Of a stretch of 64,000 nucleotides of DNA, positions 1 through 64,000 are shown piece by piece; position 1 is the stretch's first letter, and each line of letters opens with the position of its first letter. The stretch comes from Snuella sedimenti. Lineage in GTDB: Bacteria; Bacteroidota; Bacteroidia; Flavobacteriales; Flavobacteriaceae. Both the position numbers and the translations under genes were made by a program. The stretch lies in contig NZ_JAELVQ010000002.1 in the NCBI RefSeq assembly GCF_016428595.1, positions 62,001-126,000 of the forward strand, written 5' to 3'. The notes beneath the pieces were generated by a model. That model did not search any database. It was not told where the DNA came from and saw only the letters and a program-made list of their open reading frames with translations.

Positions 1-62
1 CTGGTGTTGCAGGTAGAACGCAACGTAGATCTAAGTACGGTGCTAAACGCCCTAAAAAGTAA
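1..62 (+). CDS. rpsL: 30S ribosomal protein S12, C-terminal end (partial)
   Basis: The window opens inside this gene; only the last 19 residues (GVAGRTQRRSKYGAKRPKK) and the TAA at 60-62 are present. The GVAGR...SKYG(A/V)KRPK ending is the typical S12 tail. S12 sits at the decoding centre of the 30S subunit. It stands directly before rpsG and fusA, the usual str-operon order, which supports the call. The 5' part is outside the window, so nothing can be said about its start or promoter. Confidence 0.93.
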   Translation, partial: GVAGRTQRRSKYGAKRPKK

Positions 63-63
63 A

Positions 64-150
64 ATGAAAGTTAGAAGTTAGAAGTTAGAAGTAAAAAGTT
101 TAACTAATTACCAATAACTAATAGCCAATAACTAATAACTTAAAAAGAAG
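64..150. repeat. low-complexity spacer between rpsL and rpsG
   Basis: This spacer is built from short near-repeats: GTTAGAA repeated three times (about 68-90) followed by several ACTAAT/CCAATAACTAATA units (about 105-138). It has no open reading frame and no T-run hairpin. Similar word-like repeats (TTAGA, ACTAA, TTTCAAG) fill other spacers in this window, for example around rpsM and before the sigma factor gene near 35.3 kb. Confidence 0.7.
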
Positions 151-152
151 AC

Positions 153-629
153 ATGAGAAAAAGACAAGCTAAAAAAAGACCGCTTTTACCAGATCCAAGG
201 TTTAACGATCAGTTAGTTACGCGTTTTGTAAATAACATGATGTGGGATGGTAAAAAGTCTGTAGCGTTTAAAGTTTTCTATGATGCAATTGACATTGTAG
301 ATGCTAAAAAAACAGATGAAGAAAAATCTGCTTTAGAGATTTGGAAAGATGCTTTATCTAATGTAATGCCTCACGTAGAAGTACGTAGTCGTCGTGTTGG
401 AGGTGCAACCTTTCAAATTCCAATGCAAATACGTCCTGATCGAAAGATTTCAACAGCGATGAAGTGGTTGATTGGTTATGCACGTAAAAGGAATGAAAAA
501 TCTATGTCACAGAAGTTAGCCTCTGAAATTTTAGCAGCAGCTAAAGAAGAAGGAGCAGCTGTTAAGAAAAGAGTTGATACTCATAAAATGGCAGAAGCAA
601 ATAAAGCATTCTCTCACTTTAGATTTTAA
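153..629 (+). CDS. rpsG: 30S ribosomal protein S7
   Basis: The 158-residue protein matches bacterial S7 in length and begins with the family's basic [17 protein letters not shown] stretch, continuing with the [19 protein letters not shown] segment that contacts the 3' major domain of 16S rRNA. S7 nucleates assembly of the 30S head and lines the E site. The ATG at 153 follows the repeat-rich rpsL spacer; no Shine-Dalgarno is seen, as usual in this phylum. fusA begins 6 bases after the stop, so both are surely on one messenger. Confidence 0.97.
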
Positions 630-635
630 TAAGAA

Positions 636-2762
636 ATGGCAAGAGATTTAAAATTCACTAGAAATATTGGTATTGCTGCACACATTGATGCAGGAAAAAC
701 TACTACAACAGAGCGTATCCTTTATTATACGGGTGTGTCCCATAAAATAGGAGAGGTGCACGATGGTGCAGCTACTATGGACTGGATGGAGCAAGAGCAA
801 GAAAGAGGTATTACAATTACTTCGGCTGCTACTACTTGTACTTGGAACTTTCCATTGGAAAATGGGCAGCCTGTCGATGAAACTAAAGGTTACCACTTTA
901 ATATAATAGACACTCCTGGTCACGTTGACTTTACTGTTGAGGTAAACCGTTCATTACGTGTGTTAGACGGATTGGTGTTTTTGTTTAGTGCAGTTGATGG
1001 TGTAGAGCCTCAATCTGAAACTAACTGGAGACTTGCAGATAACTACAAAGTTCCAAGAATTGGTTTCGTTAACAAAATGGACCGTCAAGGATCTAACTTT
1101 TTAGGTGTTTGTCAACAGGTAAAAGATATGTTGAAGTCTAACGCGGTGCCAATTGTATTGAATATTGGTGACGAGGTAGACTTTAAAGGAATTATCGATT
1201 TAGTAAAAAACCGTGCAATTGTATGGCACGATGAAACACAAGGGGCAACTTTTGATGTTATCGATATTCCAGAAGATATGAAGGAAGAAGCTCGTAAGTA
1301 TCGTGCACTTTTAATTGAAGAAGTTGCTACGTACGATGAGAATCTTTTAGAAAAGTTTATGGAAGATGAAGATTCAATTACAGAGGATGAAGTGCATGCC
1401 GCACTTAGAGCTGCTGTAATGGATATGGCTATTATTCCTATGATTTGTGGCTCTTCATTTAAAAATAAAGGGGTGCAATTCTTATTAGATGCCGTATGTC
1501 GCTATTTGCCTTCACCTTTAGATAGAGATAATATTATAGGTACAAATCCAAATACAGGAGCAGAAGAGATTCGTAAGCCAGATGTAAAAGATCCGTTCTC
1601 TGCATTGGCATTTAAAATTGCTACCGATCCTTTCGTTGGACGTTTAGCATTCTTTAGAGCCTATTCTGGTCGTTTGGATGCAGGTTCTTATATTTTGAAC
1701 AATCGTTCAGGAAAAAAAGAACGTATCTCAAGAATCTATCAAATGCACTCAAATAAGCAAAATGCTATCGATTTTATCGAAGCAGGAGATATTGGAGCGG
1801 CTGTAGGGTTTAAGGACATTAAGACAGGTGATACCATGTCTGCAGAAAACGCACCAATTGTATTGGAATCTATGGACTTTCCAGATCCAGTAATTGGTAT
1901 TGCGGTTGAGCCTAAGACTAAAGCAGATGTTGATAAATTGGGTATGGCTTTAGCTAAATTATCTGAAGAAGACCCGACATTTACGGCAAGAACAGATGAA
2001 GCTTCAGGACAGACGATTATTTCTGGAATGGGTGAGCTTCACTTAGATATTATTGTTGACCGTTTAAAGCGTGAGTTTAAGGTTGAAGTTAATCAAGGAC
2101 AGCCTCAGGTAGAATACAAAGAAGCTATTACACAACGTGCAGAGCACAGAGAAGTTTATAAGAAACAATCTGGTGGACGTGGTAAATTCGCAGATATTGT
2201 ATTTACATTAGAGCCTGCTGAAGAAGGTAAGGTTGGATTAGAATTTGTTTCTGAAATAAAAGGTGGTAACGTTCCAAAAGAATTTATTCCATCTGTAGAG
2301 AAAGGATTCAAAATGGCTATGGTAAATGGTCCATTGGCAGGATATGAAGTTGATGCTATGAAAGTGACATTAACAGACGGTTCTTATCACGATGTGGATT
2401 CAGATCAATTATCGTTCGAATTAGCTGCTAAACTTGGATTTAAAGCTGCTGCTAAGGCTGCAAAAGCTGTTATTATGGAGCCAATCATGAAACTTGAAGT
2501 TATCACCCCAGAAGAAAATATGGGTGATATTGTAGGTGACTTAAACCGTCGTCGTGGACAAGTTAGTGATATGGGAGATAGAGCTGGAGCTAAAACAGTA
2601 AAAGCTACCGTGCCATTATCAGAAATGTTCGGATACGTAACGACGTTAAGAACATTGTCTTCAGGTCGTGCGACATCAACTATGGAATTTTCACATTATG
2701 CTGAGACACCTTCAAATATTTCTGAAGAAGTGATTAAAGCTGCTAAAGGTGTTGAAGCTTAA
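636..2762 (+). CDS. fusA: translation elongation factor G
   Basis: EF-G drives GTP-dependent translocation of tRNAs and mRNA on the ribosome. All GTPase motifs are visible: G1 AHIDAGKT (15-22), switch I RGITI (57-61), G3 DTPGH (92-96) and NKMD (146-149). They are followed by domains II to V, including GMGELHLDI in domain III and the VEYKEAIT start of domain IV. At 708 residues it has the usual full length. It lies 6 bases after rpsG and 11 before rpsJ. A tuf gene, often found next in other phyla, is absent here. A bacteroidal EF-G2-type paralogue cannot be excluded from sequence alone, but the str position favours the housekeeping copy. Confidence 0.97.
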
Positions 2763-2773
2763 ATATTAAGAAA

Positions 2774-3079
2774 ATGAGTCAAAAAATCAGAATAAAATTA
2801 AAATCTTACGATCACAATTTAGTAGACAAGTCTGCTGATAAGATTGTAAAAACAGTAAAGAGTACGGGTGCTGTTGTAACTGGGCCAATTCCATTACCAA
2901 CACACAAGAAAATTTTCACTGTTTTACGTTCGCCACACGTAAATAAAAAGTCAAGAGAACAATTTCAATTAAGCTCTTATAAGCGTTTACTTGATATTTA
3001 TTCGTCATCATCTAAAACAATTGATGCTTTGATGAAACTTGAATTACCAAGTGGTGTTGAAGTAGAGATAAAAGTCTAA
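2774..3079 (+). CDS. rpsJ: 30S ribosomal protein S10
   Basis: The 101-residue protein shows the S10 signatures [14 protein letters not shown] at the N-terminus and GPIPLPT with [13 protein letters not shown] in the long loop. S10 binds the 30S head and, in E. coli, doubles as NusE in antitermination; whether it does so here is unknown. The gene starts the classical S10 order but is attached to fusA with only an 11-base gap. It is then separated from rplC by a 148-base spacer rich in dyads. Confidence 0.96.
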
Positions 3080-3227
3080 TTCAGAATCCAGAATTCAGAA
3101 TTCTGAATTAGTTAAAATGTCCCACCGATGTGGTCGCGGGAAAAACGGAAAAATGCAGTTCAAGGTCGAAATGTGTTTTGGCCTTGAATTTTTAATAACA
3201 AATAGTAATAATTAATAAATAGTAAAT
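3080..3227 (+). promoter_or_regulatory. structured spacer / candidate attenuator before rplC
   Basis: This is a long gap inside an otherwise tight operon. It holds an 18-base perfect palindrome (AATTCAGAATTCTGAATT, 3092-3109), a GC-rich dyad CCCACCG/CGCGGG near 3121-3140, and a 9-bp hairpin TTCAAGGTC/GGCCTTGAA (3159-3167 with 3180-3188). The hairpin is followed directly by TTTTTAATAA, the layout of an intrinsic terminator. Inference: a conditional terminator or ribosomal-protein leader controlling rplC and the genes behind it. E. coli regulates this operon by L4, but through a leader in front of rpsJ. Confidence 0.55.
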
Positions 3228-3845
3228 ATGTCTGGGTTAATAGGAAAGAAAATCGGTATGACCAGCATCTTTGATGAAAATGGAAAGAACATTCCATGTA
3301 CAGTAATCGAAGCAGGTCCATGTATCGTTACCCAAGTCAGAACTGAAGAAGTTGATGGTTATAATGCTGTTCAATTAGGTTTCGATGACGCGACAGAAAA
3401 AAGTGCTACTAAAGCTGACTTAGGTCATGCTAAAAAAGCAGGGACTTCTGTAAAACGCAAGGTTATTGAATTCAAAGGTTTTGACAAGGAGTACAAATTA
3501 GGTGATGCAATCACTGTAGAACACTTCAACGAAGGAGAATTTGTTGATGTATCGGGAACATCTAAAGGAAAAGGATTCCAAGGTGTTGTAAAACGTCACG
3601 GATTTGGAGGTGTGGGTCAAGCTACCCACGGTCAACATAACCGTTTAAGAGCGCCAGGATCAATTGGTGCTGCGTCATATCCTGCTAGAGTATTCAAAGG
3701 CATGAAAATGGCCGGAAGAATGGGTGGTGAAAAAGTGAAAGTTCAAAATTTAAGAGTTTTAAAAGTAGTTGCTGAAAAGAACCTGCTTGTTGTTAAAGGT
3801 TGCGTACCTGGACATAAAAACTCTTATGTAATTATTCAGAAGTAA
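3228..3845 (+). CDS. rplC: 50S ribosomal protein L3
   Basis: L3 starts folding of 23S rRNA and reaches toward the peptidyl transferase centre. The protein (205 residues) has the L3 N-terminus [13 protein letters not shown] and the hallmark central loop [21 protein letters not shown], then the GMKMAGRMG motif near residue 160. The start at 3228 follows the structured spacer. The stop TAA shares its last base with the rplD start codon (one-base overlap, TAATG), which suggests translational coupling. Confidence 0.97.
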
Positions 3846-4474
3846 TGAAAGTAGCAGTTTTAGATATAAACGGAAAAGACACAGGTAGAAAGGCAGACCT
3901 TTCTAATGATGTGTTTGCTATAGAACCTAATAATCATGCTGTGTATTTGGATGTTAAGCAATATTTAGCAAACCAAAGACAAGGAACTCACAAATCCAAA
4001 GAGCGTAGTGAGATTGCTGGTAGTACACGTAAGATTAAAAAGCAAAAGGGGACTGGTACTGCTAGAGCAGGTAGTATTAAGTCTGGTGTATTTAAAGGAG
4101 GAGGTCGTATGTTTGGACCAAGACCTAGAAATTATAGTTTCAAACTTAATAAAAATCTTAAGCGTTTAGCACGTAAATCGGCGCTAAGTATTAAAGCTAG
4201 TGAGAAGTCTATCGTGGTATTAGAAGACTTTAATTTTGAGTCTCCAAAAACGAAAAACTTTACCGCAGTGCTAAAAGCCTTAAACTTAGAAGGTAAAAAA
4301 TCTTTGTTTGTGTTGGGTGGTTCAAATAATAATGTATATTTGTCATCGCGCAATTTAAAAGGTTCTGAAGTTGTAACTAATTCAGAATTAAGCACTTATA
4401 AGATTTTGAATGCAAATCAAGTAGTGCTTTTAGAAGGTGCTTTAGAAGGAATTGAAACAAACTTAAGTAAATAA
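3845..4474 (+). CDS. rplD: 50S ribosomal protein L4
   Basis: L4 (209 residues, normal length) lines the peptide exit tunnel. The rRNA-binding loop is recognisable as [11 protein letters not shown] followed by [20 protein letters not shown]. The ATG overlaps the rplC stop by one base. In E. coli L4 represses its own operon; a similar role here is only a guess, but the dyad-rich spacer before rplC would be the natural target. Confidence 0.96.
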
Positions 4475-4481
4475 GAAACAG

Positions 4482-4772
4482 ATGAGTATCTTAATTAAAC
4501 CTATAATCACAGAAAAAGCGACTACAGATAGCGAGTTAAGAAACTGTTATACGTTTTCGGTGAATACAAAGGCGAACAAGGTAGAAATTAAAAAAGCAGT
4601 AGAAGCTGCTTATGGTGTTTCTGTTGAAAAAGTTCGTACTATAAATGTCCGTCCAGATAGAAGAACCCGTTATACAAAAACAGGTATTCAACATGGTAAA
4701 ACAAATGCTGTTAAAAAGGCAATTGTACAACTGGCGGAAGGTGAAATGATTGATTTATACAGTAACATGTAA
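4482..4772 (+). CDS. rplW: 50S ribosomal protein L23
   Basis: L23 sits at the tunnel exit, where it docks trigger factor and SRP. The 96-residue protein begins with the family motif LIKPIITEKAT and carries FSVNTKANKVEIKKAVEAAYGV, the alpha/beta core, and VRTINVRPDRRTR in the loop. It lies 7 bases after rplD and 10 before rplB. Length and order are typical; nothing unusual was seen. Confidence 0.96.
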   Translation: MSILIKPIITEKATTDSELRNCYTFSVNTKANKVEIKKAVEAAYGVSVEKVRTINVRPDRRTRYTKTGIQHGKTNAVKKAIVQLAEGEMIDLYSNM

Positions 4773-4782
4773 TTAGACAAGA

Positions 4783-5610
4783 ATGTCAGTAAGAAAATTA
4801 AAACCAATCACACCAGGTCAGCGTTTTAGAGTAGTTAATGGATTTGACGCCATTACTACTGATAAGCCGGAAAAGAGCTTGCTCGTTCCGAATAAAAGAT
4901 CTGGTGGTAGAAACAGTCAAGGAAAAATGACCATGCGCTATATCGGTGGTGGTCATAAAAGAAAGTATCGTATTGTCGATTTTAAAAGAGACAAAGCAGG
5001 AATTCCTGCTGAAGTGAAGTCGATACAATACGATCCAAACAGGACAGCTTTTATCGCTTTGTTAAACTATCAAGACGGCGAGAAAAGATACATTATTGCC
5101 CAAAATGGTTTGCAAGTTGGTCAAAATGTAGTGTCTGGATCTGAAGGTATTGCTCCTGAAATAGGAAACGCAATGCCGTTAAGCCAAATTCCATTAGGAA
5201 CTATTATTTCTTGTGTTGAGCTAAGGCCAGGGCAAGGTGCGGTAATTGCACGTAGTGCCGGAGCATTTGCTCAATTAATGGCTAGAGATGGTAAGTTTGC
5301 TACAATTAAGTTGCCATCGGGAGAAACGCGATTAATTTTAGTTAATTGTATGGCTACTGTAGGAGTTGTTTCTAACTCAGATCATCAGTTGTTAGTGTCT
5401 GGTAAAGCAGGTAGAACAAGATGGTTGGGTAGAAGACCTCGTACTAGACCGGTAGTTATGAACCCTGTCGATCATCCAATGGGTGGTGGTGAAGGACGTG
5501 CTTCTGGAGGACATCCAAGATCTAGAAAGGGTATCCCTGCTAAAGGATTTAGAACACGTTCTAAAAAGAATCCAACTAACAAATACATTGTAGAACGTAG
5601 AAAGAAATAA
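4783..5610 (+). CDS. rplB: 50S ribosomal protein L2
   Basis: L2 is needed for subunit joining and peptidyl transfer. The 275-residue protein contains the C-terminal signature [13 protein letters not shown]. The first His (residue 231 here) aligns with E. coli His229, which is important for activity, and is kept. The second His of the common DHPHGGGEG form is Met233 here. The basic tail [17 protein letters not shown] is also typical. It lies between rplW and rpsS with gaps of 10 and 3 bases. Confidence 0.97.
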
Positions 5611-5613
5611 GAC

Positions 5614-5892
5614 ATGGCAAGATCATTAAAAAAAGGACCTTACGTTCATTATAAATTAGAAAGAAAAGTAGCTGCTAATGTTGAAGCTGATAAAAAGACA
5701 GTAATCAAGACTTGGTCTAGAGCCAGCATGATTACTCCAGATTTTGTTGGGCAGACAATTGCAGTGCACAATGGCCGTCAATTTGTGCCTGTTTACGTTA
5801 CAGAAAATATGGTAGGTCATAAATTAGGAGAATTTTCACCAACACGATCGTTTAGAGGTCATGCAGGTGCTAAAAACAAAGGTAAAAAGTAG
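5614..5892 (+). CDS. rpsS: 30S ribosomal protein S19
   Basis: A 92-residue S19 with the standard [11 protein letters not shown] start, [22 protein letters not shown] core and [18 protein letters not shown] end. S19 lies in the 30S head beside S13 and contacts the A-site tRNA region and bridge B1. The start is 3 bases after the rplB stop, and rplV follows 6 bases later. Length and residues match the family. Confidence 0.97.
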
Positions 5893-5898
5893 TAAGCT

Positions 5899-6306
5899 AT
5901 GGGAAGTCGTAAAAAACAAATGGCAGACGCTATTAAGGAGAGAAAAAAGCATGTTGCTTTTGCGAAGCTTAATAATTGTCCTACATCTCCAAGAAAAATG
6001 CGTTTAGTAGCCGATTTAGTAAGAGGTGAACGCGTAGAAAAAGCACTTAACATATTAAAGTTTAGTCAAAAAGAAGCATCTAATCGTTTAGAGAAATTGT
6101 TATTGTCTGCAATCGCAAACTGGCAATCTAAAAATGAGGATGCTAATATTGAAGAGGCCGAATTATTTGTAAAGGAAATTAGAGTAGATGGCGGATCTAT
6201 GTTAAAGAGATTACGTCCAGCTCCTCAAGGTCGTGCACACAGAATAAGAAAACGTTCTAACCACGTAACAATTGTAGTTGGAGCAAACAATAACACACAA
6301 AGCTAA
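5899..6306 (+). CDS. rplV: 50S ribosomal protein L22
   Basis: L22 (135 residues) lines the exit tunnel with a beta hairpin, the site of macrolide-resistance mutations in other bacteria. The protein has the [20 protein letters not shown]-terminal helix and the loop segment RRAP-like [21 protein letters not shown] short basic N-terminal extension ([17 protein letters not shown]) precedes the core; another ATG lies at residue 8. The annotated start gives a 6-base gap to rpsS. Confidence 0.95.
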
Positions 6307-6315
6307 GATAGAAGT

Positions 6316-7035
6316 ATGGGACAAAAAACAAATCCAATCGGAAATCGCTTAGGTATTATCAGAGGATGGGAATCTAATTGGTACGGAGGTAATGATTATG
6401 GAGATAAGCTTGCCGAAGATGACAAAATTAGAAAGTACGTTCATGCACGTTTATCAAAAGCTAGTGTATCCAGAGTAATTATAGAGCGAACCTTAAAACT
6501 TGTAACCGTTACTATCACTACGGCTCGTCCAGGTATCATTATTGGTAAAGGCGGTCAAGAGGTAGACAAGTTAAAAGAAGAGCTTAAAAAGATTACAGGA
6601 AAAGAAGTTCAGATTAACATCTTTGAAATTAAGAGACCTGAACTAGATGCATTTTTAGTAGCATCAAGTATTGCACGCCAAATAGAAAACAGAATTTCTT
6701 ATCGTCGTGCGATAAAAATGGCTATTGCTGCTACAATGCGTATGAATGCTGAAGGAATAAAAGTTCAAATTAGTGGACGTTTAAATGGTGCTGAAATGGC
6801 ACGTTCTGAACACTACAAAGAAGGACGTATTCCTTTATCGACCTTTAGAGCCGATATTGATTATGCTTTAGTTGAGGCACACACTACTTACGGTAGATTG
6901 GGTGTTAAAGTATGGATCATGAAAGGTGAAGTATATGGTAAAAGAGAACTTTCTCCGCTTGTTGGATTGTCCAAAAAGCAAGGAAAAGGTGGAGCCGGAG
7001 GGCGTGGAAATTCAAAACCTCGTCGTAGAAAGTAA
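6316..7035 (+). CDS. rpsC: 30S ribosomal protein S3
   Basis: S3 (239 residues) forms part of the mRNA entry channel. The N-terminal [19 protein letters not shown] is diagnostic. A KH RNA-binding domain with the GKGG loop ([15 protein letters not shown], around residues 73-87) follows, and then the C-terminal domain with [14 protein letters not shown]. The glycine- and arginine-rich tail ([17 protein letters not shown]) is lineage-like. The gap to rplV is 9 bases and to rplP 21. Confidence 0.97.
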
Positions 7036-7056
7036 TTTTTTATAAAGTAAAGAAAA

Positions 7057-7476
7057 ATGTTACAGCCTAAAAGAACAAAATTTCGTAAGCAACAAAAAGG
7101 ACGTATGAAAGGACTTTCCCAAAGAGGGAATCAACTTTCAAACGGAACTTTTGGTATAAAAGCATTAGACTCTCAATTTATTACATCACGCCAAATAGAG
7201 GCTGCACGTATTGCCGCTACACGTTACATGAAAAGAGAAGGGCAACTTTGGATTAAAATATTTCCAGACAAGCCAATTACTAAGAAACCTCTTGAAGTAC
7301 GTATGGGTAAAGGTAAAGGTGCCGTTGAGTATTGGGTAGCAGTTGTAAAACCAGGACGTGTGCTTTTTGAAGTAGGAGGAGTGCCAATTGAAATTGCAAA
7401 AGAAGCATTGCGATTAGCAGCTCAAAAACTACCGGTTAAAACTAAGTTTATAATTGCTCGCGATTACGAAGCATAA
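7057..7476 (+). CDS. rplP: 50S ribosomal protein L16
   Basis: L16 (139 residues) binds 5S/23S rRNA near the A-site tRNA elbow. It begins [16 protein letters not shown] and has the conserved [33 protein letters not shown] and KTKFI segments. The stop at 7476 is followed by a 98-base gap that carries the shared leader motif in front of rpmC, so the tight S10 operon is interrupted here at the translational level. Confidence 0.97.
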
Positions 7477-7485
7477 TTTATTTGA

Positions 7486-7577
7486 TATTATGAAATGAGC
7501 TATTAATAATTTCGAGTTAATGAAACTATAAATGGCGAATTACATCTGACCAAAGTAAAAAATAAGATTTACAGATG
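7486..7577 (+). promoter_or_regulatory. start-codon-pairing leader motif, copy A (rpmC)
   Basis: Three blocks shared with other leaders are seen. Block 1 is ATGAAATGAGC (7490-7500), block 2 is TGGCGAATTACATCTGACC (7533-7551) and block 3 is ACAGATG (7571-7577), whose ATG is the rpmC start. CATCTG (7543-7548) is exactly complementary to CAGATG (7572-7577) with 23 bases between. GCTA in block 1 can also pair with TGGC in block 2 with one G-U. Inference: an mRNA hairpin that covers the start codon. The same blocks precede a susD-like gene (46.7 kb) and queE (62.6 kb), and a variant precedes a sulfatase gene. Confidence 0.6.
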
Positions 7578-7766
7578 AAACAATCAGAAATTAAAGAATT
7601 ATCTACCGCTGAGTTACAGGAAAAACTTGGTGAGACAAAAAAGAGCTATTCAGACTTAAAATTAGCTCATGCAATATCTCCTTTAGAAAATCCAATTCAG
7701 CTACGTACAATTAGACGTACTGTAGCAAGAATTGCGACGGAATTAACTAAAAGAGAATTACAATAA
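7575..7766 (+). CDS. rpmC: 50S ribosomal protein L29
   Basis: The 63-residue, helix-rich protein has the L29 pattern: [17 protein letters not shown] at the start and [19 protein letters not shown] near the end. L29 lies by the tunnel exit next to L23. The ATG at 7575 is part of the ACAGATG block of the shared leader motif, so it may be shut by pairing with CATCTG 29 bases upstream. rpsQ follows 11 bases after the stop. Confidence 0.95.
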
Positions 7767-7777
7767 TTCTGCGAAAG

Positions 7778-8035
7778 ATGGAAACAAGAAATTTAAGAAA
7801 AGAACGTATAGGAGTTGTTACAAGTAACAAGATGCAAAAATCCATTGTGGTTGCAGAGGTTAAAAAAGTAAAACACCCTATGTATGGTAAGTTCGTGTTA
7901 AAAACAAAAAAATATGTTGCACACGACGAAACAAACGATTGCAATATTGGAGATACTGTAAGGATCATGGAGACAAGACCTTTAAGTAAATCTAAATGTT
8001 GGAGATTAGTTGAAATCATAGAAAGAGCTAAGTAA
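7778..8035 (+). CDS. rpsQ: 30S ribosomal protein S17
   Basis: S17 (85 residues) is a primary 16S rRNA binder with an OB fold. The sequence shows [28 protein letters not shown] and the [22 protein letters not shown] ending typical for the family. It begins 11 bases after rpmC, and its stop TAA at 8033-8035 lies two bases before the rplN start codon, so coupling is likely. Confidence 0.96.
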
Positions 8036-8037
8036 TT

Positions 8038-8406
8038 ATGGTACAGCAAGAATCAAGATTAAAAGTAGCAGATAACACTGGAGCAAAAGAAGTATTGACA
8101 ATACGTGTTCTAGGTGGTACTAAAAGAAGATATGCTTCTGTAGGAGACAAAATAGTTGTTTCTGTAAAAGATGCGACACCTAATGGAAACATTAAGAAGG
8201 GTGCGGTATCTACAGCAGTTGTTGTACGTACTAAGAAAGAAGTAAGAAGACCTGATGGATCTTATATTAGATTTGATGATAATGCTTGTGTGCTTTTAAA
8301 CCCTGCGGGAGAAATGAGAGGTACACGTGTATTTGGTCCTGTTGCTAGAGAACTTCGTGATAAACAATTCATGAAAATTGTATCATTGGCACCTGAAGTG
8401 CTTTAA
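8038..8406 (+). CDS. rplN: 50S ribosomal protein L14
   Basis: L14 (122 residues) forms intersubunit bridges with 16S rRNA and contacts L19. The start [18 protein letters not shown], the [15 protein letters not shown] core and [25 protein letters not shown] end are all classic. It opens the spc block, spaced 2 bases from rpsQ and 12 from rplX. No spc-specific promoter is obvious, so it is read with the S10 genes. Confidence 0.97.
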
Positions 8407-8418
8407 TGGATTATTAAG

Positions 8419-8730
8419 ATGACAAAGCTTAAAATAAAAACTGGAGATACTGTTAGAGTGATTGCCGGAGACCATAAAGGAGCCGAAGGTAAAGTTCAAA
8501 AGGTATTAATAGCGAAAAACAAAGCCATTGTAGAAGGCGTAAACTTGGTGAAGAAACATACTAAGCCAAGTGCACAAAACCCTCAAGGTGGTATCGTAGA
8601 AAAAGAAGCTGCAATCCACATTTCTAACTTATCACTGTTAACTTCAAAGGGAGAAACAACACGTGTTGGGTATAGAGTGGAAGGCGATAAGAAAGTAAGA
8701 TTTTCAAAAAAATCTAATGAAGTAATATAG
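8419..8730 (+). CDS. rplX: 50S ribosomal protein L24
   Basis: The 103-residue protein contains a KOW motif ([21 protein letters not shown], residues 5-25) and the [19 protein letters not shown] segment of L24, an early assembly protein near the tunnel exit. It is 2 bases upstream of rplE. Length and residues are normal. Confidence 0.96.
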
Positions 8731-8732
8731 TT

Positions 8733-9284
8733 ATGGCATATTCACCTAGACTTAAAGAAGAGTATAAAAGCAGAGTTATTGCAGCTCTCACAGAAGAATT
8801 TGGATATAAGAATGTTATGCAAGTTCCAAAACTAGAAAAGATAGTGATATCTAAAGGTGTTGGAGCTGCAGTAGCAGATAAAAAGTTAATCGACTACGCA
8901 GTAGAAGAATTAACAACAATATCCGGACAGAAAGCTGTAGCTACAATATCTAAAAAGGACGTTGCATCATTTAAATTGCGTAAAGGGATGCCAATTGGCG
9001 CTAAAGTAACTTTGCGTGGAGAAAGAATGTATGAATTTTTAGATCGTTTAGTTACTTCGGCCTTACCACGTGTGAGGGATTTTAGCGGAATTAAGGCAAC
9101 TGGTTTTGACGGAAGAGGTAATTACAACCTTGGAGTTACCGAACAAATTATTTTTCCAGAGATAAATATTGATAAAGTTAATAAAATCTCAGGAATGGAT
9201 ATTACATTTGTAACTTCTGCAGAGACAGATAAAGAAGCAAAATCATTATTAACTGAATTAGGGTTACCTTTTAAAAAGAACTAA
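8733..9284 (+). CDS. rplE: 50S ribosomal protein L5
   Basis: L5 (183 residues) binds 5S rRNA in the central protuberance and touches the P-site tRNA. Seen are the N-terminal [10 protein letters not shown], the [14 protein letters not shown] strand, the [13 protein letters not shown] motif and the [21 protein letters not shown] end. It lies 2 bases after rplX, and rpsN follows after 3 bases. Confidence 0.97.
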
Positions 9285-9287
9285 GAC

Positions 9288-9557
9288 ATGGCTAAAGAAT
9301 CAATGAAAGCCCGCGAGGTAAAAAGAGCTAAAACAGTAGCGAAGTATGCTGAGAAACGTAAAGCTTTAAAAGAAGCAGGCGATTACGAAGCATTACAAAA
9401 GTTACCTAAAAACGCTTCCCCAATTCGCATGCATAATAGATGTAAATTAACAGGGAGACCTAAAGGATACATGAGAACTTTTGGTATTTCACGTGTAACG
9501 TTTAGAGAAATGGCCAATCAAGGTCTAATTCCAGGTGTTAAAAAAGCTAGTTGGTAA
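9288..9557 (+). CDS. rpsN: 30S ribosomal protein S14 (long, zinc-free form)
   Basis: At 89 residues this is the long S14 form. Only one Cys is present ([11 protein letters not shown]), so the CxxC...CxxC zinc ribbon of the short S14 type is absent. The ending [24 protein letters not shown] is diagnostic. S14 sits in the 30S head. The stop at 9557 is followed by a 72-base spacer with a hairpin before rpsH, the widest gap in this part of the operon. Confidence 0.96.
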
Positions 9558-9570
9558 AATATTTTAAATT

Positions 9571-9615
9571 GGTTATAGGTTCAAATAGAAATAGTTCTTT
9601 TTGAAAACCATAACC
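9571..9615 (+). promoter_or_regulatory. hairpin between rpsN and rpsH
   Basis: GGTTATAGGTT (9571-9581) pairs with AACCATAACC (9606-9615), leaving one bulged A, across a 24-base loop. No T-run follows, so it is not a plain terminator. It is placed directly before rpsH. In E. coli S8 represses the spc operon by binding a hairpin at the rplE start; a comparable role here is only inference. Confidence 0.4.
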
Positions 9616-9629
9616 GCAAATCAATAATT

Positions 9630-10028
9630 ATGTACACAGATCCTATAGCGGATTATCTTACAAGAATTAGAAATGCAGTGCGTGCTAACCACAGAGTGGT
9701 TGAGATACCTGCATCTAATTTAAAAAAGGACATCACTAAAATATTATTCGAGCAAGGATATATTTTAAGTTACAAGTTCGACGATTCTACAGTACAAGGA
9801 ACTATTAAAATAGCTCTTAAGTACAATAAAGAAACTAAAGAACCTGTAATTAAAAAGATTCAAAGAATAAGTAAACCAGGTTTACGTAAGTATGCAAGTT
9901 CTAAAGAGCTACCTAGAATTCTTAATGGTCTTGGTATTGCCATCGTTTCTACTTCTCATGGAGTAATGACAGGTAAACAAGCCAAAAGAGATAATGTAGG
10001 TGGTGAAGTATTGTGTTACGTTTACTAA
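9630..10028 (+). CDS. rpsH: 30S ribosomal protein S8
   Basis: S8 (132 residues) binds helix 21 of 16S rRNA. The N-terminal DPIADYLTRIRNA and the C-terminal GIAIVSTSHGVMTGKQAKRDNVGGEVLCYVY are typical, the latter containing the conserved STSxGxM motif. The ATG at 9630 follows a hairpin-bearing 72-base gap. rplF starts 12 bases after the stop. Confidence 0.97.
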   Translation: MYTDPIADYLTRIRNAVRANHRVVEIPASNLKKDITKILFEQGYILSYKFDDSTVQGTIKIALKYNKETKEPVIKKIQRISKPGLRKYASSKELPRILNGLGIAIVSTSHGVMTGKQAKRDNVGGEVLCYVY

Positions 10029-10040
10029 AAAGAAAGAGAT

Positions 10041-10583
10041 ATGTCAAGAATAGGAAATAATCCAGTAGCAATCCCAGAAGGTGTTACAGTTGATATAAAA
10101 GACGGTGTAGTTACAGTAAAAGGCAAATTAGGAGAATTAACTCAAAATTACGATACTGTTGGTATTACCGTAGAAGATGGTAATGTTTTGGTAACACGTT
10201 CTTCAGATTCTAAAGATCAAAAAGCTAAACATGGTTTATACAGATCATTGATGCATAATATGATTGAAGGTGTATCTAAGGGATGGACTAAAGAGTTAGA
10301 GTTGATTGGTGTAGGTTATAGAGCATCTAATCAAGGACAAAAATTAGATTTAGCATTAGGGTTTTCACATAATATAGTTTTAGAAGTTGCTCCAGAAGTT
10401 AAGGTTGAGACTATTTCTGAAAAAGGGAAGAATCCAATTGTTAAACTAACTTCTCATGATAAACAATTAGTTGGTCAAGTAGCAGCGAAGATTCGTGGTT
10501 TTAGAAAGCCTGAACCTTACAAAGGAAAAGGAATCAAGTTTGTTGGTGAAGAAATAAGAAGAAAAGCAGGTAAATCAGCTTAA
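10041..10583 (+). CDS. rplF: 50S ribosomal protein L6
   Basis: L6 (180 residues) has two similar alpha/beta domains and lies near the GTPase-associated centre. It begins MSRIGNNPVAIPEGV, has the GVSKGWTKELELIGVGYRA middle segment, and ends with KPEPYKGKGIKFVGEEIRRKAGKSA, the L6 signature PxPYKGKGI. The gap to rplR is 10 bases. Confidence 0.97.
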   Translation: MSRIGNNPVAIPEGVTVDIKDGVVTVKGKLGELTQNYDTVGITVEDGNVLVTRSSDSKDQKAKHGLYRSLMHNMIEGVSKGWTKELELIGVGYRASNQGQKLDLALGFSHNIVLEVAPEVKVETISEKGKNPIVKLTSHDKQLVGQVAAKIRGFRKPEPYKGKGIKFVGEEIRRKAGKSA

Positions 10584-10593
10584 TAATTAAGTT

Positions 10594-10950
10594 ATGGCAT
10601 TGACAAAGAACGAAAGAAGACTAAGAATAAAAAACAGAATCCGTAAGATTGTTTCTGGAACAGAAGCAAGACCAAGATTAGCTGTTTATAGAAGTAATAA
10701 AGAAATTTATGCTCAATTGGTAGATGACGTAACTGGTAAAACTATCAGTGCTGCATCTTCCAGAGATAAAGATATTAGTTCTGCGAAAGCAACTAAAGTT
10801 GAAGTGGCTAAATTAGTAGGTAAAGCACTTGCTGAAAGAGCTTTAAAAGCTGGTGTAGAAGCTGTCTCTTTTGATAGAGGTGGTTACTTATACCATGGTA
10901 GAGTAAAATCATTAGCTGAAGGAGCTAGAGAAGCAGGACTTAAATTCTAA
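10594..10950 (+). CDS. rplR: 50S ribosomal protein L18
   Basis: L18 (118 residues) binds 5S rRNA with L5. Seen are the basic start [16 protein letters not shown], the [20 protein letters not shown] strand and the C-terminal [26 protein letters not shown], which is the family hallmark. It lies 6 bases before rpsE. Length and order are normal. Confidence 0.97.
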
Positions 10951-10956
10951 GAAATT

Positions 10957-11481
10957 ATGTATCGTAAATACAAAAGCGCAGAGTTAGTAAAACCAGGTGG
11001 ATTAGATCTTAAAGATCGTTTAGTTGGTGTACAAAGAGTAACAAAAGTGACCAAAGGTGGTAGAGCATTCGGTTTTTCGGCAATTGTTGTAGTTGGTGAC
11101 GAAGCTGGTGTTGTAGGGCAAGGTTTAGGAAAGTCTAAAGATGTTGCAAGTGCTATTGCAAAGGCAGTTGAAGACGCTAAGAAAAACCTTGTTAGAATTC
11201 CTATTATAAAAGGAACGTTACCACACGAGCAAAAAGGTAAATTTGGTGGAGCAAGAGTAAATATTATTCCTGCTGCTCCTGGTACTGGAGTAATTGCAGG
11301 TGGCGCAGTTAGAACTGTTCTTGAGGCCGTTGGAGTACATGATGTACTATCAAAATCCCAAGGATCGTCTAACCCTCATAATGTGGTAAAAGCAACATTC
11401 GATGCTTTATTACAGTTAAGAGATGCTAATGCAATAGCTAGAGATAGAGGTATTACACTTGAAAAAGTTTTTAACGCTTAA
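10957..11481 (+). CDS. rpsE: 30S ribosomal protein S5
   Basis: S5 (174 residues) helps decoding fidelity and mRNA unwinding at the entry channel. The double-stranded-RNA-binding-like N-domain carries [22 protein letters not shown], and the C-domain has [22 protein letters not shown] and [12 protein letters not shown]. It is followed 11 bases later by the short rpmD gene. Confidence 0.97.
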
Positions 11482-11492
11482 TAACATCAAAG

Positions 11493-11672
11493 ATGGCAAA
11501 AATTAAAGTAACAAAAGTTAAAAGCGCTATCAATCGTACGCAAAGACAAAAAAGAACATTAGAAGCTTTAGGTCTTAAAAAGATTGGTCAAGTAAAAGAG
11601 CATGAAGCTACACCAAATATTCTTGGTATGGTTGCTAAAGTTTCACATTTAGTTTCTGTAGAAGAAGCTTAA
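11493..11672 (+). CDS. rpmD: 50S ribosomal protein L30
   Basis: This is a short gene of 59 codons. Translation from the ATG at 11493 gives MAKIKVTKVKSAINRTQRQ, then RTLEALGLKKIGQ and a C-terminal PNILGMVAKVSHLVSVEE. These match bacterial L30, whose core has the KVTQVKSxIGRxxxQ/TLxGLGL pattern. It sits exactly where L30 is expected, between rpsE and rplO, with gaps of 11 and 16 bases. Confidence 0.95.
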   Translation: MAKIKVTKVKSAINRTQRQKRTLEALGLKKIGQVKEHEATPNILGMVAKVSHLVSVEEA

Positions 11673-11688
11673 AAATATAAACTGAAAA

Positions 11689-12141
11689 ATGGATTTAAGT
11701 AATTTAAAACCTGCAGAAGGTTCAGTAAAAAGCCAAGGGAAGAGAGTAGGTAGAGGACAAGGTTCTGGAAAAGGTGGTACTGCGACTCGTGGTCACAAAG
11801 GAGCTAAATCACGTTCTGGCTATTCTAAGAAAATTGGATTTGAAGGTGGGCAAATGCCTATTCAAAGACGAGTTCCTAAGTTTGGTTTTACCAACATTAA
11901 CCGTGTGGAATACCAAGGTATTAACTTGGATACTTTACAACAATTGGTTGATGATAAGAAAATAGGTGATACGGTAGATTTTGAAACACTATTTGCTAAT
12001 AATTTAATTGGGAAAAATGATCTGGTTAAAATATTGGGTAGAGGAGAGTTAAAAGCAAAATTAAAAGTATCTGCACATAAGTTTTCAGCCTCAGCAAAAG
12101 CTGCTATTGAAGCTGCTGGAGGAGAAGCAGTAACGTTATAA
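11689..12141 (+). CDS. rplO: 50S ribosomal protein L15
   Basis: L15 (150 residues) is a late-assembling 23S rRNA binder. The glycine-rich basic N-terminus (KRVGRGQGSGKGGTATRGHKG) and the FEGGQMPIQRRVPKFGF motif are unmistakable. It starts 16 bases after rpmD and ends 15 before secY, the standard spc order. Confidence 0.97.
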   Translation: MDLSNLKPAEGSVKSQGKRVGRGQGSGKGGTATRGHKGAKSRSGYSKKIGFEGGQMPIQRRVPKFGFTNINRVEYQGINLDTLQQLVDDKKIGDTVDFETLFANNLIGKNDLVKILGRGELKAKLKVSAHKFSASAKAAIEAAGGEAVTL

Positions 12142-12156
12142 GACCTTATTAAACGT

Positions 12157-13506
12157 ATGAAATTTATAGAATCGTTAAAGAATGTTTGGAAAATAGAGGA
12201 ACTAAGAAACAGAATCATTGTAACCTTGAGTCTGCTTTTAGTTTATCGTTTTGGTGCCCAAGTGGTATTACCAGGTATAGATGCTTCGCAATTAGAAGCT
12301 CTAGGTGATAATACTGAACAAGGTATTTTGGGATTGCTTAATGCCTTTACAGGAGGTGCATTTGCTAATGCGTCCGTTTTTGCATTGGGTATCATGCCAT
12401 ACATTTCTGCTTCTATTGTTGTACAGTTAATGGGGATTGCAATTCCTTATTTGCAAAAGTTACAAAAGGAAGGAGCAAGTGGACAGAAGAAAGTCACTCA
12501 AATAACAAGGTGGTTAACAATCGCTATTTGTTTGTTACAAGCACCGGGTTATTTGGCTAGCTTGCCAAGTTTAGGGATTCCTCAAAGCGCGTTTTTATTA
12601 GGAACAGGGCCATTGTTTTATTTTTCATCGGTATCTATTTTAGTTACAGGCTGTATTTTTGCCATGTGGTTAGGAGAGAAGATCACCGATAAAGGAATTG
12701 GTAATGGTATTTCCTTATTAATTATGGTAGGTATTATAGCTAGATTACCTCAGTCATTTTTACAAAATGCCGCAACTAGGTTAGAGGGTAACAATATTAT
12801 GTTGATTCTTTTTGAGTTAGTTATTTGGTTTGTTATCATTTTGGCTTCTATTATGCTTGTAATGGCAGTTAGAAGAATAGCCGTTCAGTATGCAAGACGT
12901 ACAGCATCTGGAGGCTATGAGAAAAATGTTATGGCTGGATCTAGACAATACATTCCTTTAAAACTTAATGCATCTGGAGTGATGCCTATTATCTTTGCTC
13001 AGGCCATTATGTTTGTGCCTGGGTTAATAGGAGGTTTAGATTCTTTAAAGGACTCAGCAATAGGACAATGGCTTCAAACAGAGTTTGGAAATAACATGTT
13101 TGGTTTTTGGTACAATTTAGTATTTGCGTTATTAATTATAGTATTTACATATTTCTATACAGCAATTACAGTACCAACTAACAAAATGGCTGACGATTTA
13201 AAGCGTAGTGGTGGTTTTATTCCGGGTATCCGCCCTGGTTCTGAAACATCAGAATATCTTGATAAAATAATGTCTCAAATTACCTTGCCAGGTTCCATAT
13301 TCTTAGCAATTATAGCTGTGTTCCCAGCTGTTATTGTACAACTTATGGACGTACAAGCTGGGTGGGCCTTGTTTTTCGGAGGAACCTCATTATTAATCAT
13401 GGTTGGAGTTGCAATTGACACTATGCAACAGGTAAATTCTTACTTGTTGAATAGACATTACGATGGCTTGATGAAAACAGGTAAAAATAGAAAAGCAGTA
13501 GCTTAA
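12157..13506 (+). CDS. secY: protein translocase subunit SecY
   Basis: SecY is the channel of the Sec translocon in the inner membrane. The 449-residue protein has the expected ten hydrophobic segments, an N-terminal [26 protein letters not shown], the TM2 plug-region sequence [14 protein letters not shown], and the cytosolic loop with the [13 protein letters not shown] motif, where ribosome and SecA bind. Its place after rplO is typical. infA follows 10 bases later. Confidence 0.98.
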
Positions 13507-13516
13507 TTATTATACT

Positions 13517-13732
13517 ATGGCAAAACAAGCAGCAATAGAACAAGATGGAACTATAATAGAAGCGTTATCAAACGCTATGTTCCGTGTTGAATTAGAAAAT
13601 GGTCACATTGTGACTGCACACATCTCAGGTAAAATGCGTATGCATTATATAAAATTATTACCAGGGGATAAAGTTAAATTAGAAATGAGTCCTTACGATC
13701 TAACGAAGGCTCGAATAACTTATAGATACTAA
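13517..13732 (+). CDS. infA: translation initiation factor IF-1
   Basis: IF-1 (71 residues) binds the A site during initiation. The OB-fold sequence [27 protein letters not shown]...[27 protein letters not shown]...ITYR matches the family end to end. It is between secY and rpmJ, the common spc/alpha junction order, with a 4-base gap to rpmJ. Confidence 0.97.
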
Positions 13733-13736
13733 TACG

Positions 13737-13853
13737 ATGAAAGTAAGAGCATCAGTAAAAAAAAGAAGTGCAGATTGTAAAATCGTGCGTAGAAAAGGTA
13801 GACTTTACGTAATTAACAAAAAGAATCCTAGATTTAAACAAAGACAAGGATAA
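13737..13853 (+). CDS. rpmJ: 50S ribosomal protein L36 (zinc-free form)
   Basis: A 38-codon gene. From the ATG at 13737 it reads [19 protein letters not shown] and ends NPRFKQRQG, the full length of L36. The CxxC...C...H zinc site of the common form is not kept: only Cys14 remains, the second half-site Cys is Asn, and the His position is Phe. Such C-minus L36 proteins are usually the zinc-independent type. It lies between infA and rpsM. Confidence 0.95.
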
Positions 13854-13884
13854 ATTAGAAGTCATTAGAGTTTAGAGGTTAGAT

Positions 13885-13949
13885 GAATCTGTTTGAAATA
13901 GAAATGTTTAGGATTCTAACAACTAAAAACTAACAACTAGAAACAAAAA
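13885..13949 (+). repeat. spacer repeat unit 1 (before rpsM)
   Basis: The gap before rpsM contains GAATCTGTTTGAAAT (13885-13899), then TTTAGGATTCTAAC and an ACTAA-rich tail ending ACTAGAAA. The same order of words occurs in the gap after rpsM (14368-14433). GAATC and GATTC can pair in each copy, giving a weak hairpin. The two copies look like duplicates of one spacer. Confidence 0.65.
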
Positions 13950-13953
13950 TGAT

Positions 13954-14328
13954 ATGGCAAGAATTGCAGGTGTAGACATACCAAAAAACAAAAGAGGTGT
14001 TATCTCTTTAACTTATATCTATGGAATAGGTAAAAGTAGAGCAAAAGAAATTTTGGCAACAGCTAAGGTTGATGAAAGTACAAAAGTACAAGACTGGACT
14101 GACGATGAAATTGGAAATATTCGTGAAGCAGTAGGAATTTATACAATTGAAGGAGAATTACGTTCTGAGACGCAATTAAACATTAAGCGACTAATGGATA
14201 TTGGTTGTTATAGAGGAATTCGTCATAGAGCTGGTCTTCCATTAAGAGGTCAACGTACTAAAAACAATTCTAGAACTAGAAAAGGTAGAAGAAAAACTGT
14301 TGCTAACAAGAAAAAGGCAACTAAATAA
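13954..14328 (+). CDS. rpsM: 30S ribosomal protein S13
   Basis: S13 (124 residues) is at the top of the 30S head, forming bridge B1 and contacting P-site tRNA. The start [30 protein letters not shown] and the end [24 protein letters not shown] are typical. Unusually for this tight cluster, it is flanked on both sides by about 100-base spacers that resemble each other. Confidence 0.97.
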
Positions 14329-14367
14329 TAATTAGAAATTTAGTCTTTAGTATTTAGACGTTGGAAA

Positions 14368-14433
14368 GAATCTGTTTGAAATTATTTAGGTTTAGGATTC
14401 TAGCGACTATCACTAACAGCTAAAAACTAGAAA
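14368..14433 (+). repeat. spacer repeat unit 2 (before rpsK)
   Basis: Second copy of the spacer described before rpsM: GAATCTGTTTGAAAT at 14368-14382, TTTAGGATTCTA at about 14391-14402, and an ACTAACA-GCTAAAAACTAGAAA tail. AGAATC and GATTCT are complementary in this copy. The identity of long words with unit 1, and none with the genes, suggests spacer duplication. Confidence 0.65.
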
Positions 14434-14435
14434 AT

Positions 14436-14819
14436 ATGGCAAAAACAAGCACTAAAAAACGTAAAGTTATTGTAGACTCTGTTGGTGAAGCTCACGTAAC
14501 AGCATCTTTCAATAACATTATCATTTCACTTACCAATAAAAAAGGAGACGTTATTTCTTGGTCTTCTGCTGGTAAAATGGGATTTAGAGGTTCTAAGAAA
14601 AATACACCTTATGCAGCACAATTAGCGGCCGAAGATGCAGCTAAAGTAGCTCAAGAAGCAGGCTTGAAAAAAGTAAAAGTTTACGTTAAGGGGCCTGGAA
14701 ATGGTAGAGAGTCTGCTATTCGTTCCATTCACAACTCTGGTATTGAAGTAAGCGAGATTATCGATGTTACCCCATTACCACATAATGGATGTAGACCTCC
14801 TAAGCGTAGAAGAGTATAA
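14436..14819 (+). CDS. rpsK: 30S ribosomal protein S11
   Basis: S11 (127 residues) lies on the 30S platform near the E-site codon. It shows the [28 protein letters not shown] core (here split by normal residues), [13 protein letters not shown] and the C-terminal [18 protein letters not shown], invariant in the family. The gene ends at a strong terminator (14888-14928), after which rpsD has its own promoter. Confidence 0.97.
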
Positions 14820-14887
14820 CAAATTACGATTCTAGATTTTCGATTGAAGATATTTTAATCATATCTCATAAATCAAAAATCGACAAT

Positions 14888-14928
14888 AAAATTAATATCA
14901 TCTGATTCACAGATGGTATTAATTTTTT
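14888..14928 (+). terminator. intrinsic terminator after rpsK
   Basis: A 17-bp stem is seen: 14888-14904 pairs with 14910-14926 with one G-U pair around the loop ATTCA, and it ends in a run of T. It splits the alpha operon between rpsK and rpsD. A promoter for rpsD follows at once, so the break looks functional, though read-through may be allowed. Confidence 0.75.
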
Positions 14929-14931
14929 GTA

Positions 14932-14939
14932 TAAATTTG
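14932..14939 (+). promoter_or_regulatory. promoter of the rpsD-rpoA-rplQ unit
   Basis: TAAATTTG at 14932-14939 is a perfect match to the Bacteroidota -7 box TAnnTTTG and lies right after the rpsK terminator. It leaves a leader of roughly 100 bases before the rpsD ATG. No clear -33 TTG was found at the preferred distance, which lowers certainty. Confidence 0.6.
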
Positions 14940-15045
14940 CAAACCGAAAAATAATATTAACAAGTATCAAAACAAGAGATTACTGGTTATCGAAGGATAA
15001 GATTTAGACCTTAATTCATAACTACTCTTAAAAACTCAATTTAAA

Positions 15046-15651
15046 ATGGCAAGATATACTGGTCCTAAAACTAAAATAGCTCGTAAGTTTGGAGAAGCTA
15101 TTTTTGGAGAAGATAAATCTTTTGAAAAAAGAAATTATCCTCCAGGTCAACACGGTAACGCTAAGCGTCGTGGAAAAAAATCTGAATATGCAATCCAATT
15201 AATGGAAAAGCAAAAAGCAAAATACACTTACGGTGTATTAGAGCGTCAATTCAGAAACATGTTTAAGCGTGCAAGAGCTGCACAAGGTATTACCGGTGAG
15301 GTGTTATTACAACTATGTGAGTCTAGATTGGATAATGTAGTTTACAGAATGGGAATTGCCCCATCAAGAAGTGCTGCTAGACAATTAGTATCTCATAGAC
15401 ACATAATTGTTAATGGTGAATTGGTAAACATACCATCATATTCTTTAAAAGCTGGAGATGTAGTAGCTGTAAGAGAAAAATCTAAATCTTTAGATGTAAT
15501 TACGCAATCTTTGGCTAATTCAAATCATGTTTACGAATGGATTACATGGAACAATGATACCATGCAAGGAACCTATGTTGCTGTTCCCGCTAGAATTCAA
15601 ATTCCAGAAAACATAAATGAACAATTCATAGTCGAATTATATTCTAAATAA
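15046..15651 (+). CDS. rpsD: 30S ribosomal protein S4
   Basis: S4 (201 residues) starts 30S assembly. Seen are the N-terminal [17 protein letters not shown], the [10 protein letters not shown] motif, and the S4 RNA-binding domain with [28 protein letters not shown] (about residues 92-120). No zinc-binding Cys cluster is present in the N-domain. The gene starts a new transcript after a terminator and a TAAATTTG promoter. Confidence 0.97.
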
Positions 15652-15748
15652 TAAATTAACAACATTGGTATTTAGCCAAAGGGTTTATTCGTACTTCTTC
15701 AAACTTATAAACCGCGCAACTAAATAACAATTAAAACGAAGAAAAATT

Positions 15749-16741
15749 ATGGCAGTATTTAATTTTCAGAAGCCTGACAAAGTAATCATGATCGATTCAA
15801 CCGATTTTGAAGGCAAATTCGAATTTCGCCCTTTAGAACCTGGTTATGGATTAACAGTAGGTAACGCATTAAGAAGAGTTCTACTTTCATCTTTAGAAGG
15901 ATTTGCAATTACATCGGTTAAAATTGAAGGTGTAGATCATGAATTTTCTACAATTGCTGGTGTTGTTGAAGATGTAACAGAGATCATTTTAAACTTAAAG
16001 CAAGCTCGTTTTAAAAGACAGATTGACGATATTGATAACGAATCTGTTTCTATATCAATTTCTGGTCAAGATCAAATTAAAGCGGGTGATTTCCAAAAGT
16101 TTATTTCAGGATTCCAAGTATTAAATACCGAATTGGTTATTTGTAACTTAGATCCTAAGGTAAACTTTAACTTAGAGATTACTATTGAGAAAGGTAGAGG
16201 TTATGTGCCTGCAGAGGAAAATAAAAAGGCTGCTGCACCTATAGGAACTATCTTTACAGATTCAATATACACGCCTATAAAGAATGTTAAGTACAGTATA
16301 GAGAACTACCGTGTAGAACAGAAAACTGATTATGAAAAATTGGTTTTTGAAATTATTACAGACGGTTCTATTACACCTCAGGATGCTTTAACAGAAGCGG
16401 CTAAAACATTAATTCATCACTTCATGTTATTCTCTGATGAGCGTATTACATTAGAGGCGGATGAAATAGCACAAACTGAAACATATGATGAAGAATCTTT
16501 ACATATGAGACAGTTACTTAAAACAAAGTTAATCGATATGGATTTATCGGTGCGTGCGCTTAACTGTTTAAAAGCTGCTGAAGTAGATACATTAGGAGAC
16601 TTGGTGTCATTCAATAAAAATGACTTGATGAAGTTCCGTAATTTTGGTAAAAAATCATTAACAGAGCTGGAAGAGCTTGTAAGCGTTAAAGGTTTAAACT
16701 TTGGAATGGATTTAAGTAAATACAAATTAGATAAAGATTAA
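15749..16741 (+). CDS. rpoA: RNA polymerase alpha subunit
   Basis: The 330-residue alpha subunit has the N-terminal dimerisation domain with [20 protein letters not shown] (residues 33-52), the assembly platform for beta and beta'. The C-terminal domain (about 250-325) carries [15 protein letters not shown] and [13 protein letters not shown], the helix-hairpin-helix that binds UP elements and activators. It is 97 bases after rpsD and 63 before rplQ, in the usual alpha-operon order. Confidence 0.98.
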
Positions 16742-16804
16742 TTAATTTCTTCATAGTTTGCTCCCCAAAAGGGTAGAGGCAAGATGAAGACTAAATGAAA
16801 TGTC

Positions 16805-17281
16805 ATGAGACACGGAAAGAAATTTAACCATTTAGGAAGAAAAACAGCCCACAGAAAATCAATGTTGGCTAATATGGCTTGTTCTTTGATTGAGCACAAA
16901 CGTATCAATACAACTGTAGCTAAAGCAAAAGCTTTAAAGCAGTTTGTTGAGCCTTTGATTACAAAATCAAAAGAAGATACAACGCATAACAGACGTATTG
17001 TAATGTCTCGATTGAGACAAAAAGATGCAGTTACAGAGTTGTTTAGAGATGTAGCTACAAAGATCGCTGATAGACCAGGTGGTTATACTAGAATTATTAA
17101 GTTGGGGAATCGTTTGGGAGATAACGCAGACATGGCTATGATAGAGTTGGTAGATTATAATGAAATCTACAACGCGGGACAAGCTAAGAAGAAAACAACA
17201 AGACGAAGCAGAAGAGGTGGTTCTAAACCGGCAGCTGCTCCAGTTGTTGAAACTAAAGCAACCAACGAAGAGGAAGAATAG
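16805..17281 (+). CDS. rplQ: 50S ribosomal protein L17
   Basis: L17 (158 residues) has the conserved core [25 protein letters not shown] and ends the core with [16 protein letters not shown]-terminal extension of some 40 residues ([19 protein letters not shown] and an acidic end) is longer than the E. coli protein, a feature common in this phylum. It closes the ribosomal cluster, and a terminator follows within 25 bases. Confidence 0.97.
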
Positions 17282-17304
17282 ATGTTAATATACATTTTAA
17301 ATAT

Positions 17305-17338
17305 AAAGGATAAACTATTTTAGTTTATCCTTTTTTTT
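17305..17338 (+). terminator. intrinsic terminator of the ribosomal cluster
   Basis: GGATAAACTA (17308-17317) pairs perfectly with TAGTTTATCC (17321-17330) over a three-base loop, followed by eight T. It lies just behind rplQ. A weak promoter-like CAATTTTG (17342-17349) stands between it and carA. Confidence 0.85.
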
Positions 17339-17370
17339 GTGCAATTTTGCAAAACTTTTTTATCGAATAA

Positions 17371-18480
17371 ATGAAATATCAAAAAAGACAAAATGCCATT
17401 ATCCTTTTGGCAGACGGTACTATTTTTTATGGAAAAGCTGTAGGTAACAAGCAAGGAACTTCATTTGGAGAAGTGTGCTTTAATACAGGTATGACTGGGT
17501 ATCAGGAAATTTTTACCGATCCTTCTTACTACGGCCAATTGATGGTAACAACCAATGCTCATATTGGGAATTACGGAACTAATGCTGATGAAATTGAGTC
17601 AGATTCTATTAAAATAGCAGGCTTGATTTGTAAAAATTTTAGTTACGATTATTCTCGAGATGCGGCAGATAGTTCACTAGAGACATTCTTGAATGATAAT
17701 AACCTTTTGGCAATATCTGATGTTGATACTAGAGCTTTGGTAAGTTATATTAGAGACAATGGAGCTATGAATGCTGTTATATCTACCGATGTTGATAATG
17801 TTGATGAATTGAAGAAGCAATTGGCTGAAGTGCCAAACATGAATGGTTTGGAATTGGCATCAAAAGTCTCTACAGATGAACCTTATTATTTCGGTGATGA
17901 AAATGCGACTTATAAAGTAGCAGCTCTAGACATTGGCATCAAGAAGAATATTTTACGAAACATTGCTAAGCGCGATGTTTATATAAAGGTGTTCCCTTAT
18001 AATGCAACGTTTGAGGAGCTGAGTAATTGGAACCCTGACGGTTATTTCTTGTCTAATGGACCAGGTGATCCAGAACCTTTAAAAGAAGCACAAGCTTTAG
18101 CTAAGGAAATTATTAAAAGAGATTTACCTTTGTTTGGTATTTGTCTTGGTCATCAGGTAATTGCAATTGCAAATGGTGTGTCGACATATAAAATGCATCA
18201 TGGGCACCGTGGTATTAACCATCCAGTAAAGAATCTTGTTACGGGTAAAGGTGAGATTACATCACAGAATCACGGATTTGCAGTTAATAGGGAAGAAGCC
18301 GAATCGCATCCCGATTTAGAAGTAACCCACATGCATTTAAACGATCATACTGTGGCTGGATTGGCTATGAAAAGTAAAAATTGTTTTTCAGTTCAATACC
18401 ATCCCGAAGCTAGTCCTGGTCCCCATGACTCTTCGTATCTTTTCGATCAGTTTATTGAAAATATAAAGAAAAGCAAATAA
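17371..18480 (+). CDS. carA: carbamoyl-phosphate synthase small subunit
   Basis: CarA hydrolyses glutamine and channels ammonia to CarB for carbamoyl phosphate, a precursor of arginine and pyrimidines. The 369-residue protein has the N-terminal CPSase small domain (ADGTIFYGKAVG, FNTGMTGYQEIFTDPSY). The C-terminal class I glutaminase has GICLGHQ with nucleophile Cys258, and His344 and Glu346 in the QYHPEASPGP motif, so the triad is complete. carB is not in the window. It is bounded by terminators on both sides, so it is probably monocistronic. Confidence 0.97.
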   Translation: MKYQKRQNAIILLADGTIFYGKAVGNKQGTSFGEVCFNTGMTGYQEIFTDPSYYGQLMVTTNAHIGNYGTNADEIESDSIKIAGLICKNFSYDYSRDAADSSLETFLNDNNLLAISDVDTRALVSYIRDNGAMNAVISTDVDNVDELKKQLAEVPNMNGLELASKVSTDEPYYFGDENATYKVAALDIGIKKNILRNIAKRDVYIKVFPYNATFEELSNWNPDGYFLSNGPGDPEPLKEAQALAKEIIKRDLPLFGICLGHQVIAIANGVSTYKMHHGHRGINHPVKNLVTGKGEITSQNHGFAVNREEAESHPDLEVTHMHLNDHTVAGLAMKSKNCFSVQYHPEASPGPHDSSYLFDQFIENIKKSK

Positions 18481-18487
18481 ATAATTG

Positions 18488-18524
18488 GCCCTCAAGAAAG
18501 AAACCTTTTTTGAGGGCTTTATTT
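18488..18524 (+). terminator. terminator after carA
   Basis: GCCCTCAA (18488-18495) pairs with TTGAGGGC (18510-18517) across a 14-base loop and is followed by TTTATTTT. It separates carA from eno. Confidence 0.8.
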
Positions 18525-18594
18525 TACTAAAACGTTATAGAGGTGATTTTGGGTATTTCTTTAAAAACCTCTAAAATTAAACAAGATTTAACCG

Positions 18595-18602
18595 TAAATT
18601 TG
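18595..18602 (+). promoter_or_regulatory. promoter of eno
   Basis: TAAATTTG is a perfect TAnnTTTG box 28 bases before the eno start codon, right after the carA terminator. A distinct -33 TTG was not found. Confidence 0.6.
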
Positions 18603-18618
18603 AAGTAATAAAAGTTAA

Positions 18619-19920
<1,302 letters not shown>

Positions 19921-19938
19921 TAAACATTATGTTTTATG

Positions 19939-19979
19939 AAAAAAGCGATTATAAATTTTTTAATAATCGCTTTTTTTTT
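19939..19979 (+). terminator. terminator after eno
   Basis: AGCGATTAT (19944-19952) pairs with ATAATCGCT (19963-19971), extended by A-T pairs into the flanking A- and T-runs. It gives a strong Rho-independent signal that could act on both strands. Confidence 0.85.
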
Positions 19980-20091
19980 GAGGTATTTTTGCTAATATTT
20001 AAAATGGTTAAATCTTTGCAGGAAACCTTTAAAAACGGAGAGATATTTCGTAAATTAGCGACTCTCAAAATCAAAAAACAATTTTATATAT

Positions 20092-21378
20092 ATGTCAAAA
20101 ACTGCCACTATAGAAATTAACGGTACAAAAAATGAATTTCCTTTAGTTACGGGAACAGAAAATGAAGTTGCAATAGATATTTCAAAGCTTAGAAGTGTAA
20201 CAGGAGGCGTAACAACTTTGGATGCAGGATACAAGAATACCGGATCTTGTGAGAGTGAAATTACGTTTTTGGATGGTGAAAAAGGAATTTTAAGATATAG
20301 AGGATATTCAATAGAAGAATTGGCAGATAAAGCCGATTTTTTGGAGGTAGCTTTTCTTTTAATATTTGGAGAATTGCCTACTAAAGAACAGAGCGAAAAA
20401 TTTCATGCAGATATTAAAGCACAGTCTATTGTAGATGAAGATGTAAAGAAGATTTTAGACGCCTTTCCTAAGTCGGCGCACCCAATGGGAGTTATAGCGT
20501 CGTTAACAAGTGCCCTAACGGCATTTAATCCCTCTTCGGTAAATGTAGATTCCGAAGAAGATATGTATAAGTCGGTGGTTAAAATTTTAGGGAAATTCCC
20601 TGTATTGGTTGCATGGACATTCCGTAAGAAGGAAGGACTGCCATTAGATTATGGAGATAAAAACTTAGGTTATGTAGAAAATATCTTAAAAATGATGTTT
20701 AGACAGCCTAATGAAGAGTATGTTCAAAACAAAATTTTAGTAGACGCGTTAGATAAGCTTTTGATTCTTCATGCTGACCATGAGCAAAACTGCTCTACAT
20801 CTACCGTTCGAATCGTGGGGTCATCACACGCAGGTTTGTTTGCTTCATTATCAGCAGGTATATCTGCTCTATGGGGACCGTTACATGGTGGGGCGAATCA
20901 AGCTGTTTTAGAAATGCTCGAAGCTATTAAGTTAGATGGAGGTGATACCAAAAAATATATGGCTAAGGCAAAAGATAAGGCAGATCCATTTCGTTTAATG
21001 GGCTTTGGTCACCGAGTATATAAGAATTTCGATCCTAGAGCTAAGATTATTAAGAAAGCAGCAGATGAAGTATTAGGTGATTTGGGTATTGAAGATCCTA
21101 TCTTAGATATCGCCAAAGGCTTAGAGCAAGAAGCTTTAAACGATGATTATTTTGTTAAGCGAAAATTATATCCAAATGTAGATTTTTATTCAGGAATCAT
21201 TTATAGAGCAATGGGAATTCCTACCGATATGTTTACGGTTATGTTTGCATTAGGGCGCTTGCCAGGATGGATTGCGCAGTGGAGAGAAATGCGTTTACGT
21301 AAAGAACCAATTGGAAGACCAAGACAAGTATATATTGGAGAAACTCACAGATCCTTTGTTTCTATTGATGAAAGGTGA
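20092..21378 (+). CDS. gltA: citrate synthase
   Basis: Citrate synthase condenses acetyl-CoA and oxaloacetate to open the TCA cycle. The protein (428 residues) is of the long, hexameric (type II) length. Conserved parts include LDGEKGILRYRGYSIEELA, the His of LHADHEQNCSTSTVR, GPLHGGANQAVLEML, the GFGHRVYKNFDPRA motif and the Asp of NVDFYSGIIYRAMGIP, which together supply the His-His-Asp catalytic set. A weak TAAATTAG box lies at 20051-20058. An ORF at 19929-20120 overlapping the start is only terminator sequence. Confidence 0.97.
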   Translation: MSKTATIEINGTKNEFPLVTGTENEVAIDISKLRSVTGGVTTLDAGYKNTGSCESEITFLDGEKGILRYRGYSIEELADKADFLEVAFLLIFGELPTKEQSEKFHADIKAQSIVDEDVKKILDAFPKSAHPMGVIASLTSALTAFNPSSVNVDSEEDMYKSVVKILGKFPVLVAWTFRKKEGLPLDYGDKNLGYVENILKMMFRQPNEEYVQNKILVDALDKLLILHADHEQNCSTSTVRIVGSSHAGLFASLSAGISALWGPLHGGANQAVLEMLEAIKLDGGDTKKYMAKAKDKADPFRLMGFGHRVYKNFDPRAKIIKKAADEVLGDLGIEDPILDIAKGLEQEALNDDYFVKRKLYPNVDFYSGIIYRAMGIPTDMFTVMFALGRLPGWIAQWREMRLRKEPIGRPRQVYIGETHRSFVSIDER

Positions 21379-21400
21379 AAGCAAAGTTGTTTAAAAAAAT

Positions 21401-21436
21401 AAGAAGCTTCATAACTAATACTTATGGAGCTTTTTT
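21401..21436 (+). terminator. terminator after gltA
   Basis: An 11-bp stem (21404-21414 with 21422-21432, one G-U) is closed by a short loop and followed by TTTTTT. It overlaps the first in-frame ATG (21424) of the next ORF, which argues that the real start of that gene is the next ATG at 21448. Confidence 0.75.
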
Positions 21437-21447
21437 ATATTTACAGC

Positions 21448-22362
21448 ATGTTAAAACTCCACATAAAAAACGAGACTGCAAGATTGCGTGCGGTTATTTT
21501 AGGAACAGCCGAAAGCAATGGGCCAATTCCTAAAATAGAGGATTGTTATGATCCTAAAAGTATTCAGCATGTATTAGAAGGCACCTATCCAACGGAAGCC
21601 GATATGGTTCTTGAAATGGAAGCAGTGGCAGCTGTATTTAAAAAATATGACGTTAAAGTTTTTAGACCAGAGGTCATTAAGGACTGTAACCAAATTTTCT
21701 CACGAGATATAGCCTTTGTAATTGAGGACAAAATAATTAGAGCGAACATCCTTCCCAATAGAGAAAAGGAAATTCGGGCAATACAATATGTTTGGGATCA
21801 AGTTGATAGTAACAATAGAATTATTTTACCAGAGGAATGCCATGTTGAAGGAGGCGATGTTATGCCTTGGAACGACTATATATTTATAGGAACTTATTCG
21901 GGAGAAGATTACCCTGAATTAATTACAGCTAGAACCAATATGGATGCGGTTATAGCCATTCAAGAATTATTTCCAAACAAGACTGTGAAGCCATTTGAAC
22001 TCAGAAAATCTAATACAGATCCAAAGGAAAATGCATTACATTTAGATTGTTGCTTTCAACCAATAGGAAAGGACAAAGCCATTATCCATAAAAATGGGTT
22101 TTTAATTGAAAGAGAATATGAGTGGCTGGTTGATTTCTTCGGAAAAGAAAATATTTTTGAAATTGCAAAGGACGAAATGTATGACATGACCAGTAATATA
22201 TTTTCTATTTCTGAAGATGTTGTTGTTTCCGAAAAGAATTTTACGAGGTTAAACAACTGGTTGCGTAACCATGGTTTTACTGTTGAAGAAGTACCCTATG
22301 CTGAAATATCGAAACAAGAGGGTATGTTACGTTGCTCTACTTTACCCCTAATTAGGGATTAA
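21448..22362 (+). CDS. amidinotransferase / arginine deiminase-like family protein
   Basis: The 304-residue protein belongs to the guanidino-group-modifying enzyme superfamily (arginine deiminase, DDAH, amidinotransferases). Seen are FSRDIAFVIEDKIIRAN, the acidic ECHVEGGDVMPW, the catalytic-His region ALHLDCCFQPIG and the nucleophilic Cys near the C-terminus in GMLRCSTLPLIR, so the usual Cys-His-acid set is present. Substrate cannot be told from sequence. The start at 21448 is chosen because the upstream ATG (21424) lies in the gltA terminator and a TATATTTA box (21436-21443) comes between. The stop abuts the stop of the convergent RidA-type gene with no gap. Confidence 0.8.
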   Translation: MLKLHIKNETARLRAVILGTAESNGPIPKIEDCYDPKSIQHVLEGTYPTEADMVLEMEAVAAVFKKYDVKVFRPEVIKDCNQIFSRDIAFVIEDKIIRANILPNREKEIRAIQYVWDQVDSNNRIILPEECHVEGGDVMPWNDYIFIGTYSGEDYPELITARTNMDAVIAIQELFPNKTVKPFELRKSNTDPKENALHLDCCFQPIGKDKAIIHKNGFLIEREYEWLVDFFGKENIFEIAKDEMYDMTSNIFSISEDVVVSEKNFTRLNNWLRNHGFTVEEVPYAEISKQEGMLRCSTLPLIRD

Positions 22363-22746
22363 TTAAGGTTTTAAAGCAGTTACTTCTATTTCAATTTTCA
22401 TTTTACTATCGGCTAAACCAGCATTTATCATAGTAGCAGCAGGGCGTATGTCTCCAAAATACTTTTTTAGTACGGGCCAACATTGCTTAAAATCATCTGC
22501 ATTTGGAAGTATGTAAGTTACTCTAACCACATTAGTTAAAGATGCGTCTGCCTTTTCTAGGGTTTCTTTAATGTTTTTTAAACACTGTTCGGTTTGTAAT
22601 ACCAAGTCATCACTAATAGTCATGGTTTTATAATCATATCCTGTGGTACCAGATACAAAAATCCATTTGCCTTGAACAACAGCTCGAGAATATCCTATTT
22701 CAAATTCAAAGGGCGATCCTGTACTTATTAATTTTCTAGCCATCAT
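22363..22746 (-). CDS. RidA/YjgF-family protein lacking the archetypal Arg
   Basis: The 127-residue protein fits the RidA fold: SRAVVQGKWIFVSGTTGYD, CLKNIKETLEKADASLTNVVRVTYIL and a KIEIEVTALKP end. Archetypal RidA hydrolyses reactive enamines and imines using an Arg in a PARS motif (E. coli Arg105). Here the aligned residues are PAAT, with Ala104 in place of Arg, so it is more likely a different Rid subfamily with unknown activity. Two Met codons open the gene; either may start. It is convergent with the amidinotransferase-like gene and divergent from the CtlX-like gene. Confidence 0.85.
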   Translation of the reverse strand: MMARKLISTGSPFEFEIGYSRAVVQGKWIFVSGTTGYDYKTMTISDDLVLQTEQCLKNIKETLEKADASLTNVVRVTYILPNADDFKQCWPVLKKYFGDIRPAATMINAGLADSKMKIEIEVTALKP

Positions 22747-23024
22747 TTTTTGTTTTAAAATTAATTATTTGTCCGTGCTCACCATATTATTGGTTAAAAG
22801 TGCCTAACTAAGTTCGTTTATTTTTATGAGAAAATCAAGTGTTATGAAAATTCGATTTTAAGTTTTCTCAAAAGAAAATGATGGATTTTTGTGCTAGACA
22901 AAAAAGAAAATTAAACATAGCTGCCAATTACGATTTATTTTTGTGATGAGTTCATAGTGTAAAAAGGCGTGTTTTATGTGTGTAAGTTTAAAGTTGAAAT
23001 GGTATTAAGCATAGTAAAAAGTCA
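22747..23024. other. intergenic region between divergent RidA-family and ctlX-like genes
   Basis: About 280 AT-rich bases with no open frame and no strong hairpin. It must carry the promoters of both divergent genes. Only the rightward one is clear (TAATTTTG, next entry). For the leftward gene no convincing TAnnTTTG box was seen. Confidence 0.6.
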
Positions 23025-23032
23025 TAATTTTG
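23025..23032 (+). promoter_or_regulatory. promoter of the ctlX-like gene
   Basis: TAATTTTG is a perfect TAnnTTTG box. It covers the TTG (23030-23032) that would be the earliest in-frame start, so translation must begin later, at the ATG at 23057. Confidence 0.6.
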
Positions 23033-23056
23033 TTGAAACTAAAACTGTTTTATATA

Positions 23057-23992
23057 ATGCTACAGACAACAAATACTATTTTAATGATTCGACCTGTGAA
23101 TTTCAGGATGAATGAGCAAACAGCAGTTAATAATTATTATCAGAAGGTATTGGGTAGTGTATTACCAGAAACGGTAAACACCAAAGCCCAGCAGGAGTTT
23201 GATGCTTATGTTGAGAAGTTAAGAGGTATAGGGGTTAATGTTGTTGTTGTTAGTGATACAGAGGAAAGCGATACGCCTGATTCAATCTTTCCTAATAATT
23301 GGATTTCATTCCATGAAAACGGAACAGTTAGCTTGTATCCTATGTTTGCTGAGAATAGGCGTTTAGAACGACGAGAGGACATTTTAGATGTTTTAGAACA
23401 ACAAGGTTTTGTAATTAAAGATATTGTCGATTATACTAGTGCAGAAGAAGCTAATGTTTTTCTAGAAGGTACTGGTAGTGTAATATTGGATCGTGAGAAC
23501 CGTAAGGCGTATTGTGCATTGTCTGCCAGAGCTGACGAGGATTTGTTTGTTGAGTTTTGTGAAGATTTTGAATACACCCCCGTTATTTTTACCGCTTATC
23601 AAACTGTCCAAGGAAAGCGCAAAGCTATTTACCATACTAACGTTATGATGTGTTTGGGAGAGACTTTTGCTGTAATATGTTTAGACAGCATAGACGATAA
23701 AAAGGAACGCAAAAACGTAATGGCTCATTTAAAAGAAAGCGGAAAGGAAATCATAGCTATTACAGAGGCACAGGTTAATCATTTTGCTGGAAACATGTTA
23801 CAAGTAAGGGGAGGAGACAATAGGTTGTATTTAGTTATGAGTCAAGCAGCCTACAACGCGTTAACTACAGATCAAATAGCACGGTTAGAAAAGCATAATA
23901 AAATAGTGACCAGCTCTTTAGATACTATTGAAGCGTGTGGTGGTGGAAGTGCCCGTTGTATGATGGCAGAGGTGTTTTTACCTAAATCTTAA
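23057..23992 (+). CDS. ctlX: CtlX-like citrulline/arginine-family hydrolase
   Basis: A 311-residue member of the amidinotransferase superfamily, closest in my reading to the CtlX (citrulline utilization hydrolase) group. Motifs: TILMIRPVNFRMNEQTAVNNYYQ at the start (shown in part), SIFPNNWISFHENG, the His in AIYHTNVMMCLG, and the C-terminal Cys in EACGGGSARCMMAEVF. The ATG at 23057 is chosen over a TTG at 23030, which lies inside the promoter box. It is the second such enzyme within 3 kb; the first lies at 21448-22362. CtlX function is known from few species, so the exact substrate here is inference. Confidence 0.78.
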   Translation: MLQTTNTILMIRPVNFRMNEQTAVNNYYQKVLGSVLPETVNTKAQQEFDAYVEKLRGIGVNVVVVSDTEESDTPDSIFPNNWISFHENGTVSLYPMFAENRRLERREDILDVLEQQGFVIKDIVDYTSAEEANVFLEGTGSVILDRENRKAYCALSARADEDLFVEFCEDFEYTPVIFTAYQTVQGKRKAIYHTNVMMCLGETFAVICLDSIDDKKERKNVMAHLKESGKEIIAITEAQVNHFAGNMLQVRGGDNRLYLVMSQAAYNALTTDQIARLEKHNKIVTSSLDTIEACGGGSARCMMAEVFLPKS

Positions 23993-24004
23993 ATTTAGAT
24001 CGAT

Positions 24005-26071
24005 TTAAGCTGGTTTAGATTTGGGAAGTTGTACATAAAATGTACTGCCTTCGTTTAGTGTGCTTTCAACCCAAATTTTACCATTGTTCAGTTCTATCAA
24101 TTCTTTACAAATAGAAAGCCCTAAGCCAGTGCCTTTTTCGTTATTGGTACCAACTGTTGTAAACGTAGTATTACTAAACAGTTTTTCCATGTTTTCTTTA
24201 GAAATACCAATTCCAGTATCGGCTATGCTTACTATACAACTGCCATTACTAATATGATTAGAAATAGTTATGGTATCGCCACTTTTACAAAATTTCAGGG
24301 CATTGGCAAGTAAGTTTTGTATAACAATTTCAAACATGCTCCTGTCGGCATAAGCAAAATCACGTAATGAATGATCAACCAAGGCAATGCCCTTATTTTC
24401 CATACGTTTTTCAACGAGCTTTACTTTGTCTTCAAAAACCTCTTGAATGTCAAATAAACTGGGTTTTGGTTCTAAGGAATGCATTTGTGATTTAGACCAG
24501 TTTAATAAGTTGTATAAAAGTAATGAGGCATTATTGGCATTTTCGCTTAATTCGGGTATTAGATTGTCGAACTCCTCTTTTGATAAAGTGCCTTCTTGAA
24601 GCAAATTAATAAATCCGTTAATAGAGGATAAAGAGTCTTTTAAATCGTGAGATACTATAGAGAATAGTTTGTCCTTTACGTTATTAGCATTTTCAAGTTG
24701 TTCAGTTTGTTTTTGATAAGCTTCGTTTTGCAATTGAATTTTAATATTTTTTTCCTCTAATTCTTGAGTGTATTTTATGTTGCTATTACGTTTTATATAA
24801 ATCAATATCAAAAAAGTAGAAACTATAGCAAAGGCCGCAAGAAGCAGATAAGAGATTAACTTAAAGCGATTAAGGGTTGTTCTATTGCCGCTGCCATTAT
24901 TGTTTTGTGATAAATTTTCTATTACCTCATTGGATTTGTTAAAATCATTATTGGCATCTAAATCTGTTGTTTCTAGTGGAGATGCACTTCTACTAAGGTT
25001 TTCATTTGAAATTTGATTTTTTAAATCGTAATACCTTCGTTGCCATACAAAGGCACTGGCAAAATCCCTTTTAGTGGAATCTATAGCTTTCATTAATTTA
25101 TACTGTTTCAGTAACTCTTCGTTATTTCCTAAATTTTTCGCTAGGGAACCAGCCTCAAGAAGTTGCTTTTCTGCCAGTATAAATTTTCGTTGTTGAAAGT
25201 TTAAATCACCCAAATTGATTAAGGTTGTTAACAATCCGGATTCGTTTTTGGTTCGTCTGTTAATTTGTAAGCCTTGAAGTAAATAGCCGGTAGCTTTTTC
25301 ATAATCTCTAAATTTAAGATATTCACCTCCCAATTTTGGAAAAATGGCCCCACGAATGGAGTCATTATTGTTTCCTATACTTGCTATTACTTTTTCATAA
25401 TATTCTATGGCTTTACGGTGTTCTCTTTTTATAGAATAAAGCTTAGCTAAATTACTTTGGCTGTTAATGATAGCAGATTTATCATTTAATACTTCTTGAA
25501 GATCTAAAGCTTTTAAATTAAACGCAATAGAATTGTCAATATCATTTACATTATAATAAGCCTCTGCAAGATTTGTATAGGCTGAAACCAGTTCGCTTTT
25601 TAAGTTTCGTTTCTTAAATGCATCAATGGCGGCTAACGAATATTGTAGTCCTTTAGTATAATTTCCACGTTTAATCTCTATTAAACCAATGCTGTTGTTA
25701 ACCTTGGCAATTCCTAAAGTGTCATTTAAATCATTAAACAATGCTTTAGACTTTGAATAGTTGGATGTGGCATTGATATAATCGTTTTTTTGTGCAAATA
25801 TCAATGCTCTGTAATAGGTGATTTCGGCAATCCCTTTTTTATAATTTAAAGAAGAAGCAAGTCTGTCACTTTCAATGATATATTTTAACGCTCTATCATA
25901 ATCTTTTAAATCATAAAGTGATTTAATAAGATTTAAAGAAGTATCCACTTTTAAAGTGTCTTGACTCTGAAATGCTAATTGTATGGAAAGGCTGTCTAAT
26001 TCCTTGGTTTGTGAAAAACTGTAGAAAGCAGATAAAAATATAATTATAATTAACGTAATTGTTTTTCTCAT
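24005..26071 (-). CDS. TPR-containing sensor histidine kinase
   Basis: A 688-residue two-component sensor. Order: signal peptide (1-21, ending FSFSQ-like), a sensing region of tandem TPR repeats (about 45-350; for example ALKYIIESDRLA and SLAAIDAFKKR), one transmembrane segment (about 404-426), a short coiled coil (435-465), the HisKA domain with phosphoacceptor His475 in SIVSHDLKDSLSS, and the ATPase domain. That domain has the N-box NLLANALKF (586-594), DTGIGIS (618-624) and GTGLGLSICKEL (647-658). There is no receiver domain and no neighbouring response regulator, so the partner is elsewhere. The TPR part is probably periplasmic; the input is unknown. Confidence 0.9.
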   Translation of the reverse strand: MRKTITLIIIIFLSAFYSFSQTKELDSLSIQLAFQSQDTLKVDTSLNLIKSLYDLKDYDRALKYIIESDRLASSLNYKKGIAEITYYRALIFAQKNDYINATSNYSKSKALFNDLNDTLGIAKVNNSIGLIEIKRGNYTKGLQYSLAAIDAFKKRNLKSELVSAYTNLAEAYYNVNDIDNSIAFNLKALDLQEVLNDKSAIINSQSNLAKLYSIKREHRKAIEYYEKVIASIGNNNDSIRGAIFPKLGGEYLKFRDYEKATGYLLQGLQINRRTKNESGLLTTLINLGDLNFQQRKFILAEKQLLEAGSLAKNLGNNEELLKQYKLMKAIDSTKRDFASAFVWQRRYYDLKNQISNENLSRSASPLETTDLDANNDFNKSNEVIENLSQNNNGSGNRTTLNRFKLISYLLLAAFAIVSTFLILIYIKRNSNIKYTQELEEKNIKIQLQNEAYQKQTEQLENANNVKDKLFSIVSHDLKDSLSSINGFINLLQEGTLSKEEFDNLIPELSENANNASLLLYNLLNWSKSQMHSLEPKPSLFDIQEVFEDKVKLVEKRMENKGIALVDHSLRDFAYADRSMFEIVIQNLLANALKFCKSGDTITISNHISNGSCIVSIADTGIGISKENMEKLFSNTTFTTVGTNNEKGTGLGLSICKELIELNNGKIWVESTLNEGSTFYVQLPKSKPA

Positions 26072-26402
26072 ACAATGTATAAATTACAAATACTGTCGCT
26101 ATAATTAAGGTATCTTACTTTGAGGGAAAAAAAGATTACTCTATTTAAGCTTAAAAAATGTTAGTGTCTAAAGTTTATTAATAGCTAATGGTTAAACAAA
26201 AGTTGGAAAAACTGTCTTTAAAAGCTAATTTCTCTGTTTTACTACCAAAAAATTAGATGAAATGAAGCCCTGAATTTTGAGAAATATCGACGAATAGATT
26301 AACGGCAAAAATCATAGAAAAACAACACTTTCATCGATGAAATGCACTCACACAATGCAGGTACTTTTTATCGCTGTGGTAATCCTTTGAATACAAATAC
26401 TT
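26072..26402. other. upstream region of the histidine kinase gene, with a 14-base palindrome
   Basis: No gene is seen here. It holds a perfect palindrome TTTCATCGATGAAA (26329-26342), about 260 bases upstream of the leftward kinase gene, in a stretch that is less AT-rich than the rest. It could be an operator, or part of a dispersed intergenic repeat. No clear promoter was identified. Confidence 0.45.
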
Positions 26403-26561
26403 TTAAGAGTATTTCTTGAGCCATTCCATTGCTATTTTAAATTTTCTCAAAAAATAAGGATTGACTTTATTATAATAGTGCAGCTGATCTATATTTTTTA
26501 TCGGATACCACCGCCATTCGAAAGTTTGATTAAAGACCGCTCCGTTCTTAGATAAAAAAAA
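26403..26561 (-). pseudogene. C-terminal remnant of an unrecognised gene
   Basis: Read on the minus strand, 52 codons are open from a stop at 26562-26564 down to the TAA at 26403-26405. The peptide is protein-like (ending IAMEWLKKYS, with the aromatic-rich FEWRWYPIKNIDQLHYYN before it) but has no start codon until the last ten residues. It looks like the 3' end of a lost gene. I do not recognise the family. The codon composition resembles real genes rather than spacer, which is the reason for calling it. Confidence 0.4.
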
Positions 26562-26641
26562 CTAGTCTAGATTGTTTTTTCTTAAAAACCCTTCTTTTAT
26601 TTATAAGGACATTTTTATAAAAGATGCTTTAATAAAAGTTT

Positions 26642-26649
26642 TATCTTTG
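26642..26649 (+). promoter_or_regulatory. promoter of argS
   Basis: TATCTTTG is a perfect TAnnTTTG box. It runs into the GTG at 26649 that would otherwise be the first in-frame start. Transcription would begin close to the ATG at 26673, supporting that start and a very short leader. Confidence 0.65.
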
Positions 26650-26672
26650 TGCACTTAAAAAAAGTACTATTA

Positions 26673-28457
26673 ATGAGCTTTCAAGAAACTTTATCAAGCC
26701 AAGTAAAACAAGCTGTTTTATTAAATTACAATATAACTATTGATGCCGTAGAATTTCAAGCAACCAGAAAAGAATTTGCAGGGGATATTACAGTTGTAAT
26801 TTTTCCAATGTTACGTTTTATAAAAGGTAATCCGGTACAAATAGGAGAAGTAATTGGAGGCTATCTGGTTGAAAATGTTTCTGAAGTTAAAGCATTTAAT
26901 GTTGTAAAGGGGTTTTTAAATATAGAAATAAGTGATGCTTATTTTATTAACTTTTTTAATAGTATTAAGGATGTAACTTCCTATGGTTTTGAAACGCCAC
27001 AAGCTGGTGATAAAGCTATAATGGTAGAATATTCGTCGCCAAACACAAATAAGCCTCTGCATTTGGGGCATATTAGGAATAACTTGTTAGGCTATAGTGT
27101 TGCAGAAATTTTAAAGGCTTCAGGGAAAAAAGTTTATAAAACACAAATTATAAACGACAGGGGCATACACATTTGTAAAAGTATGTTGGCTTGGAAACGT
27201 TTTGGAAACGGAAAAACACCAGAGAGTACAGGGCTAAAAGGAGATAAACTAGTTGGGAATTATTATGTAAAATTCGATCAAGAATACAAAAAGGAAATAG
27301 AAGCTTTAGTGGCAAAAGGACAAACGGAAGAGGATGCCAAAAAAAATGCTCCTATTCTGTTGGAGGCTCAGGACATGCTCTTAAAATGGGAAGCTGGAGA
27401 TGAAGAAACGGTCGCGTTATGGAAAAAGATGAATGGTTGGGTGTACGCTGGCTTTAATGAAACCTATAAAAATTTAGGAGTTGATTTTGATACCTTATAC
27501 TACGAAAGCGATACGTATTTGTTAGGAAAAGAATTTGTCGCCGAGGGTTTAAAATCAGGCGTTTTCGTTAAAGAAGCAGATGGTTCGGTTTGGTGTGATT
27601 TAACCGAAGACGGTTTAGATAAAAAAATAGTACAACGTGCCGATGGGACTGCTGTATATATGACACAGGATATTGGCACGGCCATACAACGTATTAAAGA
27701 TTTTCCTGATGTTGGAGGGATGGTATATACGGTTGGAAATGAGCAAGATTATCATTTCCAGGTGTTGTTTTTGATTCTGAAGAAGTTAGGTTTTGAATGG
27801 GCTAAAAACCTATACCATTTAAGTTACGGTATGGTAGACCTACCTAGTGGAAAAATGAAAAGTAGGGAAGGAACCGTAGTTGATGCCGACGATCTTATTG
27901 ATGAAATGGCAGCTACAGCGGGGGAGATATCTGAAGAGTTAGGGAAATTAGATGGCTATACTGATGCAGAGAAACAGGAACTATACAAAGTTATAGGACT
28001 AGGGGCTCTAAAATATTATATCTTAAAAGTAGATCCCAAGAAACGTATCCTTTTCGATCCTAAAGAATCTATCGATTTTCAGGGGAATACAGGCCCTTTT
28101 ATTCAGTATACTTATGCAAGAATCCAATCTATTTTAAGAAAGGCAGATTTCGATTATAGCACAACATTACATGCTGAAGGCAAGGTGTTAGCCGATAAAG
28201 AACGAGAACTAATTAAACAATTACAATTGTTTCCAGAAGTTGTTCAAAATGCTGCTGCACAACACAGTCCGGCATTCATTGCTAATTATACCTATGATCT
28301 GGTTAAAGAGTTTAACTCCTTCTATCAAAATATTTCCATTTTGGGAGCCGATAATGAAAATGATAAGGTATTTAGGGTGCAACTTTCAGAAAAAGTAGCG
28401 ATGACTATAAAAAACGCATTTAAGATTCTTGGAATTCAAGTGCCAGAAAGAATGTAG
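26673..28457 (+). CDS. argS: arginyl-tRNA synthetase
   Basis: A class I synthetase of 594 residues that charges tRNA-Arg in the cytosol. Visible are an N-terminal tRNA-binding ArgRS domain, the HIGH-type motif in NTNKPLHLGHIRNN, the KMSK counterpart KMKSREGTVVDADDL, and the C-terminal anticodon-binding DALR-type domain ending KNAFKILGIQVPERM. The ATG at 26673 (MSFQETLSS) is preferred to the GTG at 26649, which is part of the promoter. The gene ends 7 bases from the stop of the convergent sulfatase gene, with no terminator between them. Confidence 0.96.
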   Translation: MSFQETLSSQVKQAVLLNYNITIDAVEFQATRKEFAGDITVVIFPMLRFIKGNPVQIGEVIGGYLVENVSEVKAFNVVKGFLNIEISDAYFINFFNSIKDVTSYGFETPQAGDKAIMVEYSSPNTNKPLHLGHIRNNLLGYSVAEILKASGKKVYKTQIINDRGIHICKSMLAWKRFGNGKTPESTGLKGDKLVGNYYVKFDQEYKKEIEALVAKGQTEEDAKKNAPILLEAQDMLLKWEAGDEETVALWKKMNGWVYAGFNETYKNLGVDFDTLYYESDTYLLGKEFVAEGLKSGVFVKEADGSVWCDLTEDGLDKKIVQRADGTAVYMTQDIGTAIQRIKDFPDVGGMVYTVGNEQDYHFQVLFLILKKLGFEWAKNLYHLSYGMVDLPSGKMKSREGTVVDADDLIDEMAATAGEISEELGKLDGYTDAEKQELYKVIGLGALKYYILKVDPKKRILFDPKESIDFQGNTGPFIQYTYARIQSILRKADFDYSTTLHAEGKVLADKERELIKQLQLFPEVVQNAAAQHSPAFIANYTYDLVKEFNSFYQNISILGADNENDKVFRVQLSEKVAMTIKNAFKILGIQVPERM

Positions 28458-28464
28458 TTAACCT

Positions 28465-29787
28465 TTATTCAGTACTTTTCCAATTAGGATGTTTTTTTAA
28501 CTCATCCATTAAAAACCGTTTGGTTTCTAGCTCCTTTTCGGTTAGCGAATCTAGATGTATGGGGTGTTTTTCCAGTGGATCTTTATTTAAGTTGAAAAAC
28601 GTTCCATCCTGGTATAATTTATAATCAAGTGTCCTAACAAATTGATTTTTATATTGATTTATGCGTTTCCCCCATTGGGGGTCGTAGTGTACAAATGCGG
28701 TGTTACGTGCTTTATAGTCATTACCTTTTAATAAAGGATAGAAGCTTCTCCCATCAGAAGAAATCTTTTTGTCAACAATGTCGGCTAAGGTTGGAAAAAA
28801 ATCACTGAATTCTATTAGTTCACTGTAAACAGAGCCTTTCTTTATTTCCTTAGGCCATGAAACGATTAGCGGTACATGCGTGCCAGCGTCAATTGTATTA
28901 CCTTTTGCTCCTTGAACAGTACTATTTACCGTCTTAGAGAATATTGTGGGATGTGTACCATTATCTCCGGTAAAAATAATAATGGTATTGTCATCAATAT
29001 TAAGAGTTTTGAGTTTAGTTACTATTTTGCCGATAATTTTATCGGTATAAGCTACCATATCCTTAAAATAGGCTGTGTCATTTTTCTTTCGTAGCTCAAT
29101 TTGTCCCCAGTCTTTAGAGTCGGGTGTAGGCACAAAAGGATCATGGACTAAGACCATAGGGTAGTAGATAAAAAAAGGTTTGTCTTTCTTGCGCTCCATA
29201 AAATCCATCAGATAATTGGCAAATATATCCGGTCCATAGTCATTGGTTTTACCTTGTATGGTTTTGCCATTTTGTTCAATTAAGGGCGCTGCATATCTTC
29301 CTCCTTCATTTCCTGATTTTGTTAATTGCCATAAACAGTATTCGTCAAAACCAAATGTATTAGGTTTTGTATTATCATTCCAATCAGGAATGTTGTCTTT
29401 ATGATAGGCACCATTTAGCTGCCACTTTCCGGTAATACAGGTGGCGTATCCTGCATCTTGCATTAAGTTTCCAAAAGTGTATTGGTTAGTATTTAAATGA
29501 CCAAAATAATCGTAATTTCTATAGTTGTACAGGCCTGTCATTATTTTAACCCTTGAAGGTGTACAGAGCGGTTGGGAAATGCACTTTGAGAAACGAATAC
29601 CATTAGAAGCTAGATGGTCTAAATTGGGCGTATTGTAAGCTATAGAACCATTAGAGCTCAAACATTCATATCCCATGTCATCAGCCATAATGAGAATGAT
29701 ATTTGGTTTCCTTTTACTTTTTTTGTCAGCGTTACATGAGAATACGAAAACTGAAAGAATTATTAAAATTGATAAGTAAGGTTTCAT
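28465..29787 (-). CDS. sulfatase lipoprotein (arylsulfatase type, S1 family)
   Basis: A 440-residue sulfatase. The N-terminus is a lipoprotein signal (Cys18 in VFVFSCNADKK), so it is probably outer-membrane or periplasmic. Active-site features: the metal pair Asp36-Asp37 in ADDMGY, the formylglycine signature CTPSR (75-79, Cys type), GKW (120-122), VHDPF with His215, and TGDNGTH (273-279). It removes sulfate esters, most likely from polysaccharide fragments; the substrate cannot be told. Its leader carries a TACCTTTG promoter and a start-codon-pairing motif (copy D). The NagX-like gene lies upstream on the same strand. The activating formylglycine enzyme is not in the window. Confidence 0.92.
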   Translation of the reverse strand: MKPYLSILIILSVFVFSCNADKKSKRKPNIILIMADDMGYECLSSNGSIAYNTPNLDHLASNGIRFSKCISQPLCTPSRVKIMTGLYNYRNYDYFGHLNTNQYTFGNLMQDAGYATCITGKWQLNGAYHKDNIPDWNDNTKPNTFGFDEYCLWQLTKSGNEGGRYAAPLIEQNGKTIQGKTNDYGPDIFANYLMDFMERKKDKPFFIYYPMVLVHDPFVPTPDSKDWGQIELRKKNDTAYFKDMVAYTDKIIGKIVTKLKTLNIDDNTIIIFTGDNGTHPTIFSKTVNSTVQGAKGNTIDAGTHVPLIVSWPKEIKKGSVYSELIEFSDFFPTLADIVDKKISSDGRSFYPLLKGNDYKARNTAFVHYDPQWGKRINQYKNQFVRTLDYKLYQDGTFFNLNKDPLEKHPIHLDSLTEKELETKRFLMDELKKHPNWKSTE

Positions 29788-29821
29788 CTGTTAATATTTA
29801 TTGTTTTTTAGTGGTCAGATG
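29785..29821 (-). promoter_or_regulatory. start-codon-pairing leader motif, copy D (sulfatase)
   Basis: On the minus strand the leader reads CATCGCATCTGACC and, 25 bases later, ACAGATGAAA, in which ATG is the sulfatase start. CATCTG (complement of 29816-29821) pairs fully with CAGATG (complement of 29785-29790). The CATCTGACC and ACAGATG blocks are identical to copies A and C. A looser block 1 (GAAATGCCTATTA) occurs just after the promoter near 29912-29923. Confidence 0.55.
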
Positions 29822-29923
29822 CGATGTCTAAATCATTATATACTCGCGTGTTTTATTTTGAAAATAGGAGTTCGTGAATCTTCGATTTCGGTTGGGTTTG
29901 TAACTTTTTGATAATAGGCATTT

Positions 29924-29931
29924 CAAAGGTA
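29924..29931 (-). promoter_or_regulatory. promoter of the sulfatase gene
   Basis: The minus strand reads TACCTTTG, a perfect TAnnTTTG box. It implies an unusually long leader of about 130 bases that contains the start-codon-pairing motif close to the gene. Confidence 0.55.
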
Positions 29932-29962
29932 TTAATAAAATTAGAAGTATATTTTAATTATT

Positions 29963-31138
29963 TTATAACTTTAACTTAAAACCCTTCTTTTCCAGATAGC
30001 CTGTAAAAATAACAACCAACATTGCAAACCCGAAAGAGACAATGAGGCCTAGAATCCCATTGTTTAAAACATCGGGTAAGCGTATAGTGGATAAGTTCCT
30101 AATGGGGTATATAAAGTAAGGGATCATATAGCAAGTTAAGGTAGCTGTTCCAGCGGGTGCAATTATCTTCGCCCATTGCGTGTGTTGTTTAACATCGGCA
30201 ATATAATAGCATAGTACAAATAAAAGAAACCCAAGTCCGATGCAAATCCCTAACCATGCCGGAGTACCTTGGATCTTTGAGATACCCCAATAGGGACGCA
30301 TTAAAAAGCCGTAAGACAAAATGGCTACTCCAGTTAAAGTTAGGGTTAGTAACTTTTTAGGAGTATCGTTTTTAAATTTAACGAGTATTAGGGCAGCAAT
30401 AATACCAGCATTTGTAAATGCAGGTATCGTGCCCGTGTAAATCGTTGAGATATATTTAAGAGCACCCTTTAGTTGAGGTAAAAGGTCGGCATGATGTAAT
30501 ACAGAAAGTAAGTTGAAAATATAAAAGCAACCTATTATAACTATTTTATTGCCCTTAGAAAAAAGATAAATTAAAGCATTAATACCGTATGCCCAACCAA
30601 TAAGCCCCAAAATACCCCACCATTGCGTTGTCATACCACTGTTGCCAGTAGGACCTCCTTTGTATATAGCGGCTAAAAAAATAAGTATTAAAATACCAAC
30701 AACCTGTATTGGGTTATGCCATTTAAAAGGTATAGGACTTCGCTTCCAATCTGTCCAAATTAGGACAACGCCCAAGGCCATAAGCAGGCACCAAGTATAT
30801 TTGTCTAACATACCAGAATCATGGGCCGTTTCGTAATTAACCATAAATACCCCAATAATTAGAAGTGATATGCTTCTTATAATAATGTGTCTGGCAATTG
30901 TATAAATATTACCTCCTTTTTTTAGTCTTTGTTTAATAGCAAATGGAATGCTTAATCCCACAATAAAAAGGAACAAAGGGAAAATAATATCAGAAAAACC
31001 TAAATAGTCTTCTGTAGCTGTAGCATGGTTTAGCCATTTAGGAGTGTTTGTTAAAGTCCAGAAATCGTTTACCCAAATCATTAATACCATGGTTAGAGCT
31101 CTTAAGATATCTATTGAAGCTATTCTTGAGTTTTTCAC
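29963..31138 (-). CDS. NagX/DUF5009-like multi-pass membrane acyltransferase-family protein
   Basis: A 391-residue protein with about ten hydrophobic segments. The N-terminal RIASIDILRALTMVLMIWVND and the first loop with DIIFPLFLFIVGLSIPFA match the family of heparan-alpha-glucosaminide N-acetyltransferase-like/DUF5009 proteins (NagX in sugar-use loci). By analogy it may acetylate glucosamine at the inner membrane; this is inference. The start is GTG at 31138, kept because the conserved N-terminus begins right there. The GTG forms part of an 8-base dyad with the leader (copy E). It lies upstream of the sulfatase gene on the same strand. Confidence 0.82.
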   Translation of the reverse strand: MKNSRIASIDILRALTMVLMIWVNDFWTLTNTPKWLNHATATEDYLGFSDIIFPLFLFIVGLSIPFAIKQRLKKGGNIYTIARHIIIRSISLLIIGVFMVNYETAHDSGMLDKYTWCLLMALGVVLIWTDWKRSPIPFKWHNPIQVVGILILIFLAAIYKGGPTGNSGMTTQWWGILGLIGWAYGINALIYLFSKGNKIVIIGCFYIFNLLSVLHHADLLPQLKGALKYISTIYTGTIPAFTNAGIIAALILVKFKNDTPKKLLTLTLTGVAILSYGFLMRPYWGISKIQGTPAWLGICIGLGFLLFVLCYYIADVKQHTQWAKIIAPAGTATLTCYMIPYFIYPIRNLSTIRLPDVLNNGILGLIVSFGFAMLVVIFTGYLEKKGFKLKL

Positions 31139-31283
31139 ACGTTTAAATTTTAGTAATTATTTTTTTATTGTAATTATAAAATTAAGAACGTGTGCAACCA
31201 CTCCTTACACTCGTTCTCTCATTAAAAATTTTAAACATTCCTTTTGTGAAGTAATTTTTAAAATTTCTTAATGCTCGTTTCAT
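31136..31283 (-). promoter_or_regulatory. start-codon-pairing leader, variant copy E (GTG start)
   Basis: On the minus strand, ATGAAACGAGC (31283-31273), similar to block 1 of the other copies, is followed by CACACGTT (31194-31187) and then AACGTGTG (31143-31136), whose GTG is the start codon. The two are perfectly complementary over 8 bases, with 43 between. CACACGTTCT can instead pair with AGAACGAGTGT upstream (31217-31207) with one mismatch, so two exclusive folds are possible. In copies A-D the start is ATG and the partner CAT; here it is GTG and CAC. Confidence 0.5.
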
Positions 31284-31597
31284 TTGTTTAATATACTTGT
31301 ATAATACAATAAAAAAATAATTGCAAACAATTCTGCGTTACGATTGTATAAATTTAAGGGTTTCTAAAAAACTTCTTTAATGTTTTGATCTTCATTTTTT
31401 TGTTTTTTCTTGTCGATTTGTTCAACAATGTATTTTGGGGCATTGTCCTTTTTATAAAATACGACTGGAATTTAAACAGTCTCTTAATGTGTTTTTTTAA
31501 GATTTCATTTTAGGAATAGCTATAAGAGCATTAATCCTTAATGCTAGAGATTAAGAAAAAAATTAAAGCTTGCAGTTACAAGCAGAGGAGAATAAAT
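31284..31597. other. AT-rich intergenic region with a terminator and a dyad
   Basis: No gene is seen. On the minus strand it holds the end of the upstream transcript: a hairpin GCTTG/CAAGC (31568-31572 with 31579-31583) followed by a T-rich run (listed separately) and a perfect dyad AGCATTAA/TTAATGCT (31527-31545). The promoter of the NagX-like gene should lie near 31290-31330, but no exact TAnnTTTG box was found. Confidence 0.5.
31553..31585 (-). terminator. terminator-like hairpin after the sigma/FecR/TonB operon
   Basis: Minus strand: GCTTG, a six-base loop, CAAGC, then TTTAATTTTTTT. It lies just behind the small secreted-protein gene at 31598. The stem is short (5 bp), so the call is moderate. 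Confidence 0.5.
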
Positions 31598-31996
31598 TTA
31601 TTCCAAAGAAGCTTTGTAGGTAAGGTTTGACCGTGATTTAGCAATGAGGTTTTGTTCTAAAATTGAATTGAAATTTACAAATTGTAACACTGCTTTTTCT
31701 TGGGATTTAAATTGAATAGTTAAATTGAAACGCTGTGTATTTATTAAATTGAAACGCTGTGTATTTAAAAGAGATTTAAAACTGAAAATAGTATACCGAT
31801 TGAGCGTAACTTTTAAAGGGATTGTACTATGATAGTGGGTAGTATGATTGCCACTGTTCGAACGAGGAGTGATAACCTGTTCGGTTTGTGGTCTTTGATA
31901 ATTGTTAATAGCCGCCGTAAAGCCAGAAAATGTTATTAAGGTAATCAGCAAGGCTATACTGCCAAAAAGTGTTTTTATGTTTTTTGCAATCAACAT
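31598..31996 (-). CDS. small secreted protein of unknown function with an internal repeat
   Basis: 132 residues with a hydrophobic N-terminal signal (about 1-30, LFGSIALLITLITFSGFTA). I do not recognise a family. Residues around 78-93 contain a duplicated octapeptide (NTQRFNLI then NTQRFNLT) produced by a perfect 24-base tandem repeat in the DNA. The gene lies 20 bases behind the TonB receptor gene and is the last member of that operon. Small exported proteins of this sort often follow receptor genes in this phylum, but the role is unknown. Confidence 0.65.
   Translation of the reverse strand: MLIAKNIKTLFGSIALLITLITFSGFTAAINNYQRPQTEQVITPRSNSGNHTTHYHSTIPLKVTLNRYTIFSFKSLLNTQRFNLINTQRFNLTIQFKSQEKAVLQFVNFNSILEQNLIAKSRSNLTYKASLE
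31720..31767. repeat. 24-base perfect tandem duplication inside a CDS
   Basis: Two identical 24-base units lie head to tail (31720-31743 and 31744-31767), adding exactly eight codons without shifting the frame. Perfect identity suggests a recent slippage or duplication event, and copy number may vary between strains. Confidence 0.9.
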
Positions 31997-32016
31997 ATTA
32001 CAAATATAAGTAATTA

Positions 32017-34371
32017 TTAAAAGTGCACCCTAAAGCTAACATTTGGAGTAATGCCAAGTGATTCATTATCAACTTGGTTGACTTCATTTTCGTCGTCAAG
32101 AGTATAGTAAGTATTTATAATATTCTTTTTGTTTAAAACGTTCCAAACTGAAGCACCAACAGTCGCTTTAACAGTATCTGTAATATTAAAGGCATAAGTA
32201 GCGGAACAGTCTACACGTAAATAATCACTTAAATTAGAACTGTTGGGGTCCGCATAAGTTATTTCGTTGTCATCAGGATCGTCTTCCAATGCTGGTTTGG
32301 TAGTGGGTTTTCCAGAATGCCAGTTTAAACCTAAGGCAAATTTAAACGCATTACTGGTATAGGTACCCGCTAAATTAAGCGCATGGGTTATGTCTGTGTT
32401 ATTCGGAAAAGAGCGTCCGTCGTTTAAGGATTTGAAGGTATAATTGTTGGAGCTAAACGAATAGGATAACCAAGTGCTAACGGTAGTGCTGAATTGTTTG
32501 TTTAGTAAAAAATCAACGCCCTTTATGTTGTAACTTCCAGTTGCATTTATAAATTGGTACTGGTTTTGAAACCCTTGACTTCTTGTGGTAATCCCGTTTA
32601 CTTTTTTTATATAGGTTTCAGCACTTATCAATAATTTGTTTTTGTTGTAATGAATACCGGCAGAAAGCTGTTTACTCTTTATGATTGGAACGGGGTGTAT
32701 CTCTTTATTGTTAATGGTTATAGCCTTCTCTTTATTATTTGATAATACCCAGCGACGTTTCTCAATACCTAAAAAGTCGTTTTGTAGATCTATAATTTGA
32801 GAGGTGGTCTGACTTTTAAACTCACCCAATATTTCAAAACGGAAGTTGTTAAGAAATCGTTGGCTAAAACTTAACCTAGGTTCAGCTAAAAACACGTTGA
32901 ACTTAGAGATGTAGTTTAAGCGCCCACCCAGATTAAATTTGGTCATAGCGTTAAGTGATAGAAATCCGGTTTCAGCATAAATAGCGTGATTGCGCAGCAC
33001 ATCTCTTATGTAGCTTCTAAAAGGAGGATTGTTAACATCTTCTAGGTTGCTTATCCCTACTTCGGTAAACTGATAGCCGCCATTGAGCTTAAATTGTGAA
33101 TCGGGTTGATAGTTAATGTCTAGTTTTACCGAACCATCATAAACTTCATTCTCTTGAATTAGTCGCTGGTTATTTAGAATGTCAAAATTTGTGGCATCAA
33201 GATCGTAATTAGAAACATATATTTGTGATGTGGTTGAAAACCTATTACTCCAATCTCTGGTATAAGTTACACCTACAGCCCTGTTTTCTTGTAAGAGCAT
33301 GCTGTTTAAAGCTTCGTCTCTATCATTTATAGTAGATTGTTCAAGGTAATTTAGGTTATTGTTTACATTTAAGATATGGAAACGAATTTTGTCCTTTTTT
33401 GAAATGTCATATAAGAACTTTACGGCAATATCATAGAAATAGAATTGTTCGTTTTTGGAAATTGAGTTTGAATCTTGATTTGAATTGCTTAGATCCGAAT
33501 CTTGAAAAATACGCTTAAAATATTGATCGTAAGTCGGGGTGAGTATCAAATCGGTTACAGAGCGTCGAGTAGAAAACTGTAATTCTGTTCTTGATGATAA
33601 TGGGATTTTTGCATACGCATCAGCATTAATTAAATTAAACCCTATTCCAGCTTTGAATGTACGATCCAATTCATCGGGTAGTTGAATGTCTATAATGCTC
33701 GAAATGCCGTCGCCATATTTGGCACTTGTACCATTTTTAAAAACATTTATGCGTTTGGTAGTATAGGGGCTAAAGGCCGAAATGAGCCCAAAAAAATGTC
33801 CGGATTGATACATTTTAATACCATCCCACAGCAATAGGTTTTGGTCATGGGTGCCGCCTCTTACATTAATGTTCGAAACGGTTTCGTCTGAACTTAGGAC
33901 ACCTGGCAGGGACTGTATAGTTTGTAATACGTCAGGTTCAATTAAGCCGGGAAGAATACCAAAAGCTTCAGGCTTAATGGTAACAGAACCATCATTTAAT
34001 TTTGTTATCCCGGTAGTAAGGTAATTATTAATAACAACCTCTTCCAGCTCTTGTACTTTAAAGCTATTGCGTTCTGAGTTTGTTTTTTTTATGGCAACAA
34101 AACGCTTGTCTAGTAATTGGAAGTCTAGGCGCGTTTCTGTCCTCAATGCTTCCAAAGCAACTTCCAAAGTTAAACCTTCACTGGGGAGTGTGGCTTTTTT
34201 GTCTTTAATAAAGGCATCTACATAGGAGAACTTTATGTTGTATCGGCTTTCTAAAACTTTTAAAATTGAGATAAGTGGTTGCTTTTCCTTTTGAATAACT
34301 TGAGCGTTTACACTTTCAATATTCAAAAAAAATAAAAGGATAACAATAGAAAGTAGCCTTCTATTACTCAC
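32017..34371 (-). CDS. TonB-dependent receptor with STN signalling domain (FecA-like)
   Basis: A 784-residue outer-membrane receptor. After the signal peptide (1-24, ...NIESVNAQ) comes an STN/secretin-like domain (about 30-95) that talks to FecR-type anti-sigma factors. The plug follows (about 125-225: LPGLIEPDVLQTIQSLPGV, SNINVRGGTHDQNLLLWDG). A beta barrel comes next and ends in ITPNVSFRVHF with a terminal Phe. The start is GTG, overlapping the fecR-like gene by 8 bases. With the upstream FecR and sigma genes it forms a surface-signalling set. The ligand is unknown; no siderophore or glycan gene adjoins it except the repeat lipoprotein. Confidence 0.92.
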   Translation of the reverse strand: MSNRRLLSIVILLFFLNIESVNAQVIQKEKQPLISILKVLESRYNIKFSYVDAFIKDKKATLPSEGLTLEVALEALRTETRLDFQLLDKRFVAIKKTNSERNSFKVQELEEVVINNYLTTGITKLNDGSVTIKPEAFGILPGLIEPDVLQTIQSLPGVLSSDETVSNINVRGGTHDQNLLLWDGIKMYQSGHFFGLISAFSPYTTKRINVFKNGTSAKYGDGISSIIDIQLPDELDRTFKAGIGFNLINADAYAKIPLSSRTELQFSTRRSVTDLILTPTYDQYFKRIFQDSDLSNSNQDSNSISKNEQFYFYDIAVKFLYDISKKDKIRFHILNVNNNLNYLEQSTINDRDEALNSMLLQENRAVGVTYTRDWSNRFSTTSQIYVSNYDLDATNFDILNNQRLIQENEVYDGSVKLDINYQPDSQFKLNGGYQFTEVGISNLEDVNNPPFRSYIRDVLRNHAIYAETGFLSLNAMTKFNLGGRLNYISKFNVFLAEPRLSFSQRFLNNFRFEILGEFKSQTTSQIIDLQNDFLGIEKRRWVLSNNKEKAITINNKEIHPVPIIKSKQLSAGIHYNKNKLLISAETYIKKVNGITTRSQGFQNQYQFINATGSYNIKGVDFLLNKQFSTTVSTWLSYSFSSNNYTFKSLNDGRSFPNNTDITHALNLAGTYTSNAFKFALGLNWHSGKPTTKPALEDDPDDNEITYADPNSSNLSDYLRVDCSATYAFNITDTVKATVGASVWNVLNKKNIINTYYTLDDENEVNQVDNESLGITPNVSFRVHF

Positions 34372-35272
34372 GGGTTAAGATTATGGTATTGTTAACCTTA
34401 CTGTAAGTTACTTGTAAAGGTAAGGTAATGGATTGTAATGCAACATCTAAATTGTTATGTGCAAAACTACCACTAAACAGTTGTTTGGTATCTATGTTTT
34501 TTGTGGTAATATTAACGTTGTACTGCCTTTCAAACTCAGCAAGCACCTCCTTGTAAGGTAAGCTTTTAAATGTACTCTCGTTATGGAGCCACGAAGGGCT
34601 TGGTTGGCTTTCTTTTTCTTTAGCAATTAATTTCCCATCAATAATTAAAAAACTGTCGCCAGGTTTTAATTTTGTTTCTTGAGAATTATGGGTGACTCCA
34701 ACCAAGCCTTCGTAGCAAATAACTTCAAAATAATTTTTTCTTTGCTTTACATTAAATTGGGTGCCATAAACGGTAACGGTTCCTGATTTTGTGATAACAT
34801 TAAAGGTCTCACCTTTGGCAACTTTAAAAAAGGCTTCGCCTTCCAGTCTAATATCACGTTCATGTTTCCAAGATTTTTTATTAAAGACGATGGATGATTT
34901 AGCATTAAGTGTAACACTGGAAGCATCAGGCAAACTTATAGTTGTTTTTTGTGCCATAGTTGTCGATACACTTGTATCTAGAGTTGTGGTATAATGGTAT
35001 ATACCAAAACAAATAACAAGTATGGCAGCGATGCGCATAAATGACTTTAACCATGAGGTTTGCTTTTTGGAGCTTCTAATGGCAGACAATGTACGTTCTA
35101 ATTCTTTAGAAGTGTCATAATCATCTGCTTTAAAGGCCTGTAGACTATGCGTTAACTTCATTAAGTCATCATAGTCCTCAAGTGCTTTAAATGCCTCAAG
35201 CTCTTGGTCATTTAAATCGTTGTTTAACCATTTCGATATTAAAAATTCTCTATCCATCATATCTAAATTCAA
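34364..35272 (-). CDS. FecR-family anti-sigma factor
   Basis: 302 residues: a cytoplasmic N-terminal sigma-binding part (LISKWLNNDLNDQELEAF), one transmembrane helix at about 80-97 (MRIAAILVICFGIYHY), a FecR periplasmic domain (TISLPDASSVTLNAKSSIVF, GEAFFKVAKG, VYGTQFNVK) and a C-terminal domain with FSGSFAHNNLDVALQSI, an STN-like fold that meets the receptor. It should hold the upstream ECF sigma factor inactive until the receptor is loaded. Start could also be Met5 or Met6 (35260/35257). Confidence 0.92.
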   Translation of the reverse strand: MNLDMMDREFLISKWLNNDLNDQELEAFKALEDYDDLMKLTHSLQAFKADDYDTSKELERTLSAIRSSKKQTSWLKSFMRIAAILVICFGIYHYTTTLDTSVSTTMAQKTTISLPDASSVTLNAKSSIVFNKKSWKHERDIRLEGEAFFKVAKGETFNVITKSGTVTVYGTQFNVKQRKNYFEVICYEGLVGVTHNSQETKLKPGDSFLIIDGKLIAKEKESQPSPSWLHNESTFKSLPYKEVLAEFERQYNVNITTKNIDTKQLFSGSFAHNNLDVALQSITLPLQVTYSKVNNTIILTRE

Positions 35273-35319
35273 CTATATAACAATTAACACTCATTTTTTC
35301 CTACCCTTTATTTTAAAAA

Positions 35320-35350
35320 GTTTCAAGTTCCAAGTTTCAGGTTTCAAGTT
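35320..35350. repeat. TTTCAAG-type low-complexity repeat
   Basis: The 107-base gap between the fecR-like and sigma genes contains GTTTCAAG, TTCCAAG, TTTCAG and GTTTCAAG in a row. It is the same style of word repeat as between rpsL and rpsG. No regulatory signal is evident. Confidence 0.6.
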
Positions 35351-35379
35351 TTTGGTTTCGTATCGATAACAAACAATCA

Positions 35380-35895
35380 TTACAGTTCCTTAATGTCCCT
35401 TCGCAATTTCTCCAAAGCCCCATAAATACGTTTTTCAACCGCTTTGGTTGAGATGTCTAAAATTTTAGCTATTTCTTTAAAACGTTTTCCTTCTACACGG
35501 TTCATCATAAAAGCTTCACGTTGCGCATCGGTTAAATTAGCTAGGGCTCTTTGTAGTTTGTCCATGTACTCGGATTCCTGCATTAAAAACTCTGGGTTTT
35601 CATTGGTGGACGTTTTGGGTTTGGTCTGTTGGTACTTTAAAACTACTTTTTGGTGGGCAACTTCATTTAACATTAAATTATTCGCTGTAGTAAACAAAAA
35701 ACTTTTGGCTTTATCAGGAGTGACCTTAGCACAATTTTGCCATAATTTAACAAAGGCTTCCTGTACCTTGTCTTTAGGGTTTAGCAGTTCGCCAAACTTA
35801 TAATATAAAAAGTCATGTAAATCTTTGGCATATTTATTAAAAATAGAAGAAAATAGATGTTCTTCACAAATATTATCATGTAATTGTTTCTTCAT
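35380..35895 (-). CDS. ECF RNA polymerase sigma factor (FecI-like)
   Basis: 171 residues with region 2 (LHDFLYYKFGEL and DKVQEAFVKLWQN, about 28-55) and region 4 (LTDAQREAFMMNRVEGKRFKEI, KILDISTKAVEKRIYGALEKL, about 112-165), and no extra domains. It is the first gene of the leftward operon sigma-fecR-TonB receptor-small protein. It should direct polymerase to its own receptor operon, and perhaps to the divergent lipoprotein gene, when released by FecR. Confidence 0.93.
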   Translation of the reverse strand: MKKQLHDNICEEHLFSSIFNKYAKDLHDFLYYKFGELLNPKDKVQEAFVKLWQNCAKVTPDKAKSFLFTTANNLMLNEVAHQKVVLKYQQTKPKTSTNENPEFLMQESEYMDKLQRALANLTDAQREAFMMNRVEGKRFKEIAKILDISTKAVEKRIYGALEKLRRDIKEL

Positions 35896-36044
35896 GCGGT
35901 TTAGGTAGTTGGAGCCTCTAAAATAAGGCTTTTTGGAGTTTGGGTTTTGGAATTTTTAATTTTTTTTGGGAATGAGGGTAGGAATTTTTAATCGCTTCCT
36001 GTTTTATGATTAAAAATGCTATGTTAAACCCTAAATCAAACATT

Positions 36045-37796
36045 ATGAAAGATCTAATGAAAACACTATTATTCGTACCTTTTTTTGCCTTTTTATTGTT
36101 TACATCTTGTCAAGATGAAGTTGTAGAAATTACGCCCCCAAATGATTCAGAAGCACTTGTAGCTAATTCTGAGTTAACCAAGTTGATAAGTGCTACTTCT
36201 ATTAAAGATGGATCGGCCGATAACATAATTGATAGAGCAAGTTGTCTATCTGTTGAGTTACCGGTTACTGTTATTGTTAATGGCCTTGAGGTTACTATTG
36301 ATTCTAAAGAGGATTTTAAAGTAATCGAGGCCATTTTTAATGAGTTTGAAGATGATGAAGATCATCTGGACATTGTTTTTCCAATTACAATAGTTTTATC
36401 TAATCATTCAGAAATTGTAATTGAAAACCGGGATGCTTTAGAAGACCTTATACAAGAGTGTAAAGGAGAAAACGAACCAGATGACGATATAGAATGTATC
36501 GACTTTAAGTACCCAATTTCTTTTTCGGTTTACAATGCCAATTTTGAGATAATTGATGTTATTACCATTGAAAGTGACCGACAATTATACCATTTTATAA
36601 AGCGTGTAAAAGAAGGAGAAGTATTTGCGAGCCTTAACTTTCCTGTAACCATGGTTTTAAGCGATGGATCTGCCGTAGTTGTAAATAACAACCAGGAGTT
36701 ACAACAGGTGATTCATGATGCAAAAGAAGCTTGTGACGAGGATGATGATAACGATTATGGCGATGACGACTTTACAAAAGAACGTTTAGACAATTTATTA
36801 ATGTCTTGTCCATGGGTGGTTTATGAATTTAAAAGAAATGAAGATAACTTAAACGATAAATATCGCGAATATGTTATTGCATTTAAAGAAGATAACGTTG
36901 TTAAAGTACGCGCCAGGGGAGGTGATATGCTAACTGGAACGTGGTCGACTCGTGTTACCGAGCGTGGTGCTTTAATAAAATTAGAGTTCGACACCTTAGT
37001 AGACTTTACCTTAGAATGGTTTGTATACGATTTAGAACCTGGAAAAATAAAACTATATCAAGCCGGGGGTAATAGAATTATTTTAAAGAAAAACTGTGAT
37101 ATTGTTGTAGATTACACTAAGGAGCGTATAAAAAATTACCTTCAAGAGTGTTTATGGCGAATAGTACGTTTAAGCGTTGATGGTGTAGATAATGAAAAAG
37201 ATTATATAGGAACGCCTTTAAAATTCTTTGAAAACAATGTTGTTAAGCTAAGGGTAAATGGCGAGTTTGTAGAAGGTACTTATGAAATAGGTGTAAGAAA
37301 CAATGGTTTTGTTTTACAAATCATTTTGGAAGGAAGACCCAACTTAAAACTAGAGTGGTTTATAACGTTCCTAGAACCAGGTTTAATTAAACTTGAAAAT
37401 GCCACTAACAGAATGGTGTTGCAGAGACATTGCCCAAATGTTGATGACGACTTAAATTATGTTGATAATGTTTTAATTGACAGTGAATGGGAGGTAGCAT
37501 TGTATGAAGACGGTGATGTGAATAAAACAGAAGAGTTTCATATGTATACCATAGACTTTTTAGAAAGTGGATGGATTAAAGTGACCGATCCCAATAATGG
37601 TATTATTGATGGTTCTTGGTTAGCTTACAGGAATGAAGGCTTGTTTTTAGCGATGCACTTTGGTATTGAGGCTCCATTTGATGCGTTAAATCATAGATGG
37701 CGAATTAAAGAAATATCAGAAAACAGAATTGAATTAAAAGATTATAGTGCTACAGGAACAATAGAACGTATATTGGTCTTAGAAAAGAAAGTGTAA
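36045..37796 (+). CDS. surface lipoprotein with two sets of internal repeats, function unknown
   Basis: Counting from ATG 36045 it is 583 residues, with a lipoprotein signal ending LLFTSC (Cys22). The mature part has two kinds of repeat. First are four units of about 30 residues with the pattern PVTV(I/V)..(N/S)..E(V/I).I.(S/N)...(L/F)..I, at about 70-230. Then come three units of about 105 residues starting L..(C/S).W.V and containing (F/L)EWF...LEPG.IKL in the first two, at about 245-583. The latter suggest lipocalin-like barrels. An acidic linker (DEDDDNDYGDDD) joins the sets. It is divergent from the sigma factor gene. An upstream ATG at 36006 would only lengthen the signal peptide. I do not recognise a named family. 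Confidence 0.75.
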   Translation: MKDLMKTLLFVPFFAFLLFTSCQDEVVEITPPNDSEALVANSELTKLISATSIKDGSADNIIDRASCLSVELPVTVIVNGLEVTIDSKEDFKVIEAIFNEFEDDEDHLDIVFPITIVLSNHSEIVIENRDALEDLIQECKGENEPDDDIECIDFKYPISFSVYNANFEIIDVITIESDRQLYHFIKRVKEGEVFASLNFPVTMVLSDGSAVVVNNNQELQQVIHDAKEACDEDDDNDYGDDDFTKERLDNLLMSCPWVVYEFKRNEDNLNDKYREYVIAFKEDNVVKVRARGGDMLTGTWSTRVTERGALIKLEFDTLVDFTLEWFVYDLEPGKIKLYQAGGNRIILKKNCDIVVDYTKERIKNYLQECLWRIVRLSVDGVDNEKDYIGTPLKFFENNVVKLRVNGEFVEGTYEIGVRNNGFVLQIILEGRPNLKLEWFITFLEPGLIKLENATNRMVLQRHCPNVDDDLNYVDNVLIDSEWEVALYEDGDVNKTEEFHMYTIDFLESGWIKVTDPNNGIIDGSWLAYRNEGLFLAMHFGIEAPFDALNHRWRIKEISENRIELKDYSATGTIERILVLEKKV

Positions 37797-37857
37797 TATA
37801 GTTTATCATGAAGAAGAGAAATTTATTCCAATAGGTTAGTTAGTTAAGTTTCCTTTT

Positions 37858-37895
37858 AAAAGCGGTCGATATTTAAATATTGACCGCTTTTTTAT
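37858..37895 (+). terminator. terminator after the repeat lipoprotein gene
   Basis: A 17-bp near-perfect dyad (37858-37874 with 37875-37891, G-U allowed) is followed by TTTTTT. It ends the lipoprotein transcript before ffh. Confidence 0.85.
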
Positions 37896-37928
37896 TGATA
37901 GTTACTTAAATAATATGCTTCAAATGAT

Positions 37929-37936
37929 TAAATTTG
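37929..37936 (+). promoter_or_regulatory. promoter of ffh
   Basis: TAAATTTG followed by CAAC is a perfect TAnnTTTG box 65 bases before the ffh start. The leader between them contains a 15-codon open frame (37961-38008) that overlaps the ffh start codon. Confidence 0.6.
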
Positions 37937-38000
37937 CAACTTTATTTCTACATCCTAATAATGTTTAATAGCGATGTAATCAAAATTTTGAATCTGAAGT

Positions 38001-39329
38001 ATGTTTAATAATTTAAGTGATAAATTAGATAAGGCCTTACATGTATTAAAAGGACATGGCAGTATTACAGAAGTTAACGTAGCTGAAACTTTAAAGGAAG
38101 TGCGTCGCGCATTACTAGATGCCGATGTTAACTTTAAAATAGCAAAAAGTTTTACTACTAAAGTTAAAGAAAAAGCTTTAGGTCAAAATGTATTGACTAC
38201 GTTGCAGCCCGGACAGTTAATGGTTAAAATCGTAAAAGACGAACTAACCGAACTTATGGGGGGCGATGCAGAGGGCATTAACCTTTCTGGAGATCCGAGT
38301 GTTATTTTAATGTCTGGTTTACAGGGATCTGGTAAAACAACATTTTCTGGAAAGCTGGCCAATTACTTAAAAAACAAAAAGACAAAAAGGCCGCTTTTAG
38401 TGGCATGTGATGTATATCGTCCCGCTGCGATCGATCAGTTGCACGTTGTAGGAGATCAAATAGGCGTTGAGGTATTTAGTGATCGGGGGAATAATGACCC
38501 TGTTGCGATTGCAAAGGCAGGTATAGCGCATGCAAAAGCCAATGGTTTTAATGTGGTTATAATAGATACTGCGGGTCGTTTAGCTGTAGATGAGGCAATG
38601 ATGACCGAAATATCAAACATCCATAAGGCAACTCAACCGCAGGAAACCCTATTTGTTGTTGACTCAATGACAGGTCAGGATGCAGTTAACACAGCAAAGG
38701 CATTTAATGATGTTTTAAATTTTGACGGTGTTATTCTAACAAAATTAGATGGTGATACCAGGGGGGGGGCTGCGATCTCTATTAAATCTGTAGTTAATAA
38801 GCCTATTAAGTTTATTGGTACAGGAGAGAAAATGGAAGCGATAGATGTGTTTTATCCATCACGTATGGCTGACCGTATTCTAGGTATGGGGGATGTTGTG
38901 TCTTTAGTAGAACGTGCACAAGAACAGTTTGATGAAGTAGAAGCAAGGAAGCTCCAGAAAAAGATTGCTAAAAATCAGTTTGGATTTGATGACTTCTTAA
39001 AGCAGATACAACAAATCAAGAAAATGGGAAACATGAAAGACCTAGTTGGTATGATTCCCGGGGCTGGTAAAATGATGAAAGATATTGACATAGATGATGA
39101 TGCCTTTAAAGGTATTGAGGCTATTATTCACTCTATGACACCCAAAGAAAGAAGCAATCCAAGCATTATAAATGCGAGTAGAAAGAAACGCGTTGCTAAA
39201 GGATCGGGAACCACTGTTCAAGAAGTAAACCAGTTGTTGAAACAGTTTGATCAAATGAGTAAAATGATGATAATGATGCAAGGTGGAGGCGGAAAGAAAA
39301 TGATGCAATTGATGAAGAATATGCGTTAA
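38001..39329 (+). CDS. ffh: signal recognition particle protein Ffh
   Basis: Ffh with 4.5S RNA delivers nascent membrane proteins to FtsY and SecYEG. The 442-residue protein has the N-domain (1-85), the G-domain with GLQGSGKTTFSGKLA (P-loop, about 107-121), DTAGRLAVDE and TKLDGDTRGGAA, and the M-domain ending in a methionine-rich tail (MSKMMIMMQGGGGKKMMQLMKNMR, shown here only as key residues Met and Lys). All motifs are intact. It stands alone between terminators and a broken gene. Confidence 0.97.
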   Translation: MFNNLSDKLDKALHVLKGHGSITEVNVAETLKEVRRALLDADVNFKIAKSFTTKVKEKALGQNVLTTLQPGQLMVKIVKDELTELMGGDAEGINLSGDPSVILMSGLQGSGKTTFSGKLANYLKNKKTKRPLLVACDVYRPAAIDQLHVVGDQIGVEVFSDRGNNDPVAIAKAGIAHAKANGFNVVIIDTAGRLAVDEAMMTEISNIHKATQPQETLFVVDSMTGQDAVNTAKAFNDVLNFDGVILTKLDGDTRGGAAISIKSVVNKPIKFIGTGEKMEAIDVFYPSRMADRILGMGDVVSLVERAQEQFDEVEARKLQKKIAKNQFGFDDFLKQIQQIKKMGNMKDLVGMIPGAGKMMKDIDIDDDAFKGIEAIIHSMTPKERSNPSIINASRKKRVAKGSGTTVQEVNQLLKQFDQMSKMMIMMQGGGGKKMMQLMKNMR

Positions 39330-39390
39330 TTTGGGTGTTCAGTCACAGTATCAGTTTTCAGTAACTAGATAGTGAAATAATCTTTCAATT

Positions 39391-39617
39391 ATGGATTTCA
39401 AAAAATTATTAGCTTATCAAAAATCATTCGATTTGGCTATGGATATTTTTGAAGTCTCGAAATCTTTTCCAAAAGAGGAAGTTTATTCGTTAGCCGATCA
39501 AATAAGAAGGAGTTCACGTTCGGCATCTGCTAATTTGTTAAATTAACGGAAGAAGTCGGAAAACTAATAAATTATATGATTAATAACCCAATCAAGTTTG
39601 GAGTTGATACGGAATAG
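39391..39617 (+). pseudogene. broken four-helix-bundle protein gene (IVP/S23 type)
   Basis: An ATG at 39391 opens 51 codons (MDFKKLLAYQKSFDLAMDIF, then SLADQIRRSSRSASANLLN) and stops at 39544-39546. This is the N-terminal half of the four-helix-bundle family first seen as 23S rRNA intervening-sequence proteins, normally about 120 residues. Immediately behind, in another frame, 39549-39617 reads EEVGKLINYMINNPIKFGVDTE and a stop, the family's C-terminal helix. The middle of about 45 residues is missing. An internal deletion with frameshift explains this best. It is flanked by CAGT/CTGCGACTG-rich low-complexity DNA. Confidence 0.8.
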
Positions 39618-39660
39618 TTTTTCTGCGACTGCCGACTGCGATTGAAAACTAATTAGAAAT

Positions 39661-40539
39661 ATGACCATACTAGACGGTAAGAAAATAAGTAATGACATAA
39701 AAGAGGAAATAGCCAATGATGTTAGTAGAATGCTTGCTAGTGGTGAAAAGACGCCTCATTTAGCAGCGGTTCTTGTTGGTACAGACGGCGCCAGTATGAC
39801 CTATGTTAATGCAAAAGTAAAAGCATGTGAAAAAATTGGTTTTGATTCTACACTAATAGATTTACCAGAGGAAACCTCAGAAGAAGTGCTCTTGCAAAAG
39901 ATTCATGAATTGAACACCAATGATGATATCGATGGGTTTATAGTGCAGTTACCGCTTCCTAAACATATTGACGAACAAAAGGTGTTAATGGCTATCGATC
40001 CAGATAAGGATGTTGATGGGTTTCACCCAGTAAATGTTGGTAAAATGACTTTAGATTTGCCCACTTTTTTGCCAGCGACCCCTTTTGGTATCTTAGAATT
40101 GCTAGAGCGTTATAATATTGAGACTTCAGGAAAAAATGTGGTTGTAATGGGTAGGAGTCATATTGTAGGGCGCCCAATGAGTATTCTAATGAGCCAGAAG
40201 CGTAAAGCCGGTGACGCTACCGTTACCGTAGTTCATAGTCGTACAAAAAACTTAACAGAGATAACTAAAAGCGCAGATATTATTGTTGCAGCTATTGGAA
40301 TTTCAGAATTTTTAACCGGCGATATGGTCAAGGAAAGTGTGGTTATTGTTGATGTGGGCATAACGCGTGTTCCAGATGAAACTAAGCAGCGTGGTTATAG
40401 GTTGGCCGGAGATGTTGAATTTGAAAGTGTAAGTAAAAAAGCAAGCTATATTACACCAGTACCAGGAGGCGTTGGTCCAATGACCATAGCTATGTTACTT
40501 AAAAACACATTACTTGCCAGAGAAAGACATAGAAAATAA
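39661..40539 (+). CDS. folD: bifunctional methylene-THF dehydrogenase / methenyl-THF cyclohydrolase
   Basis: FolD interconverts 5,10-methylene-, methenyl- and 10-formyl-tetrahydrofolate. The 292-residue protein has the catalytic [13 protein letters not shown] (Tyr and Lys of the YxxxK pair), QLPLPKHID, the [16 protein letters not shown] signature, and the NADP-binding [14 protein letters not shown] and [14 protein letters not shown] motifs. It is bounded upstream by the broken IVP-type gene and downstream by a terminator. Confidence 0.97.
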
Positions 40540-40560
40540 AGTTTCTTTATTTATAATTAT

Positions 40561-40597
40561 AAAAAGCATTATAGTTGAGAATTATAATGCTTTTTTT
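40561..40597 (+). terminator. terminator after folD
   Basis: AGCATTATA (40565-40573) pairs with TATAATGCT (40583-40591), extended by the flanking A and T runs, then TTTTTT. Confidence 0.85.
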
Positions 40598-41003
40598 GTT
40601 CTTAATTTTTAATAATATTAGAGGTCTTGGGCTAAACGATTAATTATTTTTTGTGAAATTAATCAGATACTTTTATGTTGAAAACTATATTTTGATTTAT
40701 AGCAAAAATACATGGCTTCTTTTTAAGAAATTACTGTAAAAAAACAGCTTATATTGTTAATTTATTATTTAATTAGTTGGTAATAAGTTTAAATAATTAA
40801 ATTGCATCAAAAATTTTGAAATTAACTTTTTCAAGGAATTATTATTTTTAGGTTTTTGAGTAAAACAAGATAGTAAGCATAGTAGAGCTATGGTCGGAAA
40901 ATAACGAATACGGAAAAATTTTCAGCAGTTTTTTAGGAAATTGAAAAAGTAAAGATGACTTCATTTGTTCATTAATGCAAAAAAACAATCTATATTATAA
41001 TTA
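40598..41003. other. very AT-rich intergenic region before the second ECF sigma gene
   Basis: About 400 bases with no open frame, strong hairpin or repeat. It must hold the promoter of the sigma/FecR unit. A TATATTATAATTA stretch lies right before the ATG, but no TAnnTTTG box was found, which would fit autoregulation by the ECF factor itself. Confidence 0.5.
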
Positions 41004-41594
41004 ATGCGGGAACTGGAGGAGGACATGTGGCATAAGTTTGTAAGTGGTGATCAAAAAGCGTTTGCAACCATTTATAATTCAAATGTAGATTCACTATTCT
41101 CGTATGGAATGCGCGTATTTTCTAATCGAGATTTCGTGAAAGATTGTATACAGGACGTGTTCTTGGATATCTATGAACATAGAAAGCAGCTATCTATACC
41201 TAAAAACATTAATCATTATTTGTTTATTGCTCTTAAACGGTCAATGTTTAAGAAATTGAAGAAAGAAAGGAAGAAAGGAGACTTTTCTGAATTTGAGACT
41301 TTTTCGTTTATAACAGAACACAATATAGAATCTAGAACGATTGATAAAGAAATTAAAGAACATCAAAAAAAGCTTTTGCGCGAAATAGTAAAAGAGTTGA
41401 CTTCCAAGCAGCAAGAGATACTTTATCTAAGATTCTCGAAAGGATTTGATTATATCGAGATTTCCGAAATTGTCGATATAGATCATAATTCAGTACGTAA
41501 ACAAGTATATAGAGCAATAAAAAAGTTAAGACAAAATAAAGCCTTTAAGAGTATCTCTCAAATTATCTTATTTTATTCTTTAATTGATTGTTAA
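41004..41594 (+). CDS. ECF RNA polymerase sigma factor (Sus-type)
   Basis: 196 residues with region 2 (DQKAFATIYNSNVDSLFSYG, FVKDCIQDVFLDIYEHRKQL) and region 4 (LTSKQQEILYLRFSKGFDYIEIS, VDIDHNSVRKQVYRAIKKL). This is the type of ECF factor that accompanies FecR and SusC-like receptors in glycan-use loci. Met8 (41025) is an alternative start. The fecR-like gene follows at 41729 after about 130 bases, then SusC/SusD. Confidence 0.92.
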   Translation: MRELEEDMWHKFVSGDQKAFATIYNSNVDSLFSYGMRVFSNRDFVKDCIQDVFLDIYEHRKQLSIPKNINHYLFIALKRSMFKKLKKERKKGDFSEFETFSFITEHNIESRTIDKEIKEHQKKLLREIVKELTSKQQEILYLRFSKGFDYIEISEIVDIDHNSVRKQVYRAIKKLRQNKAFKSISQIILFYSLIDC

Positions 41595-41728
41595 AGTTTT
41601 TTATTAAAAAGAAAACGCTTTCATATCTATTTGATAGTTAGTGTTTTGTGTGTATTTTTTAAAATTGTTTAAAAAAAGTGTCCACAAAGTGGCGTTTCTG
41701 TCCCCTTTATAATGTAAACAAAAAGAAT

Positions 41729-42934
41729 ATGGAGCCTTATTCAAGGTATTTAGAAGACAGCTTTTTTATTGAATGGGTATATAAACCTACTCAGGATAGC
41801 GATAGGTTTTGGCAAAACTACATTTATGAAAACCCAGAAGAAAGAGACGTGATAATTGCTCTTAAAGAGTTATTGTTAAGTTTGAAAGTAGAACCGTTTG
41901 TTATTTCTAAAAAAGAGAAGGATGAAATTTTGAGGGAACTTTTAATAAAAGTAGCCACTGGAAAAAAGACAGGTAAAATACATTACTTTATAAGGCGATA
42001 TTATAAGTATGCAGCCTTGCTTTTGGTATTTATAGCTATAGGATTTTTGATAAATGAGCACTTTTATAAATCTACTAAATTGCCTTTTAATAATATCAAT
42101 ATAGTTGCTCTTGATTCAATTAACAGTACGCGGTTAACATTTGGGACTGGGGAAAACGTTTTTATAGAGGAAAAAGAGTCATTAATTGAGTTTAATGGAT
42201 TAGGAAATATTGTAGTTAATCAAAATGATACTATAAGTAATGGATCTAGGGCTGATAACAAAGAGATAGAAACCTTAAATACCCTAATAACACCTTATGG
42301 AAAAAGAAGTAAGGTAGCGCTTTCGGACGGAACTGTGGCATATCTTAATGCAGGCACGCAGTTTGTGTTTCCAGAAAAGTTTATTGGAAGTAAAAGAACG
42401 GTGTTTTTGTCTGGAGAAGCCTTTTTTGAAGTATCTCCTAATAAAGAAAAACCATTCATAGTACAAACAGTTGTAGATGAGTTGTCCATTGAAGTTGTAG
42501 GGACGAAGTTTAACGTATCTGCTTACCCTTCCGATCAGGATGTTTTAACTGTTTTGACAGAAGGGAAAGTTAATGTTGTAGAAGATAATGTATTCAAGAA
42601 GGATAAAACGTTTTTAAGTCCAGGGCAACTAGCAGTTTGGAATAAGGAAGAAGAACGTGTAAAAGTAAGAGACGTAAATACAGATAATTATACATTGTGG
42701 ATTCAGGGCTTGTTACATTTTGAAAGTGAACCGTTGTTTAACGTCATTAAAAAGATAGAGCGCTTTTATAATGTAGAAGTTACTTTTAATGAATCAGCAG
42801 ATAAGCTCATGGGAGTAAAAATAAGTGGTAAGCTTGATTTAAAAGAAGATCTTAATAAAACCTTACAAAATTTAATGATCACAGCTGATTTTAATTTTGA
42901 AAAAATAAATACTAGAAAATATATGATAAAATAA
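41729..42934 (+). CDS. FecR-family anti-sigma factor (Sus-type)
   Basis: From ATG 41729 the protein has 401 residues: a cytoplasmic N-terminus (EPYSRYLEDSFFIEWVY), a transmembrane helix at about 93-109 (YYKYAALLLVFIAIGFLI), the FecR domain (TPYGKRSKVALSDGTVAYLNAGT, GEAFFEVSPN, VVGTKFNVSAYP) and a C-terminal STN-like DUF4974-type end (LLHFESEPLFNVIKKIERFYNVEV, KISGKLDLKEDLNKTLQNLM). A GTG at 41678 would add 17 poorly conserved residues and is not preferred. It should gate the upstream sigma factor in response to the SusC-like receptor. Confidence 0.92.
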   Translation: MEPYSRYLEDSFFIEWVYKPTQDSDRFWQNYIYENPEERDVIIALKELLLSLKVEPFVISKKEKDEILRELLIKVATGKKTGKIHYFIRRYYKYAALLLVFIAIGFLINEHFYKSTKLPFNNINIVALDSINSTRLTFGTGENVFIEEKESLIEFNGLGNIVVNQNDTISNGSRADNKEIETLNTLITPYGKRSKVALSDGTVAYLNAGTQFVFPEKFIGSKRTVFLSGEAFFEVSPNKEKPFIVQTVVDELSIEVVGTKFNVSAYPSDQDVLTVLTEGKVNVVEDNVFKKDKTFLSPGQLAVWNKEEERVKVRDVNTDNYTLWIQGLLHFESEPLFNVIKKIERFYNVEVTFNESADKLMGVKISGKLDLKEDLNKTLQNLMITADFNFEKINTRKYMIK

Positions 42935-43019
42935 AAGAAAACCAGGAAATGCGCCAACATTCCCTGGCTAAAAAAACTGTTAGAAATAACAGAATGTTTA
43001 ATGTAAAACGATCAAATTT
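42935..43019 (+). promoter_or_regulatory. leader of the SusC-like gene with two hairpins
   Basis: Two dyads are seen between the fecR-like and susC-like genes. CCAGGAAATG pairs with CATTCCCTGG (about 42941-42967, one mismatch), and CTGTTA/TAACAG is closed by GAAA (about 42977-42992). Neither is followed by a T-run on the plus strand. They may limit read-through or set mRNA stability. Confidence 0.4.
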
Positions 43020-46000
43020 ATGAAAAAAAACCAACTTTTCTACAACTTCTTAGTGGGTTATAGGAACAAAATTCTATTTGCGATGAAATGTCTTAGTTTG
43101 TTTTTGTTGCTATTCACATTTTATTCTTTCACCGATTCGTATTCTCAAAGTACTAAATTGAGAATTGACCTAAAACAAGCCTCTTTAATCGATATGATTA
43201 AGGAAATCGAAAACCAAAGTGAATTTGTATTTATTTACAACGACGAAATCTTACCAGAGTTAAGTAAGATTAAAGGAGATATACAAATTAGCAATAAATC
43301 TATTTATAAGGTTTTAGATAGAGTGCTAGACAACAATAAACTTGTTTATTCAATAAATGAGCGACAAGTAATTTTAAATAAAAGTACTGTATTTAAGTCT
43401 CAAGTAGATTTACAGCAAAGTGTTGTTAAAGGTCTAGTATCCGACAACGAAGGGATGCCTTTGGTTGGGGTTAATATATTAAAGATTGGTACCATTACCG
43501 GTACTCAAACTGATTTTGATGGAAATTATGTTATTAATGCCAAAAAAGGAGATCAACTGTCATTTTCTTATGTGGGTATGCAAACTGTAACCGTTACAGT
43601 TGGCGATAATACCACAATTAATGTTACCATGCAGGAAGATACAGAGAACTTAGATCAAGTGGTAGTAACAGCTTTTGGTATTAAAAGAGATGAAAAATCA
43701 TTAGGGTATGCTGTGAGTCGAATCGAATCTAAAGACATAACCATTGCAGGAGCCTCTACAAACCCTGTCGTTAGTTTGTATGGCAAGGCTTCTGGAGTTG
43801 GTATTACTACTAATGCTGCAGGGCCTACAGGGGCTGTAGATATAAAGATACGTGGAGCAGCTGGATTAGAGTCATCTGCAAATACAAGACCTTTGTTTGT
43901 AGTTGACGGTATGCCAATTTATGATACCGGATCTAATATGGCAAACAGGGGATATGATCCTTTAAACTCCTTTGATTATGGTTCGGGAATAAATGATATA
44001 AATCCAGAAGATATTGCTTCCATAGAAATATTAAAAGGCGCTAAAGCTTCGGTATTGTATGGAGGAGAAGGAGCAAATGGCGTGGTTTTAATCACAACTA
44101 AGAAAGGCACTGGTACACGCGGTCTTGGAGTGAATGTCAATACACAATATACTTATGAAATTCCAAGAACATTTATTGATTTTCAAAACGAATATGGTTC
44201 AGGTACTAGTGAATACACAAGACAATACGAAACCTTACCTGGAGGTGGTCAAGGTCATAGACAAGTTGTTTGGAGTCGATTTAATTGGGGACCTAAATTT
44301 GACGGGGCGCCAGTACAATTTTTGGACGGTAGTATAAGACCTTACCAAGCGTATCCTAACAACTATTTAGATTTATTTAGAAATGGTAGCAATGCTATCC
44401 ATACTGTAGCGGTTTCTGGAGGTAATGAGATGGGAAATATGCGGGTGTCTTATACAAATCAAGAATTTAAGGGCTTACTTCCTAATAATTATCAAAAGAA
44501 GCATGTTTTTAATTTTAGTGGGATGTTAAAAGCTTCTGATTTTGCAACCGTAGAAGTTAATACCAATTTGTACAAGATTAAAACCCACAACCGATATCCA
44601 AACTTGGGAGATATTGTAGCTTGGGGTATTAATAGGGATTATGACTTTAATGCCATAAAAGATTTGTACAAAAATGAAGATGGTTCTAAGTTTAATGCTG
44701 AAGATACAGGTTGGCCAGGACAATTTGCGCCTACTTATTTAATGAATACATTATGGGAGCAGTTAGAAAATAGTGATTTAGATGATAAATTACACTTGAT
44801 AACATCGCTTAAAACAACTTTAAATTTTACAGATCAATTATCTTTTATTGGTCAGGTTGGATTGGATTATACCGATACAGATTTTACAACAAAGAACCCA
44901 ATTACGCGATTTGAACCAGAAAATGCAGGAGGGAGATATGCATATGCGAGACATAACACAACAGTAGAGAACTACCGAGGATTATTAAATTATGAATTTA
45001 GCCTCTTTGATGATAGAATGAAAATATTTTCGTTTGTAGGAGGTGAGTATAAAAAAACAGCGTTTAAGAGTATTAATGTAGCTACCTACGGCGACCTGAG
45101 ATTTCCAGATTTTTGGTCTCTTAATAATGAACAAGATTGGCCAGATGGTAGCCAAAGAGGACGCGTTAGAGGGCATAATTATGGCTCACAAGTGTTGTAC
45201 AGTGCCCTAGGTTCTGCTACAATTTCATGGGATAATGAGTTGTACTTGGAGTTACAGGCCAGAAATGACTGGTCTTCAACTTTGCCTCCAGAGAACAATT
45301 CTTTCTTTTATCCAGGGATCGGGTTAAGTTGGAACTTTACAAATACGTTTGATATCCCTTTTATGGAGTATGGTAAGTTTAGAGCTAGTTGGGCCGATGT
45401 TGGACGTGGTGCCCCAGGAAGTGTTACTAGTTATTTCGCTAATAGATCTTATAGTGTAGGTGGTGTAAATAATACAGATGCACTCTCTATAAGCGCTCCT
45501 TCATCGTTATTTGCCGGAGCCTTAAAGCCTGAAAGGAAGAGAGAACTCGAGGTTGGTTTTGATGCTCGATTTTTTAAAGGTAGCAGAATAGAAACCAGCT
45601 TTTCTTTTTATCATAATAATATTTATGATCAAATTATGGGTGTGCCTTTATCAAATACAACAGGTGCAGGGGACATCAAGATTAATGCTGGTAATGTTGC
45701 AAACTGGGGGTATGAACTACTACTTAAAGGATCACCGATAGTAACTAAAAAATACAGATGGGATCTTACATTTACGGCAGCTAAGCAGCAATCGGAAGTA
45801 AAGAAACTGTATCCGGGAATTACGCAAAAAGTTACAGGGTCGGTAGGAAACAGTATTGTTCAAGTGGCAGAAGAAGGAAGGCCGTTTGGAGAGCTGCGTA
45901 TGTTTGACTATTTAACAGATGGAGAGGGTAACAGAGTAGTCGATAATTCAGGGTATTATGTGTTGGATCAGTCAGAATTAAAAGCTGTGGCTAATACTAC

Positions 46001-46652
46001 ACCCGATATTTTTGGAGGTTTTATGAGTGACTTTTTCTTTAAAGGTTTCAATTTCCATATTGGATTAGATTATAAATTTGGGGCAACTATATTTTCGCGT
46101 TCTAATTATTATTACCGCGGTATGGGAATAACAAAAGAGACATTAAAGTATAGAGATGAAGCTCATGGAGGATTGGCTTATTACATTGATGGCGCTGGTG
46201 ATAAAATTCCTTGGCAGCATAATCAAGCAGCACCAACAGACTCTAGTGATGGTTTGGTATATCACGACGGGGTTATTAATCCAGGGGTAGTTAATGTAGG
46301 CACTGCCGAAAATCCAGTATACGAACAGAATGGTAAGATCTTATCTGCTTACGAACGCAGTTTAATATATATTAATGACCTTGGGCAAAATTATGCGCCT
46401 GACGGATTGCACAAAAACGATTATATCAAACTTCGTGAATTGTCGTTAAGTTATACGCTACCAGGAGATTTGGTGAAAAAAGTTGGAATGCAGAAAATGA
46501 CACTTTCATTTTTGGCTAGAAACTTGTTTTACATATACAAGTCCATACCTAATATAGATCCAGAATCTACTTTGGGAACCGATTCTTGGGTGGAGGATTC
46601 AGCTTATCCTGTAGCCACTTCAGTAGGAATGGGACTTAATATTAGTTTTTAA
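43020..46652 (+). CDS. SusC/RagA-family TonB-dependent receptor
   Basis: A 1210-residue outer-membrane glycan importer. Order: signal peptide (to about residue 44, ...FTDSYSQS), STN domain (about 48-115), carboxypeptidase-D-like regulatory domain (138-205, VKGLVSDNEGMPLVGVNIL), TonB plug (about 210-330, VVVTAFGIKRDEKSLGYAV; ILKGAKASVLYGGEGANGVVLITTKKG) and barrel, ending VGMGLNISF with a terminal Phe. The STN domain links it to the upstream FecR/sigma pair. It works with the SusD-like lipoprotein encoded next. The substrate is not shown by sequence; neighbours suggest fucose/N-acetylhexosamine glycans. Confidence 0.95.
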   Translation: MKKNQLFYNFLVGYRNKILFAMKCLSLFLLLFTFYSFTDSYSQSTKLRIDLKQASLIDMIKEIENQSEFVFIYNDEILPELSKIKGDIQISNKSIYKVLDRVLDNNKLVYSINERQVILNKSTVFKSQVDLQQSVVKGLVSDNEGMPLVGVNILKIGTITGTQTDFDGNYVINAKKGDQLSFSYVGMQTVTVTVGDNTTINVTMQEDTENLDQVVVTAFGIKRDEKSLGYAVSRIESKDITIAGASTNPVVSLYGKASGVGITTNAAGPTGAVDIKIRGAAGLESSANTRPLFVVDGMPIYDTGSNMANRGYDPLNSFDYGSGINDINPEDIASIEILKGAKASVLYGGEGANGVVLITTKKGTGTRGLGVNVNTQYTYEIPRTFIDFQNEYGSGTSEYTRQYETLPGGGQGHRQVVWSRFNWGPKFDGAPVQFLDGSIRPYQAYPNNYLDLFRNGSNAIHTVAVSGGNEMGNMRVSYTNQEFKGLLPNNYQKKHVFNFSGMLKASDFATVEVNTNLYKIKTHNRYPNLGDIVAWGINRDYDFNAIKDLYKNEDGSKFNAEDTGWPGQFAPTYLMNTLWEQLENSDLDDKLHLITSLKTTLNFTDQLSFIGQVGLDYTDTDFTTKNPITRFEPENAGGRYAYARHNTTVENYRGLLNYEFSLFDDRMKIFSFVGGEYKKTAFKSINVATYGDLRFPDFWSLNNEQDWPDGSQRGRVRGHNYGSQVLYSALGSATISWDNELYLELQARNDWSSTLPPENNSFFYPGIGLSWNFTNTFDIPFMEYGKFRASWADVGRGAPGSVTSYFANRSYSVGGVNNTDALSISAPSSLFAGALKPERKRELEVGFDARFFKGSRIETSFSFYHNNIYDQIMGVPLSNTTGAGDIKINAGNVANWGYELLLKGSPIVTKKYRWDLTFTAAKQQSEVKKLYPGITQKVTGSVGNSIVQVAEEGRPFGELRMFDYLTDGEGNRVVDNSGYYVLDQSELKAVANTTPDIFGGFMSDFFFKGFNFHIGLDYKFGATIFSRSNYYYRGMGITKETLKYRDEAHGGLAYYIDGAGDKIPWQHNQAAPTDSSDGLVYHDGVINPGVVNVGTAENPVYEQNGKILSAYERSLIYINDLGQNYAPDGLHKNDYIKLRELSLSYTLPGDLVKKVGMQKMTLSFLARNLFYIYKSIPNIDPESTLGTDSWVEDSAYPVATSVGMGLNISF

Positions 46653-46677
46653 TCAAAAGTTAAATAAAAAGATAAGG

Positions 46678-46774
46678 TATTATGAAATGAGCCATAACAA
46701 ATCTTGATACCCACCGAGATGATTATTGGCGAATTACATCTGATCTATGAAAAACAATAAAATTTAAACAGATG
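46678..46774 (+). promoter_or_regulatory. start-codon-pairing leader motif, copy B (susD-like)
   Basis: Between the susC-like and susD-like genes lie ATGAAATGAGCC (46682-46693), TGGCGAATTACATCTGATC (46727-46745) and ACAGATG (46768-46774), whose ATG starts the susD-like gene. The first and second blocks are nearly identical to those before rpmC (7.5 kb). CATCTG (46737-46742) is complementary to CAGATG (46769-46774), 26 bases apart. GCCA and TGGC can also pair. AGATG in the middle offers an alternative partner for CATCT. Confidence 0.6.
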
Positions 46775-48517
46775 AAAAAAATAATGTTATTAATGTTTTC
46801 CTTGATAGTCCTTTCGTCTTGTCAGGATGTCTTAGAGGAAGAATTTCAGAACCCGCAGCAATACGTGCCTAACCCAGATCAACTGGCTTCTGGGATGTTT
46901 ACAAACGCTCTCCTTCAATATAAATTTTATATTAAAGATTACGGTGAATATTGGTGGCAATTAAGCGGTAACGGTATGCCTAGTTATGCACAAATATCTT
47001 GCCGTTATATTACACCTAGATATAGTTGGTTTATCGATTATGATGACGTAACAAACGGAAATGGTTTTAGCCAAAGTGGATTTAATTGGTTTAATGACTT
47101 TTACTTAAGAATGCGTAATTGGGGATTGATCCAGGACGTAATTAATGGACTTAGCGGTCAAGAGTATGATGATAGTGTTATCTATTTTAAAATGTTGTCA
47201 ATAATGAAGGATTGGGCAGCTTTGAGGAATGTAGACCTGTTTAATTCCATTCCATATTTAAATGCTTTTAAAGGATCTCAAGGTGAATTCTTTACAGAGT
47301 ACGATGATCCAGAAGCTATTTATAAGGCAGTTTTGGATGATTTAAAAGCCATTGCAGACGAATTACCAGGGATTTATGCAAAAATGTCACCAGAAGGGAT
47401 AGCTACTTTGCAAACTCAAGATATTGCTTTGCAAGGGAATGTCGATAAATGGGTTCAGTATGCAAATGCTTTAAGACTTCGGTTTGCAGTTAAATTGGCA
47501 AGTGTAGATGCACAGTTTGCGTCAAGCCATATTAGTGATGCAATTAATAATTTGCCAACAGAAGATTTAGCTTTTGACCTGCCTCATATTGATGCTGCAG
47601 GCGCATTACCTGGTGGAGGTACATGGCAACGTGGATTATACGAAAGGCCTTATGTGACTTTTATTCCTAATATAATTATGAATAGAATGAACTTTCATGA
47701 GTTAGAATATGAGGAAGCTATAGACGATCCTAGATTACCTGTTATTGCATTACCTACAAAGTATAATGATTATAGAGGTGTGTCCTTAGATGCCGATGGT
47801 CAGAATCAAGGTTATGTCGATGGCGATAGATATTATCCGTGGGCAGATAACTTGGAATCTTCATCTGAAAATAATGCCAGATCTATGTATAGTCATGTTA
47901 CCCTTACGCATAATAATGTACCAGCAGATATGTTTACGCTTGCAGAGATAGACTTGTTATTAGCGGAAGTGGCTGCAAAAGGATTAGCGAATACAGGTAA
48001 GACAGCTGGGGGGCACATTGAGGATGCTGTAATGCATTCTACCGATTATTGGTATATGTTAAACGGTTTAGGGCAGTATAGACAGGACTATACAACAGAG
48101 CCTTGGGCAAGTCTAATTCGTCCTTCTAAACCTAGCCAAGCCATTATAAGCTCTTATGCTGAAAAAGTTAAGAATGCTTTTGATGCAGTTAGTAGTGCTG
48201 ATGACCAAATGGAGATTATTATGCAACAAAAGTACATTCATATGAATTTATTGCGACCCATAGAATTATGGAGTGAATTAAGAAGGACAAGACATCCAAA
48301 ATTAGAGCCTATGACATTTCAAGGTAAGGTTATGAAGCCACAGCCAGAACGCTTAATGTATCCGTCTTCTGAATTACAAAACAACTCAGAGGCTTTCTTA
48401 AAAGTAATTGATCAGAATAATTGGACATCACCAATCTTTTGGAGAACAGATGCAAGCTCTTATTATAGAGATGATTATGTGACGTTTAAAACAGGGATGT
48501 TACCTGACTTTAATTAA
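46772..48517 (+). CDS. SusD/RagB-family outer-membrane lipoprotein
   Basis: 581 residues with a lipoprotein signal (Cys17 in LIVLSSCQDV). The helical, Trp- and Tyr-rich sequence, with KDWAALRNVDLFNSIPYLNA, KWVQYANALRLRFAVKLA and the late LLRPIELWSELRRTRHPKL, is typical of SusD-like glycan-binding lipoproteins (SusD-like 2 group). It caps the SusC-like receptor. Its start codon is inside the shared leader motif, so its translation may be set apart from that of SusC. A strong terminator follows. Confidence 0.92.
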   Translation: MKKIMLLMFSLIVLSSCQDVLEEEFQNPQQYVPNPDQLASGMFTNALLQYKFYIKDYGEYWWQLSGNGMPSYAQISCRYITPRYSWFIDYDDVTNGNGFSQSGFNWFNDFYLRMRNWGLIQDVINGLSGQEYDDSVIYFKMLSIMKDWAALRNVDLFNSIPYLNAFKGSQGEFFTEYDDPEAIYKAVLDDLKAIADELPGIYAKMSPEGIATLQTQDIALQGNVDKWVQYANALRLRFAVKLASVDAQFASSHISDAINNLPTEDLAFDLPHIDAAGALPGGGTWQRGLYERPYVTFIPNIIMNRMNFHELEYEEAIDDPRLPVIALPTKYNDYRGVSLDADGQNQGYVDGDRYYPWADNLESSSENNARSMYSHVTLTHNNVPADMFTLAEIDLLLAEVAAKGLANTGKTAGGHIEDAVMHSTDYWYMLNGLGQYRQDYTTEPWASLIRPSKPSQAIISSYAEKVKNAFDAVSSADDQMEIIMQQKYIHMNLLRPIELWSELRRTRHPKLEPMTFQGKVMKPQPERLMYPSSELQNNSEAFLKVIDQNNWTSPIFWRTDASSYYRDDYVTFKTGMLPDFN

Positions 48518-48545
48518 TAATTTATACTAACAAAGTTTAGTTTCT

Positions 48546-48582
48546 AGGTGAGATTGTTTTTAAACAATCTCACCTTTTTTTA
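48546..48582 (+). terminator. terminator after the SusC/SusD unit
   Basis: A perfect 14-bp stem (AGGTGAGATTGTTT at 48546-48559 with its complement at 48562-48575) and a two-base gap, followed by TTTTTT. It separates the uptake genes from the catabolic operon. Confidence 0.9.
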
Positions 48583-48701
48583 TGATGCCATTTTATTAAA
48601 GCATGGTCTTAGAAGGAATAGGTTAGGTAAATGTTGTCAATGAGCAAAAAAAGTATCAGTGAAAGTTGTTTTTATGGTAGATAATATCCAAGTGAATAAA
48701 T

Positions 48702-48728
48702 TAGATTTGTTATTTGTACATTGTACAA
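48702..48728 (+). promoter_or_regulatory. promoter and palindromic operator of the fucose-type operon
   Basis: A perfect TAnnTTTG box (TAGATTTG, 48702-48709) is followed five bases later by the 15-base perfect palindrome TTGTACATTGTACAA (48714-48728). It sits where transcription would start, 29 bases before the SDR gene. The shape suits a dimeric repressor of the GntR type, but no GntR gene is in the window; the AraC gene at the operon's end is the other candidate regulator. Confidence 0.6.
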
Positions 48729-48757
48729 CTATTTTAACAAAACTTTATTAGGACATT

Positions 48758-49537
48758 TTGGATTTAAAACTAAAAGATAAGGTCGTCATAGTTACTGGCG
48801 GATCTAAGGGGATAGGATTGGGAATAACAGAAGCTTTAATGAATGAAGGAGCAATCCCAATGATTGTTACAAGAAATGAAAAAAGTGTTTTAGAGTTAAT
48901 GAAAACCTTCGAAGAGAAGGGTCAAAAAGTAGCTTATGCTATTGCAGATTTAGTGGATCCAGCCCAATGCAAAGCCGCAGTACAAAAAACAATAGAGACC
49001 TTTGGTAGAATAGACGGTTTGGTGAATAATGCAGGCGTTAACGATGGTATAGGTTTGGAGCATGGGTCTTACGAAGGGTTTATGGAGTCTATTAAAAAGA
49101 ATCTCACACATTATTACCTAATGGCGCACCATGCACTCCCAGAGCTTAAAAAGAGTAAGGGAAGTATTGTAAATATAGGCTCTAAAACATCGTTAACAGG
49201 GCAAGGTGGAACATCAGGCTATGCAGCTGCTAATGGCGGACGTAATGCCTTAACACGAGAATGGGCCGTAGAATTATTGCCCTATAGCATTCGGGTTAAC
49301 GCTGTAATTGTAGCCGAGTGTTATACGCCGTTATATGACCGATGGATAAAGACTTTTGATAATCCAGAAGAAAAACTACAAGCCATCACAAAAAATATTC
49401 CTTTGGAAAATAGAATGACCGAGGCAGAAGAAATAGCAAATACTGTCGTCTTTTTATTGTCAGAACGCTCCAGTCACACTACGGGGCAGTTGATTTTTGT
49501 AGATGGAGGCTATGTCCATTTAGATAGAGCATTGTAA
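48758..49537 (+). CDS. SDR-family oxidoreductase, probably of L-fucose (6-deoxysugar) oxidation
   Basis: 259 residues with the SDR Rossmann motif TGGSKGIG (13-20) and NNAG (90-93). The catalytic Tyr155 is followed by AAAN rather than the usual YxxxK, so Asn159 stands in the Lys position, which is odd. The sequence otherwise runs well (GSKTSLTGQGGTSGY, AVIVAECYTPLYDRW, FVDGGY). A TTG codon at 48758 is the only reasonable start, since no ATG or GTG precedes the fold. First gene of an operon with fucP, a mutarotase, GH20 and lutABC, it is likely an L-fucose dehydrogenase or the 2-keto-3-deoxy-L-fuconate dehydrogenase; I cannot tell which. Confidence 0.82.
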   Translation: MDLKLKDKVVIVTGGSKGIGLGITEALMNEGAIPMIVTRNEKSVLELMKTFEEKGQKVAYAIADLVDPAQCKAAVQKTIETFGRIDGLVNNAGVNDGIGLEHGSYEGFMESIKKNLTHYYLMAHHALPELKKSKGSIVNIGSKTSLTGQGGTSGYAAANGGRNALTREWAVELLPYSIRVNAVIVAECYTPLYDRWIKTFDNPEEKLQAITKNIPLENRMTEAEEIANTVVFLLSERSSHTTGQLIFVDGGYVHLDRAL

Positions 49538-49609
49538 CCTTCGTCGAAAAAATAGGAAATGCTAAATCAATATAACTAAATTTAAGCTTTATTATAATTA
49601 TTATAACCT

Positions 49610-50950
49610 ATGGATAACATTAAAAAAATACCTGTTGTATCAAAGAAAGTTTTACTTCCTTTTATTTTAATAACCTCATTATTTGCACTATGGGGCTTTG
49701 CTAATGCTGTAACAGACCCTATGGTTCAAGCATTTAAAAAAGTTTTAGAACTTTCCAATTCACAAGCAGCTTGGGTACAGATGGCCTTCTACGGGGGCTA
49801 CTTTTGTATGGCTTTACCAGCGGCCATGTTTATGCGTAAGTATTCGTATAAGGTTGGTATTTTAATTGGACTAGGTCTTTATGCTACAGGAGCTTTGTTA
49901 TTTTATCCAGCTGCCATTACCGAAAAATTCTGGTTCTTTTGTTTGGGACTTTACATTTTGACTTTCGGATTGGCTTTCTTAGAGACAGCAGCAAACCCTT
50001 ATGCATTGGCATTAGGAGCGAAAGAGACTGCGACGCAACGTTTAAATTTAGCACAGGCTTTTAATCCGGTGGGTTTAATTGCTGGATTGTTTGTTGCTCA
50101 GCAATTTGTTTTAAAGAATTTGCAATCAGATGATATTTCAGATTTTAGTGCTCTCGATGAAGCTTCTAAAATATTAATTAAGACATCAGACTTAATGGTT
50201 ATACGCGATCCATATGTGATTTTAGGTTTGGTCATTACAGCAGTATTTGTTCTGTTTGTTGTTAGCAAAATGCCACAATCTAAAGATGAAGGAGGTATGC
50301 CTAGTATAGGAGATACATTTGCAACATTGGCAAAAAACAAAAAGTATGTATTAGGGGTGTTGGCGCAGATTTTATATGTAGGAGCACAAATTATGTGTTG
50401 GACCTATATCTATCAATATGCAGAAGGCATAGGTATGGACAGTGTTACCGCTGGTTATTACCAGATGGGGGCATTTGTGTTATTTACGGTAGGTAGAGCG
50501 GTTGGAACGTATTTACTACGGTTTGTTAGTTCAGGAAAGCTGTTAATGTATTTTTCTGTGTTTTCAATGGTGTTTGTGTTCGGAACTATGTATATAAATG
50601 GCATTGTGGGGCTTTATAGTTTAGTAGGAGTTTCGTTTTTCATGTCCTTAATGTTTCCTACTATCTATGGTATCGCATTGGGAGATTTAACAGAAGAACA
50701 ATCGAAAGTGGGATCTGCCGGTTTGGTAATGGCCATTGTTGGGGGAGCATTAATGCCAAAGCTACAAGGTATAATAATTGATGCAGGAGGTAATGGCGTG
50801 GCCGATACTAAGATCATGGGCGTTTCCGAAGTTAATTTTTCGTTTATATTGCCGCTGCTTTGTTTTGTGTATATTGCATGGTATGGGCTTAGGGTTTTTA
50901 AGAGACATGAAGCTACAGATGATGCATTGCATTATGTTAATCAGGATTAG
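49610..50950 (+). CDS. fucP: L-fucose:H+ symporter (FucP-type MFS permease)
   Basis: 446 residues and about twelve membrane segments. The N-terminal FALWGFANAVTDPMVQAFKK places Asp36 where E. coli FucP has the proton-coupling Asp46, and FGLAFLETAANPYALALG places Glu125 at E. coli Glu135, both important for transport. It imports L-fucose or a related 6-deoxy sugar across the inner membrane. The stop TAG is directly followed by the ATG of the mutarotase gene with no gap, indicating translational coupling. Confidence 0.9.
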   Translation: MDNIKKIPVVSKKVLLPFILITSLFALWGFANAVTDPMVQAFKKVLELSNSQAAWVQMAFYGGYFCMALPAAMFMRKYSYKVGILIGLGLYATGALLFYPAAITEKFWFFCLGLYILTFGLAFLETAANPYALALGAKETATQRLNLAQAFNPVGLIAGLFVAQQFVLKNLQSDDISDFSALDEASKILIKTSDLMVIRDPYVILGLVITAVFVLFVVSKMPQSKDEGGMPSIGDTFATLAKNKKYVLGVLAQILYVGAQIMCWTYIYQYAEGIGMDSVTAGYYQMGAFVLFTVGRAVGTYLLRFVSSGKLLMYFSVFSMVFVFGTMYINGIVGLYSLVGVSFFMSLMFPTIYGIALGDLTEEQSKVGSAGLVMAIVGGALMPKLQGIIIDAGGNGVADTKIMGVSEVNFSFILPLLCFVYIAWYGLRVFKRHEATDDALHYVNQD

Positions 50951-51289
50951 ATGGGGAGTTTAAAAAGACATTGTTTTGCTTTAGATTTGGTAGATGATCC
51001 CAAATTGATGGCAGAATACAAAAAGTACCATGAGAAGATCTGGCCCGAGATAACCGCTAGTATCAAAGATGCGGGAATAGAAGTTTTAGAGATTTATTGT
51101 GTAGGGAATCGAATGTTTATGATTATGGAGGTTAATGATACCTTTTCATTTGAAAGGAAATCCAAAATGGATGCCGATAATCCAAAAGTTCAGGAGTGGG
51201 AAACGTTAATGTGGAAATATCAGCAAGCTTTACCAACAGCTAAGAAGGGTGAAAAGTGGTTGTTGATGGAAAAAATATATGAATTGTAG
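50951..51289 (+). CDS. L-rhamnose/L-fucose mutarotase (RhaM family)
   Basis: 112 residues with the RhaM pattern: HCFALDLVDDPKLMAEYKKYHEKIWPEI, GIEVLEIYCVGNRMFMIMEV and WKYQQALP. These small dimeric enzymes interconvert the alpha and beta anomers of 6-deoxyhexoses. Family members next to oxidative L-fucose genes act on fucose in Xanthomonas, and the fucP neighbour favours that here. It differs from the FucU type. It abuts fucP and lies 25 bases before the GH20 gene. Confidence 0.88.
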   Translation: MGSLKRHCFALDLVDDPKLMAEYKKYHEKIWPEITASIKDAGIEVLEIYCVGNRMFMIMEVNDTFSFERKSKMDADNPKVQEWETLMWKYQQALPTAKKGEKWLLMEKIYEL

Positions 51290-51314
51290 TTTAATCAAAT
51301 AAAAGATAATAGAA

Positions 51315-53009
51315 ATGAGATTATTAGTTGTAATATGTGTCTGCTTTTTAAGTATATCATGCTCGAATAAGTACAAAGAAGTGGCAAATACAGATCAGGA
51401 TTATCCAATAATCCCTAAGCCACTGGTTATGGAAATGGCCAAAGGAAGGTTTTTAGTTGATAAGAATACCAAGGTTTCAGGTGATGCTTCGCTGGAAAAA
51501 GAAGGTCAGTTTTTAGCAGACATGTTAGGAGCTGCAACCGGTCTGGATATTTCGTTTAGTGAAGGATCACAAGGGAATATTCAATTGCAGCTGGATAGTC
51601 GTATTGCGAATGAAGAAGGCTATCAGTTAGAAGTAGCATATAATAAAATAACCATATCGGGAAAAAATTCTAAAGGTGTATTTTATGGCATCCAAACCTT
51701 ACGCCAGTTACTGCCAGCAAGTATTGAGTCTGCCAATGGAAGTTTAAAAGAATTAACCATTCCAGTAGTAAGCATTAAAGATGAGCCAAGATATGTTTAT
51801 AGAGGGATGCATTTAGATGTAGCACGTCACTTTTTCCCTGTAGATTTTATCAAAAAATATATCGATTTAATCGCCTTGCATAAAATGAATACATTTCATT
51901 GGCATTTAACAGAAGACCAGGGCTGGCGTATTGAAATCAAAAAGTACCCCAAGTTAACTGAAATAGGCTCCAAGCGTTACGGAACGATTGTGGGCCATCA
52001 TCCGGGAACCTCTAATGATGAAAAGGAATATGGGGGCTATTACACCCAAGAAGATGTTAAAGAGATTGTAGCTTATGCAACAGAGAAGCATGTTACAGTT
52101 ATACCGGAAATTGAATTGCCAGGGCACAGTAGTGCAGCCATAGCAGCATATCCTTATTTAAGCTGTTTTCCAGAGGAGCCAACAGAAGTTACCAACGATA
52201 TGATGTCTAAAAAAGGAAAAGAAGTTCAAGCGGCCGGAACCCCAAAGATCGTTCAGGAAACCTGGGGTGTATTCAACGATGTATACTGTGCAGGTAAAGA
52301 AGAAACCTTTGCCTTTTTGCAAGACGTGTTAGATGAAGTTATACCCTTATTCCCTTCGAAATATGTTCATATTGGAGGCGATGAGTGTCCTAAAAAGAAT
52401 TGGGAAAGATGTCCTAGTTGTCAGGCTAGAATTAAAGCTGAGGGCTTGCATGACGAGCACGAATTACAAAGTTATTTTATCCAACGGATGGAGAAATACC
52501 TCAATTCCAAAGGCAAGCAAATTATTGGATGGGATGAGATTTTAGAAGGCGGATTGGCACCTAATGCAACAGTCATGTCATGGCGAGGAACCAAAGGCGG
52601 TATAGAAGCAGCCAAACAGCATCACGATGTTATCATGACACCAGGGCACTCTTGTTATTTTGATCACTATCAGTCTGAAGACAAGGCTAACGAACCTTTG
52701 GCTATTGGAGGAAAGACAACGGTAGCCGATGTTTATGCTTACGAACCAACACCAGAAGAGCTGTCGGCAGAAGAACAAAAATTTATTTTGGGAGCGCAGG
52801 GGAATGTCTGGACCGAATATATGGCAACGACCGATTATGTCGAGTATATGATCTTACCCCGTATGAGTGCCCTGTCGGAAGTAGTTTGGTCTGATAAAGA
52901 TGCTAAGAACTGGGACGATTTTAATGCACGTCTTAACATTTTTGTAAACCGTTTGGAGGCTATGGGATTGAATTATGCCAAGCATAGTGTCCAAAAAGAA
53001 ACAGAGTAG
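51315..53009 (+). CDS. beta-N-acetylhexosaminidase, GH20 lipoprotein
   Basis: 564 residues. Lipoprotein signal with Cys16 (FLSISCSNK); N-terminal GH20b domain (about 30-155); catalytic TIM barrel from PRYVYRGMHLDVARHFFPVD onward, with the Asp-Glu pair Asp356-Glu357 in HIGGDECPK, the family's polarising Asp and acid/base. The HWHLTEDQGWRIEIK and ETWGVFNDVYC segments are also typical. It releases terminal GlcNAc or GalNAc from glycans, probably at the cell surface or in the periplasm. It lies within the fucose-type operon, pointing to mixed fucose/N-acetylhexosamine glycans. Confidence 0.94.
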   Translation: MRLLVVICVCFLSISCSNKYKEVANTDQDYPIIPKPLVMEMAKGRFLVDKNTKVSGDASLEKEGQFLADMLGAATGLDISFSEGSQGNIQLQLDSRIANEEGYQLEVAYNKITISGKNSKGVFYGIQTLRQLLPASIESANGSLKELTIPVVSIKDEPRYVYRGMHLDVARHFFPVDFIKKYIDLIALHKMNTFHWHLTEDQGWRIEIKKYPKLTEIGSKRYGTIVGHHPGTSNDEKEYGGYYTQEDVKEIVAYATEKHVTVIPEIELPGHSSAAIAAYPYLSCFPEEPTEVTNDMMSKKGKEVQAAGTPKIVQETWGVFNDVYCAGKEETFAFLQDVLDEVIPLFPSKYVHIGGDECPKKNWERCPSCQARIKAEGLHDEHELQSYFIQRMEKYLNSKGKQIIGWDEILEGGLAPNATVMSWRGTKGGIEAAKQHHDVIMTPGHSCYFDHYQSEDKANEPLAIGGKTTVADVYAYEPTPEELSAEEQKFILGAQGNVWTEYMATTDYVEYMILPRMSALSEVVWSDKDAKNWDDFNARLNIFVNRLEAMGLNYAKHSVQKETE

Positions 53010-53046
53010 TAGATAGAAGAAAATATTTTAGAGAAAAAAGAAAATA

Positions 53047-53787
53047 ATGACAGTAGGATTATTTATCCCTTGTTACATTAATCAATTATATCCACAAGTA
53101 GGAAAGGCAACATTAGAAGTTTTAGAAAAGCTAAATGTTAATGTTGTTTATCCTTCGGGGCAAACCTGTTGCGGACAACCCATGGCCAATTCAGGATATG
53201 AAAGCGAGTCGGTTGGGGCGTGTTTGAATTTAGTAGAAAACTTTAAAGATTTCGATTATATTGTTACACCTTCAGGTAGCTGTGCCTATCATGTTAAACA
53301 ACATTATGATATTGTAGAACAGACCAAAGACGTTGTTAAGGTTCGTAATAACGTATACGAACTTTGCGACTTTATAGTGAACGTTTTAAAGAAAAAGGAT
53401 CTAGGAGCCAGCTTTCCCCATAAAGTAGGCATACATAAAAGCTGTCATGGATTGAGAGGATTACGCTTGGGTTCCTGCTCCGAAGTTGTTGGAGAACCCT
53501 TTTCGTTTATTGAAGATTTACTTAAAGAAGTGGATGGCGTTGAACTAATGTCTTTAACACGTAAAGACGAATGCTGTGGTTTTGGAGGTACTTTTGCAGT
53601 TACCGAAGAAGCTGTTTCCGTAAAAATGGGAAAAGACCGTGTTCAAGATCATTTAGATAGTGGGGTAGAGGTTATAACAGCCACAGACACCTCTTGTTTG
53701 ATGCATTTAGAAGGTTTAATAACCCGTAATAAGCAGCCTTTAAAGGTGATGCATGTTGCCGAAATTTTGAATAGTACAATTAAGTAA
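53047..53787 (+). CDS. lutA: L-lactate utilization protein LutA (Fe-S oxidoreductase)
   Basis: 246 residues with two CCG-type cysteine motifs: TCCGQP (41-43 CCG) and DECCGFGG (176-178 CCG), plus SCHG at 132-134, which bind Fe-S clusters in LutA/GlpC-type subunits. LutABC oxidises L-lactate to pyruvate in Bacillus; YkgEFG is the E. coli counterpart. Here it stands in an operon with 6-deoxysugar genes whose oxidative route yields L-lactate. lutB follows after 5 bases. Confidence 0.93.
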   Translation: MTVGLFIPCYINQLYPQVGKATLEVLEKLNVNVVYPSGQTCCGQPMANSGYESESVGACLNLVENFKDFDYIVTPSGSCAYHVKQHYDIVEQTKDVVKVRNNVYELCDFIVNVLKKKDLGASFPHKVGIHKSCHGLRGLRLGSCSEVVGEPFSFIEDLLKEVDGVELMSLTRKDECCGFGGTFAVTEEAVSVKMGKDRVQDHLDSGVEVITATDTSCLMHLEGLITRNKQPLKVMHVAEILNSTIK

Positions 53788-53792
53788 AAGGA

Positions 53793-55163
53793 ATGGAGCA
53801 CTCTGTAGCGGCAAGTATATTTAATAAGAATGAAGCCAAGGTAAATTGGCATGATAAAGCCTTGTGGTTTGTACGCCATAAACGTGATCTTTCAGTACAT
53901 ACCGTAAAAGGTTGGGAACAATTAAGAGAGTTGGGATCTGCAATAAAGGCGCATACACTGTCCAATTTAGATAATTACTTAGTCGAATTTGAAGAAAATG
54001 CCCTGAAGAATGGGGTACAAGTGCATTGGGCAGCCAATGGCGAAGAACATAACCGTATTGTACATAGTATATTAAAGGCGCATCAAGCTAAAAAAGTAGT
54101 AAAAAGTAAATCGATGCTTACTGAAGAATGCCATCTAAATCCCTATTTGGAAGTCGATAATATTGAAGTAATTGACACCGACTTAGGGGAGCGCATTGTG
54201 CAACTGGCTAAGGAGCCGCCAAGCCATATTGTGTTACCTGCTATCCATAAAAACAAAGAAGAAGTTGATGAGTTGTTCCAAGAGCATTTAGGTACAAAAC
54301 CTTGTAATGGAGATCCTCAGTATTTAACCAACGAAGCGCGTAAACATTTACGGGAAAAGTTTATAGAAGCTGATGCAGCTATAACAGGGGTTAACTTTGC
54401 CATAGCCGAAACAGGTGGTTTAGTGGTGTGTACAAATGAAGGTAATGCCGATATGGGGGCGCATTTAGCCCCTGTCCATATAGCATGTATGGGCGTAGAG
54501 AAGCTTATACCCAAACAAGAACATTTGGGCGTATTCTTAAGGTTATTGGCAAGAAGTGCTACCGGCCAACCCATTACCACTTATTCATCTCACTTTAAAA
54601 AGCCACGAGAAGGTGCTAAAATGCATATTGTAATTGTAGATAATGGTAGGGCAGAACAATTAAGCAGACCTGATTTTAGAGCTTCCTTGCATTGCATTCG
54701 CTGTGGCGCTTGTATGAATACTTGTCCCATTTACAGACGTAGCGGCGGACACAGTTATAATGCGACAATTCCAGGTCCCATAGGTTCTATACTGTCGCCA
54801 GGAAAAGATTTAAAAAAGTATAGTAGTTTACCGTTCGCCTCCACCTTATGTGGGTCTTGTAGCGATGTTTGTCCTGTTAAAATTGATATTCATAAACAAT
54901 TGTATAAATGGCGACAAATAATAACTAAGGAAACCCCACAACCGGCCATGAAAAAAATGTCGATGAAGTTCATGGGGCGCATGTTTTCCAATCCTAAGCA
55001 ATATCAAAAGATAGGAAGAGCAGGGCGTTGGGCTTTGCGAAATTTGCCTAAAGGTCTAATTAATGCACGCCCTAATGTATGGGGTAAAGAGCGGGATTTA
55101 CCAAAAGGTCCTAAAGAAAGTTTTGATGATTGGTATAAAAAAAGAAATAAAAATGGGAAGTAG
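53793..55163 (+). CDS. lutB: L-lactate utilization protein LutB (Fe-S/DUF162 protein)
   Basis: 456 residues. The N-terminal LUD (DUF162-type) domain contains AITGVNFAIAETGGLVVCTNEGNA (195-218 region). Two 4Fe-4S ferredoxin motifs follow: Cys301-304-307-311 (CIRCGACMNTCP) and Cys353-356-360 (CGSCSDVCP). A C-terminal DUF3390-type tail ends the protein. It is the central electron-transfer subunit of the lactate-oxidising complex. The gene overlaps lutC by 11 bases. Confidence 0.94.
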   Translation: MEHSVAASIFNKNEAKVNWHDKALWFVRHKRDLSVHTVKGWEQLRELGSAIKAHTLSNLDNYLVEFEENALKNGVQVHWAANGEEHNRIVHSILKAHQAKKVVKSKSMLTEECHLNPYLEVDNIEVIDTDLGERIVQLAKEPPSHIVLPAIHKNKEEVDELFQEHLGTKPCNGDPQYLTNEARKHLREKFIEADAAITGVNFAIAETGGLVVCTNEGNADMGAHLAPVHIACMGVEKLIPKQEHLGVFLRLLARSATGQPITTYSSHFKKPREGAKMHIVIVDNGRAEQLSRPDFRASLHCIRCGACMNTCPIYRRSGGHSYNATIPGPIGSILSPGKDLKKYSSLPFASTLCGSCSDVCPVKIDIHKQLYKWRQIITKETPQPAMKKMSMKFMGRMFSNPKQYQKIGRAGRWALRNLPKGLINARPNVWGKERDLPKGPKESFDDWYKKRNKNGK

Positions 55164-55743
55164 AGACAGTATATTAGCCAATATAAAGCGTAATAAGCCA
55201 GATTTACTACCACTCCCGGAAATAAACCTTGAACAATTTGAAGACTCCTTGGATTTAGTTGAAGAATTTACCAAGAAGGTAGAAATTGTTGGAGGTAATG
55301 TATTTAATCTAGCGTCGAAAGATGAGGTTTTAAAGCAGGTAAAAGCTTTGTTTCCCGATACCAGTCATAACTATTCCACAGTAGAAGGAACGTCTGGTTT
55401 TAATACAATCAGTTTAGAGGCATTGCAAAGGCCTCATGACCTTAACGATTTAGATGTATTGGTGCTAGAGAGTTTAGTTGGAGTATCTGAAAATGGAGCT
55501 GTTTGGGTTTCTAGCAATCAATTACCAGTTAGGGTATTGCCTTTTATAACCAAGCATCTTGTTTTGGTCTTAAATAAGAGTTGTTTAGTGCCAAATTTGC
55601 ACCATGCTTATAAAGCCTTGAATGGCATAGATAATGACTTTGGAGTATTTATTTCAGGTCCTTCCAAAACAGCAGATATTGAACAATCTTTAGTAATAGG
55701 TGCTCATGGTGCTTTAAGTTTAAGTGTGTTTTTAATAGCATAA
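55153..55743 (+). CDS. lutC: L-lactate utilization protein LutC (LUD domain)
   Basis: 196 residues from ATG 55153 (MGSRDSILANIKRN), a LUD/DUF162 protein with SVSENGAVWVSS-like GVSENGAVWV and ISGPSKTADIEQSLVIGAHG near the C-terminus, as in LutC/YkgG. The longer frame from 55063 reads through lutB coding sequence and is rejected. It completes lutABC and is the last gene of the operon before a hairpin and the AraC gene. Confidence 0.92.
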   Translation: MGSRDSILANIKRNKPDLLPLPEINLEQFEDSLDLVEEFTKKVEIVGGNVFNLASKDEVLKQVKALFPDTSHNYSTVEGTSGFNTISLEALQRPHDLNDLDVLVLESLVGVSENGAVWVSSNQLPVRVLPFITKHLVLVLNKSCLVPNLHHAYKALNGIDNDFGVFISGPSKTADIEQSLVIGAHGALSLSVFLIA

Positions 55744-55765
55744 AGATTGATTTTGTTGTCTGTAT

Positions 55766-55790
55766 AAAGCAATGATACTTTTATTGCTTT
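55766..55790 (+). terminator. weak terminator-like hairpin after lutC
   Basis: AAAGCAAT (55766-55773) pairs with ATTGCTTT (55783-55790) over nine bases. The T-run is displaced (GTTTTTGTATTTTT from 55801), so termination is uncertain. It may partly insulate the araC-type gene. Confidence 0.4.
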
Positions 55791-55821
55791 AAATTGCTTA
55801 GTTTTTGTATTTTTACGTTTT

Positions 55822-56733
55822 ATGTATAAGCCTGTTAATAAATTGGGCTCACATCAATATATGAAACTACATTTATTAGACCGGAGCAATAGAATAAAAA
55901 ATAGTTCTTTCACTATTACTGAAAATCGTTATCCGTTTTTTTTAAAAATATGGCATTACCATCAAGAATTGGAATTGGTCGTTATTCAAAAAAGTACGGG
56001 AACACGATTTATTGGTGACAATATTGAGAAGTTTAATGTTGGCGATGTCGTTTTAATAGGTAAAAATTTGCCACACATGTGGTTAAATGATAAAGAGTAT
56101 TTTGAAGAAGACTCTAAATTGGAAGCACATGCCTTAGCTATTCATTTTAAAGAAGATTTTGCAGGTCAAGGTTTTTTTGATATGCCAGAAATGAATGCTA
56201 TTGAAAAGTTAATTGACAAGTCGAAATACGGTATAAAGTTTTCTGGAGATTTAACTTTAATAAGGGAATGGATCAATAACCTTAGGAACTTAGAAGATTT
56301 TGATAAAGTGATTAAGTTTATTCAAATTCTTAATAACCTAGCCAGACACAAAGATTATAAATTATTGTCTAGCAACGGATTTATAAACTCGTTTAAGATG
56401 ACTGAAAAGCATAACCTTAATAAGGTATATGAGTTTATAATTAAGAATTTTAGAGAACAAATAAGCTTAGCTGATGTGGCAGACATTGCCTGCATGAACC
56501 CATCTGCTTTTAGTAGGTTCTTTAAACGCGTTAATAGAAAAACATTCAGTGAATACTTAAATGAAGTACGCGTTGGTTACGCCTGTAAATTATTGATAGA
56601 GGAAAAGTATAACATATCCGAAATATGTTTTGAATCTGGATTTAATAATATTTCTAATTTTAACAGACAGTTTAAAAAGACTATGAAATACGCGCCTACA
56701 GATTATATAAAGTTTCACGCTCAAAGAGCGTAA
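55822..56733 (+). CDS. AraC-family transcriptional regulator
   Basis: 303 residues: an N-terminal cupin-like sensor (about 35-110, WHYHQELELVVI, VGDVVLIGKNLPHMW) and a C-terminal AraC/XylS domain (about 200-300). The latter has two helix-turn-helix units, ISLADVADIACMNPSAFSRFFKR (214-236) and ISEICFESGFNNISNFNRQFKK (265-286). Such cupin-AraC proteins commonly control sugar operons. Its place behind the fucose-type operon suggests it senses a pathway sugar. Met14 (55861) is an alternative start. Confidence 0.92.
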   Translation: MYKPVNKLGSHQYMKLHLLDRSNRIKNSSFTITENRYPFFLKIWHYHQELELVVIQKSTGTRFIGDNIEKFNVGDVVLIGKNLPHMWLNDKEYFEEDSKLEAHALAIHFKEDFAGQGFFDMPEMNAIEKLIDKSKYGIKFSGDLTLIREWINNLRNLEDFDKVIKFIQILNNLARHKDYKLLSSNGFINSFKMTEKHNLNKVYEFIIKNFREQISLADVADIACMNPSAFSRFFKRVNRKTFSEYLNEVRVGYACKLLIEEKYNISEICFESGFNNISNFNRQFKKTMKYAPTDYIKFHAQRA

Positions 56734-56782
56734 TTGTAATGACACCTCTTTTTAGATTGAAGTTTTTATAGAACAAAAGAAA

Positions 56783-57538
56783 CTAAGGTCTTTTCCCTCT
56801 TAAGGGTGTTGGTTTGTATTCTTTTGAAGAGCCACTAATTAAGCGGTTCAGTTCATTAAATTCATCAGAAGAAAGTTCCCTGTATTCACCAATAGGCATA
56901 TCCAATTTAATATTCATGATCCTAATGCGCTTGAGTGTTACAACAGTATAGTTAAAATACTCGCACATACGACGAATTTGCCGATTAAGGCCTTGCGTTA
57001 AAATAATTCTAAATTCAAAGGTGTTAATCTTTTCTACCTTACATTTCTTTGTAATTCGATCCAAAATAGGAACACCCCCAGCCATGCGTTTAATAAAAGT
57101 TTGGGAAATAGGTTTGTCGACCTTTACAACATATTCTTTTTCATGATTGTTGCTGGCACGCAAAATTTTATTTACAATATCACCATCATCCGTTAATAAA
57201 ATAAGTCCTTCACTTTGCTTGTCTAAGCGACCAATTGGAAAAATACGTTTTGGGTAGTTTATAAAATCAATAATGTTATCTTTTTCAACACGTGTATCGG
57301 TAGTGCAAACAATACCAACAGGTTTGTTAAAAGCAAGGTAAACAAACGATTTCTTTATATTGTTTATCAATTCCCCATCAACACGAACATCATCATTGAG
57401 GGTTATTTTAGTGCCTTTTTCGGGAGGCACCCCATTAACGGTTATACGACCAGCCTCAATGAGCTTGTCGGCTTCACGACGTGAGCAATACCCCACTTCA
57501 CTTAAATATTTATTGATGCGTTTTAATTGATCTGACAT
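56783..57538 (-). CDS. rluF: 23S rRNA pseudouridine synthase RluF
   Basis: 251 residues from the ATG at 57538 (MSDQLKRINKYLSE). An S4 RNA-binding domain at the N-terminus (ISREADK-type YCSRREADKLIEAGRI) is followed by the RsuA/RluB/E/F catalytic domain with the active Asp106 in IGRLDKQSEGLILLTDDGD, and GLNRQIRRMCEYF. The run of matches to E. coli RluF (FPIGRLDK, KEYVVKVDKPI, GVPILDRITKKCKV, RIRIMN) is close, which favours RluF over RluE. It modifies U2604 of 23S rRNA. It is convergent with the AraC gene. Confidence 0.9.
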   Translation of the reverse strand: MSDQLKRINKYLSEVGYCSRREADKLIEAGRITVNGVPPEKGTKITLNDDVRVDGELINNIKKSFVYLAFNKPVGIVCTTDTRVEKDNIIDFINYPKRIFPIGRLDKQSEGLILLTDDGDIVNKILRASNNHEKEYVVKVDKPISQTFIKRMAGGVPILDRITKKCKVEKINTFEFRIILTQGLNRQIRRMCEYFNYTVVTLKRIRIMNIKLDMPIGEYRELSSDEFNELNRLISGSSKEYKPTPLRGKRP

Positions 57539-57561
57539 GCAGCAAAAATACAATAAACTAA

Positions 57562-57948
57562 TGAACTCATTTAAACTTTTTCAATTGGCTATAAAATTGC
57601 CCTTTTCCGCCCACTTTTTGTCTTTTTCTCCTTCCGTAGTCCAGCTATGCAACTCAAAAATGCCTTCCAATGAGCAAATAATGCCTAATTTTCGCTTTAA
57701 TCAAAAAGAATTCCTCGATGCTTTGCGTCGGGGTTTCGGTTGAAATTGTCATTCCCGTGAAATCGTAGATTCATGAATACCTTAATTTAAAATATGTTTT
57801 GATGAATAAAACGGGAATCTAAACAATAGAATTTCGGTTTTTGACCTTTTTAGGTCAAAATGAAACGAGCTAAATACCCCTATGGCTCTGCCTCGGGGAT
57901 GGTTCGTTTCAAGAAATTATTTTATTCCAAAAAGTTTAAATGAGTTCA
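57562..57948. mobile_element. MITE-like non-coding element with 20-base terminal inverted repeats
   Basis: A perfect 20-base inverted repeat bounds it: 57562-57581 (TGAACTCATTTAAACTTTTT) and 57929-57948. Inside are nested dyads: CCTCGA/TCGGGG (57713-57733), ATTCCCGT/ACGGGAAT (57751-57818), TTTTGACCT/AGGTCAAAA (57839-57860) and TGAAACGA/TCGTTTCA (57861-57911) enclosing CCCC/GGGG. No transposase fits. The right arm contains the stop codon of the hydrolase gene. It could be a miniature element or a structured RNA. A 68-codon frame at 57537-57743 is not convincing. Confidence 0.5.
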
Positions 57949-58776
57949 AGAACTTATAAAGTCTATAATGTGGTTATTAACGGTGTCGAATTTTAAACCG
58001 TGCCCATAGCCAGTAGTTGCTATTAGTTCCGCATTTTTATAACTGTTTTTAAAATCTATAGTATCAGAAAATGGGATAATGTCATCGTTCTTATCATGAA
58101 TAATAAGTCCTTTTGCTTTTATGTCTTTTGAAAAATTTGCAGCCGAAAAATAGTTGGGATGATGATCGTAATGCTTTAAAACAAATAAATCCATGGCATT
58201 TGATACCTTCTTACTGTATCCCATCATGCATTTATAGCGGTTAAACATTCCGGTAAAATTTGAAGGCGCTCCCAGTAAAACTAATTTGTCAATAAAGGTT
58301 AATTGGTGTTTGTATTGCGCAAACACAGTAGCCATACCACCAACTGAATGGCCAATAATAATAGTTGTATTAAACTTTTTTGCTACTTTGTAGATGCATT
58401 CCGAATAAGCTAGCGAATTAAAAATGTGACCTTCAGAATTCCCATGAGCGGGAGCATCGAGAGCAATAATGTTATAATTTAATTTTTTTAGGTTTTCTAT
58501 TAGGTCTTTCCACCTAAAGGCATTGCTTTCCCAGCCATGCACCAGTAAAACGGTTTCTTTTTTGCCAATCCACCTATAGGACATAATGGATGTACCATTA
58601 CAATTTATTTCTTCTTTAAGTGCAGTATCAAGGAAATCGTGTGCTTCTGTACTTAACTTTTTTCCCTTTTTTGGGGTAGAAAATAACTTTATGGCAAGTT
58701 TAGCTGCTTGCTCAGAAGAAAAGATACCAATAAGGTTAATAAAAATACCAATTAGTTTAGCCAGATGTTTTTTCAT
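57946..58776 (-). CDS. alpha/beta hydrolase
   Basis: 276 residues. An N-terminal hydrophobic stretch (about 5-22) may anchor it. The fold is clear: LLVHGWESNAFRW (oxyanion His80-Gly81), ALDAPAHGNSEG, nucleophile Ser144 in IGHSVGGM, acid Asp in HDKNDDIIPF and His in GYGHGLKF. The substrate is unknown. Last gene of a five-gene leftward operon (gap 4 bases to the cupin gene). Its stop codon lies in the terminal repeat of the MITE-like element, so the last residues may come from that element. Confidence 0.87.
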   Translation of the reverse strand: MKKHLAKLIGIFINLIGIFSSEQAAKLAIKLFSTPKKGKKLSTEAHDFLDTALKEEINCNGTSIMSYRWIGKKETVLLVHGWESNAFRWKDLIENLKKLNYNIIALDAPAHGNSEGHIFNSLAYSECIYKVAKKFNTTIIIGHSVGGMATVFAQYKHQLTFIDKLVLLGAPSNFTGMFNRYKCMMGYSKKVSNAMDLFVLKHYDHHPNYFSAANFSKDIKAKGLIIHDKNDDIIPFSDTIDFKNSYKNAELIATTGYGHGLKFDTVNNHIIDFISS

Positions 58777-58780
58777 TTAA

Positions 58781-59143
58781 TTAAGCGTCTCTATTTACTA
58801 AATCCATAGAAAAAGCTGGAGTACAAATGGCTATGTATTCACAGGGTTCTGTAAACGGATTGGAATATTGAACACGGGTGTTTTTATTTATTTTTATAGA
58901 CTGACCAGCCTCTAGTACTATCGTTTCACCATCTATTATAAATTGCTTTTTACCTTTTATAATAAAAGTGTATTCATCAAATTCTGGTGTTTGAAAAGGT
59001 TCACTCCATCCAGCAGGAGCTTTCATGTGGGCAATACTAATTTTTGAATTACCATCAGAAGCTAAGCCAAAGTGTTCTTTTATAATTTTACCATCGTTGG
59101 TAGCCACTATAAAAGGCGTATTTTGTATAGTGTATTTCTTCAT
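58781..59143 (-). CDS. cupin-domain protein
   Basis: 120 residues with a single cupin barrel: DEYTFIIKGKKQFIIDGETIVLEAGQSIKINKNTRVQYSNP (shown in part by key positions Glu, Gly, Gly). The usual two-His metal motif is weak: the G(x)5HxH part is replaced by FDEYTFIIKG, so metal binding is doubtful. The function is unknown. It sits between yitT and the hydrolase gene with gaps of 3-4 bases, so it is cotranscribed. Confidence 0.8.
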   Translation of the reverse strand: MKKYTIQNTPFIVATNDGKIIKEHFGLASDGNSKISIAHMKAPAGWSEPFQTPEFDEYTFIIKGKKQFIIDGETIVLEAGQSIKINKNTRVQYSNPFTEPCEYIAICTPAFSMDLVNRDA

Positions 59144-59146
59144 TGG

Positions 59147-60121
59147 TTAATTCTTAAGCGGTTTTCTTTTTATCATACCGCCTTTTAAATCTTTAACGAT
59201 TCCCATAATAATAAAGGCCTTTCTGTCTATTTTGTCAATCTCAGTCTGGAGTTTTGCTAATTCTAAGCGTGTTACAACGGTATAAATAATGTCTTTATCA
59301 TAGCTTTTTCCTCTTGACCCAAAGCCACCTTTACCAGCATAAATAGTACATGCCCGACCTAATTTTTCAATGATCATTGTTCTTATGGCTTCGTGCTGCT
59401 CCGAAATAATGGTAACGCCTATATATTCTTCGACACCATCCACAACAAAATCGACTGTTTTAGCAGCACTGAGGTAGGTTAAAATAGCATAGAGAGCTAT
59501 TTCCATTGACAAGATGTAGGCGCCAAAGGAGAAAATAATGATATTTATAATTAGTAATACGTCACCAATAGTAAGTGATAATTTTCGGCTTAAATAAACG
59601 GCTAGTATTTCTGTCCCGTCAATAACACTGCCACCCCGTATGGACATGCCAATACCCAAGCCTAAAAAAAAGCCGCCGAAAACGGCTATGAGTAATTTGT
59701 CTTCTGTAATTATGGGGTAATCGACATAATGCACTACAAAGGCCAAAAACGCAATAGCAACTACACTGCGTAATGCAAATTTAAGGTTGATGGTCTTGGA
59801 GGCAAGAATTAAAAATGGGAGGTTTACAAAAACCAATAGTAAACTCAACTCTATAGATGTGATATTTTCTAGTAACAAGGAGATTCCTGTGGCTCCACCG
59901 TCAATAAATTGATTGGGTAACAAAAAGCCCTTTAAGCCAAATCCAGCAGCAAAAACCCCAATAATTATGAATATGTATTCTTTAACGGTATGCGTTAATT
60001 CTACATATAGATTTCTTACCAAAGGCACTATTTCCCTTTTGCTCACAGGTTTTTTGGCCTCTTTGTCTCCAAGCCTTTTTCGGGCAATATCTATTAATAG
60101 TTTTGATAAGAATGGATTCAT
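59147..60121 (-). CDS. YitT-family membrane protein (DUF161/DUF2179)
   Basis: 324 residues. The membrane part (about 45-235) has the family repeats, e.g. GLKGFLLPNQFIDGGATGISLL and GLGIGMSIRGGSVIDGTEILA. It is followed by a cytoplasmic DUF2179 domain (TIISEQHEAIRTMIIEKLGRACTIYAGKGGFG, VVTRLELAKLQTEIDKIDRKAFI). YitT proteins are widespread, with no firmly known substrate. It lies within the five-gene leftward operon, 9 bases after the lipoprotein gene. Confidence 0.88.
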   Translation of the reverse strand: MNPFLSKLLIDIARKRLGDKEAKKPVSKREIVPLVRNLYVELTHTVKEYIFIIIGVFAAGFGLKGFLLPNQFIDGGATGISLLLENITSIELSLLLVFVNLPFLILASKTINLKFALRSVVAIAFLAFVVHYVDYPIITEDKLLIAVFGGFFLGLGIGMSIRGGSVIDGTEILAVYLSRKLSLTIGDVLLIINIIIFSFGAYILSMEIALYAILTYLSAAKTVDFVVDGVEEYIGVTIISEQHEAIRTMIIEKLGRACTIYAGKGGFGSRGKSYDKDIIYTVVTRLELAKLQTEIDKIDRKAFIIMGIVKDLKGGMIKRKPLKN

Positions 60122-60130
60122 TAGTATTTA

Positions 60131-60691
60131 TTAATTGTTGTGCCAGTTAATAAAAAAGTATTTCAGTTTGGCGCCATCAGGAATATGGGTTGCTTCTAAA
60201 TTTAAGTCCATATCAAATCTAAGGTTTGCCGGAAGCTCGCCCTTGTCGATAGTAAACGATGCATTTAATTCGTTAACCGTGATGAGTGCCGAGTTAATTA
60301 AATTGTCAATTCTCGATATCTTGTATGTATTCGAAATATCTTTAAATGTACTTAAAATAGACAAGTTTTTGTCTGTTTTGTATCGCGGATCTATAATTTG
60401 GATATTTTCAATAACCGATAAAGAGTCCAAAGCTTGTCTAGGTGTAAGAGTTAGTAAGTGTTTACCTCCCTTTTCGAAAATTTTAATACTATTTCTGTTC
60501 CCCGCAAATTCATCGCCGCTTGTAAATTTTACGATAGAATCGTTTTTAAAAACGGTTTCAAGATCCTTTACGCGCGTGGAATCTGTTAGCGAGCCAATGT
60601 GTTGCTTGCTTATTTGAAAGGGATCTTGCGTTTTATTACAATTAGTAAGTATTAAAGCAATAATAATAAGGGGGAAAAATGATTTGTTCAT
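60131..60691 (-). CDS. lipoprotein of unknown function
   Basis: 186 residues with a lipoprotein signal (LIIIALILTNC, Cys18). The rest is mixed alpha/beta with no motif that I recognise (FTSGDEFAGNRNSIKIFEKGGKHLLTL; ALITVNELNASFTI). It lies 29 bases after the HerA-like gene and 9 before yitT, so it belongs to that operon. Probably anchored in the periplasm or outer membrane. Confidence 0.75.
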   Translation of the reverse strand: MNKSFFPLIIIALILTNCNKTQDPFQISKQHIGSLTDSTRVKDLETVFKNDSIVKFTSGDEFAGNRNSIKIFEKGGKHLLTLTPRQALDSLSVIENIQIIDPRYKTDKNLSILSTFKDISNTYKISRIDNLINSALITVNELNASFTIDKGELPANLRFDMDLNLEATHIPDGAKLKYFFINWHNN

Positions 60692-60720
60692 GAATATGTA
60701 TAGTTTGTTAGAGTTACTGT

Positions 60721-62262
60721 TTATTTTTTTAAGACTTTAGTTAATATACCAAAGACGCTGCGTATAAATGTGGCGCTTGTAAGTACTTTTACTATGGGAT
60801 TGATACGCGTGCTTTGTCTTCTTCTGGTACTTGTTTGTTTTTTGGAAGTAGCTTTTATAAGAGCTTCACGTTCTTGCCTTGCTTTTTCTTTAGCTTCTTC
60901 AGCTTGGGCTCGTTCAATTTTATCGTTAAGTATTTCGTATGCGCTTTCCCTATCAATAGTTTCATTGTATTTCTTAGCGAGCTTAGACTTTTCTATTAAA
61001 TCACTTAGTTCGCTCGCAGTTAAAACATCCATTCTGCTCATTGGCGCACGCATCATAGTGGCCGATAAAGGAGTAGGACGCCCTTTTTCATCTAAGGCAG
61101 ATACCAAGGCCTCTCCAATACCTAAAGATGTTAATACTTCTGTAGTATCGTAATAGTCTGAGTCCGGATAGTTTTGAGCTGTTAGTTTAATAGCCTTTCT
61201 GTCTTTGGCAGTAAAAGCTCGCAAAGCATGCTGTACTTTTAAACCTAACTGCCCTAGAACTGCTTCTGGAACGTCGGTAGGATTTTGGGTCACAAAATAA
61301 AGTCCAACACCTTTACTACGAATTAATTTCACAATACTTTCTATTTGATTGAGTAAGGCTTTAGACGCTTCATTAAAAATAAGATGTGCCTCATCAATAA
61401 ACAAGATCAATTCGGGCCTATCACTGTCGCCCTGCTCAGGAAAAGTAGCATAGATTTCGGCTAGTAGGCTCAACATAAATGTTGAAAACAATTTAGGTCT
61501 GTCTTGTATATCGGTTAATCTTATAATATTAATATAACCTCTTCCTTCATCATCAATACGCAATAAATCTTGTACATCAAAAGAGGCTTCACCAAAGAAT
61601 AAATCAGCACCCTGTTGCTCCAATTCTACAATTTTACGCAGAATAGCACCTGTTGATGCAGTCGAAATTCGACCGTAGGCTTCGGCAAATTCCTGCTTAC
61701 CTTCCTGGGTAGCGTATTGTAATATCTTTTTAAAGTCTTTTAAATCGAGGAGCGGTAGTTTGTTATCGTCACAATATTGAAAAATAACGGCTACAATACC
61801 TGTTTGCGTTTCAGTTAAATCTAAAATACGCGATAATAAAACCGGACCAAATTCACTAACGGTGGCTCTAAGGCGTACACCGTTTTGTTCAGAAAGTGTT
61901 AATACTTCTACAGGAAAGCTTTTGGACTCAAAAGGCAATCCTATTTTTTCATGACGTTCGTCAATCTTTGGATGACCGGGACTCGGTTGGGCCAAACCGC
62001 TTAAATCACCTTTAATATCCATAAGTAATACAGGAACGCCTTTGTTACTTAAATTCTCAGCTAGAACTTGTAAAGATTTGGTCTTTCCAGTTCCGGTTGC
62101 CCCAGCTATTAAGCCATGTCTGTTCATGGTCTTTAAAGGGATTTTTACATGTGCGCCCGAAATGGTTTCTCCATCTAACATGGCAGCACCAATAGGAATA
62201 AAATCGCCCTTAGTCGTGTTGCCCTCTACAATATGGTTTAAAAAAGCTTCCTTTCTGTTCAT
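60721..62262 (-). CDS. HerA-like (DUF853) P-loop ATPase
   Basis: 513 residues. Walker A is GATGTGKT (54-61) and Walker B LILFIDEAH (about 286-294). RHGLIAGATGTGKTKSLQVL and the later YFVTQNPTDVPEAVLGQLG are the marks of the DUF853/YjgR family of HerA-like ATPases. Near 440-490 is a basic, coiled-coil-like region (KARQEREALIKATSKK), and the tail is hydrophobic. The cellular role is unclear; HerA itself resects DNA ends with NurA, but no nurA is nearby. First gene of the leftward operon. Confidence 0.87.
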   Translation of the reverse strand: MNRKEAFLNHIVEGNTTKGDFIPIGAAMLDGETISGAHVKIPLKTMNRHGLIAGATGTGKTKSLQVLAENLSNKGVPVLLMDIKGDLSGLAQPSPGHPKIDERHEKIGLPFESKSFPVEVLTLSEQNGVRLRATVSEFGPVLLSRILDLTETQTGIVAVIFQYCDDNKLPLLDLKDFKKILQYATQEGKQEFAEAYGRISTASTGAILRKIVELEQQGADLFFGEASFDVQDLLRIDDEGRGYINIIRLTDIQDRPKLFSTFMLSLLAEIYATFPEQGDSDRPELILFIDEAHLIFNEASKALLNQIESIVKLIRSKGVGLYFVTQNPTDVPEAVLGQLGLKVQHALRAFTAKDRKAIKLTAQNYPDSDYYDTTEVLTSLGIGEALVSALDEKGRPTPLSATMMRAPMSRMDVLTASELSDLIEKSKLAKKYNETIDRESAYEILNDKIERAQAEEAKEKARQEREALIKATSKKQTSTRRRQSTRINPIVKVLTSATFIRSVFGILTKVLKK

Positions 62263-62525
62263 AGGTGATAATTTCGGATAAAAATAACTATTCTATGTTA
62301 AACGATAATGAACTCATCTTGACTTTTTGTTTTTAACCGAAAATGAGATCAAAATTTATTCAGTTGAGGCACTTTTTGAAAGTTATAGTATTCCTACGAG
62401 TAAAAAAGTAACGAATTATGAATGGATTTAAGTCATTTTTTAGGAAACAGAAAAGGTTAAAATAAACTCAATAATTAAGCTATATAAAACAATAAACTTT
62501 TAATTCATACTTTTTTAAAGTATTG
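62263..62525. other. intergenic region between herA-like gene and queE
   Basis: AT-rich DNA of about 260 bases between divergent genes. No open frame, tRNA or strong hairpin was seen. The leftward promoter was not identified with confidence (a TTATTTTTATC stretch lies near 62282-62292); the rightward one is listed next. Confidence 0.5.
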
Positions 62526-62533
62526 TATCTTTG
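62526..62533 (+). promoter_or_regulatory. promoter of queE
   Basis: TATCTTTG followed by CAAAC is a perfect TAnnTTTG box. The expected start of transcription near 62540 makes the leader almost exactly coincide with the start-codon-pairing motif, copy C. Confidence 0.7.
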
Positions 62534-62540
62534 CAAACTA

Positions 62541-62624
62541 ATAAATAAGCCATAGAAAAGACGATATCTTACCAAATTTATTATTGGCGTGTTATATCTG
62601 ACCAGATTAAAGAGTAAACAGATG
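62541..62624 (+). promoter_or_regulatory. start-codon-pairing leader motif, copy C (queE)
   Basis: ATAAATAAGCC (62541-62551), TGGCGTGTTATATCTGACC (62585-62603) and ACAGATG (62618-62624) fill the whole leader. TATCTG (62595-62600) pairs with CAGATG (62619-62624), a terminal U-G pair included, across 18 bases. GCCA/TGGC also pair. GATAT upstream (62562-62566) can compete for ATATC. No preQ1 riboswitch consensus was recognised. Confidence 0.6.
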
Positions 62625-63251
62625 AATAAGGAAATACAGTTACTAGTAGATAAAGGCGAAATGTTGCCTTTAATGGAGGAGTTTTATACCATTCAAGGAG
62701 AGGGGTATCACAAAGGAACTGCAGCTTATTTTATTCGTATAGGAGGTTGTGATGTGGGATGTCATTGGTGCGATGTTAAAGAAAGTTGGAATGCAGATAT
62801 ACATCCGCCAACAGAGACGGTTAAGATTGTTGCCCAAGCTAAAAAATATAGTGATACAGTAGTGGTAACAGGAGGCGAGCCCTTAACTTGGGACATGACA
62901 GCCTTAACAGCACAATTAAAGGCAGAAGGATTGCAAGTGCATATCGAAACATCTGGAGCTTATAAACTTACCGGCATTTGGGATTGGATTTGTTTGTCTC
63001 CTAAAAAGATGAAATTACCAACACAAGAAGTTTATGAAAAGGCTAATGAACTCAAAATGATTATTTATAATAGAGATGATTTTCGGTTTGCAGAAGAACA
63101 AGCAGCTAAAGTAAATAAAGATTGCATATTATATATGCAACCAGAATGGAGTAAGCGTGACAAGGTGATTCCCGAAATTGTAGATTATGTGATGGCACAC
63201 CCAAAATGGAAAGTGTCTTTACAAACGCATAAATATTTAAATATACCCTAA
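62622..63251 (+). CDS. queE: 7-carboxy-7-deazaguanine synthase
   Basis: A radical-SAM enzyme of 209 residues from ATG 62622. The cluster motif is Cys43-x3-Cys47-x2-Cys50 (CDVGCHWCD), the usual CxxxCxxC. The N-terminal PLMEEFYTIQGEGYHKGTAAYFIR and GGEPLTWD support QueE, which converts 6-carboxytetrahydropterin to CDG on the way to queuosine. A GTG at 62589 is upstream inside the leader motif and is rejected. No other queuosine gene is in the window. It ends at a bidirectional terminator. Confidence 0.95.
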   Translation: MNKEIQLLVDKGEMLPLMEEFYTIQGEGYHKGTAAYFIRIGGCDVGCHWCDVKESWNADIHPPTETVKIVAQAKKYSDTVVVTGGEPLTWDMTALTAQLKAEGLQVHIETSGAYKLTGIWDWICLSPKKMKLPTQEVYEKANELKMIIYNRDDFRFAEEQAAKVNKDCILYMQPEWSKRDKVIPEIVDYVMAHPKWKVSLQTHKYLNIP

Positions 63252-63291
63252 ACATAAAAAAAGTGCCTAATAAGGCACTTTTTTTATGTTT
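63250..63291. terminator. bidirectional terminator between queE and the DUF2911 gene
   Basis: A perfect 19-bp dyad (63250-63268 with 63273-63291) around a four-base loop AATA. It has A- and T-runs on both flanks, so it can end the transcripts of both convergent genes. It overlaps the last bases of queE. Confidence 0.92.
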
Positions 63292-63305
63292 ATAATAGCA
63301 TCATG

Positions 63306-63836
63306 CTATTTCGTGAAAGCAACGGCAACTCTTGTCGTACCCCATCCTAAATGTAAAGCATCATTAGTAAAAGCAATGGAAAAAGCCTCAAGGGATTCGC
63401 TTGCAGTTGTAACAGGTGCTGGAACCCTAATAGCATCATTTGCTTCTTTATAAGAATAAGCACCCCAAACGTTAATATCCTTGCTCAAAATAATCGTCCA
63501 TTCTTTTTCTCCAGGAATGGTGAAAAGCGAATACTCTCCGGCACTTACAGTTTTTCCTCCAATTTTTACGTCTTCGTATAAAGTAATGTTGGCAGCTTCA
63601 TTAGCGCCAGTACGCCAAACTTTACCATTTGGAGCAAGCGAACCTAATGAGCGTCCTTTAAGTTGAGGTCTACTATAGATAACTTTTGCAATTGCAGGAG
63701 CATTTCGGGATGTTCTATATATAGTTGCATCCATAGGACTTTTATCGAGTTTACTAAACTCTTGAGCCCCAGCATTGGTTGTTAATAATAATACAATAGC
63801 AAAAGCTATACTTGAAATAAAATTTGATGTCTTCAT
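63306..63836 (-). CDS. DUF2911-family secreted protein
   Basis: 176 residues from the ATG at 63836 (MKTSNFISSIAFAIVLLL), with a signal peptide ending NAGAQ. The mature part has the DUF2911 pattern: RSLGSLAPNGKVWRTGANEA, FSAGEYSLFTIPG-like TVSAGEYSLFTIPGEKEWTIIL and INVWGAYSY. The function is unknown; such proteins are common in Bacteroidota. A TTG at 63866 would add ten residues and is rejected. It is convergent with queE over a shared terminator. Confidence 0.88.
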   Translation of the reverse strand: MKTSNFISSIAFAIVLLLTTNAGAQEFSKLDKSPMDATIYRTSRNAPAIAKVIYSRPQLKGRSLGSLAPNGKVWRTGANEAANITLYEDVKIGGKTVSAGEYSLFTIPGEKEWTIILSKDINVWGAYSYKEANDAIRVPAPVTTASESLEAFSIAFTNDALHLGWGTTRVAVAFTK

Positions 63837-63923
63837 AGTTTTTTTATAGTTAGTGTTAATATGCAATTTTAAAATTAAGTAATTCTTTGTTTGAAGTTCT
63901 TAATATTATATTAAAAAATGATG

Positions 63924-64000
63924 TTACTTCTTAATAAATTTTTTGGACTCCCTTCCTGTATTATTATGGAAGTTAATAAAGTAAACTCCAGAAGCCAGAT
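63924..64000 (-). CDS. C-terminal end of a T9SS-sorted protein (partial)
   Basis: On the minus strand the last bases read LASGVYFINFHNN, then a basic tail ending KKFIKK and a TAA at 63924-63926. This is the pattern of the type A C-terminal sorting domain used by the type IX secretion system (L.(S/A)G.Y......G....K..K). The rest of the protein is outside the window, so its function is unknown. Confidence 0.7.
   Translation of the reverse strand, partial: LASGVYFINFHNNTGRESKKFIKK

Follow-up and report, generated by a model that had tools for sequence, protein, structure and literature searches.

The leaders of four unrelated genes in a 64,000 nucleotide stretch of the Snuella sedimenti genome (the whole of which we call the window) are members of a dispersed Bacteroidota repeat family, and not four leaders that converged on the same form. 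The reading we favor, with a probability of roughly 0.6, is that each is a copy of a short non-autonomous mobile element that inserts on the sense strand, 3′ of ATGA, and moves as a single strand recognized by its structure. The identity of this cassette and its siting are secure; the mechanism of its movement is much less so.

The rpmC copy (bp 7490–7578, forward strand) has its left target ATGA at 7490–7493 and an inserted unit of 85 nt at 7494–7578, which after the ATGA runs AATGAGCTA...TGGCGAATT-A-CATCTGACC...ACAGATGA and finishes at 7578. Its hairpin (P1) pairs 7494–7502 with 7533–7541, the block TTaCATCTGACC occupies 7540–7551, and the right end ACAGATGA (7571–7578) supplies the ATG at which rpmC (ribosomal protein L29; 7575–7766, forward; Pfam PF00831, E 2.2e-19) initiates. 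The second forward-strand copy (46682–46775; left target ATGA 46682–46685, inserted unit of 90 nt at 46686–46775) has P1 at 46686–46694/46727–46735, CATCTGATC at 46737–46745 and ACAGATGA at 46768–46775, and leads into a gene for a SusD/RagB-like lipoprotein (46772–48517, forward; PF12771/PF12741). The queE copy (62540–62625, forward) is old: its left end has decayed and the left ATG is destroyed (AATA), and TATCTGACC (62595–62603) and the right end ACAGATGA (62618–62625) precede a queE-like radical SAM gene (62622–63251, forward; PF04055, which is consistent with queE). The sulfatase copy lies on the reverse strand (29926–29784) and belongs to a longer subfamily, with TTGA on its left (29926–29923), an inserted unit of 139 nt (29922–29784), CATCTGACC at 29821–29813 and ACAGATGA at 29791–29784, before a sulfatase gene (28465–29787, reverse; PF00884).

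A preliminary description of these leaders had placed the shared blocks and the start-codon pairing correctly in all four, and had rightly noted that the genes have no function in common; Pfam confirms their identities (L29, SusD-like, radical SAM, sulfatase). For the sulfatase leader it gave the last two blocks, which are present, and overlooked the left half of the copy. A profile built from 44 copies in relatives recovered exactly these four copies from the window, with nhmmer E-values between 2.4e-14 and 1.6e-05, and the reversed window gave no match with E < 6. The complete architecture thus greatly exceeds chance expectation, whereas short 9-mers of the motif alone have a frequency little or no higher than chance. 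The rpmC and susD-like copies fold into the hairpin plus a CATCTG/CAGATG helix with z = -3.3 and -4.0, respectively; the queE and sulfatase copies show no folding advantage over shuffled sequence.

In the whole genome (a draft assembly like the others compared here; 4.37 Mb in 57 contigs) the pattern ATCTGAYC-N5..30-ACAGATGA finds 34 copies against none in the reversed control. One 94 nt unit is present at 100% identity on two contigs and at 97–99% at three more places, among them the window's susD-like gene, whose young copy is 99% identical to it; the earlier statement that the leaders are not a simple duplicated segment was thus wrong. Of 299 sampled genomes of the same bacterial family, 64 carry copies, with zero in the reversed control of every genome, and one relative (G198, 3.1 Mb) holds 58; since the collection used the exact right-end pattern, copies with diverged right ends are under-counted in these figures. 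A collection-wide scan gave at least 119 stretches, mostly from Bacteroidota of many orders (Algoriphagus, Cyclobacterium, Chitinophaga, Saprospiraceae, Bacteroidales, Vicingaceae, and Flavobacteriaceae); the few matches outside the phylum, for example in Shewanella, Citrobacter, and Paenibacillus, do not have the architecture and are probably fortuitous. Viral or plasmid carriage was considered and rejected, as the full architecture is missing from all 75 matches in viral contigs and plasmids gave no match. No Rfam 15 family matches the four window copies at E ≤ 10, nor the copies from other genomes at E ≤ 5, so that the cassette corresponds to no known Rfam family, and we found no description of it in the open-licence literature. 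Some host genes (dut, bshA, carA, and queE) recur across genomes; set against a few hundred copies in all, these recurrences are compatible with coincidence and were not taken as evidence of function.

The consensus of the 44 copies is ATGA followed by a unit of the form AAY-hairpin P1-TT-n-CATCTGACC-about 20 A/T-rich nucleotides-ACAGATGA, and in the alignment (A1) ATGA borders both sides (columns 1–5 and 98–105). Every copy lies directly 3′ of an ATGA and carries its own terminal ATGA, apart from the decayed left end at queE and the TTGA at the sulfatase gene. Since P1 has two registers, RNAalifold on this alignment gave only the pairing of the internal guide-like segment with the right end, and P1 was therefore assessed by a custom re-pairing test. 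At P1 positions 7–12, 213 of 264 cells are paired, against 133 ± 6 when the strands are re-paired among copies (maximum 155 in 10,000 trials). GA lies opposite GA in 16 of 18 P1 cases, which forms a tandem G-A motif whose flanks covary, and G-U pairs are rare in this hairpin. The internal segment and right end of family 1 combine as CATCTG/CAGATG in 226 copies and as CATGTG/CACATG in seven, with two mismatched combinations; together with the CATACGT/ACGTATG and CACACGT/ACGTGTG variants of a second family (below), this confirms that the pairing first noticed at the start codons covaries. Two conditions that the preliminary description had set for its own refutation, a lack of covariation and a hit to an Rfam family, were checked and came out in its favor. 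The pairing always involves the terminal bases of the inserted unit, and its role may therefore lie in insertion and not in regulation. An A is required after the right-end ATG, as the pattern ACAGATG[CGT] has no match in 20 element-bearing genomes. The two bases after the right-end ATGA are AA in 239 of 255 copies, whereas ATGAAA accounts for 8 of the 31 ATGA starts within the window and for 194 of 441 elsewhere.

The inserted units are about 85–145 nt long, with the pooled scan giving lengths of up to about 245 nt. Autonomous long copies were looked for and discarded as a candidate, the inspected units being short and without an ORF and the longer ones holding a second repeat. In a Chitinophaga copy the hairpin loop has shrunk to a few bases. 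The left ATG opens short ORFs (MK*, or 17–26 codons) whose frame and sequence vary between subfamilies; this disposes of a conserved leader peptide and indicates that conservation is at the level of the nucleic acid.

The right-end ATG is normally the start codon of the gene that follows. When gene starts are judged by ORFs and not by annotation, 230 of 255 copies lie at a start, are chained to one, or lie at most 60 nt 5′ of one: in 186 the right-end ATG begins an ORF of at least 60 codons, 36 lead into another element, and eight are within 60 nt of a start, leaving 25 others. Random ATGA sites open such an ORF in 20% of cases. Preservation of right ends by start codons during decay is not the sole cause of this siting, since among 52 young copies (those at least 95% identical to another copy in their genome) 49 are at starts (35), chained to them (13), or just 5′ of them (one), with three elsewhere. 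Start-codon targeting by the cassette is thus shown. An ordinary MITE or REP-type repeat that enters 3′ of any ATGA, and whose siting comes purely from selection, for example if start codons are the only places where the cassette is beneficial or harmless, could draw on the fact that ATGAAA is itself a common gene start and that intragenic insertions would be lost, and several of these genomes do contain REP/RAYT systems. However, only about 35–40% of noncoding ATGAAA sites are starts (8 of 23 in the window and 194 of 500 in other loci), far from the proportion among the young copies, and most of the non-start copies still lie in the sense orientation, 5′ of a gene on the same strand, so we regard this explanation as unlikely. 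In form, the cassette is like the MITEs of classical DDE transposons in being small, non-autonomous, and multi-copy, but its ends (AAY... and ...ACAGATGA) are not terminal inverted repeats and its insertion site is fixed as ATGA. It also resembles REP/RAYT systems, in which short structured repeats reach many copies and REPs are moved in trans, but the GTAG/CGTC tag that defines REPs at the palindrome foot (PMC3733652, PMC6006769) is absent from the 44-copy consensus, and the cassette is 85–145 nt long with a fixed right end that becomes a start codon. A Bacteroidetes RAYT subclass, 2.6, with "atypical secondary structures" has been described (PMC6006769).

Evidence of mobility comes from a small set of four filled sites in G198, which were set against the corresponding regions of two genomes of its genus, G300 and G299. 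Two of these sites (L135 and L130) are filled in G198 and empty in G300 and/or G299, with flanks that align across the empty junction, and the other two are consistent with insertion. Tandem arrays in G198 contain differing units as well as identical ones, so that at least part of these arrays arose from repeated insertion at the element's own right end. The dispersed near-identical copies, the empty sites, and the nested and tandem insertions support the suggestion in the preliminary description of a mobile leader cassette. Its other suggestion, a global translational control element, gains no such support, as the hosts share no function and the cassette serves hundreds of unrelated genes; its interpretation is thus partly supported as a whole. 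A non-mobile cis-regulatory RNA retained at many genes for translational control would fit the start-codon helix that is possible in each copy, and the decayed queE copy does retain several pairs through G-U or A-U changes. Against it stand near-identical copies at unrelated loci, tandem arrays, and empty sites, as well as the lack of a shared gene function or an Rfam family. We therefore consider it very improbable; as the primary nature of the cassette it is largely refuted by the empty sites, and a regulatory side effect is possible. Bacteroidetes initiate without Shine-Dalgarno signals on unstructured A/T-rich leaders, and in Prevotella structure over the initiation region lowered expression (PMC3155529). 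Bacteroidetes genes would thus tolerate a cassette that closes with an A/T-rich stretch and ATG, and the CATCTG/CAGATG helix could reduce translation.

A second family follows the same logic with other letters: ATGA, then AACGAGCATTAAG...TTGCATACGTTCTC...AAATTTAAACGTATGA. The window's genome has at least 41 full-length copies, none of them in the window among the matches listed. All 30 copies that were read have ATGA as their left flank; nine of them combine CATACGT with ACGTATG and 16 combine CACACGT with ACGTGTG, the latter type supplying GTG starts. The terminal ATGA can be assigned to the unit because this GTG-ended subfamily keeps ATGA on its left. It was also considered whether the guide-like segment selects the site by pairing with the left target. 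This fits family 1 (TTnCAT against ATGnAA) but not the GTG-ended members of family 2, in which the segment is CAC and the targets are still ATGA, which argues that pairing alone does not select the target. Nested and tandem insertions are always at ATGA. Either family can lie within the end of the other, and as many as three elements are nested ahead of a single gene. At four family 2 loci (L371, L376, L381, and L382) the original ATG has been left upstream and the apparent start, for example of a bshA-like gene, is the element-supplied GTG. Elsewhere in the window's genome a third dispersed repeat, GAATTTCTTGAAA..ACTATCCCC...CCGAAATTCTGTATTTAGATTCCCG...AATTCTTTTTGATTAAA, lies inside or beside cassette copies at L015, L059, L157, and L161. 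REP-like palindromes sit at a near-identical position in cassettes of unrelated genomes (L176, L183, L271, L282, L315, and L302), between P1 and CATCTGACC or within CATCTGACC, as if this junction were a target for another repeat system.

The closest mechanistic parallel is with IS200/IS605 elements, in which the left end is flanked by a target tetranucleotide and the right end finishes in its equivalent, both being read by base pairing with guides near hairpins (PMC6006769). Like them, the cassette lies 3′ of a fixed tetranucleotide with an equivalent at its right end, and has a hairpin and a guide-like segment that pairs with the right-end tetranucleotide. Unlike them, it has one hairpin rather than two with a guide 5′ to the foot of each, its guide-like segment is 3′ of the hairpin, it is sited at start codons, and no Y1 gene was found to be linked to it or associated with it. 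The single hairpin and the guide on its other side are why we do not file it among these elements, although it may well work like one. In the mechanism that we favor, the unit would move in single-stranded form and be recognized by its structure, in the manner of the IS200/IS605 "peel and paste" reaction; the element would be marked by its hairpin, the cut at the right end would be placed after ATGA by the internal segment, and the reaction would be carried out by a host or mobile enzyme that is not encoded in any copy seen. Insertion is directly 3′ of ATGA, preferably ATGAAA and in practice at start codons. Since the last four bases of the element are ATGA (or GTGA) with an A/T-rich stretch before them, the recipient gene retains a start codon and a translation start of the Bacteroidota type. 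The bias toward the sense strand and toward starts would reflect targeting of single-stranded DNA at the starts of transcribed genes, along with selection against intragenic insertions; we infer such transcription-coupled targeting from the siting of the copies.

A search for the enzyme gave no transposase gene that recurs beside the copies. Y1 transposase genes are present in 23 of 40 element-bearing and 19 of 40 element-free genomes, and are absent from five of ten element-bearing genomes. The four genomes with recent copies all have a Y1 gene (degraded in G299), against one of six with only old copies, and no Y1 subtype is common to those four. A Y1/HUH transposase was thus set aside as a linked mover, there being neither a linked gene nor a genome-level association. 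The RAYT genes of G000 (C45) and G198 adjoin palindromes of their own that differ from the cassette. In the window's genome a gene for a RAYT-like Y1 protein (L043, 1456–2085) is part of a type II CRISPR locus, with cas9 on one side and cas1 on the other, and a chain of one family 1 and one family 2 cassette (3122–3212) precedes the next, cas2-like gene.

The sense and start bias could instead point to mRNA as the target: the unit would enter a message at AUGA like a reverse-splicing intron and be copied back into DNA. Start codons would be the only harmless AUGA in most transcripts, which would account directly for the sense bias and for siting at transcribed 5′ ends; the rpmC and susD-like copies are foldable as RNA (see above), and the pairing of internal segment and junction recalls the guide logic of introns. 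We doubt this explanation nonetheless, as 85–145 nt is far below the core size of group I or II introns and no Rfam intron covariance model matches the cassette, G-U pairs are rare in the hairpin, and G094, whose copies are 97–99% alike and which was thus recently active, has no RVT_1 gene. The last point also led us to reject a reverse transcriptase as the mover.

It is possible, and we suggest it tentatively, that the cassettes form a phylum-wide mobile class that targets the translation start itself, in which a structured cassette recognizes the starts of transcribed genes, enters behind ATGA, and supplies the start codon and initiation region, and the kind of mover is new to transposons. 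The start codon as a safe harbor for a mobile element would explain hundreds of odd Bacteroidota leaders, and would offer a natural route by which unrelated genes gain the same leader. Annotated starts could be shifted by the cassette, and some genes now begin with an element-supplied GTG. Because the compact guide-like segment covaries with its pairing partner at the right end, it could also attract interest as the basis of programmable insertion.

Two other structured features were noted in the window. An S4-Flavobacteria leader (RF03141; 14985–15023, forward strand; 44.9 bits, E 7.8e-06) lies upstream of an ORF at 15046; the cassette at rpmC is similar to such ribosomal-protein leaders in being a structured leader close to a ribosomal protein start, but those serve one gene family and are detected by Rfam, whereas the cassette serves unrelated genes and has no Rfam match. 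Finally, a strong A/T-flanked palindrome, AAAAAAAGTGCC..GGCACTTTTTTT, lies between convergent genes at 63214–63311 and is probably a bidirectional terminator.
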